Assembly (NCBI GenBank): GCA_944324095.1
Contig: CALUUY010000003.1
Location: 1 to 56,988 of the forward strand
Direction of reading: 5' to 3'
Source: an uncultured Elusimicrobiales bacterium
GTDB lineage: Bacteria; Elusimicrobiota; Elusimicrobia; Elusimicrobiales; Elusimicrobiaceae
DNA length: 56,988 bases
In this document: positions 1 through 56,988 of the stretch, piece by piece
How positions within the stretch are numbered: the first letter of the stretch is position 1
How the letters are laid out: each line of letters opens with the position of its first letter
The notes under the pieces: model-generated
The model's input: only the letters and a program-made list of their open reading frames with translations
What the model was told of the DNA's origin: nothing
Database searches by the model: none
Translations under genes and position numbers: made by a program

Positions 1-1
1 G

Positions 2-118
2 GAGAGTGCTACCCGCGCTTTGCACACGATTGCACTAGCCTTCTTATTTCCAGCATCTTATTATGAGAAATATAATTCGCAGATGATAGGGCCAAAAGAC
101 CTATTGGGCATGGAGTAA
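2..118 (+). CDS. C-terminal end of an unidentified protein (5' partial)
   Basis: An open frame of 38 codons runs in from the left edge and stops at TAA 116-118. The peptide contains a short hydrophobic stretch (IALAFLFPASYY) and ends PKDLLGME. I do not recognise a family from so little sequence. It lies just left of the recombinase-tail repeat, so it may be the last host gene before the island or another island gene. It could also be a chance open frame, because the surrounding DNA is AT-rich and full of remnants. Confidence 0.3.
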   Translation, partial: ESATRALHTIALAFLFPASYYEKYNSQMIGPKDLLGME

Positions 119-176
119 GGGAATTCTTTGGGACAATCTAAGAATAAACTCGCAGCTTATGGCATCGATATAGCAA

Positions 177-424
177 GCGCCTGGGATTAGGTATCTTAAG
201 CGCCCTAAATATTCATAAATAGCCATAAATCCTACAAATTGTAGCGGGAGGAGTAGAAATGCCATTTTAGGCCAAATTTAACGTTCAAAGGTACCTTACA
301 AAAAGTTATAAGAAGGCCCTTTTTGACCATTTTTGAGGGTTCGTTCTCATCGAGAAAGTAAAATTTCCAATAAATAACATTTGCAGAGCAAAAATTGTAA
401 AAACTTCTAAAAGAGAAAGCATAC
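177..424 (-). repeat. Left direct-repeat copy: decayed relic of a serine recombinase 3' end
   Basis: This stretch matches 11366-11616 along almost its whole length in the same orientation, with scattered substitutions and small indels. Shared blocks include GGGATTAGGTAT, CCCTAAATATTCAT, GCCCTTTTTGACCATTTTT and GGTTCGTTCTC. On the minus strand the right copy encodes the recombinase C-terminus. The left copy still encodes ERTLKNGQKGPSYNFL, but a TGA precedes that peptide in frame and a TAA ends it early, so this copy is dead. The paired copies bracket the island. Confidence 0.75.
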
Positions 425-682
425 TTGCTTATCTGGCGTCAGACATAGATAGATTAAAATGCGAAGTCTCTACAAAAAACAGAGAGAGGCCACAAACTCC
501 ATTATTTGTATTGTAGAAACACAAGTTTCTAAGCTGCAATAATAGAAAAACCAATATATGTAATAATTGAGCAGAATTTTGAAATCCTTTATTAAAACTT
601 ATGTAAAATCAAATTATAGAAATACTATTAGTTTTAAGGAATATGATGTAATTTATACAATCAGCACCTTAGGAGTGTGGCC
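425..682. other. Intergenic AT-rich stretch without a recognisable gene
   Basis: I see no convincing coding frame, RNA gene or strong hairpin here. The last 30 bases carry the AGGAG ribosome-binding site (671-675) for the next gene and AT-rich sequence that could hold its promoter, but no clear -35/-10 pair stands out. Confidence 0.4.
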
Positions 683-2017
683 ATGGAAACAGTTTGGTTA
701 TGTGTAAGTGTAGGAATATTCTTTCTTATTCTTTGGGTAAGTCAAAAACGGATTGTGTCTTTAAACACAAAACTACAAAAAGATATCGCGATATTAAAAA
801 ACCAAATAAGCGATAATATCCATAATAAGGATTGCTACATCCAAACCATCTCAACAAAAAACGTAGAATCCGCCCCAAACCAGTTCCTAAAAACAGATCA
901 AGCCTTGTCCAATATACAGAGTTTTTCCCTACAAGCTAAAAACGACAATTCTGAAATTCTTTTTTCTCGAACATCACCTAAAGACATTTCCTTGGAAAAT
1001 TATATTTCAATAGCTACAGGAGAAGTAATACAAATAACACCCCTATTACTACAAAAAGGACTTTTTACGGCCACTGTTTCTCCAGAATTATTAACAAAGT
1101 TCGCCAATGGTTCGTTCAGTACAATGGTAAAAGGAATGAATGGTAAGATTATTCAACACGCCGGGTTTGTATCCGCTACATCACGAGTATTGACCCCAGC
1201 AATATTATTCCAAATTACATCGATTATAACAGCACAATACTACCTGAACATAATCAATAATAACTTTAAAGCACTAGCTAGGAAATTAGAGGATTTGAAA
1301 AGATATGTCAAATATGATAAATGGGCAGAATTAGAAAACATTCAAGAACAAATTGTTGAAATTCAAAACAATCCATATCCACAAATAGAAGATCTGGTTT
1401 TAATAAAACAATTGGAAAGCAAATTGGGCTCTCTTCAAAAATATTATATTCATGAAATTGAATATCTATCTGCAAACGAAGAAAGGATCAAAAAAATGAC
1501 TGTATCCAAACAACTAAATGAATTGGAGCAGAAATTAAGAGAAGACGATTTTATTTTTCAAGCTAAAATGCTTTTTGGAATAGAAGAGACTCAACAAATT
1601 CTAAAATTTATATTATTATATGTAAATTACAAAATCGCCAAAGAACAAGAATCAACATCACGCCGCCAACGTGTTAATATGCTAGCAAATGAGATCTTAC
1701 AATGGAACCCTTCTGATTCTTTCAGCAACCAGCGAGGAAAGAAACTTATAGACAAGTATTATAACTATTTCTTACAACAAGCAAAGTCTGTAAATCCATT
1801 GTTTAAGTCTGGAGAAGAAAAACGTCTAAATTTTTCTAAGATCATCAATAAAATGAGGACTGAGCTCAAATCTGAACAGGATTTTAAAAACTTCCTCAAT
1901 CTTCAAAATTCGCTAAGAACGCTCTGGAGAAAGGAACAAAAAATCTTTTATACTCAAAACAAGCAAGGAGAAGATATTTTGCTTATAGAAGAAAGTGTTC
2001 TGAAAGAGCAAGAATAA
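683..2017 (+). CDS. Unknown membrane-anchored coiled-coil protein
   Basis: This 444-residue protein is not one I recognise. An N-terminal transmembrane segment (about residues 3-20, VWLCVSVGIFFLILWVS) is followed by a polar linker. Around residues 105-210 comes a region with hydrophobic stretches (ITPLLLQKGLFTATVSPELL; LTPAILFQITSIITAQYYLN) and a short Gly-rich patch (KGMNGKIIQHAGF). From about 200 to the end the protein is charged, helical and coiled-coil-like. ATG 683 is preferred to GTG 677 because AGGAG at 671-675 sits 7 nt before the ATG but only 1 nt before the GTG. It is AT-rich like the rest of the island and has no operon partner. A defence or toxin role is conceivable from location only. 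Confidence 0.7.
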   Translation: METVWLCVSVGIFFLILWVSQKRIVSLNTKLQKDIAILKNQISDNIHNKDCYIQTISTKNVESAPNQFLKTDQALSNIQSFSLQAKNDNSEILFSRTSPKDISLENYISIATGEVIQITPLLLQKGLFTATVSPELLTKFANGSFSTMVKGMNGKIIQHAGFVSATSRVLTPAILFQITSIITAQYYLNIINNNFKALARKLEDLKRYVKYDKWAELENIQEQIVEIQNNPYPQIEDLVLIKQLESKLGSLQKYYIHEIEYLSANEERIKKMTVSKQLNELEQKLREDDFIFQAKMLFGIEETQQILKFILLYVNYKIAKEQESTSRRQRVNMLANEILQWNPSDSFSNQRGKKLIDKYYNYFLQQAKSVNPLFKSGEEKRLNFSKIINKMRTELKSEQDFKNFLNLQNSLRTLWRKEQKIFYTQNKQGEDILLIEESVLKEQE

Positions 2018-2609
2018 AACAACCCTCTATTTATTGATTGGAAGTATTACAAATTAGGAGAGGCTGGCAAATCAAAAAGGCTTATAGAAATATAGGCCAG
2101 CTAAGACCAATAAAGAAAGAATTGAGCGTTCTTTATCATCTTATGAATGGCTGATTTTCTCATCCACCGCCATAAAGATCAAATGATACAATTCATAAGG
2201 GACAACAAAACACACGAATTAAATGGAATATTAGTAATACACACAAAGTCGAGAAAAACATATAAAGCTTTTTGCTATGCCTTATCATAGATCAATTACA
2301 ATCTAAAGCTCTCTTAATAAACATTAGCTGAAAATGAAAGACTAGATATCTCTTCCTCTTGTTTCTAAAATTGATATAAACTATAAAAACTATTAAATTC
2401 AGCTCTTTGTTCAATTGTGATATTCTTCTTTTTCAACCCAAACATTTCAAGAGATTGCAGCATACAATACAACGACATCATTCTGCATAGTCGAACACCA
2501 AAAGTATTTTCCTCTTAAATATAACGCAAGAGTATTATAAACTAATTCAAGTGTCTGCAAAGTGCGTAGCCTATTCATATAAGCTGGGTTAGGAATAAAA
2601 TATTTTTAA
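2018..2609. other. Long intergenic region with decayed sequence
   Basis: About 600 bp without an intact gene. The only coding-like signal is a pair of short minus-strand frames at 2365-2578. The rest is AT-rich and interrupted by stops in all frames I followed. The 3' end leads into the promoter of the peptide/radical SAM operon. Confidence 0.45.
2365..2578 (-). pseudogene. Possible frameshifted gene remnant
   Basis: Reading the minus strand from ATG at 2578, one frame runs 43 codons (starts MNRLRTLQTLELVYNTLALY) to TGA at 2447. An overlapping frame continues to TAG at 2365 with a protein-like ending (MFGLKKKNITIEQRAEF...). Joined by a frameshift they would form about 65 residues of plausible helical protein. 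No family is recognised, and chance frames in AT-rich DNA are a real alternative. Confidence 0.2.
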
Positions 2610-2618
2610 TGGTATAAT
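2610..2618 (+). promoter_or_regulatory. Extended -10 promoter of the peptide/radical SAM operon
   Basis: TGGTATAAT is a perfect extended -10 element (TGnTATAAT). No good -35 lies upstream, which is tolerable for an extended -10. Transcription would start near 2625, leaving a leader of about 30 nt before the peptide ATG at 2656. Confidence 0.55.
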
Positions 2619-2655
2619 TGTATAAGGTTAGAAATTTATTACGGAGAACAAACAA

Positions 2656-2793
2656 ATGAAAACTAAATATTCAAACTCAAAAATCGATCCACAGAAGCTC
2701 AATTACTGGCTTATGAAAAATATTAACACTATGGAGGAATTAACTGTTATGCAACCAGCTTGTTGGGCAGAAGCAGATCATCCAAATGACTAA
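2656..2793 (+). CDS. Candidate RiPP precursor peptide (45 aa)
   Basis: A 45-codon frame is preceded by GGAG (2643-2646) at 9 nt spacing and by an extended -10 promoter, and ends 14 nt before the first radical SAM gene. The N-terminal two thirds are polar and Lys/Asn-rich (MKTKYSNSKIDPQKLNYWL), as in a leader. The C-terminal part, TVMQPACWAEADHPND, holds the only Cys and one of two Trp. Small size, position and three SPASM-type radical SAM neighbours fit a ribosomally made, modified peptide. No known RiPP family motif is recognised. The modified residues cannot be read from sequence; the Cys-Trp pair and the acidic tail are the obvious candidates. Confidence 0.65.
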   Translation: MKTKYSNSKIDPQKLNYWLMKNINTMEELTVMQPACWAEADHPND

Positions 2794-2807
2794 TATACCT
2801 TTGTCTT

Positions 2808-3833
2808 ATGTCATTAAAAAAATCGCTACGCTTCTTAAATAAAGACATATATTTCATTATAACGAGAAAATGCAATTATACCTGCCCTTTTTGTATTCGC
2901 AAAAATCTTAAAGAACAGGCCCTTGATATGTCTTTTGAACAAGGGAAAGAAGTCTTGAGCAAACTGTCTGCTTTGTTACCATCTTCCACTATTATAATTA
3001 CTGGAGGAGAACCCTTTTTGCACAAAGACTGCATAGCCTTTGTTAGAAAAGCAATGTCTCTGTTTAAAGTAGTAATACTAACATCCAATGGATCCTTCTC
3101 TTTAGAAAAGGAACAAGAGCTTCTACCTCTATTAACTAAAAACCTATGGTTACAATTATCAATAGATGGCACAGCAGCTATGCATGATAAATTAAGAGGA
3201 AAAGGCGCCTACCATCAAGTTATTGGCAAATTAAAGAATTTACAACAATATGCCAATCATATCTTACTTTCAACTACGGTTGGAATGACGAACTTACACG
3301 ATATTAAAAATTTAGCGCAAGAATTAAATAAATACCTCTTTTATCGGTGGAAAATAACTGAAGAATTAGTCATTAATCCATTAAAAACACCTCTCATTGA
3401 TGTACGAGATTGGAATAATATGGTAGATACGGTTTTACCAATATGTAAGTTTCCTGTTAGAGTACAAAAATTTTTTGATTTTCCATTAATGGATAAATTT
3501 TTAAAAACATACAATCCCCTGAAACATAAATTAATTACTAAGTGTGGTTCTGGAACTAAGACATTTTCTATCAATCCTGATTTTTCTGTTCTTGCCTGCA
3601 CTTGTATGAATGAATCCATTGGAAACATAGCGTTGGAAGATCCCCAAAAAATATTAACTAACCTAGAATCTTTTTGCAATTTAGATCCTGCTGAAAATAG
3701 CATCTGTTTTTCGTGTAAATATAAAGATATTTGTAAAGGAGGTTGCCCAGGATATTCAAAAAAAGTATTTGGGCAATTTAATATGGGAGATATCAGATGT
3801 CCTCTTGTCAAAAAATACTATGAAAAGCATTAG
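2808..3833 (+). CDS. Radical SAM/SPASM protein 1
   Basis: This 341-residue protein has the radical SAM cluster-binding motif CX3CX2C (Cys22, Cys26, Cys29) and a TGGEP motif (SAM amino-group binding) at about residue 65. A C-terminal SPASM-type Cys set follows: CGSGT, ACTC, CFSC, CKGGC and a final Cys near RCPL. SPASM proteins of this layout modify peptides by radical chemistry, using extra Fe-S clusters, and are common in RiPP clusters; they need anaerobic conditions. It follows the 45-aa peptide by 14 nt, with a poor ribosome-binding site that suggests coupling, and its 3' end overlaps the next gene by 14 nt. The reaction cannot be predicted. Confidence 0.85.
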   Translation: MSLKKSLRFLNKDIYFIITRKCNYTCPFCIRKNLKEQALDMSFEQGKEVLSKLSALLPSSTIIITGGEPFLHKDCIAFVRKAMSLFKVVILTSNGSFSLEKEQELLPLLTKNLWLQLSIDGTAAMHDKLRGKGAYHQVIGKLKNLQQYANHILLSTTVGMTNLHDIKNLAQELNKYLFYRWKITEELVINPLKTPLIDVRDWNNMVDTVLPICKFPVRVQKFFDFPLMDKFLKTYNPLKHKLITKCGSGTKTFSINPDFSVLACTCMNESIGNIALEDPQKILTNLESFCNLDPAENSICFSCKYKDICKGGCPGYSKKVFGQFNMGDIRCPLVKKYYEKH

Positions 3834-4749
3834 AGTCCTTTTAACAGAGCAATGTAATGCCAATTGTGCCTTTTGTATTAATAAAACAGCGCGAGGCTCG
3901 TCTTTGATGGATGTGCCTCGATTTAAACATATGTGTGATTATTTTAAAAGAAATCACATAACAGGAATTAAAATCATGGGGGGAGAGCCCACCACCCACC
4001 CACACTGCATAGAAATGCTTGAAATGGCCCAGCAATCATTTCAAAAAGTATCTCTATTCACTAATGCTATTAATGATACTATTCTTCAATTTAAGCCACG
4101 CAAAAATGATGGGATAAATTATAACTTCTCTTTTTATAAAACGCTTTCTAAAAAGAAACTTCTACTAGATTATCCTGGATACAGAGCTCTCGAAATAATT
4201 ATTCACAAAGACACCGATGAAAAAAATATACTAAAAAGCATCTTATCACTAACTCGAGGAGAAACAAAACGTTTTTCCATATTGCTAACCTTGAATTGTA
4301 CAGAAGATATATTTGCGCATAGAAACATTTTGGTATATAAAATAGAAAAAATTTTTTCAACTTGCAAAGAAGCAGGACTTCAGACATCGTTTGACCACAG
4401 CATCCCTATATGTTTTATATATGGCACCAAAATACCTATCTTTCGCAAAGGAGCTTTTTGTGATTTGTCCTGTGCTGGATTAATAGACGCAGATTTTAAT
4501 TTATGTTTTTGTAATCAACATCCACAAAAACTAATTAATCTATTTAATGAACAAGGAGAAATCTTACCTATTCAAATCCTTGAAAATCATCTTAAATATA
4601 TACACTTCCAAAATCAAATAACTGCTTTGAATAAAATTTGTTTAAATTGCATATTTTTCGACAGAATGTGTAATGGCGGTTGTTTTATAACGAACAGAAC
4701 CATTACCATCAACTCCATACTGCAAAACACAGCACTTCCAACAATGTAA
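3820..4749 (+). CDS. Radical SAM/SPASM protein 2
   Basis: Start ATG 3820 is chosen because the radical SAM motif then lies at the usual N-terminal place (Cys12, Cys16, Cys19 in QCNANCAFC). An upstream start at 3769 would add 17 residues encoded inside the preceding gene. The protein is 309 residues with MGGEP and several C-terminal Cys pairs (CDLSC, CFC, CLNC, CNGGC), i.e. SPASM/Twitch-like auxiliary cluster ligands. It overlaps gene 1 by 14 nt and is followed by gene 3 after 4 nt, so the three radical SAM genes are tightly coupled. It is too different from its neighbours to be a recent tandem duplicate. Confidence 0.82.
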   Translation: MKSIRVLLTEQCNANCAFCINKTARGSSLMDVPRFKHMCDYFKRNHITGIKIMGGEPTTHPHCIEMLEMAQQSFQKVSLFTNAINDTILQFKPRKNDGINYNFSFYKTLSKKKLLLDYPGYRALEIIIHKDTDEKNILKSILSLTRGETKRFSILLTLNCTEDIFAHRNILVYKIEKIFSTCKEAGLQTSFDHSIPICFIYGTKIPIFRKGAFCDLSCAGLIDADFNLCFCNQHPQKLINLFNEQGEILPIQILENHLKYIHFQNQITALNKICLNCIFFDRMCNGGCFITNRTITINSILQNTALPTM

Positions 4750-4753
4750 TTTT

Positions 4754-5902
4754 ATGAATTCTACATCAAATTATTATTTTAGTAGGAAAATAAGTATTAC
4801 TACCAACCTATTTTGCAACCTACATTGTAATTACTGTTATGAAAATAAATATTCCAATAGATCCTTTGATCTAGACAGAACAATATATAAATTAAATTGG
4901 TACTTAAATGCCCCAACTTCCAAAGGGACTGTTATAGATTTGCACGGGGGAGAACCTTTTTTAATCTTTGAAAAAATTTGTCAGCTATGTGAATCCCTTT
5001 GGAGCCAAACATTTAAAGAAAATTTTATTATCCACACCACAACAAATGGCACATTAGTACATGGCAAAATAAAGCATTGGCTTCAAAAAAATAGGTCTAA
5101 ATTTCATGTAAAACTCAGTTTAGACGGATGTGAAAAAGCACATAATTTAAATAGGTGCAACTCCTTCTCTCAAATAGACTGTGATTTCTTTGCCCAAAAT
5201 TGGCCAAAAGAATATGTTAAAGTCACGGTCAGTCCCGAGTCCCTCCCATATTTAGCTGAGAGCATTGCTTTCCTTCATACAAAATTCAAAAAAATTCAAG
5301 TAAATTTTGCAGAACTAATCGACTGGAATACACCAAATCTTCTTTCAACTTATAAGGGGCAATTACTTCAATTATCTCAATTTTATACTGAGCATCCTTA
5401 CTACCTGCGATGTTCCCTTTTTACGTTAAATTATTTGAAATTACTAAATAAGCGCCCATTACACTCAGAAAAGCTATGTTCAAATGGACGAAAAATTGCT
5501 TTTGATATCGATGGAAACGAAGAATATCCTTGCCAACTAGTTCTACCAAGTGTATGTGGAGTTAAAAAAGCACAAAAATTTCGACAAATTATGACAGATT
5601 CACATCAGGTATGTTTTATTTCAAATAAATGCAGAAAATGCCCATTACATCCTTTATGTGATACCTGTTATGGAGCTAATTTCATTGCAAGAAATGCCGT
5701 CTATAAAAGGGATTTAAATCTATGTTTAGCGCAAAAGTTAAAAATTTGGGCTATTACAAAATATGATTACAACCGAATCATTAACCAAGTTAACACTACT
5801 TTGCTCCAAGAAGACAAATGTAACAATATAATTACTATGCAAGGAATTAAAAAAATACTGCCGGCACTATTGCAGCTAGAAAGCATATTTCAAACCATAT
5901 AA
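4754..5902 (+). CDS. Radical SAM/SPASM protein 3
   Basis: A 382-residue radical SAM protein: Cys21, Cys25 and Cys28 form CX3CX2C in FCNLHCNYCYE, with an HGGEP motif near residue 57. The C-terminus has the fullest SPASM pattern of the three (LCSNG, YPCQL, KCRKCP, LCDTCYG, NLCLA). The CxxxCxxCYE plus HGGEP signature resembles the sulfatase-maturase/peptide-modifying branch. It starts 4 nt after the previous stop with no clear ribosome-binding site, so translation is probably coupled. The A-PCP gene follows 20 nt downstream. Confidence 0.85.
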   Translation: MNSTSNYYFSRKISITTNLFCNLHCNYCYENKYSNRSFDLDRTIYKLNWYLNAPTSKGTVIDLHGGEPFLIFEKICQLCESLWSQTFKENFIIHTTTNGTLVHGKIKHWLQKNRSKFHVKLSLDGCEKAHNLNRCNSFSQIDCDFFAQNWPKEYVKVTVSPESLPYLAESIAFLHTKFKKIQVNFAELIDWNTPNLLSTYKGQLLQLSQFYTEHPYYLRCSLFTLNYLKLLNKRPLHSEKLCSNGRKIAFDIDGNEEYPCQLVLPSVCGVKKAQKFRQIMTDSHQVCFISNKCRKCPLHPLCDTCYGANFIARNAVYKRDLNLCLAQKLKIWAITKYDYNRIINQVNTTLLQEDKCNNIITMQGIKKILPALLQLESIFQTI

Positions 5903-5922
5903 ACCTTAACCCAAGTATATTT

Positions 5923-8856
5923 ATGCCTACAATAATTGATTGTATACGAGAACAAATTAGAATAAACCCAAACAAGTCAGCCATAATATGTGAAAATAGG
6001 CAGTATACATTTACCAACATTGGCCATATAGCTACTATTATCTCTCAACAACTCTCTGATAAAGGAATTAAAAAGGGAGATCGAGTAGCCGTTTTAGCAT
6101 CCAGATCGGAGTTGGGTGTTTTATTGGCTATTTCTATTATGAATATAGGGGCCATTTATATACCTCTAGATGAACGAACTCCTAAAAATAGATTATTAGA
6201 TATTTTCCGGTCGGCTAGAATAAAAATATTGGTTGGAGAAAAAGGTTTAATCAAACCTATACTAAACAGCAAACTCCCTTTTATCGCCATGTTTTATTCT
6301 ATTTATGATTTGCATGACTATACTTCAGCGGATGTAAGTATCTGTTTAAATAAAATAGACACTTATTCTAAAGCGGTTACAATATTTACTTCTGGTTCAA
6401 CAGGACGACCAAAGGGTATTACACACTCACATCAGGCATTATATATCTACAACAAAACTGCATTAGAAAATTCAGAATTGCATCCAGATGATAAATTAAT
6501 TGTTGCTGTTAACTATTGCTATACTTTTAGTCTCGAAATGTTTCAAGCTCTCATAAATGGAAACACGCTGTATATTGCTACAAATAAAATGCTCACAGAT
6601 CTTTCCTTGTTACACTTTTATATTAACAAACAAGAAATCACAGTCGCACTAATGCCAACACAAATAGGGCATCTATTTATTACAACAGGCAGAAAATCTC
6701 ATCTTAGGTTATTGATTATTGGAGGAGGGATATTGCCCCAATTAACTCAATTCCCGAAATATCAAATCTTAAGCGATTACGGCTGTTCAGAAGGATTATT
6801 TATAGGATCTCATAAAATTTCTCCGGATACGCATAACAATATACTAGACAAAATTAGTAAACATCTAAAGTACCAAATTGTAGATGAATTTAATCATCAA
6901 GTAGGTATAGGAAAAGTAGGAGAATTATGGATTTCTGGCCCTACTGTTGTCAGAGAATATACAGATCTTCCCCAATTAACAAATAATAAATTTGTCCACC
7001 AAAATGGAATACAATGGTATAAAACTGGAGACAAATTCAAGATTCTTCCAAATAATACTTATCAATTTGCCGGACGAACCGACAGAATGATAAAAATTGG
7101 TAATCAACGCATAGAACCATTTGAAATCGAGTTGTGTATTTCTAAAATTTCTAAAATCACTCAGTCTTTTGTCTGTTTAAAACAGGTTAATATGCGTCCT
7201 TACCTTTGTGCTTATTATATCTCAAGAAATAATAAAGAAGTTAAGGGAATACGTAAAAAATTATCAAAATACTTCCCTAATTATATGATCCCTGCTTTTT
7301 TTATAAAATTGCGGCATTTTCCGACTACGTCGAATGGAAAAATAGACCCCACACAATTGCCTACATCTCAATTATTGCGCAAAGAAAGAGCATTTCTCCC
7401 CAAAGAGGAAGAAGAAACGCTATTAAATTGTATTACTCAAGTCTTGTCCCTTAAACAAAAAATTGGACTTGACGATAATTTTACTGATATTGGAGGGAAC
7501 TCGGTAGACGCATTGTACTTAATTTCAGAATTAAGAAAACATCATATATTTATCACCCTCAAAGAACTACTAACCGCAAAAAAATTTCGAGAATTAATTC
7601 TAAAAAAAGATAAAAAACATTCCACTCGCACGAATAATTATGGAAAATTAATTTGCAGACTTCCCCCTCTTTTGAATTATTTAATTTCTCATAACTCAGC
7701 AGAATCCCTTAACAGATTTGTGATCCCAGAATTTTTTTGTTGCCCGCCAACAACTACTTTAAAGCATTTAGAAAAAGTTGTCAGAAATTTATTAAAAAGA
7801 CACGATATGTTAAGAGCTCTATTAAAAGAGGATGGCTTTCATATACAGGATGAAAAAGCCTCTTCATTATTTTGTCTGAAAGAAAAATGCTTAGATGGCA
7901 ACTCCAACGAAAATAATAACCAACTCAAACTTTTAATTGAAGAATTATATAAAAGTATCGATGTGCATAACGGGCCATTATTTGCTGTTTTCCTTGTTCG
8001 TGGCAAAAATTCTGCCTACATTTTAACAGCATGTAGTCATTTGATCTCTGATAATTTTTCCAAAAACATTTTGAAACAAGACTTTATCACCATTTTTTGT
8101 AATCTAATGGCAGATAAATCGACTCTACCTCTTCCAAAGATTAGCACCCCTTACTCGTATCATGCACATACACCAAGCTATCTTCACCTTTCCAAACATA
8201 AACCTTCCAATGTCTCTTTAAGGAAATATGACACTCTATCTAGCAAATTGGATAACAATGATTATCACAAAGTCTGTCTTTTATTAAAAAACAAAGACAG
8301 TGATTTAGTTTCATGTATGTTAATTCTGCTAATAAAAAGCTGGCATGAAATATTAGGAACCCAAAATTTTAATTTCATATTATTTCGCCATGGAAGAGAT
8401 CTCCTTAAAAACAGTCAAAATGGTCATATATCATTTGACCATACTGTTGGCTTTTTCCCTGTATGTCATAAAATTCAATTTTCATTTGCCCCAGAAATCT
8501 CTTTAATATCCAATATTAGATTAATCCATAATTCAATACAAGAAGCTAAAAAAAAGAATGAATATTTTGATTTTTTACAGGAAGACCAAACGCCTCTTTT
8601 CGGATTTAATTATCTTGGAGAAACTAGAGATTTTATAGATTATAAGAATCCCTTTTTATCACGACCCATAGATATTCCTAAGGGGATATATACACCTAAT
8701 AATTTAGACATGGGGGCCCCTTTTATGATATTTATGCATAAAATCAGCGACAAAATTATATTGCAAATTCGATATAACAAACAAATGTATAGAAGATCTT
8801 TTATAACCGCTCTTTTTAAAAGAATAAAATCTAATATTTCTGATATAAACCATTAA
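5923..8856 (+). CDS. NRPS-like protein: adenylation, carrier, epimerase/condensation-like domains
   Basis: This 977-residue protein is laid out A-PCP-E, like stand-alone initiation modules such as GrsA or TycA. Adenylation domain (about 1-490): TSGSTGRPKG (156-165), DYGCSEG, YKTGD, GRTDRMIKIG, and NGK with catalytic-type Lys473. The A4 region (YCYTFSLEMF, 198-207) lacks the Asp that normally holds the substrate alpha-amino group. Carrier domain: DIGGNS with the pantetheine Ser527. Residues about 590-977 are a condensation-superfamily domain of epimerisation type: SHLISDN (705-711) in place of HHxxxDG, keeping His706 and Asp710; HGRD (823-826); TVGFF; FNYLG (895-899). The epimerase Glu of EGHGRE appears to be Phe. 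No thioesterase or further module is present. Clustering with radical SAM genes and a small peptide suggests the activated unit is used on, or together with, the ribosomal peptide. Confidence 0.85.
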   Translation: MPTIIDCIREQIRINPNKSAIICENRQYTFTNIGHIATIISQQLSDKGIKKGDRVAVLASRSELGVLLAISIMNIGAIYIPLDERTPKNRLLDIFRSARIKILVGEKGLIKPILNSKLPFIAMFYSIYDLHDYTSADVSICLNKIDTYSKAVTIFTSGSTGRPKGITHSHQALYIYNKTALENSELHPDDKLIVAVNYCYTFSLEMFQALINGNTLYIATNKMLTDLSLLHFYINKQEITVALMPTQIGHLFITTGRKSHLRLLIIGGGILPQLTQFPKYQILSDYGCSEGLFIGSHKISPDTHNNILDKISKHLKYQIVDEFNHQVGIGKVGELWISGPTVVREYTDLPQLTNNKFVHQNGIQWYKTGDKFKILPNNTYQFAGRTDRMIKIGNQRIEPFEIELCISKISKITQSFVCLKQVNMRPYLCAYYISRNNKEVKGIRKKLSKYFPNYMIPAFFIKLRHFPTTSNGKIDPTQLPTSQLLRKERAFLPKEEEETLLNCITQVLSLKQKIGLDDNFTDIGGNSVDALYLISELRKHHIFITLKELLTAKKFRELILKKDKKHSTRTNNYGKLICRLPPLLNYLISHNSAESLNRFVIPEFFCCPPTTTLKHLEKVVRNLLKRHDMLRALLKEDGFHIQDEKASSLFCLKEKCLDGNSNENNNQLKLLIEELYKSIDVHNGPLFAVFLVRGKNSAYILTACSHLISDNFSKNILKQDFITIFCNLMADKSTLPLPKISTPYSYHAHTPSYLHLSKHKPSNVSLRKYDTLSSKLDNNDYHKVCLLLKNKDSDLVSCMLILLIKSWHEILGTQNFNFILFRHGRDLLKNSQNGHISFDHTVGFFPVCHKIQFSFAPEISLISNIRLIHNSIQEAKKKNEYFDFLQEDQTPLFGFNYLGETRDFIDYKNPFLSRPIDIPKGIYTPNNLDMGAPFMIFMHKISDKIILQIRYNKQMYRRSFITALFKRIKSNISDINH

Positions 8857-9199
8857 AAACCGAAGGAAATGCTCAATTCCAATTGAACCATCCTTTATTC
8901 ATCAAAATATATGAGATAGCAATTTGATATGTCTTACTGATTGTATCTAAATAATTTTAGATTTGTTTTTAGCATACTTATTATCTTAAAACAGATTATC
9001 CCTCTTACAATAGTTTAATACAGATATCCCTATCCTTTTAGACAAACAGTTTAATCAAACAGACTAAGACTTAATAACGCCATAAAAGGAATTTTATTAT
9101 ACGAACTTATAAATCCTTCTATATAAAAATATTCTGCATCAAATTTTAAATTATTTTTCTTTAAGAATGGATTTAAACATACTCTTTTCATTTTTTTAA
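8857..9199. other. Intergenic region after the NRPS-like gene, probably decayed
   Basis: AT-rich sequence without an intact frame. I see no convincing terminator; the only inverted repeat (AATTCCAATT, near 8873) is short and lacks a T-run. The region leads into the MATE remnant, so part of it may be eroded upstream exporter sequence, but I could not follow a recognisable frame. Confidence 0.35.
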
Positions 9200-9389
9200 A
9201 CTATACCCAGTCTAAACATTTTTTACAGCTTACATCTTAAAATTCCGGCTAGTCATATCTTCGGTTTTATTTTTGGCTTAGGGCTTCAAGGAATCTGGTT
9301 TTATTTTCTTAACATGTGCTGTGGTTCTCTATTATGCTAAATTCCGCAAATATCAAAAACTCCTGCATAACTCGGAATATCACATTTAA
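9200..9389 (+). pseudogene. Remnant of a MATE-family exporter C-terminus
   Basis: One frame encodes a membrane-protein piece with the pattern of the last helices of MATE transporters: LNIFYSLHLKIPASHIFGF then FGLGLQGIWF. After TGT the frame breaks; the +1 frame continues with VVLYYAKFRKYQK, the usual basic tail after the final helix, and stops at TAA 9387-9389. No start codon or upstream MATE domains survive. MATE pumps often export small modified peptides, so this was probably the export gene of the adjacent cluster or of a related one. Confidence 0.5.
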
Positions 9390-9510
9390 AATTAGAAAGC
9401 TTATCCCTTTAGGCTTCATTTACTTCAAATAAAAGTTAGTGTTAAGTATGTTACTTACTTAGATAACAATTTTACAATTCTGATAAAAAATAATTGCTTT
9501 TATACCCTCA

Positions 9511-9527
9511 ATCACACTAAAAGTGAT
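9511..9527 (+). promoter_or_regulatory. Inverted repeat upstream of the AIPR gene
   Basis: ATCAC-N7-GTGAT lies about 35 nt upstream of the AIPR start, followed by an AT-rich stretch (TAGAATAAAAT) that could serve as a -10. Size and place fit an operator, but no regulator gene is adjacent. The arms are only 5 bp, so chance is possible. Confidence 0.3.
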
Positions 9528-9562
9528 AGAATAAAATCAACTAATCATAAGGGATTATAAAA

Positions 9563-11317
9563 ATGGCAAATATACAAGAAGAAATAAAAATTTTAAGGAA
9601 ATTACATAAAAAATTAGAAGAAGTGTCTGACAATACTCTACTTCCCTTACTCGCATATAAATATATTTACATTCAAGATCCAGAAGACCTCAGGTATAGT
9701 GATTTTAAAAAAGTAATAGTCGATGGGCCTAACGATGGAGGAATTGATGCAATCTTCAATCATCCAGAAGACGATCGATTAATACTTCTTCAATCAAAAA
9801 ATTATTCCCAGGATATTTCCGCCAAAGACACGATTCTCAATGCTTTTCGCAAAATAAACGCTACTTTAAAAGACTTGAAAAATCTTCAAACTGCTAACTA
9901 TAATAAAAAGTTAAGAAGTGCTTGGAGCAATCTCTATGATGAAGACAAGTCCATAGAAGTCGTATTTTTGACCTCAGCCAACATAACAAAAGAGCTCATA
10001 ACTACAATCAAAAACAAACTAGACCAAGAAGAAATGCCGTTCCAAGCGACCATTTACACTAAACATGATCTAGAATTCTTTATTGATAATTCGGAAAATT
10101 CTTCTCCTTGGGTGCAATCGGCAACGTTGGATATAGACAAAAATAATAAATGTTTATGTCCCAATAATGATAATGGGGTAATTGTAAATATAACTGCTAC
10201 TAGTCTGAAACGAATCTATGATATTTACAACATCAAACTTTTCCAGCAAAATTTTAGATATTTTATTAAAGATAAAAAAGTGGATCCTAAAATTGTAGAA
10301 AGCATACAAAAAAACAGCAATCTTTTTTGGTTTTTAAATAATGGGATTATTATTGCCTGTAAAGATTTTCGCTTAGATGGAGATAAACTCCGGTTGGAAG
10401 ATTTTTCTATTATCAATGGATGCCAAACCACATCCCTTATTGGCGAACACAACTTTTCTAACGACTTTTATTTAACCTGCAAAGTAGTAAAAGCTCCCTC
10501 CCCCGAAGAACAAGATGCGTTCGTCAGCAAAATAGCAGAAGCCTCTAATAGGCAAAAAGCTATCAAACCTAGGGATTTAAAATCGACAGATAAAGCTATG
10601 CGAAAGCTGCAAATGGATTTGAAAAAAGAGATACCAGCCCCTTCTATATTCTTAGAAATTCGCAGAGGAGAAAAAGCTCCGCGCAATGCTGAAAAACTAA
10701 AAAATGACCTCTATGGACAGCTCGTTTTGTCTTTTATGTTACAACAACCTGCTAAAGCACGGAATAGTAGCCGCACTATGTTTGATTCTCCCAGCCTTTA
10801 TAGTGCCATATTTAAGAGAAAAAACTTTGACAAAGAAGCCATTGTAGATTTATGGGACTTATATAAAAGTTTTATGGACTACAAAGATAAAAAACTTAAG
10901 GATGGTAATTTCTCTATCGAAGAAGCCGAAACAATGATTGAATATATCCATTTCTTTGTGCTTGCCATAGCTGGTTTAATTGTAAAAGTTAAAAGAGGCC
11001 TGTTTGACATTACTGCAAAAGATTGTTTTTCCTCTCCAGAAGGAGAAAAGAAATTACAAGAAGATAATATACAAGGCCGTTTTTTAAATAAAGAAATAAT
11101 GGACCATGACACTATTTTATTTGGTTTCTTTGATTGTATTTTGGAAGACCTAACTAATATTTTCAAAGATCATAAGAATAGTATCGGTACGGAAGCAAAT
11201 TTTACAAAAGTTACGGAGCATTACCCTAAATTAGTGCTTCCTTTTATAAAGGATCGTTTCTTTATAAATGATTACCAAAAGAAATTAAGGAAGGACTTCT
11301 TAAACTTATTCAAATAG
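9563..11317 (+). CDS. AIPR-family (abortive infection phage resistance) protein
   Basis: A 584-residue protein whose centre carries the AIPR signature: FWFLNNGIIIAC, then IINGCQTTSL. AIPR proteins (Pfam AIPR) occur in phage-defence loci and are linked to abortive infection or restriction. The N-terminal 150 residues look like a restriction-endonuclease-type fold: NDGGIDAIF with Asp62, then LILLQSKNY with Gln77 and Lys79, matching D-(E/Q)-x-K. That would make it a nuclease fused to an AIPR module. The start has AAGGG upstream. It is a single-gene unit between the MATE remnant and the truncated recombinase, in typical accessory DNA. The target is unknown. Confidence 0.8.
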   Translation: MANIQEEIKILRKLHKKLEEVSDNTLLPLLAYKYIYIQDPEDLRYSDFKKVIVDGPNDGGIDAIFNHPEDDRLILLQSKNYSQDISAKDTILNAFRKINATLKDLKNLQTANYNKKLRSAWSNLYDEDKSIEVVFLTSANITKELITTIKNKLDQEEMPFQATIYTKHDLEFFIDNSENSSPWVQSATLDIDKNNKCLCPNNDNGVIVNITATSLKRIYDIYNIKLFQQNFRYFIKDKKVDPKIVESIQKNSNLFWFLNNGIIIACKDFRLDGDKLRLEDFSIINGCQTTSLIGEHNFSNDFYLTCKVVKAPSPEEQDAFVSKIAEASNRQKAIKPRDLKSTDKAMRKLQMDLKKEIPAPSIFLEIRRGEKAPRNAEKLKNDLYGQLVLSFMLQQPAKARNSSRTMFDSPSLYSAIFKRKNFDKEAIVDLWDLYKSFMDYKDKKLKDGNFSIEEAETMIEYIHFFVLAIAGLIVKVKRGLFDITAKDCFSSPEGEKKLQEDNIQGRFLNKEIMDHDTILFGFFDCILEDLTNIFKDHKNSIGTEANFTKVTEHYPKLVLPFIKDRFFINDYQKKLRKDFLNLFK

Positions 11318-11365
11318 TTGCTATACATCTTACACCATTCTCTTGCTTATTCTTACATAACATAG

Positions 11366-11616
11366 GGCGCTTGGGATTAGGTATCCCAAGTGCCCTAAAT
11401 ATTCATCAATAACCACAAACCCTAAAGTTGTAGCGGACGGGCCCAAAATGCCATTTTTAGGCCGAATTTAATACCTCAAGTCGCCTTGCAAAAAGTTATA
11501 GGAAGGGCCTTTTTGACCATTTTTAAGGGTTCGTTCTCGTCGGGAAAGCAAAATATGCCAATAAATAACATTGGTGGAGAAAAAGTTGTAAAAATATTCT
11601 AAAAGCGAACCCCATA
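11366..11616 (-). repeat. Right direct-repeat copy covering the recombinase 3' end
   Basis: The partner of 177-424. It begins with a strong stem-loop (GGGCGCTTGGG / CCCAAGTGCCC, about 11365-11395) just past the recombinase stop, then covers the last codons of the recombinase gene. The stem is weakened in the left copy. The stem-loop has no T-run on the minus strand, so a simple terminator is less likely than a structured end or recombination-associated site. Confidence 0.7.
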
Positions 11617-12487
11617 TTAAATGCTTAGAACTTTTAGGGGATTTTCCCTTAATTTCTAAGCATTTTTTATTTCCTTCCGCAAAAATATTGAACGGTTCGC
11701 GGTATTTTGGGTAAATTTTGTGTCCGTTCAATACAAAATCGCTGGCTATATGGCGCAAAAGCGGCTTTTTTTCTGAGAGCGGAGCCTCGCGATAGATAGT
11801 ACCCATATTACATACCAACTTTAAAATATCCGTGCTTTTTTGCCGTACGGCGTCCGGCTGTATAGTTTGGGCTTGTATTTGCTGTGTAAGCTCGGCAATA
11901 GCCGTTTTTAAGCGTTCTTCCGTGCGTTTTATAAACTCCGCTGGATAGCCCTTTTCCCAGCCCTCGTCATATAACCGTTCTAATTCCGTTTGCTTTTTGC
12001 TTAGTTCCGCTTTAAGCCCGCCCGTCGCCTTGTTTTGGGCCTTTTCCAAGTGTTTTAAGCGTATTTCTATGGCTTTTTGTAGCCACGACACTACTCCCGG
12101 CTTTAAACTAATAGCATCTATCAATGCCGAAAACGCCTCATCCAGCTGATGTTCCCGAATGTATTTTTCGTGCGGATGTTGCCCTTTAGAAAAGGAACAG
12201 CGGTAATACATATATTTCTTTTTAGCAAAATCCCCCACAATAGAACAGCCGCAATCTTTGCAATGAAGCAGATTAGAAAAAGGATAATTGCGGGTAGTCA
12301 CGCGGGGACGCCCAAAAAGGGAGAGAGCCTTATTGGCCCTCTCAAATAACTCTTTTGTGATGAGCGGTTCGTGAATGCCCGGATAGAGTTTCTTGCCCCA
12401 ACGAAAAGTGCCATAATACATCGGGTTATGAAGCACCCGATACAGGGCTCTTTTACACCTTCTACCAGTACAAAAACTCTCCCGCAT
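11468..12487 (-). pseudogene. Large serine recombinase, 5'-truncated (catalytic domain missing)
   Basis: The 339-residue frame begins inside the recombinase domain (RVLHNPMYYGTFRWG). It continues with the zinc ribbon (LHCKDCGC ... YRC), a long coiled-coil region (about 150-210) and a C-terminal tail. These are the DNA-binding parts of large serine integrases/transposases. The N-terminal resolvase domain with the nucleophilic Ser, about 150 residues or more, is absent: the frame starts only about 20 nt after the stop of the neighbouring host gene. The protein could bind DNA but not recombine it. The truncation point is a likely island/host junction. Confidence 0.8.
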
Positions 12488-12508
12488 TAATTAAGCAAAT
12501 GTTCGTTT

Positions 12509-13816
12509 TTATTTTGCCCAAGGCAACACCCAGGCATAATCAAAACCAGTCTGTTTGGCTAGTTCGCGCGCATCCGGCCCACGCCAATAATGTATAGTGG
12601 GAAAGTGAAAGCGCATATCATAAAATGAAAAAGACTCTTTCCATACGCCCGAAAGGACTTCGTCCCCTATCGGAAAAACATAAGAGAGAGCTACAACAGC
12701 CGGGTTCTCGTTAGCAAAAAATTTAGGCAAAGAATACGGATACACCCACGAAGTGTGGCCCAATCCCGCATACACTACAAACAAAGTATCGGGGTCAGTC
12801 TTTCTAATTTGCCGCATTTTACTTTCCATTACCCGCACCCAGGATTGATTACGAAGCATTATTCCACGCAAAGACGCTTCCGCTTTAAACAGGGGCCCTT
12901 GTTCTTTAGAAATCATTTGGTATAAAGCCCGGTCTTCCAACGGATATACTTCTATACCGCCTTGTATCAGAGAATCAAATAATGGCTTGGCATAATCTAC
13001 CACCAATTGGGGGTCTTGTTCCACAAGTTTACCCAACTTTTCTTTGGATACACGGCGGTAATAACTAGCAGTAGTCGTCCCTTCGGGTGCAGCAAGAGCA
13101 GGCAAATCAATAAATTCCGTAAACAATACGATACGGCGCTTAGGATTTAAGTGTTTAAGTTCGTGCAAAAAATCCCCAACCGCTGAGTGAATGCTATCCA
13201 CATAATGCATTTCCCCCAAAATAATCATCTTTTGAGAGGACAACCTCTCGGCCAATTTAGCGGCTACATCTTTGCCGCCAACCACACCTAATTCAGGTTG
13301 GCCCTGTCCCGGGCGGTTTTTAAGCCAGTTTACTTTTTCTATAAAATGTTTGGTTGCTTGTAAAAGCAATTGATTGTTTTTTACCGCAAACTCAGACGGA
13401 ATAGTCATCGGTTGATATAAAGACTGAAAAATGCTATTGGTTGCTATGGCCGGCTCGCTGTCCAACACGCGCTTAATTTCCGCCAGCAGGGCATCGTTTT
13501 TAGCTTTTGTGGCGGCATCTGCCCGTTGGGACAAGTAAGCTTTAGTTGGTGTGTTAAAATCTGTTTGAAAAACTTTTACCTGCCCTTGTTGCTTAAACCG
13601 GTTTTGATGATGTTTCAGCCAAGATTTACCGGCTTTGCGTTGTAAATCTTGCGTTTGTTTAGCAGACAAAAGCCCGGCAGAAGCGCGCAGAGACGACTGG
13701 GAGGCATTTTTGCCTCCTTTGGTTATTATACGGCTAACAGATGAAATATTTTTTTGCGCATACCCGCAAGGCACGGCTAGCAACCCAAACAACAACAAGC
13801 TAATAATTTTATTCAT
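12509..13816 (-). CDS. ChaN/TIKI-like exported protein (paralogue 1)
   Basis: The start at 13816 gives a clean signal peptide (MNKIISLLLFGLLAVPCGYA-Q) and has GGTGGAG upstream; the longer frame from 13846 adds 10 unlikely residues. The mature protein of about 415 residues has the ChaN/TIKI/EreA-superfamily pattern: ILGEMHY (GExH), RRIVLFTEF, and near the end YAGLGHTSW (GxxH). Members include haem-binding lipoproteins and metal-dependent proteases; the function here is not known. Two paralogues lie at 14010-15326 (divergent neighbour) and 37206-38303. Its stop is about 20 nt from the truncated recombinase, so it marks the right edge of conserved chromosome. Confidence 0.75.
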   Translation of the reverse strand: MNKIISLLLFGLLAVPCGYAQKNISSVSRIITKGGKNASQSSLRASAGLLSAKQTQDLQRKAGKSWLKHHQNRFKQQGQVKVFQTDFNTPTKAYLSQRADAATKAKNDALLAEIKRVLDSEPAIATNSIFQSLYQPMTIPSEFAVKNNQLLLQATKHFIEKVNWLKNRPGQGQPELGVVGGKDVAAKLAERLSSQKMIILGEMHYVDSIHSAVGDFLHELKHLNPKRRIVLFTEFIDLPALAAPEGTTTASYYRRVSKEKLGKLVEQDPQLVVDYAKPLFDSLIQGGIEVYPLEDRALYQMISKEQGPLFKAEASLRGIMLRNQSWVRVMESKMRQIRKTDPDTLFVVYAGLGHTSWVYPYSLPKFFANENPAVVALSYVFPIGDEVLSGVWKESFSFYDMRFHFPTIHYWRGPDARELAKQTGFDYAWVLPWAK

Positions 13817-13918
13817 AACTATCATTCTCCACCCAAAATAAGACAAAAACTCTTACTATACAATTTAAAAAATTTACACTTTTTAAAACAGGGTCTTTAA
13901 ACCCATTTTATTTTCTAT

Positions 13919-13946
13919 AAAAGGCCTAGCTTTTTATAGGCCTTTT
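13919..13946. terminator. Hairpin between divergent ChaN/TIKI-like genes
   Basis: AAAAGGCCTA / TAGGCCTTTT is a perfect 10-bp inverted repeat with an 8-nt loop and A/T-rich flanks, so it looks like a bidirectional terminator. It lies upstream of both divergent genes, where a terminator is not needed; it could act as an attenuator or leader structure. A smaller stem (GGGT / ACCC) sits just left at about 13891. Confidence 0.5.
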
Positions 13947-14009
13947 CTACCCTTATTATTAGGGCCAAAGGCTCTTTTGGACTTACCTATAAAAATTTAT
14001 ATTGGTATT

Positions 14010-15326
14010 ATGAGATTTTTAGCTTTTATTTTTTTACTCCTGTTAAGTGCGCCCTTCCATGCGCAAAATCTTCCGCGCGTTTTGACAAAAAACATCACTC
14101 AACAGCAACTTAAACAAACCCTTAAGCAAAAGGCCACAGCAACCAAAAATTTCGTTACATCCTTTCAAAAGCGAGCTTCTTTCTCTAAAACGGGCCAGCG
14201 CAACGCCCCGTCCAACGGCGTATGGCAAGAATTATGGAAAGACCCTCCCCACCGCTTGGAAGAACAAGAATATCCGCTAGACCACAATCCGTTCAGTGAT
14301 TTTAACATCACGTTGCGCCAAATAGAAGCGTTAAAAGAGCAGTATAATGTTTATTACTCGGAAAAGTCCCTTTACCATATGCTGGAACATTCCTACCACC
14401 CCTCATCTTTTGCGCATCATAATAACAAAATGGTTTTACGGGCACTTATCAACCACATTAAAAGAATTCAATGGTTAAACCAATACCCCAATAAAGGCCG
14501 TAACGCTCTTAAGCAGGATAAAGGGGAAAACCCTATTTTCCAACTGGCAAGGCATCTGCAACAAGAAAAGATGATTTTTCTGGGAGAATACCATTTTAAC
14601 CCGGAAATTCAGCAATTTGTCAGCGGTTTAATCTTAGCCCTTAAAGCGCAACAGCCCAAACGGAGAATAGTCGTTTTCACAGAATTTCTTCCGCTTTCCC
14701 CGCGCAAACTGCCGGACGGGCAAACGCTAGAAACCTATTACCGCCGGATTAACCAAAAAGATATGGCCCCTATTTCTTGGATGGACGTATCTTCTTATAC
14801 ATACGCCCAAAATACGTTTAATGAATTATTAAAAAACCGGGTAGAGACATTCCCGCTGGAAGACAAACAACACGTGCAATTAATGTCCCAAGAATACAAT
14901 TCCGAACAGTGTGAGCTTCCCCTATCAGTATCTATACGAAACAAAACCTGGGCCCGCATAATAGAAAACAAAATGGCCCAAATTCGCCAAACGGATCCCG
15001 ATGCTTTGTTTGTGGTGTATGCGGGGCTGGGCCACGTTTCTTGGATTTACCCGTATGCCTTGCCTAAATTTTTTGCTAAAGAAAACCCCTCAGTGGTGTC
15101 TGTTATTCTAAAAGAGCACCTAAAACTAAATTTTTTAACCAATATTTGGGGCCCTAAAGATCCATTTTTTAAATTTCCTAAAACAAATACGGTTTTTTAT
15201 TGGGCCGGCCCCGATGCCCGCCGCTTGGCTACAAATACAGGGTTTGATTATATGGTACCCCTCAGCAAGAACAACTGGCAACGCTTTAAACAATTCTTTA
15301 ATGAATTGGCCGCTATGTTAGATTAA
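14010..15326 (+). CDS. ChaN/TIKI-like exported protein (paralogue 2)
   Basis: The ATG at 14010 begins a signal peptide (MRFLAFIFLLLLSAPFHA-Q); an upstream TTG at 13977 would put charged residues before it. The 438-residue protein shares the family landmarks with its divergent neighbour: FLGEYHF (GExH), RRIVVFTEF, KTWARIIENKM, and YAGLGHVSW. Both also share a YWAGPDAR/YWRGPDAR motif near the end. It is predicted to be periplasmic. The ribosome-binding site is weak. The pair clearly arose by duplication and then diverged; the ligand or substrate is unknown. Confidence 0.75.
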   Translation: MRFLAFIFLLLLSAPFHAQNLPRVLTKNITQQQLKQTLKQKATATKNFVTSFQKRASFSKTGQRNAPSNGVWQELWKDPPHRLEEQEYPLDHNPFSDFNITLRQIEALKEQYNVYYSEKSLYHMLEHSYHPSSFAHHNNKMVLRALINHIKRIQWLNQYPNKGRNALKQDKGENPIFQLARHLQQEKMIFLGEYHFNPEIQQFVSGLILALKAQQPKRRIVVFTEFLPLSPRKLPDGQTLETYYRRINQKDMAPISWMDVSSYTYAQNTFNELLKNRVETFPLEDKQHVQLMSQEYNSEQCELPLSVSIRNKTWARIIENKMAQIRQTDPDALFVVYAGLGHVSWIYPYALPKFFAKENPSVVSVILKEHLKLNFLTNIWGPKDPFFKFPKTNTVFYWAGPDARRLATNTGFDYMVPLSKNNWQRFKQFFNELAAMLD

Positions 15327-15383
15327 TTATCCGGCACCATCGGCAAGTTTCTTCTTTTAGTTTCATTTAATTTTACTTTCCCC

Positions 15384-15410
15384 TTGAAGATTCTGCTTTT
15401 TTGCTATACT
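15384..15410 (+). promoter_or_regulatory. Promoter of the pilin gene
   Basis: TTGAAG (15384-15389) and TATACT (15405-15410) form a sigma70-like pair with a slightly short 15-nt spacer, about 50 nt upstream of the pilin start. Confidence 0.45.
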
Positions 15411-15462
15411 ATTTATATAGGGGTTTATATACTTTAAAACCCCCAATTTAAAAAGAGAGTTT

Positions 15463-15930
15463 ATGATTAAAAACTTGAACAAAAAGGGTTTTACACTCAT
15501 AGAACTGCTGGTAGTAGTTCTTATTATCGGCATATTAGCCTCCGTGGCCTTGCCGCAATACCAAAGAGCAATAGCCAAAAGTCGGGCATCTGAAGCGTGG
15601 ACAAACTTGCGCGCCATAGAAACGGCTTTGGAGGTCAAAAGGCTAGAGGGAGGCTCTCCGCGCGTTCTTACTTTTGAGGACTTAGATTTGTCTTTTGATG
15701 GAGCGACTGGCAGAACCTTTCGGACTAAAAATTTTAATTATACTTTATACCCAGGTGATGGAGCCGACGCACACGCAACTCCTCAATGGCGACCTTATTA
15801 TTATGTTTATTTGTTTTTTAAAAACGGCAAACGACATTGTCATGACAGCGAAGACAGATGTAAAGACTTTGGTTTCACCAAAGAGGCCGGACAATGTCTA
15901 ACTCATCCAGGAACTTGTTATACAGAATAA
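15463..15930 (+). CDS. Type IV pilin / pseudopilin
   Basis: A 155-residue protein with a class III signal: a short basic leader ending KKG, then FTLIELLVVVLIIGILASVALPQY. Cleavage is expected between Gly9 and Phe10, and the conserved Glu5 of the mature protein is present. The globular part has a pair of Cys near the C-terminus (QCLTHPGTC), probably disulfide-bonded, plus CHDSEDRC upstream. An AAGAGAG ribosome-binding site precedes the ATG. It stands alone with its own promoter and terminator, so assembly genes must lie elsewhere. Whether it makes pili or belongs to a secretion or uptake system is open. Confidence 0.88.
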   Translation: MIKNLNKKGFTLIELLVVVLIIGILASVALPQYQRAIAKSRASEAWTNLRAIETALEVKRLEGGSPRVLTFEDLDLSFDGATGRTFRTKNFNYTLYPGDGADAHATPQWRPYYYVYLFFKNGKRHCHDSEDRCKDFGFTKEAGQCLTHPGTCYTE

Positions 15931-15942
15931 ATTTTATTTAAA

Positions 15943-15968
15943 AACCCCGCTCTTCGGTGGGGTTTTTG
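15943..15968 (+). terminator. Rho-independent terminator after the pilin gene
   Basis: AACCCC / GGGGTT stem around a short loop followed by TTTTTG. It lies 12 nt after the pilin stop. Confidence 0.75.
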
Positions 15969-15981
15969 TTATAATAAAAAA

Positions 15982-17490
15982 ATGAAAAAAAGAACCTTTC
16001 TCTTCTTGTTAGCTATTCTATTGTTGGTAATTATAGCGGGTGTTTCCTTTTATAAACTCCGCCCGCGGTTTATCCTAAACCCTAGCGGCAGGACTCCTCT
16101 TTCCGGTGTTTATAAAATCCCTTTTACTAATAAAGCCCCTCTTACGGTTACAGTAGCCGGCCAGCGGGGCGACGCAGACATTACACACACCTTCCCCGCC
16201 GGATATGGCAGGGCTTTCCCAGTGCACGGCTTGTATCCCAAAACCCAAAACCAAGTAACGGTGGTTTACCAAAACCAAAAAAAGCATTTTACGGTAAACA
16301 TACCGGAAGTTACCGTTAATAAAGGTTACGTTCCCGCGCAACAAGTAGTCATTACGGAAAAAGACCCTTCTCAAGCCCAAACGGATGATATTTACTTCAT
16401 TAGCGCCAGCATTGGGGAAGAACACCCCACCATCAGCTGGGCCATTTTGGGTTACAGCCGCAAAGGCAACCTGCGTTATGTAAACATAGACGATAAACCC
16501 CGCCTAAACGAATTACAACGCATCGTACCCCAAAACAACGAAATGATTTTAATTACTAATATTGGCTCCGAAACACTACTTGGCAAAAGACTGCTTGATT
16601 TAAGTAACAAAAACAAAATAGGCCACCACGACCGCGTCAAAAAAGGCGATCATTTTATCTCTTTAGCCAATTCCAAGTGGGGATTTGAAGACCGCGTAAT
16701 AGAAATAGACCAAAAAGGCAATATCGTGCGGGACTTGTTGGCCGGAGAGCTCATACGCAAAATCGTCCGCCGGCAAAACTCCCCGGAGGAACAAGCCCTT
16801 TTAAACCGCGTGGTATTTGACGAACAAAACATCTACCTAACCAAAGAAGGCAAGAAACAAGCCATAGATTGGGCGCACATCAATTCTATTGTATATGATG
16901 AAAAAAGCGATATTTTGTATTGTTCGTTTCGTAATTTAGGGGTCATAGCCGTCAAATACACGCCGTGGGAGCTTATTTGGTGGATGGTAACGGACAAATT
17001 GGATTTCCTCCCGCCGGACGACCCCACCGCCAAACACCGGGGCTTTTTGGACACACTCCCCTCCCTGCAAGATTACCGCGTTAAAGGGGACGGCCTGACC
17101 GACGGCCCCAAACACCACCACGCCTTATTTTTATGGCCAGACGGCACCATCGGCCTTTTTGATAACCGCGGATACACCAACAATAAAAGCCGTTACGTAG
17201 AATACAAAATTTCCGGGCAACACGGCCAATGGACAGCCAAAAAGGTGTATGAATATTTTGACCCTTCTCTAACAGACAATGACTATACCTCAGACATAGA
17301 CGTCCTGCCAAACGGCAACCTGCTTATTCTATACGGTATGGAACAAGCTATCGTGGAAGTGGACAAAAACACCAAAGAAAAACTTTACCAACTGAGTTTT
17401 GCCCTGCCTACCGAAATGATTTACCGTGTGGACAAAATGCCCTTTTATCCCACCCCCGGCCGGCAGTATCCCAAAGAACATCAATTCTAA
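15982..17490 (+). CDS. Arylsulfate sulfotransferase (ASST) family protein
   Basis: A 502-residue protein with an N-terminal hydrophobic anchor or signal (about residues 5-24). An N-terminal beta domain (about 30-125) follows, then a beta-propeller-like region with ASST-type motifs: HHD after a DLSNKN turn, PKHHHALFLWPDGTIGLFDNR, and VLPNGNLLILYG. Family members move a sulfate group from one phenol to another without PAPS, through a histidine intermediate, in the periplasm. The His-rich KHHH motif fits the active site. In a gut organism, substrates could be host or dietary phenolic sulfates; that is inference. It is a monocistronic unit between two terminators. Confidence 0.78.
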   Translation: MKKRTFLFLLAILLLVIIAGVSFYKLRPRFILNPSGRTPLSGVYKIPFTNKAPLTVTVAGQRGDADITHTFPAGYGRAFPVHGLYPKTQNQVTVVYQNQKKHFTVNIPEVTVNKGYVPAQQVVITEKDPSQAQTDDIYFISASIGEEHPTISWAILGYSRKGNLRYVNIDDKPRLNELQRIVPQNNEMILITNIGSETLLGKRLLDLSNKNKIGHHDRVKKGDHFISLANSKWGFEDRVIEIDQKGNIVRDLLAGELIRKIVRRQNSPEEQALLNRVVFDEQNIYLTKEGKKQAIDWAHINSIVYDEKSDILYCSFRNLGVIAVKYTPWELIWWMVTDKLDFLPPDDPTAKHRGFLDTLPSLQDYRVKGDGLTDGPKHHHALFLWPDGTIGLFDNRGYTNNKSRYVEYKISGQHGQWTAKKVYEYFDPSLTDNDYTSDIDVLPNGNLLILYGMEQAIVEVDKNTKEKLYQLSFALPTEMIYRVDKMPFYPTPGRQYPKEHQF

Positions 17491-17507
17491 TTATCCGCCC
17501 TTTAACC

Positions 17508-17545
17508 ATAACGCTACCCATTAAATGTGGTAGCGTTATTTTTTG
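17508..17545 (+). terminator. Terminator after the sulfotransferase gene
   Basis: Perfect 11-bp stem ATAACGCTACC / GGTAGCGTTAT followed by TTTTTT. The right arm overlaps the stop codon of the convergent thioredoxin-like gene. Confidence 0.85.
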
Positions 17546-17778
17546 CTTTGCAAAAGAATTTCTTTTATTTTCTCTACACTTACCAAATGCCCCGCCAGCT
17601 TTACCTGCCCGTCCACTACTAAAGCCGGCGTACAAAGCACGCCATACGCCATAATGGCATTTAAATCTTCTACCTTTTGCACAGTGGCGCACAAAGCCAA
17701 CTCTTTTACCGCTTGCTGCGTAAGCTGCATAAGCATTTTGCATTTAGGGCAACCCGTGCCTAAGATTTCTATTTTCAT
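17536..17778 (-). CDS. Small thioredoxin-like redox protein
   Basis: An 80-residue protein starting MKIEILGTGCPKCKML with a CxxC redox centre (CPKC) and the cis-Pro region TPALVV. It belongs to the small redox-active-disulfide thioredoxin family (Thioredoxin_3). The start at 17778 has a perfect AGGAGG; the longer frame upstream lies inside the permease gene. It is the last gene of an arsR-permease-thioredoxin operon, an arrangement seen in many anaerobes, where it probably delivers electrons or handles a metal(loid) for the permease system. Confidence 0.85.
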   Translation of the reverse strand: MKIEILGTGCPKCKMLMQLTQQAVKELALCATVQKVEDLNAIMAYGVLCTPALVVDGQVKLAGHLVSVEKIKEILLQSKK

Positions 17779-17786
17779 TTTTCCTC

Positions 17787-18752
17787 CTATAAAATGGCAT
17801 TGATTAAAAAACCCACCGCCATAAACGCTACAATTAAATAAGCCAAAAATACACCGATGATCTTCCAACTTAATACTTTTTTTAACATCATTATTTCAGG
17901 TAAAGAAATGGCCGTAATACTCATCAAAATCACCAAAGCCGTTCCAACCGGCACCCCTTTTAAAAGAAGTGCTTGTATAACCGGCACCACCCCTACGTGG
18001 TTTGCGTATAACGGAGCTCCTATTACCGAAGCCAAAGGCACCGCCCACGGGTTTTGCGCACCTAAATACTTGGCCAGCCATTCCACCGGAACATACCCGT
18101 GTATAGCGGCCCCCGCCACTAACCCAAGCACCACATACAACCAAATGCTTTTTATTAAATCCCACGTAAAATGATGGGCATACCAAACAAGCTCTTTCGC
18201 TTTTTGTTTAATGCTTTGCCGGCAGCTGCACGCCGGCGGAGCCGGAACAGGCTTAAACGAAAGCCAATTTTCTAAATGAAACCGGTCTGCCAGCCAACCG
18301 CCCAACACCCCAATTACCATACCGCTTAACACATATACTAACGCCACTAACGGCCCGGCGCCTTTCATACCCACCAGCATAATGGCGGCTATTTCACTAA
18401 TTAATGGAGAGCTGACCAAAAAAGCCATTGTTATTCCAAACGGAATCCCCGCCGCCAAAAAACCCATAAATAACGGGATGGACGAACAAGAACAAAACGG
18501 GGTAACTGTCCCCAATATCACCGCCATCAAATAGCCATACCAGCGTTTTTTGCCGGACAGATAATCCCGCACCCGCTCAGCCGACAGCTGCGCCCGAAAC
18601 AATGAAATAACAAACACAAGCACATACAAAAGTACAAATATTTTGGTTATGTCTTCTATAAAAAAATGCACAGCTTGCCCAAAATGGGTATTTACGTCCA
18701 ACCCCATTTGCGCAGTACTCCAATCCGCCAGCCAAGTAAAAACTTCCAGCAT
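17787..18752 (-). CDS. ArsP/DUF318-type permease
   Basis: A 321-residue membrane protein with about eight to ten hydrophobic segments and the family hallmark TPFCSCSSIPL in an early helix. A cytoplasmic loop carries a Cys pair (PPACSCR). This COG0701 family includes exporters of trivalent organoarsenicals. The ArsR-type regulator just upstream and the thioredoxin-like partner 8 nt downstream support a metal(loid) role; the substrate cannot be stated from sequence. The paired Cys in the membrane motif are candidate metal ligands. Confidence 0.85.
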   Translation of the reverse strand: MLEVFTWLADWSTAQMGLDVNTHFGQAVHFFIEDITKIFVLLYVLVFVISLFRAQLSAERVRDYLSGKKRWYGYLMAVILGTVTPFCSCSSIPLFMGFLAAGIPFGITMAFLVSSPLISEIAAIMLVGMKGAGPLVALVYVLSGMVIGVLGGWLADRFHLENWLSFKPVPAPPACSCRQSIKQKAKELVWYAHHFTWDLIKSIWLYVVLGLVAGAAIHGYVPVEWLAKYLGAQNPWAVPLASVIGAPLYANHVGVVPVIQALLLKGVPVGTALVILMSITAISLPEIMMLKKVLSWKIIGVFLAYLIVAFMAVGFLINAIL

Positions 18753-18768
18753 ATTTCTTCCTATTTAC

Positions 18769-18793
18769 ATATTTAAATATATAGATATATTAA
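18769..18793. promoter_or_regulatory. AT-rich palindrome between permease and arsR-type gene
   Basis: ATATTTAAATAT (18769-18780) is a perfect 12-bp palindrome, followed by ATATAGATATAT. It lies in the 52-nt gap between the regulator and the permease. ArsR-family operators are often AT-rich inverted repeats, so this could be a binding site, but low-complexity AT sequence is an alternative. Confidence 0.3.
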
Positions 18794-18804
18794 TGAAAAA
18801 TTTT

Positions 18805-19074
18805 TTATTTTTTCTTTCCATACTCACCCAACTGCCCAGCCAAGCGGGAAAACTCTTCCCGGTTTAGCGAATAATGAACCCATTTGCCTTCTTTGCGGGC
18901 AAGCACCAAACCACTTTCGCACAAAATCTTCATATGATGAGACAATGTAGGCTGCCCCACCTGCATATTATCCAGCAGCTTACAGGCACATATCTCTCCC
19001 GTTTGTAAAATACGCAAAATACACAAACGGTTCTCATCGGCCAAGGCTTTAAAAATTTTGCTTTGCATTTCCAT
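18805..19074 (-). CDS. ArsR-family transcriptional regulator
   Basis: An 89-residue winged-helix repressor: KALADENRLCILRIL, then GEICACKLLD, then the recognition helix QPTLSHHMKILCESGLV. The Cys pair in ICAC matches the alpha-3 metal site (ELCVC) of ArsR/SmtB proteins. It is first in the operon with the permease and the thioredoxin-like gene, and probably derepresses them on binding a metal(loid). Confidence 0.9.
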   Translation of the reverse strand: MEMQSKIFKALADENRLCILRILQTGEICACKLLDNMQVGQPTLSHHMKILCESGLVLARKEGKWVHYSLNREEFSRLAGQLGEYGKKK

Positions 19075-19216
19075 TTACATTACACCCGTATCATAAAGTG
19101 AACAAATGTATTTTAGCAAACATATTCACAATTATCAATATATTAATTTTCTAATCCAAAAAACTTTCGCACAAAAACGCCCGGGGTTTCTTATAATAAA
19201 CAAAAGGAGGAGTTTT

Positions 19217-20314
19217 ATGAAAAAACTACTAGCAAGTGTACTAACATTACTTTTAACAGCTTGGCAGGCCGTCCCGGCGTGGGCGTGTACCGGCATTGCC
19301 TTTGCCACTAAAGACGGAGCCCACCTGCAGGCGCGCTCCATTGAGTGGGGTGGTTTTTCGCTGGAAAGCAAACTGGTGATTATGCCGCGCGGAGAGCAAA
19401 ATACATCTTTTACCCCGCAAGGGCAAAACGGCCTTTCCTGGAAAAACAAATATGGTGCCGTGGGCATCAGCACCGTAAAAGACGCTTTTATTGGGGAAGG
19501 GGTAAACGAAAAGGGCCTGGGGGCCGGCATTTTTTATTTTTCCGGCTATGGCAGTTTAGCTCCGTTTAATGCCAAAAAAGCCAAAAAATCCGTGGCGGAC
19601 GTGGAACTGGTGCGCTGGATGTTAACAAACTTTGCCACGGTGGAAGAAGTAATAGCAGGGCTTAAAAAAATAGAAATCATTAGCATTTATCCGCCGCAAC
19701 CCGGCCAGAAGGACGCCTCCACCGGCCACTGGCGCATTACAGATGCCACCGGCCGCAGCATTGTGCTGGAAATTGAAAACAACGGCCAACGCCATATTTA
19801 CGAAAACACGGTAGGCGTGCTTACCAACTCGCCCTCCTTTCCGTGGCAGGTAACGCATTTAAATAATTATGTAAACCTGCACCCGGGGGCTGTAAAACCC
19901 AATAAAATGGGGAGTTTGGAACTAACCGCCTTTGGCGCCGGGACCGGAATGTGGGGATTACCGGGAGACATTACCCCTCCGTCCCGCTTTGTACGGGCTT
20001 TTTTCTACCTGCACACCGCACCCGTACCCGCCACCGCACACGAAGGGGTTCTGCAAGCGTTTCACATTTTAAATAATTTTGATATTCCCATAGGGCTGGA
20101 ATTTGCCGCCGGGGAAGAAATACCCAACCTGCCCAGCGCCACCCAGTGGACAAGCGTAACCAACCTTACGCACCCCGCTTTGTATTACCGCACAATGAAT
20201 AACAGTCAAATCCGCTTAGTGGATTTAACAAAAATTGATTTTTCTACGGTAAAAGCGCAAGTTCTGCCACTTGATAAAGAACCGGAACAAATACACCCGG
20301 TAAAACTAGAATAA
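19217..20314 (+). CDS. Exported choloylglycine-hydrolase-family amidase (bile salt hydrolase/penicillin V acylase-like)
   Basis: The start at 19217 follows a perfect AAAGGAGG and encodes a signal peptide ending AWA before Cys24. That Cys becomes the N-terminal nucleophile of an Ntn hydrolase (CTGIAFATKDG). Family residues visible: Arg40 in ARSIEW, Asn in LTNSPSF, and Arg in PSRFVRAFF. The usual Asp after the Arg is Glu43, a conservative change. The 365-residue length fits the family. Members cleave linear amides such as conjugated bile salts, penicillin V or acyl-homoserine lactones. Bile salts are the attractive substrate in a gut organism, but sequence alone does not separate the activities. 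Activation is by signal-peptide cleavage in the periplasm. Confidence 0.82.
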   Translation: MKKLLASVLTLLLTAWQAVPAWACTGIAFATKDGAHLQARSIEWGGFSLESKLVIMPRGEQNTSFTPQGQNGLSWKNKYGAVGISTVKDAFIGEGVNEKGLGAGIFYFSGYGSLAPFNAKKAKKSVADVELVRWMLTNFATVEEVIAGLKKIEIISIYPPQPGQKDASTGHWRITDATGRSIVLEIENNGQRHIYENTVGVLTNSPSFPWQVTHLNNYVNLHPGAVKPNKMGSLELTAFGAGTGMWGLPGDITPPSRFVRAFFYLHTAPVPATAHEGVLQAFHILNNFDIPIGLEFAAGEEIPNLPSATQWTSVTNLTHPALYYRTMNNSQIRLVDLTKIDFSTVKAQVLPLDKEPEQIHPVKLE

Positions 20315-20329
20315 CCCCTTACTAAAAAG

Positions 20330-20362
20330 CACCCCCGGGCTAATAAACCCGGGGGTGTTCTT
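20330..20362 (+). terminator. Terminator after the amidase gene
   Basis: 10-bp GC-rich stem CACCCCCGGG / CCCGGGGGTG followed by TTCTTTT, with an A-run on the left that could serve the opposite strand. Confidence 0.8.
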
Positions 20363-20462
20363 TTCATTAACAAAATTCCATTTTTCCAAAAGCAGCTCTT
20401 TCTACCTAAACGATTTTGTTTTAGCAAAAAAGCGGCCTTTTTAAAAACCGGAAAAATTACTT

Positions 20463-21467
20463 TTATAAATGCGCTATAACCGCTTGGGCAAACGCCTCTG
20501 TGCTGGCGTTTCCGCCCAAATCAAAGGTAAGAACTTTACCTTCGGTTAATACGGCCGTTAAGGCATTTTCTACACGTTGTGCACAGGCTGTTTCTCCCAA
20601 GTGGCGAAGCATCAAACACGCGCTTAACAATAAAGCCGTGGGGTTGGCTTTGTGCTGGCCCGCTAATGCCGGGCTGCTGCCGTGCACTGCCTCAAACACA
20701 GCCGCTTTGACGCCGATATTGGCCCCCGGGGCCACGCCCAAACCACCGGTAAGCCCGGCAGCCAAGTCGGACACAATGTCCCCGTACAAATTAGGCAATA
20801 CAAAGACGTCGTAGTTCTCCGGGTTGATAACCAGCTGCATACACAAATTGTCCACCAGAACTTCTTCGTAAGTTACTTGCGGGTACGCCTGCGCCACTGC
20901 ACGAGTAGCTTCCAAAAAGAGTCCGTCCGAAAATTTACAAATATTGGCTTTGCTAACAGCCGTAACCTTGCGGCGGTTGTTTTTTACCGCATATTCAAAA
21001 GCGTAGCGGGCTATGCGTTCGGACGCGCCGCGCGTAATGCGCTTAATGGACTCGGCGGTATCCTCATCAATTTTACGTTCTATACCGGCATAAAGGTCTT
21101 CCGTATTTTCACGCACAATAACCAAATCCACCTTCTCATACCGGCTTTTTACACCGGGCAAAGTTTTAGCCGGGCGCACACAGGCGTATAAATCCAGCTC
21201 TTTGCGAAGCGCCACATTGACACTGCGAAACCCCTTGCCAATAGGCGTAGTAATGGGCCCTTTTAAGGCTACGGCATTTTGAGCGATACTATCCAACACA
21301 CGCTGAGGCAACACCGTGCCTTCTTTTTCTAATACGTCTGCGCCGGCGGATTGTTCTTCCCATTCAATAGGAGCCTGCGCCGCTTGTAAAATGTCCGTTA
21401 CCGCGCGGGTAATTTCGGGGCCGATGCCGTCCCCCGGGATTAAGGTTACCAAGTGTTTTTTGGTCAT
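20463..21467 (-). CDS. NAD-type isocitrate dehydrogenase (isocitrate/isopropylmalate dehydrogenase family)
   Basis: A 334-residue beta-decarboxylating dehydrogenase starting LIPGDGIGPEI. The substrate-binding segment reads GFRSVNVALRKELDLYACVRP: the SxN...R pattern is that of isocitrate dehydrogenases, not the pattern of isopropylmalate or homoisocitrate enzymes. VDLVIVRENTEDLYAG and the NLYGDIVSDLAAGL metal-site motif are present. It converts isocitrate to 2-oxoglutarate. It is last in a four-gene operon with a citrate-synthase-like gene and two aconitase-like subunits; its ATG overlaps the preceding TGA by 4 nt. Short length and family make NAD use likely; coenzyme choice is inferred. Confidence 0.85.
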   Translation of the reverse strand: MTKKHLVTLIPGDGIGPEITRAVTDILQAAQAPIEWEEQSAGADVLEKEGTVLPQRVLDSIAQNAVALKGPITTPIGKGFRSVNVALRKELDLYACVRPAKTLPGVKSRYEKVDLVIVRENTEDLYAGIERKIDEDTAESIKRITRGASERIARYAFEYAVKNNRRKVTAVSKANICKFSDGLFLEATRAVAQAYPQVTYEEVLVDNLCMQLVINPENYDVFVLPNLYGDIVSDLAAGLTGGLGVAPGANIGVKAAVFEAVHGSSPALAGQHKANPTALLLSACLMLRHLGETACAQRVENALTAVLTEGKVLTFDLGGNASTEAFAQAVIAHL

Positions 21468-21964
21468 ACTAAATCAAACCCGCCGTGTTTTTTAATGTGA
21501 GCCATTAGGCCGCCTTCATTTAAAATTTTAATCATCACGTCCGGCAGCGGCGTAACGGGAATGTCTATTTTCTGGGTTAAGTTGTGTACCACGCCGGCTT
21601 TTACGTCCACTTCCAGCTCGTCCCCGGCGTTAATTTTATCGGTATCGCACTCCACCAATAAAAGCCCAATATTAATAGCGTTACGGAAAAAGATGCGCGC
21701 AAAACTTTTGGCCAATACTGCGTTTACACCCGCCAGCTTGATAATGGTGGGGGCGTGCTCGCGCGAAGAACCTAAACCAAAGTTTTTGCCGGCTACCACA
21801 AAATCTCCTTTTTTCATAGAAGAAGCAAAGGCCGGGTCAGCATCTTCCAGCACGTGTTTAGCCATTTCCGGCAAGTTGCTGCGCAGGTGAAACAAACGGC
21901 CGGGAGCGATGTGGTCGGTACTAATATCATTGCCAAATTTCCAAGCATTTCCTTTTAATAGCAT
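21464..21964 (-). CDS. Aconitase-like hydro-lyase, small subunit (LeuD type)
   Basis: A 166-residue swivelling-domain subunit: GNDISTDHIAPGR, NFGLGSSREHAP, and FARIFFRNAINIGL. The substrate loop after GRLF reads HLRS; an Arg there is more typical of enzymes acting on citrate or homocitrate than of isopropylmalate isomerase. Together with the large subunit it should interconvert citrate and isocitrate. Start 21964 lies 3 nt after the large-subunit stop. Confidence 0.82.
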   Translation of the reverse strand: MLLKGNAWKFGNDISTDHIAPGRLFHLRSNLPEMAKHVLEDADPAFASSMKKGDFVVAGKNFGLGSSREHAPTIIKLAGVNAVLAKSFARIFFRNAINIGLLLVECDTDKINAGDELEVDVKAGVVHNLTQKIDIPVTPLPDVMIKILNEGGLMAHIKKHGGFDLV

Positions 21965-21967
21965 AAA

Positions 21968-23221
21968 TTAAATCTCCCTCGGGTCAGTGATGTGGCCGGT
22001 TAAGGCGCTGGCCGCGGCTACGGCCGGGCTGCATAAATAAATAAAGCCCTTGGTGTTGCCCATACGGCCCTGAAAGTTGCGGTTTTGGGTAGAAAGGCAT
22101 ACTTCCCCATCCCCCAAAATACCGCCGTGTACGCCCACACACGGGCCGCAACCCGGGGTTTGCACACTGGCGCCGCTTTGTACAAAAGTTTCAATCAGCC
22201 CTTCCTGTAAGGCTTGCAGCATAACATCGCGCGAAGCGGGTGTAATAAACAAACGTACGCCGGGTGCCACTTTTTTGTTTTTCAAAATACCGGCGGCTGT
22301 GCGCAAATCTTCTATACGCCCGTTGGTGCAGGTGCCGATGTAAATTTGATTAACTTTTACGTCCCCCAATTCTTTGGCCTTTTTTACATTGTCCACCGTG
22401 TGCGGGCAGGAAACAGTAGGCTCCAGCTGGGACGCGTCAATTTTAATCACGCGTTCATAAACGGCACCTTCGTCGGCTTTAATTTCTTTAAATTTGTCTC
22501 CCCGGCCGTGGGCTTCTAAATACTGTTTGGTTTTTTCGTCCGTGGCAATAAGCCCTGCCTTGGCGCCGGCTTCCACCGCCATATTAGAAAGGGTAAACCG
22601 GTCGGCCATTTCCATATTTTCAATGGTGTCTCCGCAAAATTCCAAGGCTTTATAGGTGGCGCCATCCGCCCCAATAAGGCCAATTAAATGCAAAATTAAA
22701 TCCTTAGCGCCTACGCCGGGCTGGAATTTACCCGTTACCTCCACTTTAAAAGTGGCCGGTACTTTAAGCCAGGTCTTGCCAATGGCCATTCCAACGGCAA
22801 CGTCCGTAGAACCCATACCGGTGGCAAAAGCCCCTAACGCACCGGAAGTGCAGGTGTGGGAATCCGCCCCGATTAAAATTTCACCCGGGTTTACGTATTT
22901 TTCCACCAACAGTTGATGGCAAACCCCTTCGCCAATTTCTGACAAAACGGCACCCGTCTTTTTGGCAAAATCTCTTAACACAATATGCGTGTTGGAAAGT
23001 TCTTTGCGGGGGCTGGGGGCCGCGTGGTCTATAAACAAAATGGTGCGGGAAGGATTTTTTACCGTAGTAAAACCGGCTTTTTCCAATTCTGCCACCGTAA
23101 GCGGGCCGGTGCCGTCCTGCACGGCGGAAACGTCCACATCCGCCACTACAAAGTCTCCCGCGCGCACCGCAGCAGGGGCGTGGGCGGAAATAATTTTTTC
23201 AGCTAAAGTTTGTTTAGGCAT
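21968..23221 (-). CDS. Aconitase-like hydro-lyase, large subunit (LeuC type)
   Basis: A 417-residue subunit carrying the [4Fe-4S] ligands: Cys in IGTCTNGR and the pair in TPGCGPCVG. GADSHTCTSGALGAFATGMGSTDVA is split over the family's SHT motif. Large/small subunit enzymes of this kind serve as isopropylmalate isomerase, homoaconitase or aconitase. The downstream isocitrate-type dehydrogenase and upstream Re-citrate-synthase-like gene favour an aconitase role. Its start overlaps the upstream gene by 8 nt. Confidence 0.82.
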   Translation of the reverse strand: MPKQTLAEKIISAHAPAAVRAGDFVVADVDVSAVQDGTGPLTVAELEKAGFTTVKNPSRTILFIDHAAPSPRKELSNTHIVLRDFAKKTGAVLSEIGEGVCHQLLVEKYVNPGEILIGADSHTCTSGALGAFATGMGSTDVAVGMAIGKTWLKVPATFKVEVTGKFQPGVGAKDLILHLIGLIGADGATYKALEFCGDTIENMEMADRFTLSNMAVEAGAKAGLIATDEKTKQYLEAHGRGDKFKEIKADEGAVYERVIKIDASQLEPTVSCPHTVDNVKKAKELGDVKVNQIYIGTCTNGRIEDLRTAAGILKNKKVAPGVRLFITPASRDVMLQALQEGLIETFVQSGASVQTPGCGPCVGVHGGILGDGEVCLSTQNRNFQGRMGNTKGFIYLCSPAVAAASALTGHITDPREI

Positions 23222-24473
23222 TTTTTTCTTCTCCCAAATAATGCGGGGTAATGGTCATCACTTTGGCGGCTATGTCCGGATGATGATAAATAAAGCGCAG
23301 TTCGCTTTCCACCAAAGGCAGTTGGTTATGCACGTTAGCATAACGAACCAATTCCAAAATTTCACGGGCGTGGGCGTCATTCTTAAATTCAAGCTCCAGC
23401 TTTTCATACACATTACGAAAGCCTTTAATCCCGCCGTATTCCCCGGTGGTAATGACGCGGCCGGTTTCAATTACTTCCGGCTCTCCGCGGCCCAGCTCTT
23501 CAAAATCATACAATTCATAATTACGGCGGTCTTTTAAAGCACCGTCTGCGTGAATGCCGGATTCGTGCGCAAAAGCATTGGCCCCCACCGCCGGCTGGTT
23601 GATGGGTATGGGCACCCCAAACGCATAAGAAGCATATTTGGCTAACTGCCACGCTTTATTTAAGCGGATATTGGGGTTTAATTTATAATCTTCCATTCCG
23701 CTGCCGTGTACAATGGCTAACAGGCAGGAAACTAAATCCGCATTGCCGGCGCGTTCCCCCAGGCCGTTGACGGTGGTGTTAATGAAGGCTTCCACCCCGC
23801 CGTCCACCGCTCCTTTAGCCCCCATAACAGAGTTGGCCGCCGCCATACCCAAATCATTATGGCAGTGAAGCTCAATACCAATACCGGAGGCTTCGGCAAT
23901 TTTGCGTATGCGGGTGTAAATAACGTCCGGCGTATCATAGCCCAGCGTATCGCAATAGCGAAAACGCGAAGCACCCGCCTCTTTGGCAGCACAGGCAAAT
24001 TCAATTAAAAAATCTAAATCCGTGCGGGAGGCGTCCTCCGCATTGACCCCCACGCTTAACGCACCTTTGGCTTTGGCCGCTTTTACCGCACAAACAGCTT
24101 TGTTTAAAATAGCTTTTCTGTCAAAACGCCCGCCAAACTTTCCGGCCAGCATCTGGTTAGAGGTGGACATAGACAGATTACAATACTGTAAACCCGGCAC
24201 ATTTTTATAAGCTAGCTCCACATCTTCTTCCACCGCACGCAGCCAGCCGCTTAAACGGGTTTTGGTAATAACACCTTGTTTAACCAGTTCCAAATTAGCA
24301 TTTAAATAGTTGGTTTCGTGGCTGGTGGTAGGGAAACCAAATTCCGAAAAAGCCACCCCTAACTCATTTAAATAATAATTCAACATCGTTTTTTGTAACT
24401 TAGACAGGCCCAAGCGGGAGGTTTGCACCCCGTCCCGGTTGGTTACGTCCACAATCCAAATAGTATGTTTCAT
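23214..24473 (-). CDS. Re-citrate synthase / homocitrate synthase-like enzyme
   Basis: A 419-residue DRE-TIM aldolase: VDVTNRDGVQ (the DxTxRDG metal/active-site motif, with an extra Val-Thr-Asn form), RYCDTLGYDTP, ELHCHNDLGMAAAN (HxH metal site), and FAHESGIHADG. It resembles homocitrate and isopropylmalate synthases but lacks a leucine-regulatory domain. Anaerobes use a homologous Re-citrate synthase to condense acetyl-CoA with oxaloacetate. With aconitase-like subunits and an isocitrate-type dehydrogenase downstream, that is the simplest reading; homocitrate synthesis is the alternative. It is the first gene of the operon. Confidence 0.78.
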   Translation of the reverse strand: MKHTIWIVDVTNRDGVQTSRLGLSKLQKTMLNYYLNELGVAFSEFGFPTTSHETNYLNANLELVKQGVITKTRLSGWLRAVEEDVELAYKNVPGLQYCNLSMSTSNQMLAGKFGGRFDRKAILNKAVCAVKAAKAKGALSVGVNAEDASRTDLDFLIEFACAAKEAGASRFRYCDTLGYDTPDVIYTRIRKIAEASGIGIELHCHNDLGMAAANSVMGAKGAVDGGVEAFINTTVNGLGERAGNADLVSCLLAIVHGSGMEDYKLNPNIRLNKAWQLAKYASYAFGVPIPINQPAVGANAFAHESGIHADGALKDRRNYELYDFEELGRGEPEVIETGRVITTGEYGGIKGFRNVYEKLELEFKNDAHAREILELVRYANVHNQLPLVESELRFIYHHPDIAAKVMTITPHYLGEEKNA

Positions 24474-24560
24474 ATTGGGCCCTCCAAAATGCTTATGTAT
24501 TTGTAGATTTTACCATATTTATACACCGCGCCCGGATACAACCCCGTCCCGGTATAAAAA

Positions 24561-24579
24561 ACCCCGCTTTAAGCGGGGT
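24561..24579 (-). terminator. Terminator of the GGDEF/EAL receptor gene
   Basis: ACCCCGCTT / AAGCGGGGT stem followed on the minus strand by TTTTTTA (plus-strand A-run 24555-24560). It lies just past the receptor gene's stop. Confidence 0.8.
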
Positions 24580-24585
24580 AAACGG

Positions 24586-26820
24586 TTACAAAGTTTTTAT
24601 AAACTCCTGCACTGTAAGCGGGCCACCCCACAACGAGCCGGAAGCAAAACGGATACCGTTTTGTTTTAAAAAATCGGCCTGGGCGGAGGTTTCCACCCCG
24701 TCCATTTCCAATTCTGCCCCCAAACTGCCGGCCAGGTATTTAAAAGAATTAAACACCTGCTGGCTGCGCTGAGGATCGTCCTGCGCCGTAATGGCAGCCA
24801 GACGTATCTTTATAAAATCCGCCTTTACCTTGGACAGGAATTTCATAGCAGACAATCCTTCCCCAAACCGGTACACCCCTATCTTAAACCCTTCCTTATG
24901 CAAACGGGAAGCCATTTCTATCAGGGCAGACACATCGTGCTCGGCCGAGTTTTGAGTTACGTCCAACTCCACCTCTTGCGGTTTTATTTGATAACTGTCC
25001 GCCAGTTTTTTAAGCGCCGCCGGAAAATACGGGTTATAAATGTGTAAAGGCGATATGGTTACCGCAAACGGCCCTTCCTGCCGGCCCTGCGCACGCAGTG
25101 TTTTTATACATTTAAACACTTCCTCCAACACAAACATATCCACCCGCCGGGCAAAGCCGTTTCTTTCAAACGTAGGCCGGAAAATATGGCCGTATATTTC
25201 GCCCAGTTGGGGGTGTTTCCAACGCAAGCGCGCGGCCGCGCGCACGGTGCGGCCGGTAGCAACCTCTTTTACCGGTAAAAGAAGCAGTTCAAACTCTCCT
25301 CGCGCCAAAGCGCCTTCCATATCGTCTTCCAGGCGTTTTTCCAAATTAGCCTGCGTAAGCAGGTTCTCATTAAAAAACGCTACGGCAGCCACGCTGTATT
25401 TTACGGTACGACGGGCCAAAAAAGAGCGGTTGAGCATATCATCCACCGGCATTTTTCTGTCTTCCACCACATACACCCCAAAAGACAACAACAAACGCAA
25501 AGAAGGCGTTTTCTTGGCGGGAGAAGACACAATTTCCTCATTTATCAGTTCCAAACGGTTACGCAAAGAACCGGCATCTGTATATTTAAGAAGCAGCTGG
25601 AATTGATCCCCCTCTATGCGGGAAAATTCCTCCCCTTCCTGAATATGGCTGGCTAAAATTTGCGAAATACGGCATAAAAGTTCATCTCCGCTGCCGGGGC
25701 CGTAAATATTGGCTATTACTTTAAAACGATCCACATCCATCGTAACAAAAGCATACGGTTGGGACGGGTTTGACTCCAGCAGTTCCTTTATTTTCTGCTG
25801 CATCTTATTCCAATTGGGCAGGCCGGTTACCGGGTCTTCATACACGGCACGGTCTAAGGCAGAGCGATTGGATTTTTGAACAGCCAAAATGTAATACAAC
25901 AGCAAAGAAATAACCCCCAGCCCCACTACCATAAACAACAGCGTAAGCCACACTAAACGCGCCGTTTTAACCAATAGCACACGCTCCGGAACCAAGGACA
26001 GCATATACCAGTCATTTATCCCCACCGGCACATAACTTACATACATTTTGCCCCCTTTAAGCGTGCTAAACAGCAAACTGCCGGTACGGCCGGCTTGCAT
26101 ATCTTGCTGTATTTGGGCCATATCTTGGGCATTGTGCCAGGTTAGGTTTTCGCGGTCTTGAAAGATGTTGGCAAAGTTATCGATAGCGGTGGCGTGTTTG
26201 GCATTAATAATTTTGTCCCCGTTGGGGCGCACAATTACGTTGTATCCGTCTCCGCCGAAACTATATACAGACAAAATGTCCGTATAAGCCGCAATGGAAC
26301 GCGTGGAGGCTAATACGCCCACCACTTGCCCTTCTTTAATAATGGGTACGGCTTGAACAATAATTTCCTGCCCGTCGGTAGCGTCCTTACGCCGCTGGGA
26401 CAGTGCCGGCTTGCCCTGCATAGCCTGTACAAAAGCCGGTTGGCCGGAAGCGTCCATCACAAAACCATCATTAAAAACTGCGTATCCGTCCGGCCGGATA
26501 AAGGCCATCCGCTTAAACCCATTGTTTTTGGTTTCTGCTTTAAGCAGGTTCATCATTTCTTCTTTATCAAAGGAAGAATATTGGGCAATGGCGGTAGCCA
26601 TAGATTTAAGGGAATCTTCGTCTCCTTCAATCTGCGTTTGTAAAATTTTTACGCCTTGGCGGGCCACTTCTTCCAGGTTGGAACGCACTTCTTTTTCTAA
26701 CGTATTCTGCAGCCGCCCCACAAACAGCAAGCTTGCCAAGGCCATAACAGCCAACACGCCCGTTACCGCCACAAAAGGCAGCAAGAACGGATACTTCTGT
26801 TTAAGGTTGTCCAGTTTCAT
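24586..26820 (-). CDS. Membrane receptor with Cache-like sensor and degenerate GGDEF and EAL domains
   Basis: The 744-residue protein has TM1 (about 13-35), a periplasmic Cache-type sensor (about 36-280, with RPDGYAVF and VVGVLASTRSI), TM2 (about 283-312), GGDEF (about 325-475) and EAL (about 490-744). The diguanylate cyclase signature is EGDQF (403-407) rather than GGDEF. The EAL signature is AARLRW (529-534), so the metal-binding Glu is gone, and the DDFGTG loop is YRFGEG (650-655), losing both Asp. Both activities are therefore probably lost, which suggests a c-di-GMP or protein-binding signalling scaffold. GDE motifs around SGDELLCRIS are otherwise well kept. A small unknown gene lies 9 nt upstream in the same direction. 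Confidence 0.88.
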   Translation of the reverse strand: MKLDNLKQKYPFLLPFVAVTGVLAVMALASLLFVGRLQNTLEKEVRSNLEEVARQGVKILQTQIEGDEDSLKSMATAIAQYSSFDKEEMMNLLKAETKNNGFKRMAFIRPDGYAVFNDGFVMDASGQPAFVQAMQGKPALSQRRKDATDGQEIIVQAVPIIKEGQVVGVLASTRSIAAYTDILSVYSFGGDGYNVIVRPNGDKIINAKHATAIDNFANIFQDRENLTWHNAQDMAQIQQDMQAGRTGSLLFSTLKGGKMYVSYVPVGINDWYMLSLVPERVLLVKTARLVWLTLLFMVVGLGVISLLLYYILAVQKSNRSALDRAVYEDPVTGLPNWNKMQQKIKELLESNPSQPYAFVTMDVDRFKVIANIYGPGSGDELLCRISQILASHIQEGEEFSRIEGDQFQLLLKYTDAGSLRNRLELINEEIVSSPAKKTPSLRLLLSFGVYVVEDRKMPVDDMLNRSFLARRTVKYSVAAVAFFNENLLTQANLEKRLEDDMEGALARGEFELLLLPVKEVATGRTVRAAARLRWKHPQLGEIYGHIFRPTFERNGFARRVDMFVLEEVFKCIKTLRAQGRQEGPFAVTISPLHIYNPYFPAALKKLADSYQIKPQEVELDVTQNSAEHDVSALIEMASRLHKEGFKIGVYRFGEGLSAMKFLSKVKADFIKIRLAAITAQDDPQRSQQVFNSFKYLAGSLGAELEMDGVETSAQADFLKQNGIRFASGSLWGGPLTVQEFIKTL

Positions 26821-26829
26821 TTTCTCCCC

Positions 26830-27336
26830 CTAACAATGGCCGGGATTTTCCTGCGTTTGCGCGCGAAAAGCCCCCACCAACTGTTGGGAGTACGCAAACA
26901 TAGCATAAAACGGGTTTTGATTGTCACGCGCTTGGGCTTCGGGCAATTCTTTATAAAAGATTTGGTCTTTTGCCACCGCAAATAAGGTTACATTGCCCGG
27001 CTGGGCAGGCGGAAGCTGGGTGGATTTTTCCATTTTATCGGTCAGTTTGCTGGCGTGTGCCAACATACGGGCGGCAATTTCTTGCAGTTTTTCGTTTCCG
27101 TGTCCGCCAATCATACCGCCCAAGCCGCTTTTGCTGTTATTTTCGAAATAAAGGCTGCTGTCCCCCAAAGAGTTGGTGGCAATGAGTAAATATTTAATAT
27201 GGGCGCCGTCCGCCACGGGCATTTCCACCCCGGCAATAGAAATTTTATCCGGCCCCAGTTCCATAATGCCTTTTCTGTTTTCCAAGTTTTTTACGTCTAA
27301 CCAAAAACCCCTCATATTTTCATAAGCTTTATTCAT
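26830..27336 (-). CDS. Unknown soluble protein paired with the receptor
   Basis: I do not recognise this 168-residue protein. It has no signal peptide or membrane segment. A Gly-rich stretch (SGLGGMIGGHG) sits in the middle, followed by a helical segment and a Pro-rich linker (LPPAQPG). It starts the operon that continues with the degenerate GGDEF/EAL receptor after 9 nt, so it may act in the same signalling path. Confidence 0.7.
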   Translation of the reverse strand: MNKAYENMRGFWLDVKNLENRKGIMELGPDKISIAGVEMPVADGAHIKYLLIATNSLGDSSLYFENNSKSGLGGMIGGHGNEKLQEIAARMLAHASKLTDKMEKSTQLPPAQPGNVTLFAVAKDQIFYKELPEAQARDNQNPFYAMFAYSQQLVGAFRAQTQENPGHC

Positions 27337-27467
27337 AATAAATCCCCCTTTGAGGCCATAGTATCATTTTATGGGCGTGTTTTCAAAATTCAAAAAGCAT
27401 TAGTTCCCTACTCCAAAACCACCCAATAAAGAGTATAATAAAAGAAAGTTTTTGCGAGGTGACCCCT

Positions 27468-28676
27468 ATGAACAAAACCGGAAAAGCAATTATTTTAATG
27501 ATGGACTCCTTTGGCGTAGGCGGAGCGGAAGACGCCGCCAAATTTGGTGACGCCGGAGCCGACACCCTGGGACACATTGTACAAACCCGCGGCAAGCTAA
27601 ATATCCCCAACCTAACAGCTTTGGGTTTATTAAAAGCCGCCCAGGCCTCCACCGGCCGCTTGCCTGAAACCGGAGCGCAAACCCCCGCACAAATTAATAT
27701 GCCCTCCAAATACGGTTTTATGAAAGAAATCAGCCTAGGCAAAGATACCTCCTCCGGCCACTGGGAAATGGCCGGCTGCCCGGTACAGTTTGAATGGGGA
27801 TACTTCCCGCCGCAATATCCGTCCTTCCCGCCGGAATTAATAGAAAAAATTTGCCAAGAAGCCGGCCTGCCCGGTATTTTAGGCAATAAAGCAGCCTCCG
27901 GCACCGCCATTATTGAAGAACTGGGCGAAGAACACATTAAAACCGGCAAACCCATCTGTTACACCTCGGCCGACAGTGTGTTTCAAATTGCCGCACACGA
28001 AAAACATTTCGGCTTAGACCGCCTGTATAAAGTATGCAAGATTGCCTTTAAACACGTTAAACCCTATAACATCGCCCGCGTGATAGCACGCCCGTTTGAA
28101 GGCGAGTCCGCCCATACTTTTAAACGCACCAAAAACCGCCACGATTATTCCGTCACGCCACCCAGCGCCACACTATTGGACGCGGTAAAAAATGCAGGAG
28201 GAGAAGTCATTTCCGTTGGTAAAATTGCCGATATTTTTGCCCAACAAGGCATTACGCAAGCCATTAAAGCCAGCGGGTTGGAAGAACTTTTCAACGCCAC
28301 GCTGCAAGCCGTTAAAACGGCCCAGCCAGGCAGTTTAATTTTTACCAACTTTGTGGATTTTGATATGGCTTGGGGCCACCGGCGTGATGTGGAAGGTTAC
28401 GCCCAAGGGCTGGAATATTTTGATAGCCGCCTGCCGGAACTGGCCGCAATTATGGGCCCCAATGACATTGCCTTTATAACGGCCGACCACGGGTGCGACC
28501 CTACTTATAAAGGAACCGACCACACGCGCGAACACGTGCCGGTGATCTTGTTTGGCCACTCGGTTACGCCCAAAGCCTTGGGCGGGCGGGATACATACGC
28601 CGATTTAGGGCAAACAGCCGCCGAGTTTTTTGGCCTTACCCCGCTTCCTTTCGGAAAGAGTTTTCTAAAGGACTAA
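27468..28676 (+). CDS. deoB: Phosphopentomutase
   Basis: A 402-residue enzyme of the alkaline-phosphatase superfamily that interconverts (deoxy)ribose 1- and 5-phosphate in nucleoside breakdown. Motifs: ILMMDSFGVGG (metal Asp), ADTLGH, KDTSSGHWEM with the phospho-Thr region, FVDFDMAWGHRRD, and TADHGCDPT...DHTREHVP for the second metal set. The ATG at 27468 is chosen because GAGGTG lies just upstream; a GTG at 27459 would start inside that site. Monocistronic, ending at a bidirectional terminator. Confidence 0.95.
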   Translation: MNKTGKAIILMMDSFGVGGAEDAAKFGDAGADTLGHIVQTRGKLNIPNLTALGLLKAAQASTGRLPETGAQTPAQINMPSKYGFMKEISLGKDTSSGHWEMAGCPVQFEWGYFPPQYPSFPPELIEKICQEAGLPGILGNKAASGTAIIEELGEEHIKTGKPICYTSADSVFQIAAHEKHFGLDRLYKVCKIAFKHVKPYNIARVIARPFEGESAHTFKRTKNRHDYSVTPPSATLLDAVKNAGGEVISVGKIADIFAQQGITQAIKASGLEELFNATLQAVKTAQPGSLIFTNFVDFDMAWGHRRDVEGYAQGLEYFDSRLPELAAIMGPNDIAFITADHGCDPTYKGTDHTREHVPVILFGHSVTPKALGGRDTYADLGQTAAEFFGLTPLPFGKSFLKD

Positions 28677-28690
28677 CCTTACAACAAAAA

Positions 28691-28721
28691 ACCCCGGGCC
28701 TCCATAAAGCCCGGGGTTTTT
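28691..28721. terminator. Bidirectional terminator between deoB and the thioredoxin/CcdA gene
   Basis: ACCCCGGGC / GCCCGGGGT stem with an A-run on the left and a T-run on the right; it serves two convergent genes. Confidence 0.85.
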
Positions 28722-28730
28722 AATGCTTGT

Positions 28731-30128
28731 TTACCAATTTTGCAACAGCAAAACCAGCAATACTAAAAACACGCCGCACAACAAAATTTTGGCTAAGCCC
28801 AAATGCTTTTTAAGCCAACCGCCAAATGTGCTTGATTCATACCCGGCCAACGCCAAACCAAACACCAACACCAGCGGCACAATAAACATCACATTGTAAA
28901 CAAGCAGGAATTCGGCCGCGCGCCAGAAATTATCGCCCGCTTCTTTCAACACCACCACAATGGTAGGCAAGTACACCTGCCCCGTACAAACCGCTTCCAC
29001 CAAAGACACCACAAACCCTACCACCAAAGCGGCTGCACCCAAACGCCAAGTACTTTTGCTGCGGTCTTTTAAAAAAGTATGCATTACTTTATGAATAAAC
29101 GTTTTATACTTAACAGGCAGCTGTAAAATTAAGCCGGAGGCATCTTTGGTGCGGTAATAATGCCAGCAATCATACGCACTAAGCAGCAAAAATACCACAC
29201 ACAACGCCACCGTTATGATTTTAAGCCCCCACATCACATAATAAAACCCCTGCAAAGCATACAGGAACTGAAACGCGCCCAACCCCAACAGTACATAGGC
29301 TATAAATACCGCCGCACAATAGGCCGTGCCCACGGCAATAATTTCGCGCTTTTCATATTTATAAACGGACAAGAAGGAAATAAAAAACACAATTACCGCA
29401 AACGCACACGGGTTAATGCCGTCCACCAACCCGGCCCCGGCAATCATCCAAAATGTAAGCCGGTTAAATACTTCCTGATGAGAAGCAGGAAGAGAATCTG
29501 ACGCTGCTTTGGCCTCCTTTTGCGCGGAAGGCAGTGATTCATTTTTCGCAGTTTCCGCTGTTTCTTTGGGCAAGGTCACAGAGGCTTCTTTTTCTACTTG
29601 GTTCACCAAATTAGTTTTAGGTGCAGGTTTAGGGGCGGGTGTTTTTTCTACAACCGGTGCCTGTGCTGCACGGGGATTCTCTTCTGGTTCTATTTTTGTG
29701 CTTGCAGGAGACTTAAACTCTTCCAATAATTCTTTAGGTAAATTTACGTGCGTGGTTTCTTGGTTAATCAACGCTTTGGAAACAGCCAAATCGGCCCGTT
29801 CGCCAATATCACGCGGGTACCCCATCAGCCACTCGTTTCCTATGGCCATAGCCGGGGTGCCGCCGCGTTCCACGCCATAAGCCTGCATAGCCTGCAAAAA
29901 AGCCAAGTTGTGTTTGGTAACGTCTATACGTACAAATTGGATTTTGTCTTGGTTTCGCTCCAAAAAACCATCCAAAAAATCTTTTTCCATGTGTCTGCAA
30001 TGCAAACAATACGGAGACCCAAAATAAACCACTTGTATTTTGGGGGAAGGCCCTTCTTGTGCGTATGCAGCCCCACTGACTGCAACACACAACCAGGCAA
30101 ATAATAAACATAAACATTTTTTTATCAT
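28731..30128 (-). CDS. Thioredoxin-CcdA/DsbD-like fusion membrane protein
   Basis: A signal peptide (about 1-23, ending AYA) is followed by a periplasmic thioredoxin-fold domain with CLHC, a Pro/Ala/Lys-rich linker (about 140-215), and a six-helix CcdA/DsbD-type membrane domain. The two membrane Cys lie in [14 protein letters not shown] and [12 protein letters not shown]. Such proteins carry electrons from cytoplasmic thioredoxin across the membrane to reduce periplasmic disulfides. The order thioredoxin then membrane domain differs from classical DsbD, where the thioredoxin domain is C-terminal. It is third in an operon after an ECF sigma factor and a Cys-rich membrane protein. Confidence 0.85.
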
Positions 30129-30131
30129 TGC

Positions 30132-30617
30132 TTAACACTCCTCACAAAAATCATAAAAAGACGTTACACCCGGGTACGTATTTTGTTCACATTTCTGCAC
30201 GCTTTCCTTTTGTACTTGGCAAGCGGACAAGCCTTCAGCCGCTAGTCCTCCCTGTAAAGCATTTTGCATAAAAGCGGCATCTTCCGCACGGTGCTGCCAA
30301 CAGCGGCACCCGCCGGAATGCTCAACATTTTTATCCATTACACATATCCATAAACTTTGCGAAGCCGGCATCTCCTCTCCCGTTGCATAAGTGGTGGCAT
30401 ACGGAGTTTGCAAACTACGGGCCGAAAACAACACGCTGGTGCCAAAACCTATGGCAAAAAACAAAACACAAACACCCCAAGCGGCAGCCTTACGCCAAAA
30501 GGGTTTGGCGGAACGGGTAGAACGGGTGAGCTTATTCCAAACCCGCGCCTGAGAATGGCCGGAGGGATCAAAATCCAGCCGGGTACATTTTTGTATAAAG
30601 TCGTTATTTTGCGTCAT
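30132..30617 (-). CDS. Cys-rich single-pass membrane protein, putative anti-sigma factor
   Basis: A 161-residue protein: a cytoplasmic N-terminus of about 45 residues, one membrane helix (about 47-66, AWGVCVLFFAIGFGTSVLF), and an extracytoplasmic part rich in Cys (ICVMD, GCRCW, SACQV, KCEQ, DFCEEC). Its ATG overlaps the sigma-factor stop by 4 nt, the normal arrangement for an ECF sigma and its membrane anti-sigma factor. I see no standard zinc anti-sigma motif. The external Cys and the downstream disulfide-reduction gene suggest a redox signal. Confidence 0.7.
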   Translation of the reverse strand: MTQNNDFIQKCTRLDFDPSGHSQARVWNKLTRSTRSAKPFWRKAAAWGVCVLFFAIGFGTSVLFSARSLQTPYATTYATGEEMPASQSLWICVMDKNVEHSGGCRCWQHRAEDAAFMQNALQGGLAAEGLSACQVQKESVQKCEQNTYPGVTSFYDFCEEC

Positions 30618-31108
30618 AACTTCATCTCCTTGCGAAGCTTGGCTACGCTGCGGCTAATAAGCGTGCCTACATTACTTTCGCTTAGGCCGGTCTGCCGGGC
30701 TATTTCACGGTTAGTAAGGCCGGAATAAAATTTTAAAGCTACCAAATCTTTTTCGCGCGCGGTCAAAACCTTCATAGCCAAAAGAAGCGCGTTTACGTCC
30801 TCTTGTTCGGCCAAAGGGTCTTCCGCGGCGGGGGCATTTTCGTCCGGTTGGGCGTCTTCAAAACCGGTTAAAGACAAAAACTTGCGTACATAATACGTAC
30901 GGTAATACATATTGGTTTCATTACGGGCAATGGTAAAAATCCATTGCCGAAACGAGCCTTTTTGTTCATCAAAAGAACTCAATTTTTCATACGCCTTACG
31001 CCATACACAAGCGCAAACATCCTCGGCCGCCGCGCGCTCTGTTACACGGCAGTACACATAAGCAAATACGGGTTTAAATAATTCTTTATATAAAGAAGTA
31101 AAATCCAT
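30614..31108 (-). CDS. ECF-type RNA polymerase sigma factor
   Basis: A 164-residue sigma-70 family protein. Region 2: YVYCRVTERAAAEDVCACVWRKAY (split by the usual AEDV) and FRQWIFTIARNETNMYYR. Region 4: LTAREKDLVALKFYSGLTNREIA followed by LSESNVGTLISRSVAKLRKE. There is no region 1 or 3, so it is ECF. It heads an operon with the Cys-rich membrane protein and the thioredoxin/CcdA protein. Confidence 0.9.
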   Translation of the reverse strand: MDFTSLYKELFKPVFAYVYCRVTERAAAEDVCACVWRKAYEKLSSFDEQKGSFRQWIFTIARNETNMYYRTYYVRKFLSLTGFEDAQPDENAPAAEDPLAEQEDVNALLLAMKVLTAREKDLVALKFYSGLTNREIARQTGLSESNVGTLISRSVAKLRKEMKL

Positions 31109-31216
31109 AACAGCTTCCTACTAATACTATGCAAAACTACAAAAAGTATCACAAATAAAAAACGCCAAGCAGCCTGCTGTTTGCACGCCGCCCGGCTTTA
31201 CCCAAAACATACTTTA

Positions 31217-32272
31217 TCAGTGGATAATGGAAATACTTTGCAGGCCGCTTTTCATCACCCATTTGCGTAAAAACGGCTGATACATAAACGGACATTTAAA
31301 TAATTTAGCCCAAAGTTTAAGACGCAACGCCAAAACACCGCGCGCGTAACGGCGGTGTTCCTGCGGGCCGGGGTTCTGCCCCAAAGCACGCGCCAAGCGA
31401 AGCGCACTAATCATAGCGCTGGAAATACCTTCCAAACTGCTGGGGCTTATAAAGCCGGCAGCTTCACCAATCAAAAATACGCCGTCTTTCCCCAAGCAAA
31501 ACTCCTGCCAAGAAGCGGGGCGCAGCACGCGGCAGGCTTGTGTTTTGACAGGCTCTGCAAAACAAAAACCATATTTTTTCAATGCCTGTTTTTGATTTTC
31601 AAAACGCTGGCGGCAATGTAAAGAGGGATAAGCTCCGCCAAAAATAAAATAGCCGTCTTTAGATACAGACCAAGAATAACAATCCGTTTGTGCCGGGTCA
31701 AAAATACAAGAATAAAACGGGCTTTTATGGGTTTCTTTAAACCACTGTTGCACCGCTGTGTAACTGCGTATATGGTGAGACGGAAAAAACACCCGCCGCA
31801 CACAAGAGTCCGCCCCGTCCGCCCCCACAATACGCTTTGCGCTTACGGTATGGGTTTGCCCTTTAGCTTGATAAGTTATATTAAAACATCCGTCTGGCCG
31901 GCGCTCCAACTGTACCACCAGTGCACCGTGGATTACCTCCGCCTCCGGAGGGATAAGTGACACCATCCACCGGTCAAAGGCCGTTCTATCCATATTCATA
32001 TAAAACCGCTGATAATGACGGCATAACCCGGTAGATAAATCCAACGTACGCACGGCAAAAAGTTGCGGGTCAACCAATACGGATTTGGGCAAATTTAAAT
32101 CAAACCGGGCCAAAGTTTTTTGTGCGTCTGGTGCCAACAGCCCGCCGCAAGGTTTTTCAAACCCGCCGGGCTGAAATGTTTTTTTGTCCAGGCACAACAC
32201 TTTTTTACCGCCAAGCAGCCGCGCTAATGTGCTGCCGGCCGGCCCCAGCCCAATAATAACTACATCAAACAT
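31217..32272 (-). CDS. FAD-dependent oxidoreductase (geranylgeranyl reductase-like)
   Basis: A 351-residue flavoprotein: N-terminal dinucleotide fold VVIIGLGPAGSTLARLL, KPCGGLL, the GADGADS motif, and LIGEAAGFISPSSLEGIS for the FAD ribityl site. This layout is shared by the FixC/geranylgeranyl-reductase group, which reduces isoprenoid double bonds or acts in electron transfer. The substrate is not evident. The gene is not tightly linked to a pathway: the ECF operon lies on one side and NAD synthetase on the other. Confidence 0.8.
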   Translation of the reverse strand: MFDVVIIGLGPAGSTLARLLGGKKVLCLDKKTFQPGGFEKPCGGLLAPDAQKTLARFDLNLPKSVLVDPQLFAVRTLDLSTGLCRHYQRFYMNMDRTAFDRWMVSLIPPEAEVIHGALVVQLERRPDGCFNITYQAKGQTHTVSAKRIVGADGADSCVRRVFFPSHHIRSYTAVQQWFKETHKSPFYSCIFDPAQTDCYSWSVSKDGYFIFGGAYPSLHCRQRFENQKQALKKYGFCFAEPVKTQACRVLRPASWQEFCLGKDGVFLIGEAAGFISPSSLEGISSAMISALRLARALGQNPGPQEHRRYARGVLALRLKLWAKLFKCPFMYQPFLRKWVMKSGLQSISIIH

Positions 32273-32320
32273 ATTTATCCATTACCCCTTATTTTGGGCT
32301 ACACGATTTCCCGTTTAAAA

Positions 32321-32345
32321 GCGCGTAACGCCAAGCGTTACGCGC
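32321..32345 (-). terminator. Hairpin downstream of nadE
   Basis: Perfect 10-bp stem GCGCGTAACG / CGTTACGCGC with a 5-nt loop and TTTT on the minus strand. A second stem (GGTTTACGG / CCGTAAACC, 32369-32397) has the nadE stop codon in its loop, so two hairpins stand in series. Confidence 0.6.
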
Positions 32346-32382
32346 AATCCAGAAATGTTTAAACCCCGGGTTTACGGACGGA

Positions 32383-34314
32383 TTAAACCCGTAAACCTTC
32401 AGCCTCGTCCAGCCAGGCTTGGGCGCTGGCGTCGCTTGGCATACGCCAATCCCCGCGCGGAGACAAAGACACCGCACCCACTTTCGGCCCGTCCGGCAGG
32501 CAGGAACGTTTATACTGCTGGGCAAAAAAACGTTTAAAAAATACAACCAGCCATTTCTTAATCACCACCGCCGTATAAACGCCTTTAAACGCATAACAAG
32601 CTAAAAAGAATATTTTGGCCGGGCCAAACCCGTGGCGTATAAAATAGTACAAAAAGAAATCGTGCAGCTCGTAAGGCCCCACCAAATCTTCCGTCTTTTG
32701 GGCTATTTTACCTTGTTTATCCGCAGGCAGCAGTTCCGGGCTGATGGGTGTATCTACAATATCCTGCAAAGTTTTACGCACGGACGCTTTGGCCTGCTGT
32801 TGGGCTTCCCACAAAACCAAATGCTTGACCAAGGTTTTAGGTACGGACGCATTAACCCCGTACATAGACATATGGTCACCATTATAAGTAGCCCACCCCA
32901 AACTAAGTTCAGATAAATCCCCCGTACCAATTACCATACCGCCTGTTTGGTTGGCAATGTCCATTAAAATTTGGGTACGCTCGCGCGCTTGGGCGTTTTC
33001 GTAAGTTACATCGTGCACAGAAGGGTTGTGAGAAATGTCTTTAAAATGCTGTAAGCACGCGTCTTTAATAGATACTTCCCGTATAGAGATTTTAAGTGCT
33101 TTCATCAAATCAACAGCGTTTTTATAGGTGCGCCCCGTGGTGCCAAAACCAGGCATAGTCACCCCGATAATTTGTGTGCGGGGAAGGCCCAGCTTGTCAA
33201 ACGCGCGCACGCAAACGAGCAAGGCTAATGTAGAATCCAACCCGCCGGAAATACCTATCACCGCACTGCGCGCACCGGTGTGTGCCAAGCGCCGTGCAAG
33301 GCCCAGTGTTTGTATAGAGAAAATTTCTTCGCAATTTTCATCCAAGGCCGCTCCTTGCGGGATAAACGGAGCCGAATCCACCGGGCGGGTTAAATTCACC
33401 TTTTTGGCCGCGTCCAGCGGGCATTCAACCAGCCGGAAAGGGGTTTGAGAGGCTAGGGCAGAGTCTCCCGAAAAAGTGGTATTTTGACGGCGCTCCCGGC
33501 GCAGGCGCTCCACATCAATTTCGCTAATAGTAAGTTGAGGGGTCACTTCAAAACGTTTGGAAGACGCTAAAAGGGCGCCGTTTTCATAAATAAGTCCGTT
33601 TGAGCCAAACACAACGTCCGTGGTGGACTCGCCAAACCCGCACGAAGCATACACATACCCGCACAAACACCGCGCCGATTGCTGCGCCACTAAAGAACGC
33701 ACATACCGGTTCTTGCCGGCCAGTTCATTACTGGCGGAAAGATTTAAAATAATCTCCGCCCCTTGCAAAGCGGCTTGACTGCTGGGCGGAATGGCAGACC
33801 ATAAATCTTCGCAAATTTCCACCCCAAACACACATCCTGCCGCTTTAAACAACAAATCCGTTCCCGCGGGTACGTGCTGGCCGCATAACTCTACACTGTC
33901 TGCACCCCAATCCGAGGCGGAAACAAACCAGCGTTTTTCATAAAATTCCTGATAATTAGGCAGGCAGGTTTTAGGCACTACACCCCAAATACGACCCCGG
34001 CAGCATACGGCCGCTGCATTTAAAAGCACATTGTTAACCGCAACCGGCAGCCCTACCACAAACAAAATATCCAAGGCTTGGGTGCGCTTTAACAAGTTGG
34101 CTAAAGCTTCCTCGGCGCTTTGCAGCAACAGCGGCTGACCAAACAAGTCTCCACACGTATATCCCGTTATGCACAGTTCCGGGAATACTACCAAACGCAC
34201 GCCTTCTTTATGCGCTTGGTGGATTAATTTTTCTATCTCTTGCACGTTGTAGGCGCAATCGGCCACTTTTAATGCGGAAGTGGCAGCCGCCGTTTTGATA
34301 AATCCGTAATTCAT
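32383..34314 (-). CDS. nadE: Glutamine-dependent NAD+ synthetase
   Basis: A 643-residue two-domain enzyme for the last step of NAD synthesis. The N-terminal nitrilase-type glutaminase has Glu in VVFPELCITGYT, Lys in VPKTCLPNYQEF and Cys in FGVEICEDLW. The C-terminal synthetase has the P-loop GISGGLDSTLALL and TGDLSELSLGWATYNGD. The start at 34314 gives the normal YGFIKTAAA opening. It uses glutamine rather than free ammonia. Confidence 0.93.
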   Translation of the reverse strand: MNYGFIKTAAATSALKVADCAYNVQEIEKLIHQAHKEGVRLVVFPELCITGYTCGDLFGQPLLLQSAEEALANLLKRTQALDILFVVGLPVAVNNVLLNAAAVCCRGRIWGVVPKTCLPNYQEFYEKRWFVSASDWGADSVELCGQHVPAGTDLLFKAAGCVFGVEICEDLWSAIPPSSQAALQGAEIILNLSASNELAGKNRYVRSLVAQQSARCLCGYVYASCGFGESTTDVVFGSNGLIYENGALLASSKRFEVTPQLTISEIDVERLRRERRQNTTFSGDSALASQTPFRLVECPLDAAKKVNLTRPVDSAPFIPQGAALDENCEEIFSIQTLGLARRLAHTGARSAVIGISGGLDSTLALLVCVRAFDKLGLPRTQIIGVTMPGFGTTGRTYKNAVDLMKALKISIREVSIKDACLQHFKDISHNPSVHDVTYENAQARERTQILMDIANQTGGMVIGTGDLSELSLGWATYNGDHMSMYGVNASVPKTLVKHLVLWEAQQQAKASVRKTLQDIVDTPISPELLPADKQGKIAQKTEDLVGPYELHDFFLYYFIRHGFGPAKIFFLACYAFKGVYTAVVIKKWLVVFFKRFFAQQYKRSCLPDGPKVGAVSLSPRGDWRMPSDASAQAWLDEAEGLRV

Positions 34315-34338
34315 TGGGCCCTCTGGGGGAAATACCCC

Positions 34339-34608
34339 TTATTTGGATATTTTATCAATTATATCAATCATTTCGGCCGCTTTCTGACGGGCGTCTTTAG
34401 AGCCGGCCCCAAAGGCTCCGGCCACACAGTGGGATAAATGCGCGCGCAACACTTCACAATGGGCGCGGCGCAAAACAGCTTCAGCCGCCAGAATTTGGTT
34501 AACAATGTCCACACAGTAGCGGTCTTCTTCCACCATTTTAAGTACGCCGTCCACCTGGCCGCGGGCCGTTTTTAATAGACGAATAATCTTTTTAGGGTCA
34601 GCCTGCAT
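34339..34608 (-). CDS. csoR: CsoR-family copper-sensing repressor
   Basis: An 89-residue four-helix metalloregulator. ARGQVDGVLKMVEEDRYCVDI gives the first Cys; HLSHC further on supplies the His and second Cys of the C-H-C copper site. It follows copA directly (0-nt gap). The operon therefore encodes the pump and its own repressor, and a GC-rich palindrome fits as its operator upstream of copA. Confidence 0.88.
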   Translation of the reverse strand: MQADPKKIIRLLKTARGQVDGVLKMVEEDRYCVDIVNQILAAEAVLRRAHCEVLRAHLSHCVAGAFGAGSKDARQKAAEMIDIIDKISK

Positions 34609-34824
34609 TTATTCCCCCTCTTTCAGTGCTGTTACCTGATAACCGGCTTTTTCCACCGCTAAGCGCAAAGCCTCGGCAGATAGGTGTTCTCCTTCCACCC
34701 GCACCGTTTTAGAAGGCAAATCCACCTCCGCCTTCTGTACCCCAGGCACTTGCTGTAAAGCACTTTGTACGCGCCCCGCACAATGGGAACACATCATACC
34801 CTCTACCGTTAATATTTGTATCAT
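34609..34824 (-). CDS. Possible internal start: free CopZ-like copper chaperone
   Basis: An in-frame ATG at 34824 inside copA has AAGGAG (34834-34839) 9 nt upstream. Starting there gives a 71-residue protein, the normal size of CopZ: MIQILTVEGMMCSHCAGRV with the CxxC Cu(I) site. Both the fusion and the free chaperone could be made from one mRNA. Whether internal initiation happens is inference. Confidence 0.5.
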   Translation of the reverse strand: MIQILTVEGMMCSHCAGRVQSALQQVPGVQKAEVDLPSKTVRVEGEHLSAEALRLAVEKAGYQVTALKEGE

Positions 34825-37128
34825 GGGTTTATTCTCCTTACTTGCATTAAGTGTAACAAAATGGGGCTTAAAAAAGCGCAGCCGCAGCGCATTAGATACT
34901 ACAAATACGGAACTAAAACTCATTGCAGCCGCCGCAAACATAGGGTTTAACTTCCACCCCAGTACCGGGTACAACAACCCCGCCGCCAGCGGAATCCCGG
35001 CCACATTATAAAAAAATGCCCAAAATAAATTTTGCTTAATGTTATACAAAACCGCCCGGCTTAATTGTAAAGCCGCCGCTACGCCAAGTAAATCCGGCCG
35101 CACTAAAACAATGTCCGCCGTTTCCAGCGCCACGTCCGTTCCCGCCCCAACGGCTATACCTACATCCGCCGCGGCCAAGGCGGGGGCGTCGTTAATACCA
35201 TCACCCACCATTGCTACGCGCTGCCCTTGCTGCTGAAGACGGCGGATAAAGCCTTCTTTTTCCTGCGGCAACACCCCGGCAACCACTTGCTTAATCCCTA
35301 CCTGACGGGCTACCGCCTGAGCGGTAGCCTCATTGTCTCCAGTTAATAAACAAACCTCCAGCCCCATATTCTGCAACGTATGTACCGCTTCACGCGCCTG
35401 CGGTTTGATTAAATCCTCTACCGCTAAAATACCGGCCAATTTGCCCCCGCGCATAATAAATAAAGGGGTTTTTCCTTCGCAAGCCCACGCTAAAGCCTGT
35501 TGGCTAAAAGTAGCAGGCACCACCCCTTCTTGCCGGGCTAACTTTTCATTTCCCGCGGCAGCGCGCACGCCGTTTATTTGTGCACACACGCCCAGCCCGG
35601 GCAGCAAAGTAAACGCCTGCGCGTCCACCGTTGGCGTAATCCCTTTCTGGCGGGCCAAACGCTCCACTGCACGCGCAAAAGGATGTTGAGAAGGTTTTTC
35701 CAACGCATACGCCAAGGACAATAAACTTTCTTGTGTTTCATTTTCCGCCGTTTGCCAAGCTGTAATTTCCGCCTGGCCGGCAGTAACGGTTCCCGTTTTA
35801 TCCAACACCACGCTGTTTACCCGCCCGCTGGCTTCCAACGCCGCGGCCGATTTTATAAACACCCCCTGCCTGGCCCCAACCCCGGTGCCCACCATAATGG
35901 CCGTAGGGGTAGCCAACCCCAGTGCACACGGGCAGGAAATAACCAATACAGAAATGGCTCTCAAAACCGCTTCATCCATCCCGGCCCCCGCCAACCACCA
36001 GCCAATAGCCGTGCACAACGCTATCCCCATCACGACCGGCACAAAAACCGCGCTCACTTTGTCCGCCAGCCGGGCAACCGGCGCTTTGGATGCATTGGCT
36101 TGTTCCACCAATTTAATAATTTGGGAAAAGACCGTATCCCGGCCGGTTTTTTCGGCACGCATTTCAAAATATCCGTCCGTATTAACTGTGGCGGCCGATA
36201 CGCGGGAACCGACAACTTTTGTTACAGGCACACTCTCCCCCGTTAAAGCGGCTTCATCCACCGCTCCGCAACCTTTTACCACCACCCCGTCTGCGGCTAT
36301 GCGTCCCCCGGCGCGAATGATTAAAATGTCCCCAGCCTGCACTTGCTCGGCAGGCACCACGCGTTCCACGCCGTTTTCCAACCGCACAGCTTCCTGCGGG
36401 GCCAAGGCCATTAAAGATTGGACGGCTTGAGTGGTTTTGCCTTTAGCACGAGTTTCTAAGTATTTACCCAAAGTAATAAGCGTTAAAATCATACCGGCAG
36501 ACTCAAAATAAAGCCCGTGCAGGGCTTCAAAAGCCAGCGCCGCTGCATCTGCCTGCTGCATAAAAAACAGCACCCGGTACAAAGCCCATATTCCAGACAC
36601 GACAGACGCCCCCGCCCCCACCGCAATCAAGCTATTCATATTCGGAGCACGCAAAAACAACATTTTAAACCCGTTGGAAAAAATGACACGATTAATAAAC
36701 AAAATAGGAAGCAACAATAAAAATTGAGTAAACGCAAAAAGCCCCGGGTTTTTACTAAAAACCTCAGGCAAAGGGAGGGACAACATCCCCCCCATAGCTA
36801 CATACAAAAGCGGCAACAAAAACAAAACAGAAGCCGTAAACCGAGTAAGAAGTTGTGTTTCTTCCGCCGGGGTTTTATCAGCCGGCTTTACACGGCAGCA
36901 CGCAAGAGGAGTTTGCTCAACAACCTCCGCCCCATAGCCAGCGTTTTTAACCGCCTCCGCCACGGCCGAAAGGGAAGAGGCTTTTCCCTTCCATTCCACC
37001 CGCAAAGTGTTTTGAAGCAAATTCACTTGCGCCGCATTTACCCCGGGCACAGAAAGAGCCGCTTTCTCCACGTGCGCGGCACAAGCAGCACAGCTCATAC
37101 CGGATATTTTAAAAACAGAAACGGACAT
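34609..37128 (-). CDS. copA: Copper P1B-type ATPase fused to a C-terminal CopZ-like domain
   Basis: An 839-residue protein: N-terminal heavy-metal domain (GMSCAAC, Cys13 and Cys16), membrane helices, the transport motif SCPCALGLATP, phosphorylation motif DKTGTVTAG, and TGDN / VGDGINDAPALA. After the last helices a short linker leads into a second heavy-metal domain with GMMCSHC at the very C-terminus, an unusual place. The linker residues SKENKPM are the translation of a ribosome-binding site and a start codon (AAGGAG, 9 nt, ATG), so the C-terminal domain looks like a former separate copZ that lost the stop codon between it and copA. It exports Cu(I) from the cytoplasm. Confidence 0.92.
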   Translation of the reverse strand: MSVSVFKISGMSCAACAAHVEKAALSVPGVNAAQVNLLQNTLRVEWKGKASSLSAVAEAVKNAGYGAEVVEQTPLACCRVKPADKTPAEETQLLTRFTASVLFLLPLLYVAMGGMLSLPLPEVFSKNPGLFAFTQFLLLLPILFINRVIFSNGFKMLFLRAPNMNSLIAVGAGASVVSGIWALYRVLFFMQQADAAALAFEALHGLYFESAGMILTLITLGKYLETRAKGKTTQAVQSLMALAPQEAVRLENGVERVVPAEQVQAGDILIIRAGGRIAADGVVVKGCGAVDEAALTGESVPVTKVVGSRVSAATVNTDGYFEMRAEKTGRDTVFSQIIKLVEQANASKAPVARLADKVSAVFVPVVMGIALCTAIGWWLAGAGMDEAVLRAISVLVISCPCALGLATPTAIMVGTGVGARQGVFIKSAAALEASGRVNSVVLDKTGTVTAGQAEITAWQTAENETQESLLSLAYALEKPSQHPFARAVERLARQKGITPTVDAQAFTLLPGLGVCAQINGVRAAAGNEKLARQEGVVPATFSQQALAWACEGKTPLFIMRGGKLAGILAVEDLIKPQAREAVHTLQNMGLEVCLLTGDNEATAQAVARQVGIKQVVAGVLPQEKEGFIRRLQQQGQRVAMVGDGINDAPALAAADVGIAVGAGTDVALETADIVLVRPDLLGVAAALQLSRAVLYNIKQNLFWAFFYNVAGIPLAAGLLYPVLGWKLNPMFAAAAMSFSSVFVVSNALRLRFFKPHFVTLNASKENKPMIQILTVEGMMCSHCAGRVQSALQQVPGVQKAEVDLPSKTVRVEGEHLSAEALRLAVEKAGYQVTALKEGE

Positions 37129-37140
37129 AAAGCCTCCATA

Positions 37141-37173
37141 TACCCCACCCCTGGGGGGTGTATATTTATTATA
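37141..37173 (-). promoter_or_regulatory. copA promoter with CsoR-like operator
   Basis: TATAAT on the minus strand (plus 37168-37173) is followed downstream by TACCCCACCCCTGGGGGG plus TGTA (37141-37162), a GC-rich pseudo-palindrome flanked by TA that resembles CsoR operators. It overlaps the expected transcription start, so bound repressor would block copA-csoR. The -35 region is weak. Confidence 0.6.
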
Positions 37174-37205
37174 GCATTATGTCCGTTTACAAAGCAGAGG
37201 GGCTG

Positions 37206-38303
37206 TTAACGCCAAGACAGAAGAAAATCGTAGGGGGTTTCTATTTTTAAATCACTGCCCATAATAAGGGCCGCTTCTTTACTGTTGGCACGATATATAC
37301 CGTAAACGCCTTCGGGCGGGGCAGGCTGATGTTCAAGCCACATATTCCATATACTTTCCGCACTGCCGGGAATACGCCAACCGTTTGGAATAAAATCAAT
37401 AACAAAAGTTTTGCCCACGTTTAAAGAAAGCGGCACGCTGCCGGCAATGGCATAACTCCAATGCGCTTTACCGCCATATACAAAAAACACGCCCTGCGGG
37501 TCTAAACGGCGCAACTGGGCAATTTTTTCTACAAAGCTTCGGTTGCGTATCTCCTGCCCGCTGGCGGAAATGTATTTACGCACCACCCGCTGGCGCACAT
37601 TGGACAAGGAAGTATTATACAACCGCACCAAAGCCGGGCGCTCAAGCCCAACTAAAAAAACCCCCTGCTCTTTTACCAAAGATTCCAACATCTGTGCGCG
37701 GGACAACCCCTGCTTGCTGTACGGGCCGTTTGGCCCCCAATTAGCGGCGTGGTAAATGGTTCCGTCATCGGCCACGCTTTCGGCCAAAACATAAATATTA
37801 CGGTTAGGATAGGCGGAACGGTAATCTTTAATTAACTGGTAAATTTCCCGGTGGATGGCTTCACGCCCGTGTATCTCCCCCAAAAAAATGAGTTGGGCCG
37901 ATTGCGGTATCAGCCCGGCATAGTCCACACTGCGGGCATATTGTGCTTGAACCGGATTAGGATGATTTAAAAACAGTTCTAAATTCTTTTGAAGAAGCCA
38001 GTGCCTTTGGGCAGATAAAACTTGATTGCGTTTACTAAAAGACGGCGCTACACCTGCCGGGTTATACACGTTTTTATCTTCTTCCGCCAACATTTTAGCC
38101 AAGTTGGCTTTGTTTACTGCAGCTTGTGCGGCTTTTTGCGCACGTAAAGACAAGGTTGTCCCGGCTCGTCCGCCCAATAGGCTAAGCTCAGTTGCCTGCT
38201 TAGACACGGTAACAGCCGCATTTTTACCGGCCGAAACCAACGGCTGGGCCCAGCCGTTACAACCAAACAAAACAAGAAGCAAAAACAATGTATAGCGGTG
38301 CAT
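37206..38303 (-). CDS. ChaN/TIKI-like exported protein (paralogue 3)
   Basis: A 365-residue protein with a signal peptide (MHRYTLFLLLVLFGCNGWA-Q). It shares the family landmarks with the two copies at 12.5-15.3 kb: IFLGEIHGREAIH (GExH), NIYVLAES, FVEKIAQLRRLDPQGVFFVYGG and KAHWSY (GxxHW). The N-terminal ISS/TKGGK-like region is also similar (SAGKNAAVTVSKQ). It is shorter and more diverged. Function unknown; the copper genes next door are separated by a promoter and give no clear link. Confidence 0.72.
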   Translation of the reverse strand: MHRYTLFLLLVLFGCNGWAQPLVSAGKNAAVTVSKQATELSLLGGRAGTTLSLRAQKAAQAAVNKANLAKMLAEEDKNVYNPAGVAPSFSKRNQVLSAQRHWLLQKNLELFLNHPNPVQAQYARSVDYAGLIPQSAQLIFLGEIHGREAIHREIYQLIKDYRSAYPNRNIYVLAESVADDGTIYHAANWGPNGPYSKQGLSRAQMLESLVKEQGVFLVGLERPALVRLYNTSLSNVRQRVVRKYISASGQEIRNRSFVEKIAQLRRLDPQGVFFVYGGKAHWSYAIAGSVPLSLNVGKTFVIDFIPNGWRIPGSAESIWNMWLEHQPAPPEGVYGIYRANSKEAALIMGSDLKIETPYDFLLSWR

Positions 38304-38427
38304 ACTATTATTATACTTTTGTTGTCAAAAGAAACCTGGGTCTTTGGGCCTATATAAAAAACAGGTCTTTTCCCGCCGGGCGTAATTTGTTAAAATTATT
38401 CATTTTTGCTAGACTATTACCACGTCT

Positions 38428-39723
38428 ATGACTATATTAATCATCCTATTAATGTTAGTGCTTAACGCACTTTTGGCCGCCTATGAAATGGCCTTGGCCT
38501 CTGTTTCCCGCACCAAGCTTTCTATCTTGGCGCAGGAAAAGAAACCCGGCGCGGACGCGGCGCTGTTTATGAAAGACCATATGGAAGGCAGTTTAGCCGT
38601 GGTGCAAATTGGCATTACCTTAGTGGGTGCGGTGGCGGCAGCCTCCGGCGGGGCCAGCGCAGATGAGGCATTCTCCCCCAAGTTGCAAGAGTGGTTTTCT
38701 ATGCCTAAACGGCTGGCGGATATGTTGTCCGTTGCTTTGGTGGTGTTGCCGTTAAGCTTTATTACCATTGTGTTTGCAGAACTTACGCCTAAAACCTTTG
38801 CCATCAAAAATAAAGAATGGGTAGTATTAAAATTTTCCCCCGTTATGCGGCTTATGTATGCGGTGCTGTTTCCCATAGTGCGCATTATGGAAGCGTTGGT
38901 AAAATTTGCCACCCAAAAATCCTTCAAACAAGAACAAGACCCCAAAGAAGCCCAACAGGCCGCATTGGCGGATTTGCGCACGGCTGTTTCTATCGCTTCC
39001 TCCTCCCGCTTGTTTGGTAAAGCAGAAGAAAAAATTATGCTTTCCAGCGCTTTGTTTTATGTACGCAAAATACGAGAAATACAAGTGCCTATAGACCAAG
39101 TATATGTGCTCTATGCCAATGACTCCATTGCAGACACCTACCTAAAAGCCCATATGGATATGCACACCCGCTTCCCCGTATGCGAACAAAACGACAATCT
39201 GCAAAGCATCATCGGCTATTTAAATTTTAAAGACATTTTCCAAGCCACTAAACTCTCCGCCGGGAAACCCACCACCGCCCGCTCCATTATGCGCCCGATT
39301 GTAAGTTTAGATGCGGACACCATCATTTCCGCCACTTTGGATAAAATGATAAAAAGCCACCAGCATATTTGCCTAGTAACAGAAAAAGGCAAAATAACCG
39401 GTATTCTAACCTTGGAAGACATTTTTGAAGAAATGGTGGGCGAGATTGAAGACGAGTACGACTTTTTTGCTGCCTACATCCGCCCGTTTGGTGAAGGCGT
39501 AGTGGCCAGTGCCGCCGCCAACATAACCGACATTTACGCCGCGCTGAATTTACCCGTTCCGGCACAACTGGCTAAAATGTCGTTAGAACAATGGGCAGAA
39601 CAAAAGCTGGGCAGAAACGTAGCTAAAGAAGACAAAATTGTGGCAGACGGTTTATGCGTTGACCCGCGCAAATTCCGCCGGCACCGCTTAATGGAAGCTA
39701 TGGTAACCAAAGACAAGATCTAA
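38428..39723 (+). CDS. CNNM/CorC-type membrane protein with CBS domains
   Basis: A 431-residue protein of the HlyC/CorC (TlyC) group. The N-terminal CNNM membrane domain has LNALLAAYEMALASVSRTKL, GITLVGAVAAASGG and VFAELTPKTFAI. Two CBS motifs follow (ARSIMRPIVSLDADT; LVTEKGKITGILTLEDIFEEMVG is the second, given here in family pattern), then a short C-terminal CorC-type domain. Family members are linked to Mg2+/Co2+ or Na+ transport. Monocistronic. Confidence 0.88.
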   Translation: MTILIILLMLVLNALLAAYEMALASVSRTKLSILAQEKKPGADAALFMKDHMEGSLAVVQIGITLVGAVAAASGGASADEAFSPKLQEWFSMPKRLADMLSVALVVLPLSFITIVFAELTPKTFAIKNKEWVVLKFSPVMRLMYAVLFPIVRIMEALVKFATQKSFKQEQDPKEAQQAALADLRTAVSIASSSRLFGKAEEKIMLSSALFYVRKIREIQVPIDQVYVLYANDSIADTYLKAHMDMHTRFPVCEQNDNLQSIIGYLNFKDIFQATKLSAGKPTTARSIMRPIVSLDADTIISATLDKMIKSHQHICLVTEKGKITGILTLEDIFEEMVGEIEDEYDFFAAYIRPFGEGVVASAAANITDIYAALNLPVPAQLAKMSLEQWAEQKLGRNVAKEDKIVADGLCVDPRKFRRHRLMEAMVTKDKI

Positions 39724-39728
39724 CAAAA

Positions 39729-39752
39729 AACCCCGGTTAAACCGGGGTTTTT
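39729..39752. terminator. Bidirectional terminator between the CNNM and HAD genes
   Basis: CCCCGGTT / AACCGGGG stem with A-run on the left and T-run on the right, between convergent genes. Confidence 0.85.
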
Positions 39753-39770
39753 TATGTACACTTAAAAGCA

Positions 39771-40394
39771 CTATATCAGCACCGGCTTTTGGGCTGGCAA
39801 TAAACCTTTGCGAACCAACTCCAAGCGTAATTGTACCGGAGAATGAAAATCAATGGTTTTCATCCCCAGCTTGGCAGCAGCAATGGTATTTTCGGTCTTA
39901 TCGTCTATAAACAGCGTTTCGGCAGGGTCTAAACGATAACGCTCCAGCAGAATTTTATAAAGGGTGCTATCGGGTTTGATGGTCTTTTCCTCGCCGGAAA
40001 CCACTAACCCGGATAAAAGAGGGAAAAAGTTGTATCTGTCCTTTGCTAAAGAAATAGTCTCGGCAGACCAGTTGGTTAAACCATAAATGCGGTATCCCTG
40101 GTCATAAAGTTCTTTCATTATTTCTACACTGCCTTTAATCAGGCCACCTAACATTTCTTCCCAACGCAAATAATAATCATCAATCTGCGCCGAATAACGC
40201 GGATATTTTGCCTTCAATTCGCTAATACCTTGCGCAAAGCTTCTTCCCGCGTCCTGCCGGGAGTTCCACTCCGGCGTGCAAATATTATTTAAAAACCACT
40301 CCATTTCCTCTGTGGATGAAAAAATTTTACGGTATAAGTACCGCGGGTTCCAATCAATGAGCACTCCACCAAAATCAAACACAATGTTTTTCAT
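39771..40394 (-). CDS. HAD-family hydrolase
   Basis: A 207-residue haloacid-dehalogenase-fold protein. Motif I is VFDFGGVLIDWNP, motif II GLTNWS, the Lys lies in KTIKPDSTLY and motif IV is FIDDKTENTIAAAK. The start 40394 follows GGGGGAAG and gives the standard opening; 27 upstream residues in the frame are unlikely. Similar to epoxide-hydrolase N-terminal/YihX-like phosphatases; substrate unknown. Confidence 0.87.
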   Translation of the reverse strand: MKNIVFDFGGVLIDWNPRYLYRKIFSSTEEMEWFLNNICTPEWNSRQDAGRSFAQGISELKAKYPRYSAQIDDYYLRWEEMLGGLIKGSVEIMKELYDQGYRIYGLTNWSAETISLAKDRYNFFPLLSGLVVSGEEKTIKPDSTLYKILLERYRLDPAETLFIDDKTENTIAAAKLGMKTIDFHSPVQLRLELVRKGLLPAQKPVLI

Positions 40395-40544
40395 ACTTCC
40401 CCCTGACAAGTTGTGCCCTTCTGCTTTTATTATAACTTTCACATCCTTTCTTTTCAACGGATTTTCATTGATCACCCGGCTTTTTTAAAACCAGTTATTT
40501 CTAAAAGAAATTACGCCCACACGGTTTTACGGTTATTAATAAAA

Positions 40545-40568
40545 AACGCCGGGCTCATTCCCGGCGTT
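40545..40568 (-). terminator. Terminator of the purB-purA operon
   Basis: AACGCCGGG / CCCGGCGTT stem with a T-run on the minus strand (plus A-run at 40541-40546), just after the purA stop. Confidence 0.8.
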
Positions 40569-40571
40569 TTA

Positions 40572-41588
40572 TTATAAAACCAAGGTGTCTTCCATATCCG
40601 GCCCGGTGGAAATAAGCGCTAGCTGCGGGTGCGGATACGTACGGGCAGACAAGTCTTTCAAGCTTTCCAAAAAGGCTTTGGCCTGCGGGGTAAAATCCTC
40701 ATATTTTTTTACCCGGTCATTACCCGGAAACATATCAATATGCGTAATGGCAATTTTGGTGCAGTTGTTAATCATAATAGCCCGCGCGGCGGACGTATTT
40801 TCAAACGCACCCACCCGGCGCAAACGTTTGCTTACGCTGCCGATTTCGTGCCCTTTGGTGTGATACATTTCCAGCTGGGTTTCATCCGTCAGTTCCTGCT
40901 CCAGCGGGCCCGGCCCAACACGCGTGATATACGGTTTGAACACCACATACACATCCCGCACGCTTTTGGGGCCCAAACCGGCTTCGCCCAAGAAAGTGGA
41001 AGCGGTAGTATCGCGGGAAGTAACAAAAGGATATTCTCCGTGTAAAAGGGACAGTTTTATACCTTGCGTGCCTTCCAGCAAAATGTCTTCCCCTTTATCC
41101 AGCGCATTATTTAACAGGGCAGGTACGTCTTGAATAAAATCTTTAAGAAGGGGTTCGTCTTTAGCAAATTTTACCTCACGCCGTTCAATGCGGTGTTTGA
41201 CGGCCTGCCCCAACCCCGTACCCACACTGCCAATATGTTGCATAAAGTGAGAGGCGTTTCTTTCGGCGGCGGTTTCTTCGTCACTAATCAAAATGGCGTG
41301 CGGGTCAACAATCAGCCGCTCGCGCGTGCCGGTTAACTCCACCTCTTTTAACAGCCATTCGGTTTTTGTGTAGGCGCCGGCGCCCAACACTAATTTGGTG
41401 GCCGGATTTAAAAAACCAGAAGGAATGTTTTTTAACGTGTAGGATTTGCCCCCGCATACAACGGTGTGCCCCGCATTGGGGCCGCCTACACGCACACAAT
41501 AGCTGTATTTGCCTTTATAAGATAAATAAGAAGAAATTTTTCCTTTTCCTTCGTCACCGGCTTGTCCGCCGCATACGATGTCTATCAT
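40572..41588 (-). CDS. purA: Adenylosuccinate synthetase, short form
   Basis: GTP-dependent enzyme making adenylosuccinate from IMP and aspartate. GGQAGDEGKGKI is the P-loop; GGPNAGHTV, the IGSVGTGLGQA segment and LLEGTQGIKLSL are also present. It has 338 residues, against about 430 in most bacteria; this is close to the short archaeal form, which lacks internal segments. The start at 41588 follows CGGAGG and overlaps the purB stop by 4 nt. Confidence 0.92.
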   Translation of the reverse strand: MIDIVCGGQAGDEGKGKISSYLSYKGKYSYCVRVGGPNAGHTVVCGGKSYTLKNIPSGFLNPATKLVLGAGAYTKTEWLLKEVELTGTRERLIVDPHAILISDEETAAERNASHFMQHIGSVGTGLGQAVKHRIERREVKFAKDEPLLKDFIQDVPALLNNALDKGEDILLEGTQGIKLSLLHGEYPFVTSRDTTASTFLGEAGLGPKSVRDVYVVFKPYITRVGPGPLEQELTDETQLEMYHTKGHEIGSVSKRLRRVGAFENTSAARAIMINNCTKIAITHIDMFPGNDRVKKYEDFTPQAKAFLESLKDLSARTYPHPQLALISTGPDMEDTLVL

Positions 41589-42976
41589 AATTTTCCTCCG
41601 GCCAGGCGCTGAGCTAAACCTACATAATTCCACACATCTAACGCCAACAGCCTTTCTTTGGTTGCTTTGTCCACAGACAATGGATTAATAAAATTTTCTA
41701 AATCCTGCCGGCTGACTGCCTGCCCGCGCGTAATCTTTTTTATTTGTTCATACGCATCGGTTACCCCTGCAGCGCGCAAAATGGTTTGCAGCCCTTCCGC
41801 CAAAATTTCCGGATGTTGCTTAAGCTGCGCCCGCGCAAAAGCCCGGTTAAAAGAAACTTTTCCCAACCCTTTTTGTAAAGACTGATACGCCACCAATGCA
41901 TACCCCAACGCCATACCCATATTGCGCAGCACCGTAGAGTCTGACAAGTCCCTCTGCAACCGGGAAAGCGGCAACTTGTTAGCAAAAAATTCCAACAATG
42001 CATTACTAAGCTGCAGGTTGCCTTCGGCATTTTCAAAATCAATAGGGTTTACTTTTTGTGGCATAGCTGAGGAGCCTACCTCACCCGCTACTGCAAGCTG
42101 AGTTAAAAGCCCATCGCTAATATAGCGCCAAAAGTCTTGGCACAAACCCAACAAAATAATGTTTACCCGCCGTATATTATCAAATAATTCGGCATAAGAA
42201 TCCCGGTTGTCTATCTGTGTGGATACCGGGCTTAAAAACAATTTTATTTTGCGCCCTTTGTTTAACTTAGCCACCAGCTTGGCAGCCGCTTGTGGCCAAT
42301 CCACCTGCGCAAAAGCCGCCGCGTGGGCATTATAACACCCCACCGCCCCGCTAAACTTACAAGAGAGCTGGCTCTTTTTTAATTGTTCCAACTGACGGGC
42401 TAAACGGCTTTCAAACACACGCACTTCTTTACCAAATGTAGTGGGTACCGCCGGCTGGCCGTGCGTACGGGCCAGCATAACGCTTTTGGCTTCTTTGCGC
42501 GCCAGCAAAGCCAACATCCGGCGTAAGGACTCTAAAGCAGGTAACAAAACTTTTTCTAACCCGTCCGCCAACATTAATGCGTAGGAAACGCTGTTAACGT
42601 CCTCGCTGGTTAAAGCAAAATGCACCCAGGGGAGATAAGGCTTAAGCGGCGTAGCGGCCAAGCGCTCTTTCATAAAATACTCCACTGCTTTTACATCGTG
42701 GTTGGTGGCCGCAATGGCGCCCCGGCCTGTATATTCATATTCATTAAGCGCGGTTAAATCCTGTACAGACAAGTTAGACAAGGAGTTTAAAACCTTTTCA
42801 ACCGTTTGCGGTGCCGGGCTTGGTTTTGGCAAATGAAGAGAAAACAAAACCTCCAGCCACGCACATTCCGTACGCACGCGGGCTTGAGCCAAAGCATTTT
42901 GGCCCATATAGAAAGCCAAGTCTTTCACTTTACCGGCATAACGCCCATCCAAAGGGCAGAGGATGTTTTCTGTCAT
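41585..42976 (-). CDS. purB: Adenylosuccinate lyase
   Basis: A 463-residue fumarase-superfamily enzyme that cleaves adenylosuccinate (and SAICAR) releasing fumarate. CPLDGRYAGKV at the start, TSEDVNSVSYAL, ARTHGQPAVPTTFGKE and the signature GEVGSSAMPQKVNPIDFE are present. It resembles the E. coli-type enzyme. First gene of purB-purA, so the two AMP-forming steps are co-expressed. Confidence 0.95.
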   Translation of the reverse strand: MTENILCPLDGRYAGKVKDLAFYMGQNALAQARVRTECAWLEVLFSLHLPKPSPAPQTVEKVLNSLSNLSVQDLTALNEYEYTGRGAIAATNHDVKAVEYFMKERLAATPLKPYLPWVHFALTSEDVNSVSYALMLADGLEKVLLPALESLRRMLALLARKEAKSVMLARTHGQPAVPTTFGKEVRVFESRLARQLEQLKKSQLSCKFSGAVGCYNAHAAAFAQVDWPQAAAKLVAKLNKGRKIKLFLSPVSTQIDNRDSYAELFDNIRRVNIILLGLCQDFWRYISDGLLTQLAVAGEVGSSAMPQKVNPIDFENAEGNLQLSNALLEFFANKLPLSRLQRDLSDSTVLRNMGMALGYALVAYQSLQKGLGKVSFNRAFARAQLKQHPEILAEGLQTILRAAGVTDAYEQIKKITRGQAVSRQDLENFINPLSVDKATKERLLALDVWNYVGLAQRLAGGKL

Positions 42977-43020
42977 TATTAATATTTTACCAAATTAGCT
43001 TTATCCGCCAGAATACAAAA

Positions 43021-43043
43021 CCCCGCTTGCGCGGGGTTTTTTT
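43021..43043. terminator. Terminator of the ankyrin gene
   Basis: CCCCGC / GCGGGG stem with a 4-nt loop; T-run of seven on the plus strand and TTTT on the minus strand. Both flanking genes are on the minus strand, so it serves the ankyrin gene. Confidence 0.7.
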
Positions 43044-43926
43044 AATTAGCTGCACCGTATTTAAGCAAAACCTTCTTTACCTTGGGATATTTAAGCTGTT
43101 TACTGATGTCTAAAGCCGTAAAGCCTTTTTCTGCCTTTAAATTGGGGTCAGCACCGGCTTTTAATAATAGTTCGGCCACGTCCGGACGGTTTAAAAAGGC
43201 AGCCTGCATAAGCCCGGAAATACCAGCTTTGCTTTGGGCATTTAAGTTAATATCCGGGCGGGAAATAATTTCCTCCACCAACTCTGCCGGTATATGGGCA
43301 GAAAGCAGACGCACCCATAAGGCAGAGCCGCTCATCACGTCCTGATACAGTTCTTCCCCCGCAGTGGAATTTACATTCAACCCCGCCTCCAACAAAGAAC
43401 GCAGCATTTCCCAGCAGTGTGTTTGCTGCAAATGGCTTTCAGCCTGGTCAGAAACGATTTCCGCCACAGAAACGCCGTCCACCATTTCATCCGGGCTAAG
43501 GCCGTTTTCTAAAAGCAGGCGGGCCATTTCCGGGCTGCCCGGCAAATAACATACATACGCCGCCACCCCAAGCGGCCCCGTTCCCGCCGGGATAACAGGG
43601 GACTTCTCATCCTTAGCAGAAGGCACTTTTTCCGTCGTTTTAGCTTTTAAATCCGCCCCTTGTTCCACCAGTGCACGGGCTGCTTTTTCGTGTCCTAAAA
43701 GCACCGCCTTAGACAAAGCCGGCAACCCGGCCTGCGCCTGGGCCGATTTTGGAAACCCCCACTTAAACGCTTTTTTAATTAAAGCAGCATCGTTGGTTTC
43801 TATACCCTTTAACAACCAGGCACGCTGGCAGGCACGCAATACGCCAAAAGACACGGCACCCACCACCACAAACAACACAAACAGCCAAATCAGTTTTTGT
43901 ATTTTTCTTTTATTTAACATATCCAT
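43042..43926 (-). CDS. Membrane-anchored ankyrin-repeat protein
   Basis: About 294 residues from 43926 (MDMLNKRKIQKLIWLF); an in-frame ATG at 43920 is equally possible and neither has a good ribosome-binding site. The longer frame from 43977 is encoded by the upstream terminator hairpin and is rejected. One N-terminal membrane helix is followed by ankyrin units: GLPALSKAVLLGHEKAARALVEQ is the first clear one, in family pattern, then EMARLLLENGLSP, DINLNAQSKAGISGLMQAA and DVAELLLKAGADPNLKAEKG. Likely a periplasmic or membrane-facing binding protein; partner unknown. Confidence 0.8.
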   Translation of the reverse strand: MDMLNKRKIQKLIWLFVLFVVVGAVSFGVLRACQRAWLLKGIETNDAALIKKAFKWGFPKSAQAQAGLPALSKAVLLGHEKAARALVEQGADLKAKTTEKVPSAKDEKSPVIPAGTGPLGVAAYVCYLPGSPEMARLLLENGLSPDEMVDGVSVAEIVSDQAESHLQQTHCWEMLRSLLEAGLNVNSTAGEELYQDVMSGSALWVRLLSAHIPAELVEEIISRPDINLNAQSKAGISGLMQAAFLNRPDVAELLLKAGADPNLKAEKGFTALDISKQLKYPKVKKVLLKYGAAN

Positions 43927-43936
43927 TATTGTATAA

Positions 43937-43970
43937 AAATACCCGGAGAAAAAACTTTCCCCGGGTATTT
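43937..43970 (-). terminator. Terminator of the RND pump operon
   Basis: AAATACCCGG / CCGGGTATTT arms around a 14-nt loop, with T-run on the minus strand, right after the outer-membrane lipoprotein gene. Confidence 0.7.
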
Positions 43971-43986
43971 TAAACACGTTAAATGT

Positions 43987-45402
43987 TTATTTTGCTGCCG
44001 AAGGCGCCTCTTCTGTAAAGCCTTCTGTTTCCGTCCAGCCGCCGCCAAGCGCTTGGCAGAGCGTAACCACAGCATTTAGCTCGTCTAAACGGGCGGTGGC
44101 CAAGCTCATCTCGGCCGAGAGCAAATTGCTTTCCACATCCAGCAAATCCGTCACGCCGATTAAACCCGCCGCTTCTTGTTTTTTGGTTAAATCATAACTG
44201 CGCTGCATAGCTTGGGTTTGGTCTTTATAAGAGTCAAACACTTCCCGGTTAATCCGGTTGGCGGACAGTGCGTCCAACGCCTCTTTAAAAGCGCCTTGAA
44301 CGGTTTTTTCATAAGTAGCCAACATCTGGCGGTATTTTGCTTCGGCCGCTTTGTTTTGGGAGCGGATTTTTCCGCCTTCAAAAATAGGCGCCGTTACTTG
44401 GGCCGCCAAATTCCACACGCCCGAAGAACCACCGGCAAACAAATCACTTAACGCACTGCTGGCATAACCGGCAGAAGCCGTAAGCGGAATGGACGGGAAA
44501 TACGCCGCCCGCGCCGCGCCGATATTGGCATTAGCCGCAATTAATTGGCCTTCGGCTTGGCGCACGTCCGGGCGGCGGGTCAACAAGTCAGACGGCAACC
44601 CCTCCGGCACGTTTGGCACAAGCGTTACGGCCGCTAATTTTTTGCCTCTTTCTACCCCTTCCTGCGCAATGGCGCGCGGGCTTCTACCCAATAAAACGGA
44701 CGGCACCGGTTGCGTTTGGGCAATTTGTAATTTTAATTCCCGCTGCTGTGCCTCCACCGAGGACATACTGGCCTGCACGCGTTTTAAATCCACTTCCGTG
44801 CAATAACCGTTTTTATAGCGGCTTTCATAAATACGCACATTTTCTTTGCGCGCGGCCAATGTGCGGGTTGCGATGTTAAACTGCTCATCTAAAGTAAGCA
44901 GGGTAAAATAATTGCGCGCCACATCCGCCGTTAAAGCCAAGCGGACGGTGTCGCGGTTGGCTTCGCTAGATAAAAGCTGGGCGCGGGCCGCCTCGCTCAA
45001 TCGGCGGTATTTACCCCATAAGTCCAGCTCAAAAGACACCACCGCATTGGCAGTGCTTTGGGTTTGCCCGGAGCCTGTTGCATCCCCCGCACGCCCCGTT
45101 TTGCCGGAAGCGCTTAAAGAAGGAAGCTGATCTGCTTTGGTTATACCCACATTTGCGCGGGCCTCATCCACCCGGGCAATAGCCAATTGCAAGTCTTTAT
45201 TGTAAGTAAGGGCTTCCTGTTCCATTTTATCCAGCACCGGGTCATTAAAGATTTCCCACCATTTGGCATTGGTAAAAATACTGAAATCTTCTTGGGAAGA
45301 CTCCGGCAGCTGGGTCTGGGGCTTAGAATAATTGGGCCCCAGCAAACACCCTGCACTGCACACAGCAGCCGCCAATAAAACGGCTATTTGTTTAAATTTC
45401 AT
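43987..45402 (-). CDS. Outer-membrane efflux lipoprotein (OprM/NodT family)
   Basis: A 471-residue protein with a lipoprotein signal (VCSAGC, Cys19) and the TolC-fold repeats: WWEIFNDPVLDKMEQEAL, ARANVGITKADQLPSLSASG, and ANIGAARAAYFPSIPLTAS. LLTRRPDVRQAEGQL is the family's typical centre. It forms the outer-membrane channel of the tripartite pump encoded with it. Its start overlaps the RND gene by 11 nt; last gene of the operon. Confidence 0.92.
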   Translation of the reverse strand: MKFKQIAVLLAAAVCSAGCLLGPNYSKPQTQLPESSQEDFSIFTNAKWWEIFNDPVLDKMEQEALTYNKDLQLAIARVDEARANVGITKADQLPSLSASGKTGRAGDATGSGQTQSTANAVVSFELDLWGKYRRLSEAARAQLLSSEANRDTVRLALTADVARNYFTLLTLDEQFNIATRTLAARKENVRIYESRYKNGYCTEVDLKRVQASMSSVEAQQRELKLQIAQTQPVPSVLLGRSPRAIAQEGVERGKKLAAVTLVPNVPEGLPSDLLTRRPDVRQAEGQLIAANANIGAARAAYFPSIPLTASAGYASSALSDLFAGGSSGVWNLAAQVTAPIFEGGKIRSQNKAAEAKYRQMLATYEKTVQGAFKEALDALSANRINREVFDSYKDQTQAMQRSYDLTKKQEAAGLIGVTDLLDVESNLLSAEMSLATARLDELNAVVTLCQALGGGWTETEGFTEEAPSAAK

Positions 45403-48400
45403 TCTTTTCCTCCTCTCCGGCTTGTTGAGGAACCGGGTTTTGTTCCAGTTTCATTTCCGCGCCGGTTTCTGTTCTGGCAGCGCTTTTACCACCCAGCAGT
45501 ACAAAGAACAGCGGAATAAATAACGGAGCAATTAACGTGGCGGCCAACATACCAAACACCACCGCGGTACCAATTGAATGACGGCTGGCCGCACCCGCGC
45601 CGGAACTAATGGCCAACGGGATACAACCCAAAATAAACGCCAGTGACGTCATTACAATCGGGCGGAAGCGCAGCTGCGCCGCCTGCACAGCGGCCTTGGC
45701 CGCATCTAAACCTTGTTCTTTAAGCAGAACAGCAAACTCTACAATCAAAATAGCGTTTTTAGCCGCCAGCCCCACCAAGGCCACAAGCGCAATTTGGAAA
45801 TAAATATCGTTAGACAAACCGCGCGCAAACGTGCCGGCCAATGCGCCAAATATAGCAAACGGAACAGCCAACAACACCGCAATAGGCAGGCTCCATTTTT
45901 CATACTGGGCGGCCAAGATTAAAAACACCACCAACATCCCCAACAACAAGGCAGAGGCGGAGGACGAACCGGAAAGTTTTTCCTGATACGTTGTACCCGT
46001 CCAAGCCAAGGTAAAGCTGGGGTCTAAAACGTCTTTGGCGGTTTTTTCCAAAGCTTCAATAGCGTCCCCGGTGCTGTAGCCTTCAGCAGGGGTGGCAATA
46101 ATTTTAGCCGCCGGGAATACGTTAAACCGTTCCACCATATCCGGGCCTAAAGTAGGCGTCAGCGTAACCAGGGCGGAAAGCGGAACCATAGAACCGGAAT
46201 TAGAGCGCACATAAATGCCGCTAATTTGTTCCGGGCGGGCACGGTATTCGCCTTCAGCCTGCATCATTACTTTAAAGCTGCGGCCGGAGTAGGTAAAGTC
46301 GTTCACATAAGCTGTACCAAAAGTGCCTTGAATGGTGGTGTACAACTCACTTAAAGACACCCCCATACTTTGCGCCTTAATTTCATCCACCGTCATCTTA
46401 TATTGCGGCACAGCCGAAGAAAACGTGGTGCTGGCGCTGGCTATTTGAGGCAATTTTTTGATAGCGTCCAAGAACGCATTGGTTTGCGCTTCCAGCTCTT
46501 TGCTGCCGCCGGAACCGCGGTTTTGAATGTAACCTTCCAAACCACCGGTGGTACTCATACCCGTAATGGCCGGCGGGTTAAACGGCATAACCAAAGCATC
46601 CGGTATTTTGGTTTGGGACAATTTAAAAATGGTTCCCACTAAACCAAAAGAAGACAACTCCGGCGTTTTGCGTTCATCCCACGGTTTTAAGCGGATAAAG
46701 GAAGCTATACCGCTGCTTTTTTGGGTGCTGCTTAACATATCAAACCCAGAGAAGGTCAATTCATCGGACACAGACGGCTGCGCCTGAATTAATTTTTCCA
46801 GTTCGCTGGCTACTTGCTGGCTGCTAGTTAAAGAAGACGCCGGATCCAACTGCGTGGCCACCATAATCATACCCTGGTCTTCGTCCGGCAACAAGCTGCC
46901 CGGAATGATTTTAAACAGTCCAAACGCGCCGGCAAACAGCAGTGCAATACAAATCAAAGCCACCGGTATGCGGCGGATAAAGAAAGACACCGCCCCCGTA
47001 TATTTGTGGGTGATTTTTTCAAAAAAGCGGTCAAACTGATAAAAGAACCCGTGTGTAGGCTCTTCCCGCGGGCGCAACAAAAGCGCACACAAAGCCGGCG
47101 TAAGCGTAAGCGCCACCAAGCCGGAAATTACCACAGAAACCGCAATCGTAATAGCAAATTGCTGGTACATCACCCCGGTTAAGCCGCCCATAAACGCCAC
47201 CGGCACAAATACGGAACACAACACTAGCACAATGGCTACCACCGGGCCGGATACTTCGTCCATAGCTTTAATGGTGGCTTCTTTAACGGGCAGGCGTTCA
47301 GTACGCATAATACGTTCAACGTTTTCAATTACCACGATGGCGTCGTCCACCACGATACCAATGGCCAACACCAACCCAAACAACGTAAGCGTGTTAATGG
47401 AAAACCCAAACATTAACATACCGGCAAACGCACCGATAACAGACACCGGCACCGCCAAACACGGAATTAATGTGGCACGCCAGTCTTTTAAAAACAAATA
47501 CACTACCAAAAACACCAAAATCATAGCTTCTATTAATGTGTGTATTACTTCTTTAATAGAGGCTTTTACGAATAGGGTGGTGTCGTAAGCTACTTTATAA
47601 TCAATATCCAAGTCCGGCGGGAAGTTGGCCGCCAGTTCTTTTAAGCGCGCATTCACAGCTTCCGCCGTGGCTACAGCATTGGCGCCCGGAGACAAATACA
47701 CACCCACCGGTACGGCGGGTTTACCGTTAAAGTTACCGTTAAACTCGTAGTTTTGGCTGCCCAGTTCAATGCGGGCCACGTCCTTTAAACGTAAAGAAGT
47801 ACCGTCCGGATAGGCGCGCAAAATAATCTCGCCAAACTCTTCCGGCTTAGTAAAACGGCCGGGAGCAATAATAGAGTACATCCGGTCAACCGATTGCGGC
47901 AGCGGCGGCTGACCAATTTTACCCGCCGCGCGCTGTACGTTTTGAGCCTGCACAGCCGCAATTAAATCACTAACGGATAAACCCCGCTGAGACAACACAT
48001 CCGGCTTAATCCAAATACGGATGGAATAGTCGTTAGCGGCCATCACCATCGCATCACCCACGCCTTCAATACGTTTCAAATCGTCCACAATATTAATTAA
48101 AGCGTAGTTACCGATGGTAGTCGTATCGGTTAAACCGCTGGGCGAATAAAAGGCAATAAACTGCAAAATGGAAGAAGATTTTTTATCTACCGTTACCCCG
48201 TAGCGGCGCACGTCTTCCGGCAGGGACGAAGTAGCTCCCTGTACCCGGTTGTTGACGTTAATCATTGCTTGGTCGGGGTCGGTTCCCACTTTAAAGGTAA
48301 CAATCAAGTTCATGTCCCCGTTGGAGGCGGAGGTGGAGTTCATATACAACATATCCTCCACCCCGTTTACCTGTTGCTCAATCGGGGCGGCCACCGTTTC

Positions 48401-48577
48401 GGCAATTACTTCCGGGCTGGCGCCGGGATACGTGGCCGATACCTGAATGGTGGGAGGGGTTAAATCCGGGTATTGTTCTATTGGCAGCATAGTAATGGAC
48501 ACCAACCCAAACAATACAATTAGCAGAGAAATAACCGTAGAAAAAATAGGTCTGTTAATAAAAAATTTGGAAAACAT
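45392..48577 (-). CDS. RND multidrug efflux transporter (AcrB/MexB-like, HAE1)
   Basis: A 1061-residue inner-membrane pump. MFSKFFINRPIFSTVISLLIVL opens the first helix (given as pattern), then VSATYPGASPEVI, GIVVDDAIVVIENVER with the two proton-relay Asp in helix 4, and GLAAKNAILIVEFA. It is full length and has no visible disruptions. It exports hydrophobic drugs, dyes, bile salts or similar, with proton antiport. No TetR or other regulator is adjacent, so control must be elsewhere. Confidence 0.95.
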   Translation of the reverse strand: MFSKFFINRPIFSTVISLLIVLFGLVSITMLPIEQYPDLTPPTIQVSATYPGASPEVIAETVAAPIEQQVNGVEDMLYMNSTSASNGDMNLIVTFKVGTDPDQAMINVNNRVQGATSSLPEDVRRYGVTVDKKSSSILQFIAFYSPSGLTDTTTIGNYALINIVDDLKRIEGVGDAMVMAANDYSIRIWIKPDVLSQRGLSVSDLIAAVQAQNVQRAAGKIGQPPLPQSVDRMYSIIAPGRFTKPEEFGEIILRAYPDGTSLRLKDVARIELGSQNYEFNGNFNGKPAVPVGVYLSPGANAVATAEAVNARLKELAANFPPDLDIDYKVAYDTTLFVKASIKEVIHTLIEAMILVFLVVYLFLKDWRATLIPCLAVPVSVIGAFAGMLMFGFSINTLTLFGLVLAIGIVVDDAIVVIENVERIMRTERLPVKEATIKAMDEVSGPVVAIVLVLCSVFVPVAFMGGLTGVMYQQFAITIAVSVVISGLVALTLTPALCALLLRPREEPTHGFFYQFDRFFEKITHKYTGAVSFFIRRIPVALICIALLFAGAFGLFKIIPGSLLPDEDQGMIMVATQLDPASSLTSSQQVASELEKLIQAQPSVSDELTFSGFDMLSSTQKSSGIASFIRLKPWDERKTPELSSFGLVGTIFKLSQTKIPDALVMPFNPPAITGMSTTGGLEGYIQNRGSGGSKELEAQTNAFLDAIKKLPQIASASTTFSSAVPQYKMTVDEIKAQSMGVSLSELYTTIQGTFGTAYVNDFTYSGRSFKVMMQAEGEYRARPEQISGIYVRSNSGSMVPLSALVTLTPTLGPDMVERFNVFPAAKIIATPAEGYSTGDAIEALEKTAKDVLDPSFTLAWTGTTYQEKLSGSSSASALLLGMLVVFLILAAQYEKWSLPIAVLLAVPFAIFGALAGTFARGLSNDIYFQIALVALVGLAAKNAILIVEFAVLLKEQGLDAAKAAVQAAQLRFRPIVMTSLAFILGCIPLAISSGAGAASRHSIGTAVVFGMLAATLIAPLFIPLFFVLLGGKSAARTETGAEMKLEQNPVPQQAGEEEKNEI

Positions 48578-48586
48578 ATTTTCCCC

Positions 48587-49975
48587 TTATTTGCCGGCCG
48601 GAGTTTGGGCTGGTTGCTCCGCAGCCGGCTTGTCTTGGGATTTTTGCTCAGAAGCCGCTTTTTCTACCGATTGGGCATCCGGCGCTTCGGCCGCGGCGAT
48701 TTTTTCTTCCAACGTGGCGTTGCTGCGCCCGTCTTGGGATAAGGCTTGGGTTTCTTCTTTAGCGCCCAATTCTTTAGACAAAGAAAAATCCTTCATCGTT
48801 GCCTTTACCTGCATACCGGGTTTTAACTTAATCAGCCCGCCAGAAACCACCGTTTCCCCGCCTTTTAAACCTTCGGTAATAATGTACATATTGTCTTGCA
48901 ATTCACCTTGTACGGGGCGTGCCACCACGGCGTTGTTGTCATCAATCACATACACCATCATACCATTAGGCGTGTTTAACACGGCAGAAGACGGAATCAA
49001 CACCGCATCCTTATACGTGGCCCCCACCAACCGCACGCGTACAAATTGCCCCGGCATAAGCAGACGGCTGTTTTTGGGGTTGGCAAACTGCGCCTTCATA
49101 GACAGGCTGGAAGTTTGGGTATTTTCGGAACTGTCAAAGAAAACTATTTTGCCTTTTTCAGGATAGATTTTACCGTTGTTCATAACCACTTCTACATAAA
49201 TGGGGGCTTTGCCCGGTTCCACTTCGCGGTAAACTTTGGGGTCTATGGCTTTGGCGGATTCTTCATCCCCCAGCACAATCTGCCCGGAAACATAACCGCT
49301 GGCTAATTTTTCAAACTGGCGCCCCGGCATAGAAAAATTTACCCACAGCGGGTCTATCTGCACCATAGTGGTTAACAGGCCCGTTTCACCGGAGGGAGAG
49401 ATTAAACTGCCTACGGACTGCGCCTCCCGCCCTGTAATACCGGAAATAGGCGCCGTTACTTTGGTGTAACCTAAATTAATCTCAGCATTGCGTACTTCAG
49501 CCTCGGCCACTTGCACGTCCGCTTGGGCCGCTTCATAGGCAGAAAGGGCATCATCATAATTTTTCTGGCTCACGGCATTATCCGCCCGAAGCGTTTTCAT
49601 ACGGTTGTATTCACGCCGGGTGCTGCGTTCTTGCGCTTGGGCTTGCGCCAACGCGCCTTTAGCTTTGGCTAAGGCAGCTTTGTACTCTTTATCGTCTATT
49701 TGAAAAAGCTGCGTTCCTTCTTTTACATATTCCCCTTCATTAAACAGGCGGGATTCCAAAATACCCCCCACCTGCGCACGAATGTTTACCTGTAAAGAGC
49801 CTGCCACCTGGGCCGGATATTCTATATCCCACGGCAAATCCGTCTTAATAACCTTAACGGCATTGACCGTAGCCGGCGCCTGGGCCGAAGAGGAGGCTTT
49901 ATCTTTGCAGCCGCTTACCGTCAATACGCCTGCCAGAAGCAATACCCCCAATAAACTGCTTGAGACATTTTTCAT
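48587..49975 (-). CDS. RND periplasmic adaptor (AcrA/MexA-like lipoprotein)
   Basis: Start 49975 (MKNVSSSLL) gives a lipoprotein signal with LTVSGC. The frame two codons longer adds only Met-Cys. The 462-residue protein has the lipoyl-type segment (VRAQVGGILESRLFNEGEYV in pattern, then GTQLFQIDDKEY), a helical hairpin rich in Ala/Gln (about 105-165) and a beta-barrel. An Ala/Gln/Pro/Lys-rich tail of about 60 residues is longer than usual. First gene of the tripartite efflux operon. Confidence 0.92.
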   Translation of the reverse strand: MKNVSSSLLGVLLLAGVLTVSGCKDKASSSAQAPATVNAVKVIKTDLPWDIEYPAQVAGSLQVNIRAQVGGILESRLFNEGEYVKEGTQLFQIDDKEYKAALAKAKGALAQAQAQERSTRREYNRMKTLRADNAVSQKNYDDALSAYEAAQADVQVAEAEVRNAEINLGYTKVTAPISGITGREAQSVGSLISPSGETGLLTTMVQIDPLWVNFSMPGRQFEKLASGYVSGQIVLGDEESAKAIDPKVYREVEPGKAPIYVEVVMNNGKIYPEKGKIVFFDSSENTQTSSLSMKAQFANPKNSRLLMPGQFVRVRLVGATYKDAVLIPSSAVLNTPNGMMVYVIDDNNAVVARPVQGELQDNMYIITEGLKGGETVVSGGLIKLKPGMQVKATMKDFSLSKELGAKEETQALSQDGRSNATLEEKIAAAEAPDAQSVEKAASEQKSQDKPAAEQPAQTPAGK

Positions 49976-50102
49976 ACACAAATCCTCGCTTATAAAATTA
50001 ACGTACCCTAAGATTATAGCAAGTTTTAATAAAAAAATTCTACCGCTCGGTAAATAAATTTTTAATTACGGTTTTTCCCTTCACAATTGCTACAATAAAC
50101 AG

Positions 50103-50660
50103 ATGAGTGAAAAACAAAATATGCTGGAAAGCCGCCTCTACAACGCGGCCGACCCACAACTGCTGCAAGAACGCACCCGTGCGCGGGAATTATTACACCA
50201 ACTAAACACTTCTTCCCCGCAGGATGCCTCTTTGCGCGCCCGCCTGCAAAAAGAGCTTTTGCCCAACGCCGCCGAAGACCTGCATATTGAATACCCTTTT
50301 TATTGTGATTACGGCACCCAAATCCATACCGGCAAAAAAGTATTCATCAACTTCAACTGCACTATTTTGGACTGCGCCCAAGTGGAAATAGGGGACAATG
50401 TCCTCATCGGCCCCAATGTGCAAATTTATACCGGCACCCACCCGCTCTCTGCCCAAAAACGGCAGGAGGGCTTGGAGTCCGCCCATAAAATACATATAGG
50501 TAACAACGTGTGGCTGGGGGGTGGTTGCATTATATTACCCGGTGTATGGATAGGAGACAATGCCGTAGTGGCCGCCGGCGCTGTGGTTACAAGAGACGTG
50601 GCCCCCGGCACAGTGGTGGCGGGGAGCCCGGCTAAAATCATCCGCCGGTATTTAGGCTAA
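50103..50660 (+). CDS. Sugar O-acetyltransferase (maltose/galactoside acetyltransferase family)
   Basis: A 185-residue left-handed beta-helix enzyme: the N-terminal Mac domain (DPQLLQERTRARELLHQLN), hexapeptide repeats (IGDNVLIGPNVQIYT), catalytic His in GTHPLS, and IGNNVWLGGGCIILPGVWIG. It transfers acetyl from acetyl-CoA to a sugar hydroxyl. Starts a plus-strand run with cysK, but the 53-nt gap before cysK has its own ribosome-binding site. Confidence 0.9.
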   Translation: MSEKQNMLESRLYNAADPQLLQERTRARELLHQLNTSSPQDASLRARLQKELLPNAAEDLHIEYPFYCDYGTQIHTGKKVFINFNCTILDCAQVEIGDNVLIGPNVQIYTGTHPLSAQKRQEGLESAHKIHIGNNVWLGGGCIILPGVWIGDNAVVAAGAVVTRDVAPGTVVAGSPAKIIRRYLG

Positions 50661-50713
50661 ATTGTATAATGGGATAATAAGTGCCATCTTCTATTATAAG
50701 AAGGAGCCGATAT

Positions 50714-51628
50714 ATGTCTATTGCCAACAATATTGCTGAACTAATAGGAAACACCCCTTTACTGCATATTACCAAACTAAACCCGGGCCCGGGGCGCCTC
50801 TATGCCAAGCTGGAAATGTTTAACCCGTACAGCATTAAAGACCGCGCCGCTAAAAATATGCTGGACGAAGCCGAAAAAACCGGCCAACTAAAACCGGGTG
50901 GCCTCATTGTGGAACCCACCAGCGGAAACACGGGTATTGCCTTGGCTTTTTTGGCAGCCGTGCGGGGTTATACCATTACACTTACTATGCCAGAAAATAT
51001 GAGCCCTGAACGCATCAAACTGCTTAAAGCGCTGGGGGCCCAAATTATACTCACCCCTGCCCAAAAAGGGATGAAAGGCGCTATTGAAGAAGCGCAAAAA
51101 ATCATTTCCCAAACGCCGGGTGCTTTTATGCCCGCCCAGTTTGACAACCCCGCCAACGCCCAAGCCCACCGTCAAACCGCACAGGAAATTTTGGCTGATT
51201 TGGACGGAAAGGTGGACATCTTTATCAGTGCCGTAGGCACAGGCGGCACCTTGACCGGCACCGCCGAAGAATTAAAAAAACATTGCCCCCATTTACACAC
51301 CATAGCCGTAGAACCGGCCGACAGCCCCGTCCTCTCCGGCGGAGAAGCCGGCCCGCACAAATTGCAAGGCATCGGGGCAGGGTTTATCCCTAAAATTTTA
51401 AATACAAAGCTAATAGACGAAATCATCCCCGTTACCGCGCAAAACGCCGGCAAAACCGCCCGCGCATTAGCCAAAAAAGAAGGCGTATTGGCGGGCATTA
51501 GCTCCGGAGCGGCGCTATGGGCGGCGTTACAGGTAGCGGCACGCACTGAAAATAAAGACAAAAACATCGTGGTCATTTTTCCGGATACGGGTGAAAGATA
51601 CCTAAGCACGTGGGAGTTTGAAGAATGA
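50714..51628 (+). CDS. cysK: Cysteine synthase (O-acetylserine sulfhydrylase)
   Basis: A 304-residue PLP enzyme joining sulfide and O-acetylserine. NIAELIGNTPLL, the PLP Lys in NPYSIKDRAAKNM, EPTSGNTGIALAF, the phosphate-binding GTGGTLTG and GISSGAALWAA are all present. Start 50714 has AAGGAG upstream and gives the standard N-terminus; the longer frame is rejected. Its last four bases overlap the start of the next gene. Confidence 0.94.
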   Translation: MSIANNIAELIGNTPLLHITKLNPGPGRLYAKLEMFNPYSIKDRAAKNMLDEAEKTGQLKPGGLIVEPTSGNTGIALAFLAAVRGYTITLTMPENMSPERIKLLKALGAQIILTPAQKGMKGAIEEAQKIISQTPGAFMPAQFDNPANAQAHRQTAQEILADLDGKVDIFISAVGTGGTLTGTAEELKKHCPHLHTIAVEPADSPVLSGGEAGPHKLQGIGAGFIPKILNTKLIDEIIPVTAQNAGKTARALAKKEGVLAGISSGAALWAALQVAARTENKDKNIVVIFPDTGERYLSTWEFEE

Positions 51629-52470
51629 GAACCATTACAGGGCTAGTGTGTTTCTTATTAGCCGCAGGAGCTGTCGCCCAGGCAGCCGAGCAGGACGTAA
51701 TTGTTATAGAGATGGACGGAAACAATTTTAAGTCTTCCTCCACTCAGCCCAGTGTATCCGTTTGGCAAAATTCCGCTAAAGAGTTAAACAAACATTTTAA
51801 GGGCAAAACCCTCTCCCAAGTGCTTACCGCCGCCACCAGTGTGCCCAGCATACAAGATACTTTAACCGCTCAAGACGGGCGCCAATACATTCTGCTGCGC
51901 TACGGGGACGAGGACAATTTTCGCAAACTGTTGTTTCACGCGTCGGAGCCGTCCTTCTTCTTAGCGGCCGCGGCCACCGTGCCCGAAGTTTTAGCCCTTC
52001 AAAAAAAATACAAACTGGATTTAACCGTTACTCAAAACGCCTTTGAAGCGGCCTACCCGCAAGCCACCTTTTTAAACGTAAGCGATTTGGCTCACAACAC
52101 AACCCAGGCTGTTTTTCAATTACAGCAAAACCCCAAGAAGCCGCTCTACACCTATTATGTATTTGAAGAGGAACAATTAACCCATACATTTTATGATGAC
52201 GCCTCTTACAATGACTATTTAAAACAACTCTCTGACGCGAACAAAGCCTATACTCAACAACAGCAGGCTAAACGCCAAGCCGAAGAAGCCGCCCGCCAAA
52301 AAGCCAAACAAGAAGAGGAAGAACAAAAACGCCGCGAAGCCGCCAAATGGCAACGTGCTTTGGTGGAAGGCGGCACCACCGAGCAATACCTCTACGGCCC
52401 GCGTTTAATTAAAGGCCCCGCCTTGGAACGCCGCAAGAAACAACAGGAAGAACAAAAATCCAACAAATAG
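51625..52470 (+). CDS. Unknown exported protein with a charged helical C-terminus
   Basis: A 281-residue protein with a signal peptide (MRTITGLVCFLLAAGAVAQA). The middle (about 25-190) has no family I recognise. From about residue 200 it becomes a Lys/Glu/Gln/Arg-rich helix (QQQAKRQAEEAARQKAKQEE) like a coiled coil, ending in a basic tail. It overlaps cysK by 4 nt (ATGA), so it is co-translated. A structural or periplasmic scaffold role is possible; no link to cysteine synthesis is evident. Confidence 0.78.
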   Translation: MRTITGLVCFLLAAGAVAQAAEQDVIVIEMDGNNFKSSSTQPSVSVWQNSAKELNKHFKGKTLSQVLTAATSVPSIQDTLTAQDGRQYILLRYGDEDNFRKLLFHASEPSFFLAAAATVPEVLALQKKYKLDLTVTQNAFEAAYPQATFLNVSDLAHNTTQAVFQLQQNPKKPLYTYYVFEEEQLTHTFYDDASYNDYLKQLSDANKAYTQQQQAKRQAEEAARQKAKQEEEEQKRREAAKWQRALVEGGTTEQYLYGPRLIKGPALERRKKQQEEQKSNK

Positions 52471-52548
52471 GTGGCTTTTGATTACCGGCATTACCGCGTA
52501 ACTATTTTTTTTGCGTACTAAACCCGGCGTTTTTCCTATAATGAGGAT

Positions 52549-53982
52549 ATGGACACAGTAACCCTTTCTTCATTTGGTATAGCCGGTGCGCTGTACATCT
52601 GTTTACAAATCAGCGTTACCATACACATTTTATTGCATAAGGACGAAGTCCCCAGCGCCATTGGCTGGATGGGGCTGATTTGGCTGGCCCCTTTATTGGG
52701 GACGGTTATGTATGTGTTATTAGGCATTAACCGCATTCACCGCAAAGCACTGTCTTTGCGTAACAGCGGGCCCAATATGCTCACGTCATCGGCCCAAATA
52801 ACCGATGAAGAAAAAAAACAAATTCCCCCTTCTTTTATCCAGCTTTTACGCTTAGGGCACAAAGTACACCCGCAAAATTTTTCCACCGGCAACCAAATCA
52901 CGCCTTACATCAACGGAGACAATGCCTACCCGGAAATGTGCCGCCTTATTTCTTCCGCCCGTAAAGAAGTGCTTATCTCCAGCTATATTTTTAATAATGA
53001 CCCCGCCGGGCAAATGATTTTATCCGCCGCACAAAAAGCGGTAAAAAACGGAGCCAAAGTAAAAATTTTGGTGGACGGAGTAGGGTTAAATTACTCCAAA
53101 CCCAATTTGGCGCAAGCCGTCAAAAAATTAAAAGGCATAGAGTTTAGCGTTTTTTTACCGTCCAAAAGCCCGGTTACCTTGCCGTTTCTCAACCTGCGCA
53201 ACCATCGTAAAATGATGATTATTGACGGGAAAGAAGCGTTTTTTGGCGGCATGAACATCGCCCAAGGCAATTTGGTGGCCCAACACCCCCAAGACCCTAT
53301 ACAAGACGTTACCTTTAAAGTGCAAGGCCCGGTGGTAGAACAAATGCTGCGGGTATTTGAAGAAGATTGGATTTTTTCCGGCAAAAAACATTTTATTCCT
53401 TTCACCGCCCCTAAGGGGACGCCCCTTCCGGGCAATACGCCCGCACGCATTATACCGGACGGGCCCGATAATGATTTTGGCAAAATAAAAACTTTAATTA
53501 TGGGTGCCTTGGTATGCGCCCAAAAATCCATACACATTGTAACGCCTTATTTTTTGCCAGAACGAGACGTCTTAAACGCGCTGGAGCTTGCCAGTATGCG
53601 CGGGGTACACGTGGACATTATTTTACCGGTCAAAAGTAATATTTTTGGTATGGACTGGGCGATGCAGGCCAACTTTGCGCGCTTGCTTAAAAAGGGTGTC
53701 AAAATCTATCAAACCCCTGCCCCGTTTGACCACAGCAAACTGCTGGTGGTGGACGACGCCTGGACGTTTGCCGGCTCGGCCAATTGGGACGTGCGCAGCT
53801 TTAGGCTCAACTTTGAATGTAACATAGAATGCCTGGGGCAGCGCACTGCCGTACAAGTGCTTAAAATCATACACGCCAAAAAACAAGCCGCCCGCGCAGT
53901 GGTGTTTAACCCGCATCAAAAAACATCGTTCTTGGCGTTAATAAGAAACAACGCTTTTAAACTGCTTACCCCTTATTATTAA
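52549..53982 (+). CDS. cls: Cardiolipin synthase (phospholipase D family)
   Basis: A 477-residue membrane enzyme: two N-terminal helices (PLDc_N region, with GWMGLIWLAPLLGTVMYVLLG), then two HKD phosphodiesterase motifs, HRKMMIIDGKEAFFGGMN and HSKLLVVDDAWTFAGSANWD. It condenses phosphatidylglycerol to cardiolipin. The EEP-fold gene follows 2 nt downstream, so the two are probably co-transcribed. Confidence 0.92.
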   Translation: MDTVTLSSFGIAGALYICLQISVTIHILLHKDEVPSAIGWMGLIWLAPLLGTVMYVLLGINRIHRKALSLRNSGPNMLTSSAQITDEEKKQIPPSFIQLLRLGHKVHPQNFSTGNQITPYINGDNAYPEMCRLISSARKEVLISSYIFNNDPAGQMILSAAQKAVKNGAKVKILVDGVGLNYSKPNLAQAVKKLKGIEFSVFLPSKSPVTLPFLNLRNHRKMMIIDGKEAFFGGMNIAQGNLVAQHPQDPIQDVTFKVQGPVVEQMLRVFEEDWIFSGKKHFIPFTAPKGTPLPGNTPARIIPDGPDNDFGKIKTLIMGALVCAQKSIHIVTPYFLPERDVLNALELASMRGVHVDIILPVKSNIFGMDWAMQANFARLLKKGVKIYQTPAPFDHSKLLVVDDAWTFAGSANWDVRSFRLNFECNIECLGQRTAVQVLKIIHAKKQAARAVVFNPHQKTSFLALIRNNAFKLLTPYY

Positions 53983-53984
53983 TT

Positions 53985-54725
53985 ATGTTTTACAAAAAAC
54001 CCGCCAAAGACCACATCTTGCTTTGCAAAGGGCACGCCCAGCTGGCCCGTTTGCCAAAGCGCTTTTCGTTATGTGTATGGAACTTGCATAAATGCAAAGA
54101 TACAGGCTGGCGGGAAGAGTTTGCCCTTCATTGCAAACAAAGCGATTTATTCTTAACGCAAGAGGCTATGTTCCTGCCCAGCCAAGAGGACTGTTTTGCT
54201 AACTGTGGGCTGGAATGGACGGCCGCTGTAAGTTTTTTTTCTTTCTTGCGCCACGCTCCCATAGGGGTAGCCACCGGCAGCCGGGCGCCGGCCCTGCGGG
54301 CGGATTACCGCGCCAATGTGTATGAGCCCTTTTTAAAAACCCCTAAAATGACCCTTTGCACCGTCTATCCTACCGAGAGAGGGCCCTTGCTGGTGGTTAA
54401 CTTACACGCCATTAATTTTACGGGACACAAACCGTTTAGCCTCAATATGGCTTCTGCCGCGCAACTGTTGGAAGGGTTTGACGGCCCTGCCCTGGTAGCG
54501 GGGGATTTTAACGTGTGGAATAAGCACCGCTTACAGCTGATGCGCCAAACAGCCTCCCAATTACAACTAACCGAAATGGTTTTTGAACCGGATAACCGCT
54601 CCCGTTTTTTTGGCCAGAAATTGGATTTTGTATTCACCCGCGGGTTAAAATTGCTGCAAGCACAGGCAACGCCGTCACACGCGTCCGACCATAACCCTCT
54701 AAGTGCTGTATTAGAACTGCAATAA
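53985..54725 (+). CDS. Endonuclease/exonuclease/phosphatase (EEP) family protein
   Basis: A 246-residue protein with the EEP landmarks in order: CVWNLHK, LTQEAMF (Glu metal ligand), VVNLHAINF, VAGDFNVWNKHR (GDxN), LDFVFTRG and SDHNPLSAVLEL (SDH). The family includes DNases, sphingomyelinases and phosphatases. Linkage to cardiolipin synthase hints at a phospholipid substrate but does not show it. No signal peptide is clear. Confidence 0.87.
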   Translation: MFYKKPAKDHILLCKGHAQLARLPKRFSLCVWNLHKCKDTGWREEFALHCKQSDLFLTQEAMFLPSQEDCFANCGLEWTAAVSFFSFLRHAPIGVATGSRAPALRADYRANVYEPFLKTPKMTLCTVYPTERGPLLVVNLHAINFTGHKPFSLNMASAAQLLEGFDGPALVAGDFNVWNKHRLQLMRQTASQLQLTEMVFEPDNRSRFFGQKLDFVFTRGLKLLQAQATPSHASDHNPLSAVLELQ

Positions 54726-54780
54726 GCGCTACTCCAAATATGCTAAAATATAAAAAATAGCTTATTTTTACGAAACAATT

Positions 54781-56262
54781 ATGAACATATCAGACAATAA
54801 AGCCGTATTTTTTAAACGCCGGGCCTTGCGTGAAGTAATAGAGGCCTTTGACCGGGGCGAACTGGAAACCAGTGCGTTTCGTATTCCTTTTAAAGTCATT
54901 CCGCCGGATTCCAAATCCGCCGTGCGCTGCTGTATTTATAAAGAACGGGCCGTATTCCGCGCCCGCACTTTGGCGGCGCTGGGCGGCAGTGTGGAGCAGG
55001 ACGATGAGGCCACTTCTTTAAACGAATACGCCAAACAAGCCCTTTTACGTAAAGACATTCCCTCCACTCCGCTTACGGTAATGGATATTGCCTGCAAAGG
55101 CTGTGTAAAAGCGCGCCACATCGTAACCGAAGCCTGCCAAGGCTGTTTGGCCCGTCCGTGCCATCAGGCCTGCAAATTTGGAGCCATCTCTTTTGAAAAC
55201 GGCCGCTCTAAAATTGACCCGGATAAATGCAAAAACTGCGGTCAATGTAAAGAAGCTTGCCCGTATAATGCTATCACCTATGTGCCCGTTCCGTGCGAGC
55301 AATCCTGCCCGGTAAACGCCATTCACAAAGGGGAAAACGGATTTGCCGAAATTGATTTTGATAAGTGTATCTCCTGCGGGCACTGTATGGACGCCTGCCC
55401 CTTTGGCGCCATTATGGAACGCAGCCAATTAATTGACATTTTAAGCACCATCAAAAGCGGCAAAAAAGTGTGCGCGATGATTGCCCCCTCTATTGTGGGT
55501 CAGTTTGATTGCACGCTCCCGCAGTTGATGACCGCCATCAAAAAAGCCGGGTTCACCAAAGTGACCGAAGTTGCCTTGGGCGCCGATGTTACCACCGCCC
55601 ACGAAGCGGCCGAACTGATAGAACGCTTGGAACGTGGGGACAAATTTATGACCACGTCCTGCTGCTCTGCCTGGATACAAGCGGTTAAAAAACACCTGCC
55701 GGCCTTAAAACCTTTTGTGTCCGACACGTTGACCCCGATGGCCTACACCGCTGAAATTGAAAAGAAAAACGGCTTTACCACCGTATTTGTAGGGCCGTGT
55801 GTGTCTAAACGCGTAGAAGCGGCCGATAACCAGAATATAGACTATGTAATGACTTACGAAGAACTGGGCGCTATGCTGGATGCTAAAGGCATTAACCCGG
55901 CCGAATGCGAAGACACTCCCTTAGACCCCACCATTTCAGCCGAAGGCCGCTACTACGGCGTTACCGGCGGGGTAGCCCAAGCGGTGGAAAATGCATTGCC
56001 CGGGCGCACCATTAAAAAAATGGCCATCAACGGGTTGGACAAAAAAGCTATGCTTATGTTACAGGCTTATGCCAAAGGGATTGGCGACTTCCAACTGTTG
56101 GAAGTAATGAGCTGCAAAGGCGGCTGTATTGGCGGCCCCTGCACAATGAAAAAACAAGCCCAGGTAATTAAGCCCATTAAAGACCTGGTGGCGCAAAGCC
56201 CCAAAGTAAAACCGGCCGTTTTGCACGAAAGCAAAAAACCGGAAGAAAAAGAAAGCAAATAA
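54781..56262 (+). CDS. Monomeric [FeFe] hydrogenase-like protein with ferredoxin domains
   Basis: A 493-residue protein. The N-terminal half carries Cys-rich Fe-S domains: CKGCVKARH, CQGCLARPCHQAC, CKNCGQCKEACP, then CEQSCP and CISCGHCMDACP. The C-terminal half has the H-cluster motifs: L1 TSCCSAW, L2 GPCVSKRVEA and L3 MSCKGGCIGGPC. The usual Pro in L1 (TSCCP) and Met in L2 (MPC) are replaced, as in divergent [FeFe] groups (B-type). It could evolve or oxidise H2, or be a sensor. No HydEFG maturases lie in the window. Monocistronic with a strong terminator. Confidence 0.88.
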   Translation: MNISDNKAVFFKRRALREVIEAFDRGELETSAFRIPFKVIPPDSKSAVRCCIYKERAVFRARTLAALGGSVEQDDEATSLNEYAKQALLRKDIPSTPLTVMDIACKGCVKARHIVTEACQGCLARPCHQACKFGAISFENGRSKIDPDKCKNCGQCKEACPYNAITYVPVPCEQSCPVNAIHKGENGFAEIDFDKCISCGHCMDACPFGAIMERSQLIDILSTIKSGKKVCAMIAPSIVGQFDCTLPQLMTAIKKAGFTKVTEVALGADVTTAHEAAELIERLERGDKFMTTSCCSAWIQAVKKHLPALKPFVSDTLTPMAYTAEIEKKNGFTTVFVGPCVSKRVEAADNQNIDYVMTYEELGAMLDAKGINPAECEDTPLDPTISAEGRYYGVTGGVAQAVENALPGRTIKKMAINGLDKKAMLMLQAYAKGIGDFQLLEVMSCKGGCIGGPCTMKKQAQVIKPIKDLVAQSPKVKPAVLHESKKPEEKESK

Positions 56263-56281
56263 GCTTGTCTTATAAAATACA

Positions 56282-56310
56282 AAACCCCCGCTTTTAATAA
56301 GCGGGGGTTT
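56282..56310 (+). terminator. Terminator after the hydrogenase gene
   Basis: 12-bp stem AAACCCCCGCTT / AAGCGGGGGTTT with a 5-nt loop; strong and symmetric, so it may also work on the opposite strand. Confidence 0.85.
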
Positions 56311-56465
56311 ATTGTTTTAGCAAAAACAAGTGATAAAAATCTGCACGATGTCAGTTCCTGTATTTCATCTATATTGCGTTCTTGTGTATTATTAAAGGGT
56401 CTGAATATTTCCAAAGTCGTTCTTGAACAGCTCCTAAATGAAAAGAGTTCAAACGCCTGTATTAT

Positions 56466-56984
56466 CTACTCCACCCAGCAAGGATAACTGCTAGACACAC
56501 AGGGAAGATTTTGGCTGGAAGAAGCCCCAGTCACAGCTTTACAGAATCTTGCAATATCTGCATCTGAACTACCATCTGCAGAACAGGCACGCTTGCCATT
56601 CATAAGGGTCAGAAAATAAGTTTTATTTTTATATTTCCCTACAGCAACAATGTGCCCTATGATCTGTGAGGGAGAATAAAGACTATTTATCTGCATATAA
56701 GTAAAATTTTTAGTAGAAATTTGGTACGCGCCCCCTATAGATCCAACCCTCGAATTAGGATCTGCTTTTAATTCAACAGACAGCTCGTCAAAAGGATAAA
56801 GCTTTCCTGTTGTCCCCATCTCCATATTACGTACGGCTAAGGCATTTTCCAATGATTTTAAATTCGCCCAAGCCTCCGCCGTGCGAGATTTCTCCACTGC
56901 TATTTCATATTGCGGCAAAGCTACACTGGCTAATATACCTATAATTAAAACCACTACTAAAAGTTAAATAAGCGTAAAACCCTT
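56466..56984 (-). pseudogene. Type IV pilin with a nonsense codon at the conserved Glu5
   Basis: On the minus strand the N-terminus reads KGFTLI*LLVVVLIIGILASVALPQY: the codon for the invariant Glu5 is TAA (plus 56964-56966) where GAA is expected. After it the frame is open for the full globular domain (EKSRTAEAWANLKSLENALAV) and C-terminal Cys pair (NLPCVSSSYPCWVE), ending at 56466. A single G-to-T change explains the stop. The start of the leader peptide lies past the right edge. An alternative GTG start inside the helix would make a protein without its signal, so it is probably a recent pseudogene or a base-call error. Confidence 0.8.
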
Positions 56985-56988
56985 TACT

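Follow-up and report, generated by a model that had tools for sequence, protein, structure and literature searches.

A 45-residue peptide encoded in the window (the whole 56,988-nucleotide stretch of DNA analysed here, from an uncultured Elusimicrobiales bacterium) very probably belongs to a RiPP precursor family that is new and is served by a radical SAM enzyme of its own. More tentatively, with doubt clearly the stronger, we propose that the same operon encodes a RiPP/NRPS hybrid pathway, in which an epimerase-derived A-PCP-condensation protein would transfer a carrier-bound non-amino acid to the peptide cross-linked by three radical SAM enzymes.

The operon consists of five consecutive genes on one strand, separated by 14, −14, 4, and 20 bp according to ORF analysis (Table 1). 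The Pfam Radical_SAM model matches rSAM1 (2e-15), rSAM2 (1e-9), and rSAM3 (3e-6, just under the gathering score). ORFs, gaps, and Pfam matches confirm the initial annotation, which had described three tightly coupled radical SAM genes and a 977-residue gene in one direction. A TTG at 3769 provides an alternative start for rSAM2. The same annotation had assigned the peptide ORF a ribosome-binding site, which is indeed present as a GGAG, and a promoter. A TATAAT does lie 5′ of the peptide gene (2613–2618), but promoter-like sites are no commoner in the region than in shuffles (40 versus 38.9), so this promoter is not established. Among the operon genes, we saw neither an exporter nor a protease, and no RRE domain.

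Table 1. Coordinates of the operon, its ribosome-binding site, and the edges of the surrounding island in the window.
Feature	Position	Strand	Description
Left direct repeat of island	177-403		74-86% identical to 11367-11593
Shine-Dalgarno GGAG of peptide gene	2643-2646	+	9 nt 5′ of ATG, read from sequence
Precursor peptide	2656-2793	+	45 aa ORF
rSAM1	2808-3833	+	341 aa, radical SAM/SPASM enzyme
rSAM2	3820-4749	+	309 aa from ATG, short radical SAM protein
rSAM3	4754-5902	+	382 aa, PapB/CXXX-repeat-like radical SAM enzyme
A-PCP-E-like protein	5923-8856	+	977 aa
Right direct repeat of island	11367-11593		overlaps 3′ end of recombinase fragment
Serine-recombinase C-terminal fragment	11468-12487	-	Pfam Recombinase + Zn_ribbon_recom; island edge

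The peptide is putatively divided into a leader, NYWLMKNINTMEELTV, and a core, MQPACWAEADHPND. We aligned rSAM3 with a Phocaeicola homologue and scanned a genome-contig collection of 84,980 species with the resulting profile; rSAM3 alone as a query against genome contigs found nothing. In a Bacteroidales MAG (locus L011), a 45-aa peptide (8789–8926) is followed in order by homologues of rSAM3 (40% identity to the window protein) and rSAM1 (37%) and by a GT61-like gene. The two peptides agree at 14 positions, with the pattern NxWLxxNxxxMExxTVxxPACW, and their local score of 65 was equalled by none of 20,000 shuffles (maximum 50). An independent lineage carries the peptide at the corresponding position, which makes it more than a chance ORF. 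A profile built from the rSAM1 proteins of the window and L011 revealed a third locus, L093, in a genome of the spirochaete phylum, comprising a 44-aa peptide that contains SVMAWAAWFEG, a SPASM radical SAM gene, a short radical SAM gene, an rSAM1 homologue (31–33% identity; 33% to the window protein), and a LysA-like PLP decarboxylase gene. The L093 peptide resembles that of L011 significantly (score 44; 8 of 20,000 shuffles as good), whereas its comparison with the window peptide on its own is not significant (4023 of 20,000). When the cores are aligned on Trp, they read PACWAE (window), PACWYD (L011), and AAWFE (L093), with AxWx[DE] common to all three; an aromatic residue at position i is accompanied by an acceptor at i+2 in each precursor (WAE, WYD, and WFE). 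Conservation in the core is limited to approximately AxWx[DE], and the C-terminal tails differ among the related loci. The last gene varies as well, encoding the A-PCP-E-like protein in the window, the GT61-like protein in L011, and the PLP decarboxylase in L093. Thus, the proposal in the initial annotation of a ribosomal peptide modified by radical enzymes gains support from other species in which the peptide and the radical SAM genes next to it are both conserved. This support is strong in L011 and weaker in L093, and neither homologous locus lacks the peptide.

The rSAM1 profile returned no further family member from samples of Bacteroidales, Clostridia, Bacilli, and Spirochaetota, and its weaker matches, G1208 and G1571, were rejected as belonging to other radical SAM systems. 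Searches for rSAM1 in 150 related genomes and for rSAM3 in 295 genomes of the same phylum yielded unrelated radical SAM loci and no family member. Nothing was found for the operon DNA in plasmids, or for rSAM1, rSAM3, and the A-PCP-E-like protein in viral contigs, where a match to the peptide pattern proved to be an unrelated frame. Peptides with ACW-type motifs in a reindeer gut genome (L035) were likewise rejected as family members, since they belong to a different cluster; that locus (1464–2740) carries six tandem peptides between two radical SAM genes, of which five start with M(T/I)xSE(I/V)IE and one contains NNSACWFEGCGCDEACG.

rSAM1 is the sole enzyme common to all three loci. Its SPASM Cys set is complete (C246, C264, C300xxC303x5C309x3C313, and C331) and is kept in all of them, as is the C-terminal signature GGCxGxSxxxFxxxxMGD[IF]RCP. 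Among solved structures, those closest to it in sequence are SkfB, the radical SAM protein 5wgg (which we take to be CteB), and an anaerobic sulfatase-maturating enzyme. No NCBIfam model claims rSAM1, and among the best 25 matches listed for it and its homologues, no cyclophane-enzyme model exceeds its cut-off. The predicted rSAM1 structure, made from two sequences, was too poor for use (mean pLDDT of 52). Of the SPASM-type Cys sets initially ascribed to all three enzymes, that of rSAM1 is complete and that of rSAM3 nearly so; the set of rSAM2 is only partial, with the last Cys missing (TIGR04085, 17.9 bits versus a cut-off of 27). rSAM2 and the short radical SAM protein of L093 were rejected as orthologues, their similarity being 24% over the N-terminal half only.

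Among NCBIfam models, rSAM3 is matched by PapB (NF047865, 6e-25) and the CXXX-repeat maturase (TIGR04115, 5e-24), in both cases under the curated cut-off (88.1 versus 340 bits and 85.5 versus 350 bits, respectively). Its homologues in L011 and in a further locus, L010, are 40–44% identical to it, and Cys-rich precursors adjoin the rSAM3 relatives from the genome-contig scan in most loci examined. The two loci with a Cys by the Trp in the core (window and L011) encode rSAM3, whereas L093 has neither this Cys nor rSAM3. From this correlation over three loci, we infer that rSAM3 acts on Cys36 and rSAM1 on the Trp region. SPASM enzymes are known to make W-x-Asn/Asp cyclophane cross-links, and PapB joins Cys to Asp or Glu as a thioether (PMC11002830). 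Two more Cys/Asp-rich peptides are encoded upstream of the L011 precursor (8409–8570 and ∼8633–8735); they share CSEI[IV]FLxAxxYxxSMC and may be added substrates of rSAM3. The L010 locus (7436–10630) is a candidate ranthipeptide cluster: it encodes the nearest relative of rSAM3 (44%), accompanied by a Cys-rich peptide and by genes for an M42 peptidase and a GNAT-like protein.

The last protein of the operon contains A (residues ∼9–481), PCP (∼499–558), and E/C-like (∼590–977) domains in that order, with Pfam matches to AMP-binding (1e-44), PP-binding (9e-7), and Condensation (3e-18). TIGR01733 (9e-62) places its A domain in the amino-acid lineage, with LgrA and TycA as the best PDB matches, and the best PDB matches of its C-terminal domain are epimerization domains; judged from its sequence, the protein is a descendant of amino-acid-activating A-PCP-E modules. 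We compared its active sites by alignment with five other synthetases. Motifs A3, A7, A8, and A10 are kept, and both the catalytic Ser of the PCP (GGNS) and the A10 Lys (NGKID) are present. In the A domain, FDxS has become YTFS, which places Tyr/Thr at the position of Asp235, and YGPTE has become YGCSE; the Asp and the Pro are conserved in all five comparison synthetases. In the E-like domain, HHxxxD, on which the five also agree, is replaced by SHLISD, so that the second His and the Asp remain of HHxxxDG, and LEGHGRE/MEGHGRE by LFRHGRD, where Phe stands in for a Glu found in all five comparison proteins. Epimerization reportedly requires the Glu of EGHGRE (Stachelhaus and Walsh, 2000). Hence, the original description of an A-PCP-epimerase/condensation-like protein holds for the domains and for their best match, but the conserved epimerization Glu is missing, and epimerization is probably not what the protein does.

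Asp235 binds the alpha-amine; this Asp and the Pro are both lost in the alpha-keto-acid A domain StsA, and aryl-acid A domains are without the Asp, their A5 motif being of the AEGL type, comparable to CSEGL here (PMC11253843). The A domain of McyG also lacks the Asp but accepts Phe (PMC11253843); absence of Asp235 is therefore no proof that the substrate is not an amino acid. On the strength of the active-site substitutions, we read the protein as probably loading an acid and transferring an acyl group, with no epimerase activity. In the genome, which is 88.75% complete, we found only one gene of the ACPS family (116 aa, AcpS-type) and no Sfp-type phosphopantetheinyl transferase gene.

In the mechanism that we propose, the 45-aa peptide would be bound through its leader (NxWLxxNxxxMExxTV). 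rSAM1 would act around the conserved Trp, most probably by linking Trp37 to Glu39, W-x-[DE] having the spacing of a three-residue cyclophane. rSAM3 would use the adjacent Cys36, most probably to form a thioether with a Glu or Asp side chain (Glu39 or Asp41), and rSAM2 would make a third change. The A-PCP-E-like protein would activate a carboxylic acid that probably has no free alpha-amine (an alpha-keto, alpha-hydroxy, or aryl acid) and hold it on the carrier domain, from which the condensation-superfamily domain would transfer it to the peptide without epimerization. Because the core contains no Ser, Thr, Lys, or Tyr, the acyl acceptor would have to be Cys, a newly formed N-terminus, or a group that the radical enzymes introduce. 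We infer all of these chemical steps, as well as the action of the A-PCP-E-like protein on this peptide, and hold the scheme as a whole with doubt only slightly outweighing confidence.

That the A-PCP-E-like protein works in the same pathway as the peptide is, by itself, likely. The hybrid step is plausible but unproven, the protein being tied to the peptide by operon position alone. The initial annotation had suggested testing whether the peptide, the three radical SAM genes, and the A-PCP-E gene stay together in other genomes; the last of these is in neither L011 nor L093, and the link thus has one example. The gene was not found in an unrelated conserved operon either. Of the RiPP/NRPS hybrid suggested at the outset, the RiPP half therefore stands, whereas the carrier-bound half rests on operon structure. 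A full-text search of open-licence papers returned no description of the combination of a RiPP peptide, radical SAM enzymes, and an A-PCP-E protein.

The operon is probably part of a horizontally acquired island, as indicated by its low GC content, the bounding direct repeats, and the adjoining recombinase fragment. The first 11.5 kb of the window have a GC content of 29–37% (∼32%), compared with 44–55% (∼47%) for most of the remainder, and the repeats, ∼230 nt each, are spaced by 11,190. The island also encodes an AIPR/AbiU-like phage-defence gene (9563–11317; PADLOC AbiU, 5e-37) and a 446-aa protein (677–2017) that probably has a membrane segment at its N-terminus and matches nothing in Pfam, NCBIfam, or PADLOC. 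Next to the island, a pair of divergent ChaN/Tiki-like proteins is encoded side by side (12509–13846 and 13977–15326), and a third protein resembling this pair, with no Pfam match, is encoded at 37206–38303.

The A-PCP-E-like protein might instead be a neighbour that came with the island and works elsewhere or nowhere, the peptide and radical SAM genes forming a complete RiPP pathway. L011 and L093 manage without the gene, its E-like domain and A pocket are altered at conserved positions, and no Sfp-type transferase was found in the incomplete genome; nevertheless, we consider this account rather unlikely, given that the gene lies on the same strand after a gap of 20 bp, that its 977-aa frame is intact, and that the PCP Ser and the A10 Lys are kept. 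In addition, L011 and L093 likewise end in an extra enzyme that differs between them, so a variable tailoring gene is normal at the operon's end. It is less probable still that the peptide is a disposable scaffold, on whose Trp/Glu a small molecule is built before the peptide is cut off, as for PQQ, mycofactocin, and pearlin. Such a role would suit an operon without an exporter, a core conserved only around AxWx[DE] with differing tails, and extra enzymes that act on amino-acid-like groups (the A-PCP here and the LysA-like decarboxylase in L093), but the island has no protease or PEARL/LanB-like gene and rSAM3 comes from a group tied to Cys-rich precursors. Least probable, despite the amino-acid lineage of the A domain and the E domains that best match its C-terminal partner, is that the protein loads and epimerizes an alpha-amino acid for the pathway as annotated, since Asp235, the YGPTE Pro, and the EGHGRE Glu are all replaced.

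We favor a cross-linked peptide that would receive a carrier-bound acid. Three distant lineages share a radical SAM enzyme and a small precursor family, which the analysis defines by NxWLxxNxxxMExxTVxxPACW and AxWx[DE]; the last tailoring gene is a different one in each. It also offers a compact system for testing NRPS-type carrier chemistry on a radical-modified ribosomal peptide, and an epimerase-derived domain that may have become an acyltransferase.

Several known systems resemble parts of this operon. The PapB and CXXX-repeat ranthipeptide maturases are the closest curated relatives of rSAM3, and as in their pathways a Cys lies near acidic core residues and a small precursor adjoins the enzyme gene. 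Unlike those systems, however, the operon has two further radical SAM genes, its rSAM3 falls far under the curated cut-offs, and its core has a single C36 with E39 and D41 in place of a CXXX or CX3D repeat. With triceptides and the three-residue cyclophane enzymes (XncB, OscB/GrrM, and YhhB), the operon shares a W-x-[DE] motif and a SPASM enzyme beside a short precursor; it differs in that rSAM1 exceeds the cut-off of no listed cyclophane-enzyme model, and here the motif was seen in only three loci and the cross-link is predicted. The nosiheptide side-ring pathway (NosI-NosJ-NosN-NosK) likewise joins a RiPP and radical SAM enzymes to delivery of an adenylated, carrier-bound acid, which we propose here from domain content, and NosI, NosJ, and NosK set the precedent of a RiPP that receives a carrier-bound acid (PMC5585349). 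In that pathway the core is a thiopeptide, the acid comes from NosL, of which we saw no counterpart here, and NosI, NosJ, and the hydrolase-like NosK are separate, in contrast to the one A-PCP-C/E protein of the window. Finally, unlike the NRPS A-PCP-E initiation modules GrsA, TycA, and LgrA, this protein has replacements at the three conserved A- and E-domain residues and is encoded on an island with no partner synthetase, but it shares with them both domain order and sequence lineage.

Follow-up and report, generated by a model that had tools for sequence, protein, structure and literature searches.

Is the short open reading frame (ORF) at 2656–2793 (+) a precursor gene for a RiPP, a ribosomal peptide that is modified afterwards, here by radical SAM enzymes, and if so what would the neighboring genes contribute to the product? 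The frame lies within a stretch of 56,988 nucleotides from an uncultured Elusimicrobiales bacterium; this whole stretch is called the window here. Translation gives the 45-aa sequence MKTKYSNSKIDPQKLNYWLMKNINTMEELTVMQPACWAEADHPND, and its sole Cys directly precedes a Trp, in agreement with the initial annotation. A Shine-Dalgarno (SD)-like GGAG is present at 2643–2646 (+), 9 nt 5′ of the ATG, and 14 nt separate the peptide stop from the ATG at 2808 of a radical SAM gene; both spacings are as originally described. The extended −10 promoter proposed at the same time exists as a sequence (TGGTATAAT, 2610–2618, +), but it is absent from the list returned by a two-hexamer promoter scan. As there are 7 copies of TGNTATAAT in the window against 2.9 expected, the element is a plausible promoter of the peptide ORF and not proof of one. 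The peptide has no family match in Pfam, NCBIfam, PADLOC or PHROGs. How readily such a frame arises by chance was estimated with a first-order Markov model of the 790-nt upstream region, by criteria chosen after the ORF was seen: in 33 of 20,000 simulations there was an ORF of 40 aa or longer that had an SD-like site and stopped no more than 40 nt from the following gene.

The ORF heads a compact five-gene operon, in the order putative precursor, rSAM1, rSAM2, rSAM3 and NRPS module, with successive gaps of 14, −14, 4 and 20 nt. rSAM1 (2808–3833, +; 341 aa) is a radical SAM/SPASM protein. rSAM2 (3820–4749, +; 309 aa) is a radical SAM protein with a partial SPASM-like C-terminus (CX2CX6CX3C), and its true start is probably the ATG at 3820, overlapping rSAM1 by 14 nt. 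rSAM3 (4754–5902, +; 382 aa) is a second radical SAM/SPASM protein. These are the three radical enzymes of the initial annotation, and all contain CX3CX2C. The fifth gene (5923–8856, +) encodes a 977-aa NRPS module. No SD-like sequence was found in the 14-nt leader of rSAM1, which is consistent with translational coupling to the peptide ORF. This, together with the start of rSAM1 only 14 nt past the ORF, would also suit a translated regulatory leader, i.e. a coupling or attenuation peptide for rSAM1 that is no substrate of the enzymes.

A relative of the operon bears on this question. In a Bacteroidales genome from horse feces (locus L042) a 45-aa ORF lies beside homologues of rSAM1 and rSAM3. 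The locus was one of 80 returned by a search of genome contigs with the rSAM3 profile and not with the peptide, and the peptide match therefore counts as independent. The L042 peptide, MLNQGMSQMGANVNAWLAMNYEHMEASTVNAPACWYDGTDGTCSA, is exactly 45 aa from its ATG, which is preceded by an SD-like site as in the window, and it has no Pfam or PHROGs family. The two peptides have the pattern NxWLxxN...ME..TV..PACW in common, and in the window the conserved block runs from L15 to W37. The window peptide has one Cys, at PACW, and in both peptides (n = 2) there is Thr at Cys−6 and an acidic residue at Cys+3; apart from that acidic residue the last 8–10 residues differ. The Cys-Trp pair that had been singled out as a likely core lies inside the invariant block.

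The Smith-Waterman score of the two peptides is 65, with the runner-up at 42 among the 15,396 short ORFs of all loci collected by that point, and the maximum in 20,000 shuffles was 55. With two sequences only, each as short as 45 aa, an accidental likeness between chance ORFs has to be considered, but the gap between 65 and 42 at a homologous position, and the rarity of such an ORF with an SD-like site in the simulations above, make it extremely improbable. Of 23 aligned codons, 12 encode identical residues, 4/12 of them by different codons, and the differences at codon positions 1, 2 and 3 number 7, 9 and 12. Since residues are kept through changed codons and the third position is the most variable, the pattern supports selection on the peptide sequence, although the counts are small. 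Conservation of the amino acid sequence including PACW, beyond mere position, also argues against the regulatory leader, as does the location of the L042 ORF 5′ of the rSAM3 homologue, with a gap of 71 nt, and not 5′ of rSAM1. We consider a leader of this kind improbable. Conservation in relatives had been set in advance as the test of the precursor, and the frame is intact in one independent relative, where the length, PACW and the radical SAM neighbors are also kept. Given the conserved frame in L042 and an alignment score of 65 where no other short ORF exceeds 42, we are confident that 2656–2793 encodes the precursor of a radical-SAM-modified peptide.

The genes around the L042 peptide differ from those in the window. 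The rSAM1 and rSAM3 homologues (37% and about 40% identical respectively) are adjacent. Where the window has rSAM2 and the NRPS module, L042 has a GT61-like glycosyltransferase gene (11117–12220) that overlaps the end of rSAM1, and neither an NRPS match nor rSAM2 was found in the 19-kb stretch. The first remark, on three radical enzymes alongside one short peptide, holds for the window, but the relative has two only, and three are therefore not required for the PACW type of peptide; the dense or multi-step modification proposed with that remark is a conjecture. Upstream of the L042 PACW peptide there are two more related short Cys-containing ORFs (8343–8734), with CSEI[IV]FL...SMC. These may be the true rSAM3 substrates at that locus, and the Bacteroidales cluster may have three peptides as products.

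The window and L042 peptides are the only PACW members found; no third member appeared in 1,590 genome look-ups, repeats included. Searching 294 Elusimicrobiota genomes with rSAM1 gave matches at E ≤ 1e-12 in 40/294, and those outside the window (best 6e-20, 25–30% identity) were set aside as ordinary radical SAM proteins. A profile built from the rSAM1 pair (A2) found rSAM1 in the window's own genome only, among 66 genomes of its genus. It gave no new member in the 48 genomes behind the collected loci, 393 Bacteroidales, 173 genomes of the family of L042, 196 + 25 genomes of two other classes, or 391 genomes of the class of G303, a set that overlaps the 196. In several scans scoring was confined to the 5 to 10 top-ranking first-look candidates of each genome, and weak members may have been missed for that reason. 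The neighborhoods of the better weak matches (L143–L147, L154–L159 and L170) proved to be unrelated radical SAM loci with no similar peptide, in a check that used ORF lists for L154–L156 only within L154–L159 and left out the G1125 and G1168 matches. L170, from a small genome of the class of G303, has three radical SAM genes in tandem (4082–7237, −) that are only distantly similar to the three of the window. Searching the genome contigs collection with rSAM1 alone returned nothing, and viral contigs gave nothing with rSAM1, the peptide DNA pattern or the NRPS, and one weak locus with the rSAM3 profile. rSAM1 had 4 weak matches in phages, and on plasmids of Paraclostridium, Agathobacter and Anaerococcus it matched radical SAM loci of other kinds. 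A tblastn search of plasmids with the peptide gave one match at E 2, which is not credible.

The two lineages are unrelated, and the surroundings of the operon suggest how it reached the window. The operon stretch has 31–34% GC, in an island of 32% overall, and 12500–56988 has 48%. The low-GC island is flanked by direct repeats at 177–417 (+) and 11367–11609 (+) with 82% identity over 244 columns. This contrast in base composition, together with the diverged 244-bp repeats on either side, gives the operon the look of a horizontal acquisition. The right copy shares sequence with the 3′ end of a serine recombinase ORF (11468–12487, −), which it overlaps, and the left may therefore be what is left of another recombinase. 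Bases 1–103 of the window also recur, at 96%, on a different contig of this genome. Within the island, the 446-aa protein upstream (677–2017, +) has no match in Pfam, NCBIfam, PADLOC or PHROGs. Directly 3′ of the operon is an AIPR/AbiU-like abortive-infection gene (9563–11317, +), its protein scoring 126 bits with AbiU and 161 bits with a PHROG Abi alpha-like family. No protease or transporter was seen among the island genes read. The native part encodes three related secreted-looking proteins (12509–15326 and 37206–38303) with a GE[MYI]H motif, in the forms LGEMHYVDS, LGEYHFNPE and LGEIHGREA. Pilin-like genes, along with the size of the genome, would fit a gut bacterium close to Elusimicrobium.

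The presence of the AbiU-like gene raises the alternative that the radical enzymes belong to a defence island, as viperin-like proteins or as others acting on nucleotides or cofactors, with the peptide incidental, and there are weak PADLOC pVip matches of 66, 43 and 38 bits. Yet rSAM1 scores 56.9 bits with the prokaryotic viperin model, below its cut-off of 180, rSAM1 and rSAM3 carry SPASM Cys sets, which viperins are not known to have, and the peptide is conserved in L042. A defence role of this kind is highly improbable, and we return to the enzymes as peptide maturases. rSAM1 is a SPASM enzyme to which none of the named families is close. It reaches 73.2 bits with the SkfB sactipeptide maturase model TIGR04403 (cut-off 300) and 69.9 with the PapB equivalog NF047865 (cut-off 340). 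Its AF2 model (2-row alignment, pLDDT 52) is too poor for use.

rSAM3 is closer to known maturases. In the NCBIfam ranking PapB comes first, at 88.1 bits, and the CXXX-repeat model TIGR04115 second, at 85.5 bits (cut-off 350). The AF2 model has a pLDDT of 88, and the nearest solved fold is that of CteB (PDB 5wgg). Seven SPASM Cys are each present in 90% or more of the 36 aligned rows. In a tree of 36 sequences the window and L042 proteins pair with each other (98/74), and with L041, where the neighbor of rSAM3 is a Cys-rich short ORF, they make up a three-member clade (100/99). rSAM3 is thus a SPASM radical SAM enzyme related to PapB and CteB, as in ranthipeptide maturases, with scores below the equivalog cut-offs. 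We have not placed the pathway in the PapB, SkfB or viperin families, because none of their cut-offs is reached.

Such neighbors are common. At homologues with E ≤ 1e-20, a short ORF carrying three or more Cys toward its end lies within 450 nt in 44/52 loci, compared with 47/223 control genes. Near-duplicates (L038/L048, L052–L054 and L081/L082) are counted among the 52, and a handful of the 44 ORFs are evidently not precursors (e.g. L038, L048 and L065). CxxxC-type precursors are found at many of these loci. rSAM3 is a member of a PapB/CteB-like maturase family that adjoins Cys-rich short ORFs. Beside Bacteroidales homologues there are recurrent ORFs of 44–46 aa ending CGCFGCG[ML]GC[SA]GTVGM or HCSWCTNCSGIVGD (L070, L075, L076, L084, L088 and others). 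In Treponema saccharophilum (L079, 8184–8894) two tandem Cys-rich ORFs of ~100 aa with 18–19 Cys lie beside the homologue. No leader-binding RRE domain was found in the window enzymes with Pfam.

What is an NRPS module doing in this operon? The 977-aa protein has AMP-binding, carrier and condensation-family domains, i.e. adenylation, carrier and epimerisation-type in that order. The core motifs TSGSTG, YKTGD and NGKID are present, and the carrier Ser is found in GGNS. In a MAFFT alignment with three control modules, the position of Asp235 in the adenylation domain, an Asp that marks α-amino acid substrates, is Thr. Reading the substrate from the pocket was abandoned, given that change and a gap in the LgrA alignment that blurs neighboring positions. 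The C-terminal domain has its best solved matches among epimerisation domains in the bacitracin, tyrocidine and gramicidin synthetases, and TIGR01720, an epimerisation-associated model, matches weakly at 18.5 bits (cut-off 74.2). Of the HHxxxDG motif the second His is retained (SHLISDN), but Phe stands at the position of TycA Glu882 (FRHGRD). His743 and Glu882 are the catalytic residues of the TycA epimerase, and only the His of the pair is kept here. With an atypical adenylation pocket and no epimerase Glu, the single module may accept an unusual acid, and its last domain is unlikely to act as a normal epimerase. A search of the genome for further NRPS genes found no partner and one weak AMP-ligase-like match only; there is one AcpS/PPTase-type gene.

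Since the module is absent from the L042 stretch, its link to the peptide is its position in the operon. The precursor could be real and the NRPS module a separate pathway, or a decaying remnant, that shares the operon by chance. The lack of an NRPS match in the 19 kb of L042, of a partner in the genome, and of the Asp235 equivalent and the epimerase Glu all point this way. On the other side, the 977-aa frame is intact with its core adenylation motifs and carrier Ser, and it starts 20 nt 3′ of rSAM3 with the same base composition. We give the separate module appreciable weight while not preferring it. Our preferred reading, which we consider likely, is that the peptide is the precursor at the head of an acquired five-gene operon of radical SAM and NRPS functions.

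A possible pathway can be outlined for this operon. Residues 1 to about 27 would form the leader and the C-terminal part with PACW the core, though the conserved block spans the central part of the peptide and leaves the border between them loose. The two enzymes shared with L042, rSAM1 and rSAM3, would act on the PACW region. By analogy with related enzymes it is possible, though not the favored outcome, that rSAM3 ties the single Cys to a nearby residue by a thioether. The candidate acceptors would be the conserved Thr at Cys−6, compare Cys-Thr of the CteB type, and the acidic residue at Cys+3, compare Cys-Asp/Glu of the PapB type. rSAM1 might alter this peptide too, with the conserved Trp as a possible site, and rSAM2 would add an extra step in the window lineage only. 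rSAM2 and the NRPS module would then perform later, lineage-specific tailoring. With low confidence, we suggest that the module activates a carboxylic acid, probably no plain α-amino acid, loads its own carrier, and that the C-terminal domain, with its His kept and Glu gone, hands the acid to the modified peptide. Acyl or aminoacyl transfer by the module is in our estimation doubtful. The final reaction might be acylation at the N-terminus of the released core, given that there is no Lys from T30 onward. Taken together, the product would be a ribosomal and nonribosomal hybrid, a cross-linked PACW peptide with a non-standard acid joined by the remodelled epimerase domain of a dedicated single NRPS module, acting as a transferase. 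As a complete scheme this is speculative and on balance unlikely.

These results indicate a new type of radical-SAM RiPP precursor, with conserved PACW, in two unrelated gut lineages, and one smaller than many gene callers accept. The precursor type appears to move by horizontal transfer while the tailoring genes change, an NRPS module and third radical enzyme in one case and a GT61-like enzyme in the other. Were the NRPS to act on the peptide, ribosomal and nonribosomal assembly would meet directly, which is unusual, and one could test here whether an epimerisation-type domain has become a transferase. Searches of open-licence papers in PubMed Central brought up no operon that combines a radical-SAM RiPP with an NRPS module.

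Among known systems the window pathway resembles that of a radical-SAM RiPP, with a ranthipeptide-like rSAM3. PapB makes ranthipeptides with Cys-X3-Asp/Glu links and accepts Cys-Xn-Asp with n = 0–6 (PMC9413430). rSAM3 is a PapB-like SPASM enzyme, and the short window peptide has an acidic residue after its Cys. However, that peptide has one Cys and not six motifs, rSAM3 is far under the equivalog cut-off, and the window adds two radical enzymes and the NRPS module. The CteB/SCIFF maturases offer the nearest solved fold. CteB has an N-terminal RRE and a six-Cys substrate, whereas rSAM3 has no N-terminal extension and the window substrate is not six-Cys. Cys-Thr links are reported for CteB (PMC10352776), and the window peptide has its conserved Thr at Cys−6. 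The CXXX-repeat maturases (TIGR04115) provide the second-best model of rSAM3, but the window peptide is repeat-free and the score is below the cut-off of 350. In the lipolanthine microvionin a RiPP is coupled to a moiety of fatty acid/polyketide origin (PMC10373908). The likeness is a ribosomal peptide and assembly-line-type chemistry in one pathway, and the difference is that lanthipeptide enzymes act there and radical SAM enzymes here. No lanthipeptide synthetase was found among the window operon proteins with Pfam and NCBIfam. Finally, the A-T-E initiation modules GrsA and TycA have the same domain order as the 977-aa protein, but no downstream NRPS partner was found in the window genome, and the module has Thr at the Asp235 position and Phe at that of the epimerase Glu.

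Follow-up and report, generated by a model that had tools for sequence, protein, structure and literature searches.

RiPP and NRPS pathways usually stay separate, and radical SAM RiPP clusters normally do without an NRPS module. On the NRPS side, the initiation modules GrsA and TycA consist of adenylation (A), carrier (PCP) and epimerization (E) domains in the order A-PCP-E, with Glu892 of GrsA serving as a catalytic residue. Elsewhere, discrete A, PCP and C sets such as SgcC1-C2-C5 and VioO/VioM decorate scaffolds that are made separately, and the X domains of glycopeptide synthetases recruit oxidases. PEARL pathways include NRPS-PKS clusters with a PEARL (PMC11212132), and OaaC of gut bacteria is a stand-alone condensation domain that, independently of any assembly line, transfers an acyl group from a carrier to a small amine in NRPS-like fashion (PMC13142362).

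The locus described here shares features with several of these systems and differs from each. It lies in a window of 56,988 nucleotides, the whole stretch of DNA that was analysed, from contig CALUUY010000003.1 of an uncultured Elusimicrobiales bacterium (assembly GCA_944324095.1). In architecture its NRPS module is nearest to GrsA and TycA, with which it shares domain order and folds; in contrast to both, it lacks the Asp that binds the substrate amine and the Glu of the E domain, has Ser for His at position 705, is some 25 residues shorter in its E-derived domain (hereafter E*) and has no partner module in sight. In setting it is nearest to the radical SAM/SPASM RiPP clusters (PapB, CXXX-repeat and SkfB-like), which likewise combine a small precursor-like ORF with SPASM-type genes, but here they are joined by an NRPS module, neither a peptidase nor an exporter is recognised on the island, and the maturases score under curated cutoffs. 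PEARL pathways resemble the arrangement proposed below in bringing two different amide-forming machineries to one pathway, yet they employ a lantibiotic-dehydratase homologue, whereas here an A-PCP-E* module is present and no such homologue was recognised. OaaC, for its part, is starter-C-like and separate, while the domain here is E-derived and fused to A-PCP.

Architecture of the module

The gene at 5,923-8,856 on the forward strand is an intact ORF that starts with an ATG at 5,923 and continues for 977 codons without a stop or frameshift. Its 977-aa product is a free-standing NRPS module of the adenylation - carrier - epimerization type (A-PCP-E*), with matches to PF00501 (1.4e-44), PF00550 (8.8e-7) and PF00668 (3.2e-18), and its structural model has a mean pLDDT of 79.8. 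Within the carrier domain (7,417-7,596, forward strand; PF00550), Ser527 (7,501-7,503) sits in an IGGNS motif and is invariant in alignments with comparison modules; a PPTase-family gene present in the same genome could charge the carrier. No partner NRPS module was seen on the island that carries the gene. A sequence-only reading of the same DNA had singled out several motifs, all of which are found at the residues it gave: YCYTFSLEMF at 198-207, Lys473, S705-H706-L-I-S-D710-N711, F821-R-H823-G-R825-D826 and F895-N-Y-L-G899. In keeping with that reading, family-wide alignments place neither an Asp at the amine site nor a Glu in the epimerase site.

An adenylation pocket without its aspartate

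Judged by its model, the A domain is by fold an ordinary NRPS A domain, aligning with GrsA PheA at Z 46.5 (rmsd 2.1 over 383), a fold-level match; the AMP-binding fold, the core motifs and the A10 lysine are all present. That lysine, Lys473 (7,339-7,341, forward strand; placed by A-domain alignment), corresponds to Lys517 in GrsA numbering, and A3, A7 and most core residues are kept alongside it. The earlier claim that the core motifs and Lys473 survive is therefore borne out by alignment, although A8 is atypical, reading KIGN against the typical KIRG.

What the domain lacks is the amine-binding Asp of alpha-amino-acid A domains (GrsA Asp235). Its A4 motif, YCYTFSLEMF (6,514-6,543, forward strand), is one residue short between its two anchors: counted from the upstream DK anchor the amine-Asp site falls on Thr201 (6,523-6,525), counted from the EMF anchor it falls on Tyr200 (6,520-6,522), and an alignment with 236 comparison A domains cut from fetched loci itself placed Ser203 in that column. 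Under no placement tried does an Asp occupy the site. Among the comparison domains, by contrast, Asp fills the column in 227 of 236 (the remainder being His in seven, Val in one and Ser in one), which upholds the earlier description of an Asp-free A4, and in a 38-row alignment of modules all 37 other rows have Asp opposite Thr201.

In A domains that activate keto acids, the place of Asp235 is usually taken by an aliphatic residue (PMC10949194), so that loss of this Asp is known to accompany acids without an alpha-amine, a link that does not point to any one acid. The loss is common to those domains and to ours, but here the replacement is Thr or Tyr, the pocket is otherwise unmatched and specificity is not readable from it. 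Since the amine-binding Asp is absent, an atypical substrate seems likely, and to this extent the unusual substrate proposed from sequence stands, with a non-alpha-amino acid and a peptide carboxylate both still candidates; the interpretation made from sequence is, as a whole, partly supported. A ten-residue substrate code was dropped because the one-residue shift in A4 leaves two of its positions ambiguous; by motif alignment, the equivalent of GrsA position 322 appears to be Asp285, which we offer as a lead only.

A RiPP-like neighbourhood

The NRPS gene ends a tight, operon-like run, after three radical SAM genes. All lie on one strand: the first and second radical SAM genes overlap by 11 nt, the second and third are 4 nt apart, and the NRPS gene follows after a further 20 nt. 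Radical SAM protein 1 (2,808-3,833, forward strand; 341 aa; PF04055 2.3e-15) carries CxxxCxxC and SPASM-type cysteines, scores 73 bits as SkfB-like (below the cutoff of 300) and matches the solved SkfB at 2e-15. Protein 2 (3,823-4,749, forward strand; 308 aa) matches PF04055 at 1.2e-9 and has a weak SPASM domain match (0.0031), and protein 3 (4,754-5,902, forward strand; 382 aa) is PapB/CXXX-maturase-like, below the curated cutoffs. Two of the three pass the PF04055 cutoff; the remaining one scores 28.1 bits where 29.5 is required, but has CxxxCxxC and SPASM-type cysteines. Scores against the PapB ranthipeptide maturase model NF047865 were 88 and 70 bits, short of its curated cutoff of 340 bits. 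The locus thus contains radical SAM/SPASM maturases of the kind expected in a RiPP cluster, and the three proteins resemble peptide maturases (SkfB, PapB, CXXX-repeat), all under curated cutoffs.

The first radical SAM gene is preceded, at a distance of 14 nt, by a precursor-like ORF of 45 aa (2,656-2,793, forward strand; MKTKYSNSKIDPQKLNYWLMKNINTMEELTVMQPACWAEADHPND), which has a suitably spaced GGAG in front of it. When the spacer was shuffled, 103 of 5000 sequences (2%) gave an ATG-initiated ORF of at least that length together with a comparable ribosome-binding site, which makes the ORF likely but not certain. No family match and no homologue were found for this candidate precursor gene. 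It is this neighbourhood that suggests co-transcription and a link between the NRPS module and the precursor; scans for promoters and terminators gave no excess over shuffles. Searches of the island with Pfam and NCBIfam recognised no leader-recognition (RRE) domain, no peptidase and no exporter.

The best relative of radical SAM 3 in a plasmid collection is a protein of Phocaeicola massiliensis (34% identity over 324 columns). On that plasmid (L201, 1,830-4,843) the radical SAM gene is followed by two very similar 47-aa Cys-rich precursor-like ORFs. Both carry CGCSGDCGSNW close to the C-terminus, and between them lies a 440-aa ORF that we take to be peptidase-like; the 45-aa ORF described here shows no similarity to these precursor-like ORFs. 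A human-gut contig filed as phage and looking like Bacteroidota DNA (L203, 5,871-11,179) has two related radical SAM genes flanking a 62-aa Cys-rich ORF, followed by ClpP-like and ABC transporter genes. The neighbourhoods of these relatives support a putative peptide-maturase role for radical SAM 3.

The surrounding island

The whole gene set is bracketed by a direct repeat of about 227 bp, whose left copy (177-403, forward strand) pairs with a right copy (11,367-11,593, forward strand) at a spacing of 11,190 (repeat search; self-match 82%). GC content is 29-33% over roughly the first 10 kb and 45-52% past 16 kb (about 30% for the block against about 48% for the contig). Also on the island are a gene for a 446-aa protein with an N-terminal hydrophobic segment and no family match (677-2,017, forward strand) and, at the right end, an AIPR-family gene (9,563-11,317, forward strand; PF10592 1.7e-28). 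A large serine recombinase gene at 11,468-12,487 on the reverse strand is truncated, its N-terminal catalytic domain missing, and is a 96% match to an intact 502-aa gene of a sister species; such intact copies occur in other species of the genus. In a sister species, DNA 96% identical to the AIPR gene and the right end belongs to an island with otherwise type I R-M-like cargo, and the repeat or recombinase family carries other cargo (restriction-type genes, AIPR) in sister species. What emerges looks like a family of serine-recombinase islands within the genus.

The radical SAM and NRPS genes themselves were found in none of the relatives searched. Because of this absence, the low GC, the bounding repeats and the recombinase, the set was most likely acquired as cargo, on an element that may no longer be self-mobile, as its recombinase lacks the N-terminal catalytic domain. 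A chimeric contig was considered, but the recombinase remnant, the repeats on either side and an AIPR end 96% identical to a sister-species island argue for insertion into this genome, an assembly join keeping some probability. Since both repeat copies are present, the failure to recognise a peptidase or exporter gene on the island probably reflects its real content rather than an effect of the contig edge. Adjoining the island, two divergently oriented genes with weak ChaN-like matches, at 12,509-13,846 and 13,977-15,326, encode proteins of about 445 aa, a segment of which recurs across many genomes of the genus.

The search for counterparts

Nothing with this architecture turned up in the collections searched. 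Single-protein scans of genome contigs and viral contigs gave no close relatives; at E 1e-5, a search of 341 genomes from the phylum matched E* nowhere outside its own genome, and radical SAM 1 had no match at 1e-25 in 295 genomes. An alignment scan of genome contigs gave no counterpart among the matches listed and may have missed distant or rare relatives; a motif search found nearby radical SAM genes at 0 of 79 NRPS loci in genomes. The open-access literature likewise yielded no RiPP operon pairing radical SAM enzymes with an A-PCP-E module, though reports elsewhere are possible.

Several candidates were considered and set aside. Three marine viral contigs (L150, L155 and L158) have two radical SAM genes near an AMP-binding gene, in a layout unlike the one here. 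The NRPS gene of a sister species (L003, with L004-L006 alike by match) encodes an ordinary C-A-PCP-TE protein with the Asp kept, and is hence not a counterpart. Matches to radical SAM 3 from the same order (L016, L017) belong to clusters that combine His-Xaa-Ser repeats with numerous radical SAM genes and in which no NRPS was seen. Genomes of that order (L118, 9,469-19,501; L119, 2,952-9,955) encode His-Xaa-Ser (GSHGSH) repeat peptides amid many radical SAM genes, together with a gene bearing an SGGKDS motif (ATP-pyrophosphatase-like).

An epimerization domain that has lost its glutamate

Sequence, tree and fold show that the C-terminal domain (residues 566-977; 7,618-8,853, forward strand) descends from an epimerization domain. 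Its best sequence matches among solved structures are E domains, and a weak match to TIGR01720 (E 0.0014) fits this ancestry. In the tree it falls inside the E clade with 47 E domains (SH-aLRT 100), on an end branch of 3.76 that leaves its exact place unsure. The closest solved structures are TycB3-E, TycA-E and GrsA PCP-E; the model, a confident fold (pTM 0.86), matches TycB3-E at Z 32.7 (rmsd 3.2 over 384), TycA PCP-E at 32.6 and TycA-E at 31.8, against about 28-30 for C-type domains, the alignment behind it consisting of E domains only, so that the fold evidence leans towards E. As a condensation domain (LCL or DCL) it does not qualify, for it reads SHLISDN in place of a complete HHxxxDG and lies outside the C clade.

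The residue that precedes [GSA]HGR is Glu in 52 of 53 comparison E domains and Gln in the other, these domains having been chosen by FNYLG alone to avoid circularity; here it is Phe821 (codon 8,383-8,385, forward strand), the equivalent of GrsA Glu892 when counted along the alignment with PDB 5isw. Phe does therefore stand where the Glu of EGHGRE is expected, as had been suspected, and the companion claim that His706/Asp710, HGRD and FNYLG persist agrees with the residue positions. E* retains the second His and the Asp of HHxxxDG (H706, D710), the Arg of HGR (R825) and the Tyr of FNYLG (Y897), and has lost conserved positions in H705S, W714K, R715N, E821F, R840H, W844F and T846P, besides being about 25 residues shorter than typical E domains. 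Because the paired Glu is absent while the His and the fold are kept, ordinary epimerase chemistry appears unlikely. Of the changed reaction once proposed for this epimerase-type fold, that much holds, for a domain that may or may not be active.

Proposed function and its rivals

The reading we prefer, tentatively, is a RiPP-type pathway served by one free-standing NRPS module, in which an acid without a free alpha-amine is activated and E* performs acyl transfer rather than epimerization. Up to three SPASM-type radical SAM enzymes would cross-link the precursor of about 45 aa or modify it in some other way, as gene order and family suggest. The A domain, given its missing Asp, would adenylate a carboxylic acid lacking a free alpha-amine at the usual position, and the kept motifs suggest that this acid would be loaded on Ser527 of the carrier. 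E* would most likely act as a His-dependent (HxxxD) acyl-transfer or condensation domain using His706, with the ribosomal peptide, or else some other amine or alcohol, accepting the acyl group from the carrier. The module would then be a tailoring unit, like the discrete A, PCP and C sets that work on separately made scaffolds. The stricter version, a true RiPP-NRPS hybrid in which a former epimerase turned acyl-transfer domain links the carrier-bound acid covalently to a ribosomal peptide modified by radical SAM enzymes, we regard as rather doubtful.

This proposal is favoured by the operon geometry, the three peptide-maturase-type radical SAM proteins and the precursor-like ORF with its ribosome-binding site, and by the nearest relatives found for radical SAM 3, whose clusters are of gut Bacteroidota type and include short Cys-rich precursor-like ORFs. 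Also in its favour are the absence of the A4 Asp and the E-domain Glu against strong conservation, the retention of His, Asp, carrier Ser and Lys, placement in the E clade, E domains as the closest solved folds, and the PPTase-family gene. Against the proposal stand the absence of a homologue of this architecture in the collections searched and of any recognised peptidase, exporter or RRE domain on the island, and the loss of the first His of HHxxxDG and of other conserved positions on a long branch (3.76), which fits decay too.

Decay is the strongest rival, though we think it improbable: the NRPS gene would have arrived with the island and no longer be under full selection, both domains being inactive. 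The many conserved E-domain positions lost, the very long branch, the stand-alone single module, the truncated recombinase of the element and the lack of homologues that could show constraint are all as this rival would have it. It fits less well with 977 codons free of stops and frameshifts, or with the retention of A3, A7, the A10 Lys, the carrier Ser, H706, D710, HGR and FNYLG. Moreover, E* keeps 24 of the 41 columns that are at least 95% conserved in E domains and about 10% of variable columns, so that it looks constrained overall with specific active-site positions lost; this pattern and the confident fold (pTM 0.86) argue, indirectly since homologues are absent, that E* is still under constraint.

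Less probable again is a docking platform, in which a non-catalytic E*, much like the glycopeptide X domain, would bring the radical SAM proteins to a substrate on the carrier. Cross-linking-type enzymes are indeed encoded next to the NRPS gene, and glycopeptide NRPSs are described as having inactive E domains as well as a terminal X* domain that is probably inactive (PMC1894796). Against this, HxxxD is kept in E*, the tree makes E* E-like rather than C-like, and the interaction itself would have to be presumed.

We give little credence to a third rival, in which the modified ribosomal peptide is itself the substrate: the A domain would activate its C-terminal carboxylate and so tether the peptide to the carrier, where E* would modify or release it. 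The absent Asp would suit a substrate without a free alpha-amine, and a precursor-like ORF lies in the same gene run, but the papers searched describe no NRPS A domain that acts in this way, and we know of none. Weakest of all is continued epimerisation of a substrate on the carrier, through a one-base mechanism or a base in another position. It could draw on the kept fold, FNYLG, His and Arg of HGR, but is very improbable with Phe in place of a Glu found in 52 of 53 E domains and with neighbouring positions altered.

Implications

The operon context, which formed no part of the sequence-only reading, recasts an odd NRPS pocket as an NRPS module in a RiPP-type operon. E* is an epimerization domain whose fold, His and Arg are kept and whose Glu is lost, and it bears on how function changes within the condensation superfamily. 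The two missing residues and the gene order give direct predictions, and a ribosomal peptide, three radical SAM enzymes and an altered NRPS module standing side by side would make a small natural test case for the coupling of these chemistries.
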